In this document: positions 1-12,337 of the stretch, in pieces
How positions within the stretch are numbered: position 1 is the first letter of the stretch
Layout: the number at the start of each line of letters is the position of its first letter
Position numbers and translations under genes: made by a program
Notes under the pieces: generated by a model
The model's database searches: none
What the model saw: the letters and a program-made list of their open reading frames with translations, nothing else
What the model was told of the DNA's origin: nothing
Source of the DNA: Desulfocapsa sp.
Lineage (GTDB): Bacteria > Desulfobacterota > Desulfobulbia > Desulfobulbales > Desulfocapsaceae
Assembly: GCA_029935135.1 (NCBI GenBank)
Contig: JAOZKX010000026.1
Location: 1-12,337 of the forward strand
Length of the DNA: 12,337 bases
Direction of reading: 5' to 3'

Positions 1-651
1 GAGGATACCGTCCAGTCGTTGTCTGATCTTCAGGGAATTCTGATAGGGTTCAATGTGAATATCGGAGGCGTTGTCCCGTACTGCCTGGGAAAACATAAGG
101 TTGACCAGTTTAATAACTGGAGAATCACTGGTGTCATCGAGTAAATCACCCGTATCTTCAATTTCTGAAAAAAGTGCCTCCGGATCGTCCTCATCAATAT
201 CATGCATCACCTCTTCGGCCGTATTCTGGGTCATGTCGTAGGCGAAGTTGATGGCTGAAATAATAGAATTTTGCGGGTAGAGCACGGGGCGGGCGTCATC
301 CCATCCGAGAATGCGGCGGAGGTTGTCCAGGGGTTGAAAATTGAAGGGGTCGTTAATGGCAATATAGATGTCGTCGCGAAGGGCAATCGGCATCATAAGA
401 TGTTTTTTGAGAAAACCGATGGGAACATCTGCGGTAAAATCAGCAAGAATCTCAGAGGGAAGAGAGATAGAATGCTCCATATTCAGAACTTCACCCAGTT
501 TTTCTAACAGGTCAATTTCATCAACCGCTTCCTGGCGTACAAGAATACGGAGCAGATTTCCCCCTTTGTCCTGTTGTGCAGCAAGGGCTTTGTGCAGGAC
601 ATCTTCCGGGATACCAAGTTTTTCAATAAAAAAGTTTTCTGACGGTTGCAT
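1..651 (-). CDS. gspE: T2SS assembly ATPase GspE, N-terminal part (partial)
   Basis: This is the start of the cytoplasmic hexameric ATPase that powers pseudopilus assembly. Only the first 217 codons are inside the window, and the frame stays open to base 1. Residues 1-120 resemble the GspE/MshE N-terminal domain that docks on GspL. An acidic linker follows (about 150-173). Residues 175-217 match the start of the second N-terminal (N2) domain, including DSPVIKLVNLMF and the signature ASDIHIEP at 195-202. The Walker A, Walker B and tetracysteine zinc motifs would lie outside the window. ATG at 651 is preceded by AAGGGA about 4 bases upstream. The gene lies 74 bp after the gspD stop, a looser join than most others here. 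That gap shows no convincing promoter or terminator. PilB-type ATPases share this domain layout, but the position directly after gspD makes GspE the better call. Confidence 0.93.
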   Translation of the reverse strand, partial: MQPSENFFIEKLGIPEDVLHKALAAQQDKGGNLLRILVRQEAVDEIDLLEKLGEVLNMEHSISLPSEILADFTADVPIGFLKKHLMMPIALRDDIYIAINDPFNFQPLDNLRRILGWDDARPVLYPQNSIISAINFAYDMTQNTAEEVMHDIDEDDPEALFSEIEDTGDLLDDTSDSPVIKLVNLMFSQAVRDNASDIHIEPYQNSLKIRQRLDGIL

Positions 652-725
652 GGTTCCCTTAGAGCTTTGCGGTATGGGGGCTACTGTTTGTGGTGCTCAT
701 GGATCGTCTCTTTGGCAAGATTAGT

Positions 726-3032
726 CTATTCAGTGTCTTCAATATAGGGCCATGTGTCCTGTTTCAGGAGAAGTCGATCAATATTTTTCCGGCACAGGAT
801 AAGTATGTTTGATTCTGCGGGGCCAACTCCTTTGGTCTCCCCGTTTTTACTCTCTACTCCATTTGCTATAACCTGCTGGTAGTATTTGATGGCCTCCTCA
901 GGATTTCCTTCCCGTTCGCAGATAGTCCCCATATTCATCAGGGCGTATGGTGAGTTCGGGTTGATTTCCAGGGCTTCGGAGAAATAGTCCTTCGCTTCAT
1001 CATATTCCTCAAGCTGGAGTTTCTGAAATCCCATATCGGCAAGCGCCATGGAGTGACCTAGATTGATCTGTTTGTGCAGTTGCTCTTTGACTCTGGGCAT
1101 AACCGCATCGAGCTGGTCTTCTTTGGTCAGAGTTACCCGGGCCATATCGGCAGGATTTTTGATAATATGCGGGGTGATAAAGATAAACATATTTGTTTTC
1201 AGGTGGTTGGTGCTGTTTGTTTTAAATAACCAGCCCACAAGGGGGAGGTCGCCCAGCAGTGGGACTTTCCATTCACCCTCAGTGGCATCATGGCCAATAA
1301 TTCCCCCAATGACGATGGTCTCCCCATCCTGGACGAGTACGGTCGTTTCTGCTGTTCGTTTGTAGGTGGTAGGTGTTGTCCCTCCTACCCCCAGTGACTT
1401 GACCTTGCTGACCTCGGTCGTTATTTCCAGACGCAGGGTGTCGGCCTGATTGATTTGTGGGGTGATGGAGAGTTTCGTGGCCACATCCTTGTATTTGTAG
1501 CTTTCGTAACCTCGTTCTGAAGTATCTGCCGTATTGGCTGTATCCAGATAGGGTATGTTTTCACCCACGCTGATTTCAGCTTTTTTATTGTCGGTGGTCA
1601 GAATCTGCGGAGTGGCTATGATATTGATACTGGAGTCACTCTTATGGGCCTTAAGGACGGCACCAATACTGGGAAAGGTTATGCCTCCAATCTCAATCCC
1701 TTTTTTTAGTACACCCAGAGTAAATCCACTGCCAACTGCAGCATCTGCTATGTCCAAGGATGTGCCTACGGCATCAGTGGCGGCAAAACCCTTCTCTCCG
1801 CCCCATCCTGAAAGGACTGCCCCGGTATCATCTGAAAAGAGACCGCCGCCAATCCATTTGACGCCAACTTCAAAAGAAGCATCTGTGTCCACCTCCATAA
1901 TCAGGGCTTCCAGGTAAACCATCCGCCTTGGGATATCCAGTTTTTTGATCACATTGTTTAGTACCTTAAATTCTGTCCTGGAGGCGGTGATGATAAGGGA
2001 GTTTGTCTCTTCATCCGGCATGATCTTGACACTGGTGGAAATGGAAGGAGCTTTCTTAGGGCCCTTGCCACCTGCTGCCTGCTGTTGTCCGGGAAGGCTG
2101 GTGAGGACGGCAGCCAGCTCTTTTGCCCGGGCATGCTGCAGATAGACCACCTGAATGTTCCCCTCATCCTGTTCGGATTCCGTATCCAGCATGGCAATAA
2201 GACGTTTTACGCGGAGAATATCGCCTGGTCCGGCAAGCAGGATCAGGGCATTGATACGATCATAGGGGACGACTTTTATTCCCGTAGAGATAATAGCGCC
2301 TTTTTTTGGGGCGGCAGATCGCTGGAAAATAGTATTGATGGTGCTGGCCATGGTGCTGGCGGTAGCATTCTGCAGGGGGATGACTTCCAGTTCGTCACTG
2401 GAATAATCCACATCAAGGGACTCGATGATGGAGAGGAGTTTTTGAATGTTAGACAGTGTATCTGTCACAATCAGCATTCCTGACTGGGTATGGGCTATAA
2501 CCACTGAGGTCTTTGATACCAGAGGGGCGAGCACCTTTTTCATTTCGCCAGGGGTTGTGTGGACAAGGGGAATCAACTGGGTGACTATCTTGTCCTCCGG
2601 ACGGGAGCTTTTTCCGTGGAAAAGGGTTTCTATATTTTCGGTTCGGGCCCGAACGGAGGGCATAATTTTGATCATTGCCCCTGCCGGAATGGTGGTAAAG
2701 CCATTTACAGAGAGGACAGATTCAAAGACATGATATGCTTCTGTCTCCGATATTTTGGTGGGAGAGATAATGGAAACATTTCCCTTTACGGTTTTATCGA
2801 TAATGAAGTTTTTTCCAGTCAGCTCACTGATGTATTTGATAAAGAGGCGGATATCCACATTGTCAAAATCAATGGTGATAAAGCGTTGGGCTTTTTCTTT
2901 ATTCTGTGCTGCAGGTTGTTTTTTTGCACTAAAGGCCTGCGTAGAGGGAATGATCAGCAGGAGAGTGCAGAAAAAAAGCAGAAGAAAGGATCTGGAATTC
3001 TCAGATACAGTTTTCAGGTGAAGGGCGTTCAT
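726..3032 (-). CDS. gspD: T2SS secretin GspD with C-terminal TPR extension
   Basis: GspD forms the outer-membrane channel through which folded substrates leave the periplasm. The 768-residue precursor starts with a signal peptide (hydrophobic core about 16-30, likely cut near TQA at 31-33). N0 spans about 50-125, and the N1-N3 ring domains lie at about 150-208, 215-284 and 293-367. N3 carries a Gly/Lys-rich insert near 315-328. The secretin beta-barrel core runs from about 370 to 627. It includes the hallmark VPLLGDLPLVGWLF at 590-603 and ends with a MFIFITPHII-type strand. After the core, where many secretins have a pilotin-binding S domain, there are two TPR-like helix pairs (about 662-695 and 696-729) and a charged tail. 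ATG overlaps the gspC stop by 4 bp (ATGA), with AGGA 9 bases upstream. No lipobox is seen; the Cys at 22 lies inside the hydrophobic core. Confidence 0.97.
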   Translation of the reverse strand: MNALHLKTVSENSRSFLLLFFCTLLLIIPSTQAFSAKKQPAAQNKEKAQRFITIDFDNVDIRLFIKYISELTGKNFIIDKTVKGNVSIISPTKISETEAYHVFESVLSVNGFTTIPAGAMIKIMPSVRARTENIETLFHGKSSRPEDKIVTQLIPLVHTTPGEMKKVLAPLVSKTSVVIAHTQSGMLIVTDTLSNIQKLLSIIESLDVDYSSDELEVIPLQNATASTMASTINTIFQRSAAPKKGAIISTGIKVVPYDRINALILLAGPGDILRVKRLIAMLDTESEQDEGNIQVVYLQHARAKELAAVLTSLPGQQQAAGGKGPKKAPSISTSVKIMPDEETNSLIITASRTEFKVLNNVIKKLDIPRRMVYLEALIMEVDTDASFEVGVKWIGGGLFSDDTGAVLSGWGGEKGFAATDAVGTSLDIADAAVGSGFTLGVLKKGIEIGGITFPSIGAVLKAHKSDSSINIIATPQILTTDNKKAEISVGENIPYLDTANTADTSERGYESYKYKDVATKLSITPQINQADTLRLEITTEVSKVKSLGVGGTTPTTYKRTAETTVLVQDGETIVIGGIIGHDATEGEWKVPLLGDLPLVGWLFKTNSTNHLKTNMFIFITPHIIKNPADMARVTLTKEDQLDAVMPRVKEQLHKQINLGHSMALADMGFQKLQLEEYDEAKDYFSEALEINPNSPYALMNMGTICEREGNPEEAIKYYQQVIANGVESKNGETKGVGPAESNILILCRKNIDRLLLKQDTWPYIEDTE

Positions 3033-3733
3033 TTGTCGTTTTCCTGTTTTTTAGGTCTTTTAAAAGTCATTTTTCTGGAACTGGATTTTCTGGAAATGGG
3101 TGGGGTTTTCTTGGCTTCCAGTTCATCTTCAGGGATATTGATATGTTTTGCCATAAGATCCGCAAGTGTGGCAGCCTCATTTTTCCCTCCCCCTTTTGTC
3201 TTGATGGACTTTGGCTCCAGCATCAGCAGCACTTCATCTTTTCCATCAATGGTGAGAATAACCTTTCCCCGTTCCACCTGTTTGATAAGGGCAGGGCCGA
3301 TGGCGTCTCCATTATAGTAAATATCCTGGCTTTTCGCCTTCTTATCCAGGATGATAGCACGCTGTGTGTCACCTTCGCCACTGATGGTGCCAAGGAGGAT
3401 CAGGTCAAGAGTTGTTGTGTTCAGCACCGGTTCTGCTTTCGGGGCTTGTTTTGCCTCTTTTTTTGGTGTGCCGAAGAGCTCTCGTTTAACGATGAGTGAA
3501 TAGTCCCTGCCACTCTTCTGTACCTGTTTACTGGTTTTTTTAGTCACAGCAGGGGCGGCTTTCTTTGTTTTTTCTGCTGCTGCCGGTTTTTCATCTTCTG
3601 TCACCACAGTCTGTTCTATTTCCTCTGTTGCCTGCAGCTTTTCCGCAACTGTCCGGTAGAGCAATTCAACGCTGCCAACAGCGAGGAGTGTCGCCAGAAT
3701 AAAAGAAAAAATGATGGAAAAACGACTTGTCAT
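3029..3733 (-). CDS. gspC: T2SS inner-membrane linker GspC, without PDZ domain
   Basis: GspC connects the inner-membrane platform to the N0 domain of the GspD secretin. The 234-residue protein has a short cytoplasmic N-terminus and one membrane helix (about 7-27). An Ala/Lys/Glu-rich periplasmic linker follows (about 33-75). The homology-region (HR) domain lies at about 80-174, beginning with the RELFG motif and containing the strand pattern LDLILLGTISG and RAIILD typical of the family. It ends in a strongly basic tail (about 205-234) and not in the PDZ or coiled-coil domain found in many GspC proteins. The start codon lies 10 bp after the gspN stop, with no strong Shine-Dalgarno sequence, so it may depend on coupling. 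The stop overlaps the gspD start. Identity rests on the HR domain and the position directly before gspD. Confidence 0.9.
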   Translation of the reverse strand: MTSRFSIIFSFILATLLAVGSVELLYRTVAEKLQATEEIEQTVVTEDEKPAAAEKTKKAAPAVTKKTSKQVQKSGRDYSLIVKRELFGTPKKEAKQAPKAEPVLNTTTLDLILLGTISGEGDTQRAIILDKKAKSQDIYYNGDAIGPALIKQVERGKVILTIDGKDEVLLMLEPKSIKTKGGGKNEAATLADLMAKHINIPEDELEAKKTPPISRKSSSRKMTFKRPKKQENDK

Positions 3734-3743
3734 ATGTTTCGTG

Positions 3744-4634
3744 TCAGGAGTCGAAGTGAAATTTTGGTTTCTGTACTGTCCCTTCTAAAAGGAAGGGAAG
3801 ACTACTGCGTTTACCCTGTTTTTTCAGCTGAATAATCATATTCTGTGCATATTTACTCTTCTTCAGCAGGGGAGCTAAGGGCTCCATCTTCCCTCTAAAT
3901 GAAAAGGTGGACTGGGGAAGGGCCGGGAGCATTCCCACACTACCGGAAAAACTTCCGGTCAGTTCTTTACCGTTAAAGGTTCCGTTGGTAAATTTTAACT
4001 CGTTTTTTTGCAGGACAAAGTCAGATTCCATTTTTTGCAGATCAATTTTTTTCAATGATAAGATCGGTTCAAGAAGCTGAAAGTCCCCTTTTTCAATTGT
4101 AATATTCCCCTTACCGGTGGCCTGGTATTGGGTATCTTTCCATTCGCCTTGATAGCTGCCGTTTATCTGGCAATAGCCGCTGATTTTTCGATTCATAATC
4201 TGATGCAGGAAAGGGGCTTTGGCAAGATTGAAATTTTCAATCTGAATGTTTTCAAGACTGAATTTTGTCTTTTTCGCATCTCGCAGCAGAGTAAGGGAAT
4301 GCTGCCCTTCCGCACTGTCTATCTCAACAAGAAAGCGGGTTGTCAGGGCAACGGGAGTTGATTTGATTTTTGCCTGATCGATGAAAAAAAGCTCTCTGGC
4401 CTCTTCTCCAGCAGATTGGAAACGAATCTCCTTGGCCGTCAGTCCCAGAGGAAAGCTGTAGCTCAGCTCTTTTATGGAGCAACTGGTGTCGGGCAGCAGT
4501 CCTTCCAGAGAGGATTCACAGTAGTCTTTGAAAGATTCTGTTGGAAACCGGTAGTAGAGAAGAGCTGCAGTTAATGATCCTGTGTAGAACAGGAGTGTAA
4601 AGAGGAGGACAATCTTATTTCTCAGGAGTGTCAT
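3744..4634 (-). CDS. gspN: T2SS accessory protein GspN (AsmA-like)
   Basis: This 296-residue protein fits the GspN type described from Leptospira and deltaproteobacteria. It has one N-terminal membrane helix (about 7-27) and then a long, beta-rich periplasmic region resembling AsmA/DUF-type repeats. Patterns such as SYSFPLGLTAKEIRF (about 59-73), KGNITIEKGDFQL (about 175-187) and a final LLEGTVQKPKF element (282-292) are typical of this fold. Its exact role in secretion is not settled. The position between gspM and gspC matches its usual place. ATG shares one base with the gspM stop (TAATG) and has GGGAG about 9 bases upstream. Three Cys residues (39, 52, 155) lie in the periplasmic part. Naming relies on fold pattern, size and position more than on a sharp motif. 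Confidence 0.82.
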   Translation of the reverse strand: MTLLRNKIVLLFTLLFYTGSLTAALLYYRFPTESFKDYCESSLEGLLPDTSCSIKELSYSFPLGLTAKEIRFQSAGEEARELFFIDQAKIKSTPVALTTRFLVEIDSAEGQHSLTLLRDAKKTKFSLENIQIENFNLAKAPFLHQIMNRKISGYCQINGSYQGEWKDTQYQATGKGNITIEKGDFQLLEPILSLKKIDLQKMESDFVLQKNELKFTNGTFNGKELTGSFSGSVGMLPALPQSTFSFRGKMEPLAPLLKKSKYAQNMIIQLKKQGKRSSLPFLLEGTVQKPKFHFDS

Positions 4635-5218
4635 TACGCGTCTCTCCCTATGAAGGTGATGACCTGGATAACAGCATTGAGTGAGCCCTGTTTTTTTCCC
4701 TGCTCCTGAATGGATATCCGGTTGATAAAAACTGCTTTTTCTGTTGATTCAACACCTTTTAGAAAGGCAACGAGCTCTTTTAAGGTGAGATCCTGGAGTT
4801 TCATATCCACCCGTGACTCCAGGAGCAGGCCTTCCCCCTCCACCTTACTGGGTTTCATATACTTGATTTTCTGTTTTGTTTTTGCGGCAGTGGCCTGCTT
4901 TTCAATAAAAGAAAAGAGGGTAAAATTCTTTGCTCGTTTGGCGATCCGTTCCTGGATATCACCGGATTTTTGTTGCTGCAGTTGATACTCCTTTTGCAAT
5001 GTATGCATCTGCTGCAGTTCGGCCTCTTTTTTGAGCAGAGACTTTTGCAGCTTTTGTCTGGAGTTGAGGATGGGAGTAAAGACAAATTGAAAAAAGAGCA
5101 GGATAGAGACCGTGGCAGCAAGGCCGCTGACCATGATTTTTTCCCTTTTAGCCATCTGTTGCCAGCCAATTTTCCGAACAAGGGTCTGGGGCACTGCGGA
5201 GAGTTTTGATAGGTTCAT
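4634..5218 (-). CDS. gspM: T2SS inner-membrane protein GspM
   Basis: GspM partners GspL in the inner-membrane platform and stabilises it. The 194-residue protein has a cytoplasmic basic N-terminus (about 1-27), one membrane helix (about 28-50), a coiled-coil stretch rich in Gln, Lys and Leu (about 53-95), and a C-terminal ferredoxin-like domain (about 100-194) of beta-alpha-beta pattern. GspM is poorly conserved in sequence, so identification depends on this architecture and on lying directly after gspL. The start overlaps the gspL stop by four bases (ATGA) and has a good GGAGAGG ribosome-binding site 7 bases upstream. The length is near the usual size for the family. Confidence 0.9.
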   Translation of the reverse strand: MNLSKLSAVPQTLVRKIGWQQMAKREKIMVSGLAATVSILLFFQFVFTPILNSRQKLQKSLLKKEAELQQMHTLQKEYQLQQQKSGDIQERIAKRAKNFTLFSFIEKQATAAKTKQKIKYMKPSKVEGEGLLLESRVDMKLQDLTLKELVAFLKGVESTEKAVFINRISIQEQGKKQGSLNAVIQVITFIGRDA

Positions 5219-6729
5219 GGCAGTGCCTCTCCCGGACTGAGCTTCAGCTCAAAGCGGACCGTGTTGTCTTTTGGGTTCATGTTGGCAGAGCTGATGGTAA
5301 CATTGGTGAACAGTTGTGATTTTTCCAGCTCCTTTTTCATACTGTCCACTGTGTTAAAAGTATCTGTGATTCCCATCAGTCGCAGGCCATCGATTTCATA
5401 AATCATACGAGTCAAGCGGATCTCAATGGACTTTGGAATGCGACTGGAGAGTTCATGGAGAATATCAAGGGATGTGTATGGCAGCGTTACACCGCCACCG
5501 TCAGCAGAAGAAAACTGGGCATCTTTGACTGCAATTTGCAGCTGTTGTACCGGGTCTACAATACGTTTGCTGTCGGGAAGCGTTTCTCTGAAAACAGCAT
5601 GGATATCGGTGACCAGTTTAGCCCGTTGCTGTTTGAGATTACTGGTATCATAGACAAGGTAGCCCAAAAAAAGAAAAACCATTGCCAGCAGTGGAATAGA
5701 GATGATTTTTCCCAGTTGTAGGTAGTTTGAGAGGTCATTTTTGGAAGAAAATTCATCTTTGCTGAAATTAAAGCTTTCTTTGATATTTTTTTCCTGAAGA
5801 CCGAGGCTGAGACATGCGGTCAAAAAAGAAGCGTGCTTTTCTGTCTCTTCTGAGAGATCGGGGGGGAGCGGAAGCAAGCCTGCTCGGCCGCAGATCAGGC
5901 ACGGAGTATCAAAAGATGCATCGAGCCAGGTACTTGCCGATTCTGCATTTGCGACGCTGCCGTCAATATAGATGGGAATCTGTTCAGCAGCATGTAGAAG
6001 CGGGAGGGAGGCCAGGGTCTGTTTGACAGAGAGGGCAAGTTCACGAAAGGATTCTGCGCTGTGTTTGACGCCATGGGTTGTCAGGTGACCAGTCGTTTCA
6101 TCCTCGGTCAGGGCGATTGTCTGCTCACTGTCAAAGAGAAAGGGTTTAAAGATAAGCGGACGTACCAACTGCAGTCTGTCTGCAGAAAAGAGATAGAGTG
6201 CTGCTGTTTCCAGGCGGAGATCAAGAAAGATAAATTCTTCCGGTGGGTGACCATTCTTCTGGATCTCAGCAATGGTGGCAAGGCCTGAGAGTGCAATGGC
6301 TTCCGGGAAAATTTCCTTGTCGGTCAGGGCAGTGTAATATTCATCAAGGACTGCCCGCTCAATCATGGCAGCGATTACGGATGCCGTTCCGTTCTCCTCA
6401 CTGTTTATCATTGCATCGATGACAACATCTGCACTGGAGCTGATCATGTCATTTTCCAGTTCCAGAGGGAGTATTTTTTCGACGGCTTTCTTTTCAGAAA
6501 AGGGCAGTGTCAGATTTTGAAAGGAAAAAAAGGAGGCACCCAAAGAGATGATGCAGCGGCAATTAGCACAGTTCAGGGTGGTGACCATTTCTGTGATCAC
6601 CTCTTCTGCGCCCTTCCCGTTAACAATAATAGCGGCGGATGCAACAATCTCCCGGTTTTTGTCCTCGTCAAGGAGGACAGCCGTCAGCAGATCGGGTTGC
6701 AGATCTATGGAGAGGAGTTGTTGGGCCAT
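5215..6729 (-). CDS. gspL: T2SS inner-membrane platform protein GspL
   Basis: GspL recruits the GspE ATPase through its cytoplasmic domain and pairs with GspM in the membrane. The 504-residue protein has an actin-like (PilM/ASKHA-fold) cytoplasmic domain at about 1-310. It opens with LLSIDLQPDLLTAVLL and has a second beta-hairpin, FIFLDLRLETAALYLF (167-182). A charged linker follows, then one membrane helix (about 342-360), a short coiled coil (about 361-405) and a PilN-like ferredoxin periplasmic domain (about 415-504). The N-terminal beta strand right after the ATG supports this start. Oddly, there is no Shine-Dalgarno sequence: the leader is AU-rich (TTTATAAATATGTAA). The gene follows a 102-bp gap after gspK, the widest gap between gspG and the start of gspE, so its expression may be set separately. 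It is a full-length, intact gene. Confidence 0.93.
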   Translation of the reverse strand: MAQQLLSIDLQPDLLTAVLLDEDKNREIVASAAIIVNGKGAEEVITEMVTTLNCANCRCIISLGASFFSFQNLTLPFSEKKAVEKILPLELENDMISSSADVVIDAMINSEENGTASVIAAMIERAVLDEYYTALTDKEIFPEAIALSGLATIAEIQKNGHPPEEFIFLDLRLETAALYLFSADRLQLVRPLIFKPFLFDSEQTIALTEDETTGHLTTHGVKHSAESFRELALSVKQTLASLPLLHAAEQIPIYIDGSVANAESASTWLDASFDTPCLICGRAGLLPLPPDLSEETEKHASFLTACLSLGLQEKNIKESFNFSKDEFSSKNDLSNYLQLGKIISIPLLAMVFLFLGYLVYDTSNLKQQRAKLVTDIHAVFRETLPDSKRIVDPVQQLQIAVKDAQFSSADGGGVTLPYTSLDILHELSSRIPKSIEIRLTRMIYEIDGLRLMGITDTFNTVDSMKKELEKSQLFTNVTISSANMNPKDNTVRFELKLSPGEALP

Positions 6730-6763
6730 TTACATATTTATAAAGAAGGTAGCAGATACGGGT

Positions 6764-6789
6764 AAAAAAAGTCAAGCCATTGACTTGAC
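6764..6789 (-). terminator. Hairpin plus T-run between gspK and gspL
   Basis: On the minus strand GTCAAG and CTTGAC form a 6-bp stem with a 7-base loop, followed directly by seven T. An overlapping alternative pairs AAGTCAA with TTGACTT (7 bp, 4-base loop). This looks like a weak intrinsic terminator or attenuator about 40 bases after the gspK stop. The stem is short and AT-rich, so it may only reduce read-through into gspL-E. Confidence 0.35.
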
Positions 6790-6792
6790 ACT

Positions 6793-6821
6793 ACTATTCA
6801 CTATTGCCTGCCTGCTGTCAA
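6793..6821 (-). promoter_or_regulatory. Possible internal promoter before gspL
   Basis: On the minus strand TTGACA (6816-6821) is followed after 17 bases by AATAGT (6793-6798), giving a perfect -35 and a 4/6 match to the -10 box. A start site would fall near 6786, inside the upstream arm of the hairpin at 6764-6789. A transcript begun here would therefore lack most of the 6-bp stem and might escape the terminator. AATAGT occurs a second time 7 bases upstream. This is a sequence match only. Confidence 0.33.
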
Positions 6822-6831
6822 CTTGCAACTG

Positions 6832-7932
6832 TTAATCACTGTCCCAGCGCAGAGTATTTAGTTCTGTATCGGAGCGCTCCACTGTCGCCGTGATTGTTTT
6901 TTGTTGTTCTTCAAGGGTTGCCATTGCTTCAATGGTAAAGAAATTTGAAGAAGTTGTTATAAGATCTTGTTGTAATTCGATATCACCAGGAAATGAAGGA
7001 ACATTTTTATACCACTGACTATTTTCCAATAGGGCGCTGTTGTTTTCGTCCTCCCGGAATTCGACCATTACCTCAGCAGCTTCTTTGGTCATGGCCTCAT
7101 GCAGTGCCTGCAGCAGCAGGACATCTGCTGTGTTGATGTTGATTGTGCCGTTGTCACCCAGGGGAGTGAGAAGAGGTGCAAGGGCGGGGATATCTTCCGT
7201 ACCATAGAGAAGTTCTTCCGTTATTCCTTTTACCAAAAGGAGTTCCTCGATGGATTCAATGGGACCATTTTTACAGGAATAGGGAGGGTTCAAGGAGTGG
7301 TAATAGTTGTCTTCTGCTCCATATTCTTCTTCCCCGTCCCCGTCTTCACTGTCCAGCCAGTCGATAAGGGAGTCGATGATTCCCCTGGCCTTCCCATCTT
7401 CCAGGAGAAAAGGCTCTGCCCGCAGAAGGCGCCAGAGTATATTGCGGATGTCTTTCACCCGTTGCAGTGGATCTGCTGTTGCGGCTGGTGCTGCATTTGC
7501 TGCATTTGTTACCTTTGTTGTATTTGCCGTGTTTGCTGTATTGGCAGTGTTCGTTTGGGCATTGTTTTGCGATCCATCCGCAACAGGGATCATTGCATTG
7601 ACCTGGAACTTTCCTCCTTCGTCATATATGGAAACCTCTATTTCACCATATTCAAAAAGAGTGGAAAGGTCTTCTTCCCCTAAGAGAGCCCATGAATCCA
7701 GAGCCGAATCAAATATGTTTTCCTGCTGGTCTTCAATGAGGATCTCCCGGGCAATGGTGATCCCTGCTTCTGCCATAACCGCGAGTCTGGTGCTACTCCT
7801 GAGACTTGCGGAGACAATGTAATGGTCCCGCATTTCCTTGCTGAATTGCAGGGTTATGACGGCAAGCACACTGACCAGGCTGACAACCAGGAGCAGGGCC
7901 ATACCCTTGTTATTGTTGAGTGGTCTGCTCAT
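6832..7932 (-). CDS. gspK: T2SS minor pseudopilin GspK
   Basis: GspK is the large pseudopilin at the tip of the pseudopilus, in complex with GspI and GspJ. The 366-residue prepilin has a 10-residue leader ending NNNKG, cut by prepilin peptidase before MALLLVVSLVSV. Mature position 5 is Leu and not Glu, as is usual for GspK. Then come the first alpha-beta part (about 40-120), the inserted all-alpha domain (about 155-290) with helix-hairpin-helix-like segments such as GTININTADVLLLQAL (262-277), and closing beta strands (about 325-365). Acidic residues at 194-208 may bind metal. A low-complexity Asn-Thr-Ala insert sits at 123-151. ATG shares one base with the gspJ stop (TGATG), and there is no clear ribosome-binding site, so coupling to gspJ is likely. 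Confidence 0.95.
   Translation of the reverse strand: MSRPLNNNKGMALLLVVSLVSVLAVITLQFSKEMRDHYIVSASLRSSTRLAVMAEAGITIAREILIEDQQENIFDSALDSWALLGEEDLSTLFEYGEIEVSIYDEGGKFQVNAMIPVADGSQNNAQTNTANTANTANTTKVTNAANAAPAATADPLQRVKDIRNILWRLLRAEPFLLEDGKARGIIDSLIDWLDSEDGDGEEEYGAEDNYYHSLNPPYSCKNGPIESIEELLLVKGITEELLYGTEDIPALAPLLTPLGDNGTININTADVLLLQALHEAMTKEAAEVMVEFREDENNSALLENSQWYKNVPSFPGDIELQQDLITTSSNFFTIEAMATLEEQQKTITATVERSDTELNTLRWDSD
7489..7551 (-). repeat. 9-bp tandem repeat inside gspK (Asn-Thr-Ala units)
   Basis: Seven consecutive 9-bp units encode NTA, NTA, NTA, NTT, KVT, NAA and NAA (residues 128-148 of GspK). The units differ mainly at synonymous or single positions (for example AACACTGCC, AATACAGCA, AACACGGCA), so the array has diverged since it formed. 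It lies at the junction between the first pseudopilin lobe and the inserted alpha domain, and probably forms a flexible loop. Confidence 0.8.
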
Positions 7933-8612
7933 CAGTCTGTTTTTGCCGCTGGAAGAACTATGGCAGTTTGAAAAAGGATTCCCAGCTCATCATCGTTACC
8001 ATTGGCAAAGCGAAGGGTGAGGCGGATAAGTTTTGGAAGCAGCTCAGCGGCATCACCGTCCTCATCACCCGCCTCCTTATCCTCATCGCTATCGGCCCAT
8101 GTCTCTTTTTCTGTTCCTTCCCCGTCCTGATAGTCAAAGGCGACTTCGAGAAGTGTGTCACTAAGCAGGAGGGCGGATGTCTTCTCAGTTTTTTCTTCAT
8201 CGTCCTCGCCTGTTGTCACAGCTTGCTGTGAACGGTAGATAGACAGAGTCTTTGTTTCGGAATCTTCCTCGACTTGATAGCTGATAATGGAATGGCCGCT
8301 GTTTACCTGCCAGGGATGAAATTTGACACTGGCAGTGGATGTGAACTCCAGACTGTCTGCCCGGTGTCCATTGATGGTATCACTTGTTCCCGTAAAAAGT
8401 GATGTTTCTCCGGGGTAAAAGGATTCCAGGTCTTCCCGAATTCGTTCCATGGCTGTCTGGGCCTGACTGTAGATTTCAGATTGTGAAGTTGCTCCTCCTA
8501 TAATACGAAAACTTGCATTATAGGAGGAGTAGGCAAGGCCGATGACGATGGCAAAGATAGAGATTGCCATCAGGATTTCCAACAGGGTAAAGCCGTTATT
8601 GTTCGTCTTCAT
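7932..8612 (-). CDS. gspJ: T2SS minor pseudopilin GspJ
   Basis: GspJ is a tip-complex pseudopilin that contacts GspI and GspK. The 226-residue prepilin has a 7-residue leader (MKTNNNG) cut before FTLLEILMAISIF, with Glu at mature position 5 and a hydrophobic helix to about residue 30. The globular beta-rich domain follows. Residues about 160-185 form an acidic stretch rich in Asp and Glu, before a final strand region (LIRLTLRFANG). The start overlaps the 3' end of gspI by 17 bp and has AAGG about 6 bases upstream. GspJ and GspI are both class III prepilins; the longer size and the place between gspI and gspK decide for GspJ. Confidence 0.93.
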   Translation of the reverse strand: MKTNNNGFTLLEILMAISIFAIVIGLAYSSYNASFRIIGGATSQSEIYSQAQTAMERIREDLESFYPGETSLFTGTSDTINGHRADSLEFTSTASVKFHPWQVNSGHSIISYQVEEDSETKTLSIYRSQQAVTTGEDDEEKTEKTSALLLSDTLLEVAFDYQDGEGTEKETWADSDEDKEAGDEDGDAAELLPKLIRLTLRFANGNDDELGILFQTAIVLPAAKTD

Positions 8613-9003
8613 CCTGTACCTTCACATAGGTGTCGATCTGGTAGCTGTACAGCTCGTCTCCCCAATGTATTGTTACTGTCAGCTGCTGAAGTTTCCCCTC
8701 CAGTGGTTGCATAACTTCCGAGTCACCCAAAAAAGCCTCTTCAGTGCTGAGTTCCCAGGTGAATCCTGAAAAATCATCACCAAAGTCACCCATACCTGTC
8801 ATCGGTTCTTGTGCCGCCTGGAATTCAGCCAGTTTCATGCGTGCCAGCAGTGGTGCCTGAATGTTAAAGCGGGTTTCTGCAGCAAGGGAGACACTTGCAG
8901 ATTGGGAACCAAAAAGGGAGGTGAGGGCAATGGCCAGAATTGCCACGGCAACCATTACTTCAAGAAGGGTGAATCCCGCTGTTGTTCTTTGCTGTTCCTT
9001 CAT
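8596..9003 (-). CDS. gspI: T2SS minor pseudopilin GspI
   Basis: GspI is the small pseudopilin that nucleates the tip complex with GspJ and GspK. The 135-residue prepilin has a 10-residue leader (MKEQQRTTAG), is cut before FTLLEVMVAVAILAIAL, and has Glu at mature position 5. The sequence AETRFNIQAPLLARMKLAE (41-59) resembles the family's post-helix region, and a short globular beta domain ends the protein. Size is normal for GspI. The gene starts 3 bp after the gspH stop (TAG CCC ATG) in the same reading frame. It shows no Shine-Dalgarno sequence, so re-initiation after gspH is likely. Confidence 0.93.
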   Translation of the reverse strand: MKEQQRTTAGFTLLEVMVAVAILAIALTSLFGSQSASVSLAAETRFNIQAPLLARMKLAEFQAAQEPMTGMGDFGDDFSGFTWELSTEEAFLGDSEVMQPLEGKLQQLTVTIHWGDELYSYQIDTYVKVQDEDEQ

Positions 9004-9006
9004 GGG

Positions 9007-9513
9007 CTAGTGAAAACTCGAAGCTTGATCAAGGATTTTGATACGGTGCAGAAAGGGAGAGATCAGCAGGGTGATTGTGTCGTTTTTCCGGTCCACAAGT
9101 TGAATGCTTGTCTGGTCCATATAGCCCTGTTTGGAAATCCAGAGACCATCTTTTTCGGGACTATGCTCGTCGCTTGCATTTGCCTGTTCTACTCTCTGTA
9201 TCCGGATTCCTGCTGGCAGGCTAATCGCATTGCCGGAGGGGCCTGCTGACTGTTCATCTGTCTCGGCCGGCTGGTACCAGAGTTTTTGCTGTGCCGGATC
9301 AATGTGGATGATATACGGCGTGCGTTCCCGAATTGCTTTGCTGCGGCCAGACTGAATAAGGGAAATAACCTTCCTTGATCCGGCAGCAAGCTGGTCACTC
9401 ACTATGGAATGGCGCAGGGTGGGAATAGAAATGGCAAGACTAATGGAAACTAACAGCGCAACGATAAGCAGTTCCAGCAGGGTGAAGCCATGCTGGTCTG
9501 CTTGATAAGACAA
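9007..9513 (-). CDS. gspH: T2SS minor pseudopilin GspH (TTG start)
   Basis: GspH is a minor pseudopilin thought to join the tip complex to the GspG filament. The prepilin is cut at HG^FTLLELLIVALLVS, with Glu at mature position 5. A GspH-type beta-rich domain follows, including SGRSKAIRERTPYIIHID, the post-helix region typical of the family. No ATG exists in frame before the cleavage site. Two TTG codons are possible: 9528 (14-residue leader) and 9513 (9-residue leader MSYQADQHG). I chose 9513 because AGGA lies 7 bases upstream, while the 9528 codon has only GGGAG at 12 bases. The gspG stop (TAA) is in the same frame just upstream, so no longer start is possible. The C-terminus ends beside gspI. 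Confidence 0.9.
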   Translation of the reverse strand: MSYQADQHGFTLLELLIVALLVSISLAISIPTLRHSIVSDQLAAGSRKVISLIQSGRSKAIRERTPYIIHIDPAQQKLWYQPAETDEQSAGPSGNAISLPAGIRIQRVEQANASDEHSPEKDGLWISKQGYMDQTSIQLVDRKNDTITLLISPFLHRIKILDQASSFH

Positions 9514-9520
9514 GACTTGA

Positions 9521-9524
9521 TCCT
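9521..9524 (-). promoter_or_regulatory. Ribosome-binding site deciding the gspH start
   Basis: AGGA on the minus strand (within GCAGGAT) lies 7 bases before the TTG at 9513 and inside the codons that would follow the TTG at 9528. It favours the downstream TTG as the gspH start. Confidence 0.45.
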
Positions 9525-9531
9525 GCAAGGA

Positions 9532-9948
9532 TTATTCAGTCTCCCAGTTATTTATATCTGCATCTGCATCTTCCCCGCCCGATTCTCCATCAAGGCCATA
9601 GGATGTAATATCAAAATCAGAATGGCTGCCGGGGCTGAGATAGACATAGTCGTTGTCCCATGGGTCTGTCGGAACTTTTTTCATATAGCCGCCCTTACGC
9701 CATTTTTTTGCCAGTCTTCCTGAGGCGGGTGCAGTTACCAGGGCCTGCAAGCCCTGATCTGTAGTTGGGTAGGAGCCATTATCCAGTCTGTACATCTCCA
9801 GTGCCGTTCCAAGGGCGCTCATCTGTGATTCGGCCATGGTTCTTTTTGCCTCATCCGGACGGCCCATGATGCGTGGCCCAACATAGCCAGCAAGGATACC
9901 GATGATGACCAGAACAACAAGGAGTTCAATAAGGGTAAAGCCGGACAT
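9532..9948 (-). other. gspG: GspG major pseudopilin moiety of the fusion
   Basis: This 138-residue segment is a complete GspG by itself. MSG^FTLIELLVVLVIIGILAG is cut before Phe, with Glu at mature position 5. The family's conserved region with the YRLDNGSYP and TDQGLQAL motifs follows, then a PTDPW turn and an acidic C-terminal loop (DGESGGEDADADINNW) that resembles the calcium site. It could be made separately from the ATG at 9948, but no Shine-Dalgarno sequence precedes that codon: the upstream bases are a C7 run and GTACATGGT. Cleavage of the fused precursor by prepilin peptidase is the other route to a normal mature GspG. Confidence 0.92.
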
Positions 9949-12105
9949 ACCATGTACGGGGGGGCTACTATGGGCTTTGATTTTTTTCTTGCTGCTGTTT
10001 ATCAAAAACAGGAGCAGGATAAAGAGAGTGAGACCGGCCAGCTGCAGGGCCAGATAAGGATTCAGGCTCAGGTAGCTGAGTGTCGTTAATGGTGCCAGGA
10101 GGCAGCGGGTTGCTGCCTGCAGGAGTGGGCGCTCTGCTATGATTTGTGCCAGTGGTGGAGAAAACTGGTAATAGGTATCGATGAATTTTCTCCCCAGAAC
10201 AGAGGGCTTTAAGTAGGCGTCCCGGAACTGGCGGAGGATTTTGACCTGAGTCTTGTCCTGGCTGGTAAAGGCAGCAGTGGCAATGAAGCAGGCATCGTTG
10301 GTGGTGAATTGGAATTCGTTGCCATAGATAACGGAGTCATCGGAGAGTTTCCCGTAGGCTCTGGCATAGTAGGTTGTGCCAGCAATCATCTGGATAAGGT
10401 CAGTACGGAATTCACCCAGTCCATCTCCGTCTTTTGTACACCATTCTTTGACTGTGTCTGTTTTGAAAAGATCTGATATATCTTTTCCATCGTCGTCAGT
10501 ATCTGTAGTTGTGGTTGTAGTTGGCGTTTCTGGGGCTGAGTCAAAGCTGTCTTTCCAGGTGGCCCCTGGAGTAATGGCATAGCAGACACCCCGTTGGGTA
10601 ACGGTGGTTTCGGGGATATTGTTGTTGCGTATATATCCGCCACTGGCCGCACTGTTACGGGTAACATGTGTGGGGAGAGTGGTGGCGATATAGTATCCCC
10701 ATGTGTCGACACCATTGGAGGCCCGCAAAAATGATAGCTGGTCACTCGTAAAGCTGAGGAGGGCAAAGTCTGAATCTTTACCGTTCTCTGCTGTACCTGC
10801 TACCAGAATTTTCCCGTTCTTCAGGGCGATAAGGCTGTTGGCGACATCGTTGTACTGGTTGAAGTCTGTTAATGTGTAGTTTTTCAGGGGGGCTGTAGTG
10901 GTTATTTCGTCGCTGTAACTTTTTTCAATAACCAGAGCCTTGACAGTGATTGACTGGGATTTTTCTTCTTCACCAGCTGTTGCAGCTGGCAGACTGTTTG
11001 AAATTTCGTGACCATTTGCACTGTAATGGAGAAGAATGAAATCTGTATCTGAGCCTTTACTGCCTGATCCCGCAAGATAGATCGTGCTGTCTTCCGCCAT
11101 GGTCAGTGAGTTGGCAATCGTGTCATTGCCAAGATCCGTGAGAACGAAGCTGCCATTATTAAATGTCGGGTCAAGTGCTCCCGTTTCTGTGAATCCTGCC
11201 AGGAGAATAGAACGATAGGAAACGCCCTCAACTGCACCTGTGGCCACTACCTTCCCGTTGTCAACAGCGATAAGATCGTTGAAGAGGGAGTTTTGGTCCT
11301 CTGGGCCAGACAATACTACGCCGTTTTCTCCATAAGCACTATCAACTCGTCCATTGGCGAGAAAAGAAAAAAGTGCTGCCCGTACAACAGTGGATTCTTT
11401 TGTCGAGCCGGCCAGCAGGATATGACCGTTTTCCTGCAGGATTGCCCCGCGGGCTGTTGCCTCGTATCCCTCTGTTCCTGTGAGCATGCCGTGATCGGCA
11501 AAGGAAGTGTCTGGAGAACCATCACTGTGTAAGCGGGCAAGAAAAAGATCTTTTTCTGTGTTGAGGATGCGACTACCGGCAAGAATGATCTTTCCATCTT
11601 CCTGGATGAGTATGCTGTGGGCACTGTCGTCACTGTTTGCAATGGGGAGAGTGAGCTGGCCGTCGTCATCAAAATCCATATCCAGGATACCGTCACTGTG
11701 CAGGCGGATAATAGCGACATCTGTACTGCCATTATTCTCTGTTGTGCCCGCCACCAGAATTTTTCCATCTTTCTGAACGGCAATGGCAAGACCGGTATCA
11801 TTCCCGGAACCCACTGCAATAGTAACCTGTCCTGAATAGTTAAAGCCTGTATCAATCGTTCCGTCACTGTTGTAACGGGCAACGGCAATATCTGTGTCGG
11901 CGCCGTTTTCACTCTGACCTGCTATTATGATCTTACCGTCTGTCTGAACGGTGATGGCATAGGCTTTATCATCATAGATGGAAAAGTCGGTGGTCAGTTG
12001 TCCATTTTCTCCAAATTGTGGATCAAGATCTGCCTGAGCCGGGGAAAGGGCAGGAACAGATAAGCCGAAAAAAATAGTCAAACATATAAGTACAAAGCGT
12101 TTCAT
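9532..12105 (-). CDS. gspG: Delta-60 propeller / CFI-box protein fused to pseudopilin GspG
   Basis: One uninterrupted 857-codon ORF joins two proteins. In order: Sec signal peptide 1-25 (MKRFVLICLT..., cut after AQA); seven delta-60-type repeats, about 45-457, likely a seven-bladed beta-propeller; an Fn3-like domain, about 470-602, holding a Thr run, a DxDxDG loop (535-540) and TTYYARAY (577-584); a CFI-box domain opening CFIATAAF (606-613) with LRQFRDAYL and GRKFIDTYY; a membrane helix, about 682-703, with a KKKIK tail; then a full GspG prepilin at 720-857. GspG is the major pseudopilin of the T2SS filament. The function of the propeller part is unknown. ATG at 12105 is chosen because it opens a clean signal peptide and lies about 39 bases after the predicted transcript start. 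An in-frame TTG at 12141 would lie almost on that start site. The ribosome-binding site is weak (ACAGG, 9-base spacing). The fusion could be real or an assembly artefact at the C7 run. Confidence 0.85.
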   Translation of the reverse strand: MKRFVLICLTIFFGLSVPALSPAQADLDPQFGENGQLTTDFSIYDDKAYAITVQTDGKIIIAGQSENGADTDIAVARYNSDGTIDTGFNYSGQVTIAVGSGNDTGLAIAVQKDGKILVAGTTENNGSTDVAIIRLHSDGILDMDFDDDGQLTLPIANSDDSAHSILIQEDGKIILAGSRILNTEKDLFLARLHSDGSPDTSFADHGMLTGTEGYEATARGAILQENGHILLAGSTKESTVVRAALFSFLANGRVDSAYGENGVVLSGPEDQNSLFNDLIAVDNGKVVATGAVEGVSYRSILLAGFTETGALDPTFNNGSFVLTDLGNDTIANSLTMAEDSTIYLAGSGSKGSDTDFILLHYSANGHEISNSLPAATAGEEEKSQSITVKALVIEKSYSDEITTTAPLKNYTLTDFNQYNDVANSLIALKNGKILVAGTAENGKDSDFALLSFTSDQLSFLRASNGVDTWGYYIATTLPTHVTRNSAASGGYIRNNNIPETTVTQRGVCYAITPGATWKDSFDSAPETPTTTTTTDTDDDGKDISDLFKTDTVKEWCTKDGDGLGEFRTDLIQMIAGTTYYARAYGKLSDDSVIYGNEFQFTTNDACFIATAAFTSQDKTQVKILRQFRDAYLKPSVLGRKFIDTYYQFSPPLAQIIAERPLLQAATRCLLAPLTTLSYLSLNPYLALQLAGLTLFILLLFLINSSKKKIKAHSSPPVHGMSGFTLIELLVVLVIIGILAGYVGPRIMGRPDEAKRTMAESQMSALGTALEMYRLDNGSYPTTDQGLQALVTAPASGRLAKKWRKGGYMKKVPTDPWDNDYVYLSPGSHSDFDITSYGLDGESGGEDADADINNWETE
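9958..9964 (-). repeat. C7 homopolymer at the fusion junction
   Basis: Seven consecutive C (G on the plus strand) encode the Pro-Pro region between the CFI-box tail and the GspG start. One extra C would end the upstream protein at a TGA (9928-9926) 21-23 bases into gspG, leaving overlapping separate genes. One fewer C would put the upstream protein out of frame with gspG and extend it across much of that gene. Confidence 0.9.
9997..10290 (-). other. CFI-box domain and C-terminal membrane anchor
   Basis: The segment begins with CFIATAAF, then an LRQFRDAYL element, a GRKFIDTYYQFSPPLAQII element, a hydrophobic amphipathic stretch, and a membrane helix of about 22 residues before Lys-Lys-Lys-Ile-Lys. 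This matches what I know as the CFI-box-CTERM domain, which normally ends its proteins and is proposed to act in sorting or anchoring. Here it is followed by GspG. The positive tail predicts that it faces the cytoplasm. Confidence 0.75.
10735..11973 (-). repeat. Seven delta-60 (DUF5122-like) protein repeats
   Basis: Units start near residues 45, 102, 159, 214, 272, 327 and 418 of the fusion, at 55-58-residue spacing except for a 91-residue step before the last. Each has the pattern A-x-x-I-x-x-x-(D/N)-G-K-I-x-x-A-G followed by an (A/L)-R-x-x-x-(D/N)-G element. The set suits a seven-bladed propeller with an insert at about 369-410 between blades 6 and 7. At DNA level the repeats are diverged. 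Confidence 0.82.
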
Positions 12106-12150
12106 AGCTGAAAACCTGTGTGAAGTGAGTAAAAAGAACAATAATATTCT

Positions 12151-12179
12151 ATTATATCAAATAAAAGTTGGCAAATCAA
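12151..12179 (-). promoter_or_regulatory. Sigma70-type promoter for the fusion and downstream gsp genes
   Basis: On the minus strand TTGATT (12174-12179) is followed after 17 bases by a perfect TATAAT (12151-12156). Transcription would begin near 12144, giving a leader of about 39 bases before the ATG at 12105. It lies after the gspF stop, in an AT-rich part of the 137-bp gap. It may let the fusion and the genes after it be expressed apart from gspF. No clear terminator or operator is seen in the rest of this gap. Confidence 0.65.
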
Positions 12180-12242
12180 GGATTTATGGCAAGGTGGCGT
12201 CGTGGCCGGTTTTCGGAGTAAGGCTTTGTATCTGCGGTTTAT

Positions 12243-12337
12243 TTATATCATCTGGTTCATTTCGAAAATGGGAAGCAGGATGGAGAGTACCACAAAACCT
12301 ACGGCGTCACCCTTGGAAGTAATCATAATGGGTTCTT
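12243..12337 (-). CDS. gspF: T2SS inner-membrane platform protein GspF, C-terminal end (partial)
   Basis: Only the last 30 codons are present, with the 5' part beyond the window edge. The peptide EPIMI...VGFVVLSILLPIFEMNQMI matches the very conserved last membrane helix and tail of GspF, the polytopic inner-membrane protein at the centre of the assembly platform. The stop is TAA at 12245-12243. Between EPIMI and VGF the residues are TSKGDA. Hydrophobic residues are usual there, so a Lys and an Asp inside the helix are odd, although the spacing is conserved and no frameshift is indicated. Its position before the GspG-encoding ORF agrees with the common F-G order. Confidence 0.85.
   Translation of the reverse strand, partial: EPIMITSKGDAVGFVVLSILLPIFEMNQMI

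Follow-up and report, generated by a model that had tools for sequence, protein, structure and literature searches.

A delta-60-repeat/CFI-box protein fused in frame to the pseudopilin GspG in Desulfobulbales: a candidate polyprotein cut by prepilin peptidase

The stretch of DNA analyzed here, 12,337 nucleotides from Desulfocapsa sp. (the window), contains a gene in which a secreted protein of the delta-60-repeat/CFI-box type, ending in a membrane segment, reads straight into a complete GspG, the major pseudopilin of the type II secretion system (T2SS). An earlier note on this DNA read the chain as a polyprotein, and that interpretation is supported by the sequence comparisons reported here: the gspG product is probably the C-terminal part of a polyprotein, from which prepilin peptidase would free it by cutting after Gly722.

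The fused reading frame and its junction

A single minus-strand ORF runs from an ATG at 12105-12103 to a stop codon at 9534-9532, and its translation gives 857 residues plus the stop, with no stop in between (Table 1). The gapless joining of a propeller protein to GspG described in the earlier note was confirmed by this stop-free frame and by NCBIfam matches for both halves, and the main family assignments (delta-60 repeats, CFI-box, GspG) were likewise recovered by profile. The NCBIfam search was run on an 856-residue version lacking the first Met, to which 1 is added for full numbering. It returned the delta_60_rpt profile TIGR02608 in seven stretches (E 2.7e-65), the CFI_box_CTERM profile NF041770 at residues 605-672 of the 856-residue version (86.9 bits against a cut-off of 40, E 5.7e-25), and GspG TIGR01710 at residues 720-854 in the same numbering (180.1 bits against a cut-off of 88.85), covering profile positions 1-134 of 134. 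Pfam also matched T2SSG PF08334 in the GspG part. An Fn3-like domain named in the earlier note was not confirmed: Pfam gave no match at E 0.1, and the AlphaFold2 model has only beta strands around residues 554-601. The propeller is modeled as strands with pLDDT mostly >85 across residues 36-361, and its best Foldseek matches against the PDB are CylK structures.

CFI-box-CTERM proteins typically have a membrane segment and a basic tail at the end of the protein, and the split relatives of the present protein have them there too. The fused protein has a membrane segment and a basic stretch, but GspG comes after them in place of the protein end. Its GspG sits in a T2SS gene run, as expected of a major pseudopilin. 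In the rest of the run gspK, N, and D alone pass curated cut-offs; H, I, J, L, M, and C fall below cut-off and are named by best match and by their order in the run.

Table 1. Features of the window, with positions in the 12,337-nucleotide stretch
Feature	Position	Strand	Details and basis
Fused ORF	9532..12105	minus	857 aa; leads the gspG-H-I-J-K-L-M-N-C-D-(E) run of the window
Sec-type signal peptide	12031..12105	minus	residues ~1-25 (MKRFVLICLTIFFGLSVPALSPAQA); read by eye from translation
Delta-60 repeats, beta-propeller	10750..12000	minus	residues ~36-452; TIGR02608, AlphaFold2, Foldseek
CFI-box-CTERM domain	10087..10290	minus	residues 606-673; NF041770
Hydrophobic membrane region	9973..10128	minus	helices 660-681 and 683-711, one residue between; AlphaFold2, hydropathy minima
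Basic, presumably cytoplasmic loop NSSKKKIKAHSSPPVHGMSG	9940..9999	minus	residues 703-722, net charge +4
C7 homopolymer inside basic loop	9958..9964	minus	possible sequencing or replication slip site
In-frame ATG closest to junction	9946..9948	minus	3-residue leader (MSG); no Shine-Dalgarno match by script
Predicted prepilin peptidase site, Gly722/Phe723 (GGC/TTT)	9937..9942	minus	GFTLIE conservation; PulG alignment
Mature GspG	9535..9939	minus	residues 723-857; TIGR01710, T2SSG PF08334
gspH-, I-, J-like minor pseudopilins, gspK, L, M, N, C, D	726..9528	minus	profile match and position
gspE-like ORF start	1..651	minus	cut by contig end; named by eye from sequence and position

The leader of 722 residues proposed in the earlier note stands, because residue 1 of PulG (structure 5wda) aligns to query residue 722, which is Phe723 of the full protein. 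GFTLIE occupies the predicted cut site of the window's protein and of all 41 fused sequences (41 of 41), with Gly at -1, an aromatic residue at +1, and Glu at +5. Type IV prepilins are further recognized by a short, basic, cytoplasmic N-terminal leader and by cutting and N-methylation through prepilin peptidase; here 722 residues precede the site, of which the last 20 are in themselves short, basic, and leader-like. Measured from the last hydrophobic stretch to Gly(-1), the loop has a median length of 19 residues in the 41 fused sequences and is net positive in every one (+1 to +9, median +4). The tails of separate neighbor proteins are alike, being net positive in 62 of 62 measured (median +3). 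Hydropathy of loops, split tails, and hydrophobic stretches was computed on the Wimley-White octanol scale, and the survey of the 41 fused sequences used the Kyte-Doolittle scale.

Ahead of the basic loop, hydropathy gives two hydrophobic stretches, not one, in most fused sequences. The topology is compatible with a cut only if the number of membrane crossings made by the two stretches together is odd; if both crossed, the loop would be periplasmic, and a cut by prepilin peptidase would be impossible. AlphaFold2 models from both clades modeled have two helices with a one-residue break, at low confidence in the loop and in much of GspG, and the end of the second helix in the window's protein extends into the basic loop. 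Such a model fits a kinked helix, short of proving a single crossing.

The fusion among relatives

A search of related genomes for the same gapless fusion, suggested in the earlier note, found it in 12 genomes read at the DNA level and in 41 fused sequences; the two sets overlap, and the 41 include near-duplicates and one fragment. Fusions were called from sequence only, because open-frame length from the genome search was misleading as a sign of fusion: in G020 and in G055 it spanned a stop. Two families supplied 121 gspG loci; the fusion is seen in 12 of them, and in 66 the same neighbor is present but separated from gspG by a stop. The CFI-box/delta-60 protein is fused to gspG or adjacent to it in 78 of the 121. 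The split arrangement is thus the majority where the neighbor is present (66 versus 12), without being universal; homologous loci would, by the earlier note, refute its reading if gspG always had its own ribosome-binding site and the CFI-box gene always ended in a stop. In the 62 split loci measured, the three frame offsets between neighbor and gspG occur 21, 11, and 30 times, with the same frame in 21, near one third; a frame bias among split neighbors was rejected, as there is no in-frame excess.

The tree of loci supports several origins of the fusion, which has persisted long in two deep clades. Seven listed unfused proteins of at least 50% identity form one clade together with three split loci. 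Each of the 12 fused genomes, which are 72.6% to 100% complete, has exactly one GspG over the family cut-off, the fused copy; no spare separate gspG passes that cut-off in any of the 12, and weaker pilin-like matches are present. Each also has one prepilin peptidase over cut-off, and GGGD and two CxxC motifs occur in both of the prepilin peptidases read. The order of the fused genomes is Desulfobulbales, judged from the Desulfocapsa record. No fusion outside the order was found in a class search that covered 257 genomes, equal to the order's number, and in which all genomes listed were of the same order. In a phylum sample of 395 genomes, five matched the junction query at 1e-42, all from the same order (four fused, one with a stop), the query reaching only relatives of the CFI-box/delta-60 neighbor protein.

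Within the window's genus group, the linker of the fused clade has accumulated at least 189 replacements and zero stops, compared to 5 replacements in the 25 adjoining GspG columns. Drift would be expected to give about 11 nonsense changes in this linker, and none is observed, on a parsimony count over a short, gappy linker in rows selected as fused. By that estimate the linker remains open despite rapid change.

Proposed processing of the fused product and its alternatives

In the processing that we propose, the Sec signal peptide would export the delta-60 propeller together with the CFI-box domain, placing both in the periplasm. The membrane region would return the chain to the cytoplasm at the short basic loop, and the GspG helix would then cross the membrane outward. 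Prepilin peptidase (PilD/GspO), acting at the cytoplasmic face, would cleave after Gly722; the propeller protein would stay anchored in the inner membrane, and GspG would enter the pseudopilus as a normal subunit, presumably N-methylated. The insertion topology, cleavage, and methylation are our inferences, as are the stable persistence of the two products and any advantage of supplying them 1:1. Both ends at the junction would be cytoplasmic by the positive-inside rule, since both are basic, and joining the neighbor to gspG would for that reason disturb neither topology. The fusion could arise repeatedly because the two neighbors place a basic tail and a basic leader on the same, cytoplasmic side.

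Before the relatives were read, a sequencing slip was a serious rival, because an A7 run in the KKK codons and the C7 run both lie near the junction. The open frame would then be an assembly or sequencing error at one of these runs in a draft genome (497 contigs, 72.6% complete), and the window's genes would truly be separate. However, 11 other genomes are fused with different linkers that lack the C7 run (G065 has an A7 run of its own), the fused relatives come from several assembly sources, including the single 2.77-Mb contig of G045, and P0002/L098, nearest to the window on the tree, is also fused. Since fusions also occur in relatives whose linkers differ, a slip is rejected as a general account, and an error confined to the window is extremely improbable. 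A better case, although still an unlikely one, can be made for gspG being initiated also or mainly inside the long ORF, at the ATG at 9948 in the window and at other internal starts elsewhere, with no cut needed. The window keeps an ATG at leader length 3, G013 has one at leader 21, G061 and G062 have one at leader 18 that opens a leader-like MKNHAKR..., and G061, G062, and G065 have an ATG or GTG at leader 5, with AAGG ahead of it in two. An ATG giving a leader of 5-30 residues is found in 8 of 12 fused loci, compared to 62 of 62 adjacent split loci, and 45 of 46 split relatives have one giving 9-30 residues. On the other hand, Met at leader 5-30 is absent from 23 of the 41 fused sequences, the 45 codons that precede GFTLIE in G006 and G045 include no ATG, GTG, or TTG, and in G016, G003, G153, and G149 the nearest leader-range ATG lies within or at the edge of a hydrophobic stretch; a usable separate start is, to judge from these codons, missing in many fused sequences. 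A crude scan found no promoter-like site at the window's junction. Shine-Dalgarno scoring (a match of at least 4 nt before the ATG) was too weak as a test of separate initiation, and a missing match is weak evidence because even among the 62 split loci such a match is found in only 19. If internal starts were sufficient, upstream stops should be tolerated, and the linker of the fused clade has none.

The fused GspG might instead stay uncut and work, or be parked, as a membrane-tethered propeller-pseudopilin. Cleavage is itself predicted, and a working uncut fraction is conceivable, but we regard this outcome as very unlikely: the pseudopilus piston requires many free subunits, each with a free N-terminus, the fused copy is the sole GspG over cut-off in all 12 fused genomes and in the window lies within the T2SS run, the cleavage motif is retained throughout the fused sequences, and the genes are separate in 66 relatives. 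Chances are about even for a reading that is compatible with the cut polyprotein, namely, that a genuine and processed fusion serves no function in itself, having arisen by chance loss of a stop and been kept since going back would take a new stop together with a new start. The adjoining genes of the split loci, the near one-third share of same-frame pairs, and the basic character of both ends are consistent with it; several origins and long persistence in two deep clades speak against it, although drift and a ratchet could yet give both. Beyond the cut polyprotein itself, we tentatively suggest a stronger possibility, in which prepilin peptidase would serve as a polyprotein-processing protease in several Desulfobulbales lineages, separating two full-size membrane proteins, and selection would keep the two in one chain, the CFI-box/delta-60 protein being no casual neighbor but a stoichiometric partner of the pseudopilus (scaffold, chaperone, or piston base).

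Comparison with known systems

If the polyprotein is cut as proposed, prepilin peptidase accepts a leader that is hundreds of residues long and itself membrane-crossing. This would narrow the ways in which the enzyme can hold a substrate. The main subunit of the secretion piston could then also be supplied by polyprotein cutting. Gene order and repeated fusion also link the uncharacterized CFI-box/delta-60 proteins to the T2SS, and the fused genes are natural substrates for testing both this link and substrate holding. A GspG sought by length or by its N-terminal leader could escape notice in such genomes.

Among the literature matches listed, no description of a GspG or prepilin polyprotein was found, and none used the names “CFI-box” or “delta-60 repeat”; the available part of PMC4858521 contains nothing on fused pilins. 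The mitochondrial GspG of heteroloboseans, according to an excerpt of the report (PMC8134430), shares an unusually long N-terminal extension with the present protein: in NgGspG1 the N-terminal 160 residues carry a marker into the organelle. The peptides detected lie downstream of the processing site, a position that the authors read as pointing to similar maturation, and they speculate on a GspG peptidase unrelated to GspO. As described in that excerpt, the extension is a targeting sequence in a eukaryote and not a second protein (PMC8134430).

With the GspG proteins of known T2SSs (PulG, EpsG) and with type IV prepilins, the fused protein shares a GspG domain over the NCBIfam cut-off, GFTLIE with a basic stretch ahead of it, a T2SS gene run, and a prepilin peptidase in the genome. 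It differs in having 722 residues of an exported membrane protein ahead of the site and no separate gspG gene. With CFI-box-CTERM/delta-60 proteins (NF041770, TIGR02608) it shares its N-terminal part, a like protein lying directly upstream of gspG in the 66 split loci, but unlike those proteins it has no stop after the basic tail. A bacterial precursor of comparable design is FbcH of Bradyrhizobium japonicum, a cytochrome b/cytochrome c1 precursor in which the signal sequence of the second protein is cut internally and both proteins are released. Both FbcH and the present chain join a membrane protein to a second protein, with an internal cut that is proposed here. However, FbcH is cut on the periplasmic side, by ordinary signal peptidase, whereas the cut proposed here would fall to prepilin peptidase, on the cytoplasmic side, and would set free a filament subunit.

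A single frame through the propeller protein and GspG

The earlier note had read a stop-free frame from an exported protein into GspG, and the translation of 857 residues, with no internal stops, agrees with it, as do profile matches for the seven delta-60 repeats, the CFI-box and a complete GspG. Residue 1 of the PulG structure 5wda aligns with Phe723 of the window protein, so the leader of 722 residues given in that note agrees as well. The top structural matches of the fused protein are CylK structures.

Features of the fused protein and of its T2SS run in the window
Feature	Position	Strand	Remark
Signal peptide	N-terminus of fused protein		recognised by eye
Seven delta-60 stretches			profile search of fused protein
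CFI-box-CTERM	residues 606-673		profile search
Hydrophobic region, then basic loop	between CFI-box-CTERM and GspG		
GspG, full-length	C-terminal part of fused protein		profile search
Fused gene	12105..9532	minus	first in T2SS run
gspH-, I-, J-like, then gspK, L, M, N, C, D	downstream of fused gene	minus	
gspE-like ORF start	end of run	minus	interrupted by contig end

The window is one entire contig (G000:C284) of a draft genome of 497 contigs, 72.6% complete. NCBI taxonomy assigns Desulfocapsa to the family Desulfocapsaceae of the order Desulfobulbales. Among the genes after the fused one, only GspK, GspN and GspD pass curated cut-offs, the others being named from best match plus order. GspD (726-3032, minus strand) continues for about 130 residues past its secretin match, and residues 637-724 match TPR families, suggesting a TPR tail added to the secretin. 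At 1e-25, GspG was not matched in five of the 20 genomes of the window's genus group (G008, G009, G010, G011 and G014), where the T2SS is apparently lacking or was overlooked (G008 is 85% and G014 76% complete).

Recurrence and origins of the fusion

The window junction holds two homopolymers, C7 at 9964-9958 and, earlier in the gene, A7; slippage at these may occur between fused and separate forms in the window's strain. An error at these runs was considered as the source of the open frame, but relatives speak against it. The search of related genomes proposed earlier found the gapless fusion, with other linkers and no C7, in the DNA of 11 further genomes: four of the same genus (G013, G006, G016, G003), three of the same family (G061, G062, G065) and four of another family of the order (G045, G149, G150, G153). 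G045 has the same propeller neighbour, with no CFI motif recognisable by the script's pattern. Among the best 120 proteins of each of two database searches, further fused ones were P0002-P0019, P0033 (a fragment), P0034 and P0039 in the first and P0121-P0133 and P0148 in the second, some being the same sequences as those of the fused genomes. The fusion is natural, real and repeated.

Among the matches listed, 121 gspG loci of two families (the window plus L097-L216) comprise 12 fused loci, 66 with a stop between gspG and a directly upstream CFI-box/delta-60 gene (62 by script, four by eye), 42 in which the sequence read shows no neighbour of this kind (41 by script, one by motif), some having little upstream sequence (e.g., L143, L158, L162), and one interrupted by a contig end. 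No fusion was seen in seven extra loci of the two families (L239-L245), read separately: L241 has the neighbour and a stop before gspG, gspG is separate in L239 and L243 with the neighbour not seen, the frame of L240 is open up to the contig start, and L242, L244 and L245 were unrecognised by the script (open frames of 156, 135 and 180 aa). Neighbour and gspG share a frame in 21 of the 62 script-called split loci. By the script's distances, L108, L111, L116 and L120 have a single stop between the two in one frame and would be a single stop-loss away from fusion.

An 85-row tree was built from propeller and GspG together, with P0121-P0133 and P0148 left out. On it the fused state requires six changes, at least four of them forced by branches with SH-aLRT of at least 95. 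For groups defined after inspecting the tree, a one-clade constraint was rejected for the window-family fused rows plus P0034 and P0039 (p = 2e-31), gave p = 0.034 and a log-likelihood 1363 lower for all 32 fused rows, and was not rejected within the window's genus group (p = 0.51). These constraints and forced changes make several gains likely, and no reversal would be needed on this tree. One clade joins P0020-P0026 (seven unfused proteins of at least 50% identity, among the matches listed) and three split loci; P0028 is a fragment next to a fused row.

Among the 23 rows of the fused clade in the window's genus group, the linker (27 columns) has undergone at least 189 replacements by parsimony and contains no stop, and the 25 GspG columns after it have undergone five. 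The genetic code allows 23 nonsense versus 392 missense single-base changes. By a rough count on rows chosen for being fused, about 11 stops would be expected in this linker without selection; two small fused sets, f12 (four rows, 2.2 expected) and g15 (three rows, 0.1), are too small to tell. The G006 linker (L098, G006:C60:7495-7530) has two copies of a 15-base repeat that occurs nine times in G006 (reversed control, 0) and a single time in G000 but is missing from G013, G003 and G016; this linker looks like spacer DNA turned coding.

Topology, start sites and probable processing

Topology was compared in 41 fused sequences, namely the 35 database proteins, P0001, L101-L104 and L119; P0015/P0012, P0127/L119 and P0133/L104 are near-duplicates, L101-L103 are about 90% alike, and L097, L100, L117 and L118 lie outside the set. 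Between the last hydrophobic stretch and Gly(-1) lies a loop of 9 to 36 residues (median, 19) that is net positive in all 41 (+1 to +9; median, +4), as is the corresponding tail of the neighbour protein in 62/62 split relatives measured (median charge, +3; median length, 11). Basic ends are cytoplasmic under the positive-inside rule, by which the fusion would join two cytoplasmic ends. The topology of the earlier note fits the basic loop; the note has a single membrane helix, where most sequences have two hydrophobic stretches ahead of the loop, and the two would have to form one crossing. AlphaFold2 places helices at 660-681 and 683-711 of the window protein, one residue apart, with the GspG helix starting at 725; the propeller is mostly above pLDDT 85, the CFI-box region is helical, and the loop and GspG head are of low confidence (overall pLDDT, 71.8; pTM, 0.52). 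The model of P0121, from the other fused clade, has the identical domain order and again a one-residue break (pLDDT, 67.8; pTM, 0.51), which in both models is compatible with a kinked helix.

The GspG family model has one match over its cut-off in each of the 12 fused genomes, the fused copy; other pilin-like matches are weaker and below it. Eight of these genomes reach 90% completeness or more, with contamination no higher than 5%. The sole major pseudopilin found in them carries a protein-sized leader. A single prepilin peptidase likewise exceeds its cut-off in each of them, and the two peptidases read (G065 and G006) contain GGGD and two CxxC motifs.

GspG might instead arise from internal initiation inside the long frame. 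An ATG at leader lengths (residues before the predicted GspG cut site) of 5 to 30 is present in 62/62 adjacent split loci, 34/41 neighbourless loci and 8/12 fused loci. Of the seven neighbourless loci lacking one, L140 has a TTG with no Shine-Dalgarno match, and L182, L183, L185, L188, L189 and L207 have a TTG that gives a leader of 20 and follows a 5-nt match, likely their start codon. Candidate internal starts occur in G013 (ATG at 21), in G061 and G062 (ATG at 18, with the leader-like MKNHAKR), in these two and G065 (ATG or GTG at 5, with AAGG in two) and in the window (ATG three codons upstream of the site). However, 23 of the 41 fused sequences have no Met at 5 to 30, no ATG, GTG or TTG occurs over the 45 codons before the site in G006 and G045, and the closest ATG at leader 5 to 30 is within the hydrophobic stretch or borders it in G016, G003, G153 and G149. 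A missing Shine-Dalgarno match says little, because only 19/62 split loci have one of at least 4 nt preceding the ATG. Given the candidate starts, we regard internal initiation as improbable, though not negligible, and a polyprotein as the probable reading.

A review (PMC10191384) describes prepilin leaders as cytoplasmic, variable in length and ending in Gly or Ala, and prepilin peptidase as cleaving at the leader end near the membrane with no other protein required. A fused chain of the proposed topology would offer the same cytoplasmic, near-membrane site, which makes a cut after Gly722 by prepilin peptidase the most likely step for the polyprotein. A 1:1 supply of the products is speculative, as is any part that the propeller might play in secretion. 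Our literature search found no description of such a GspG fusion.
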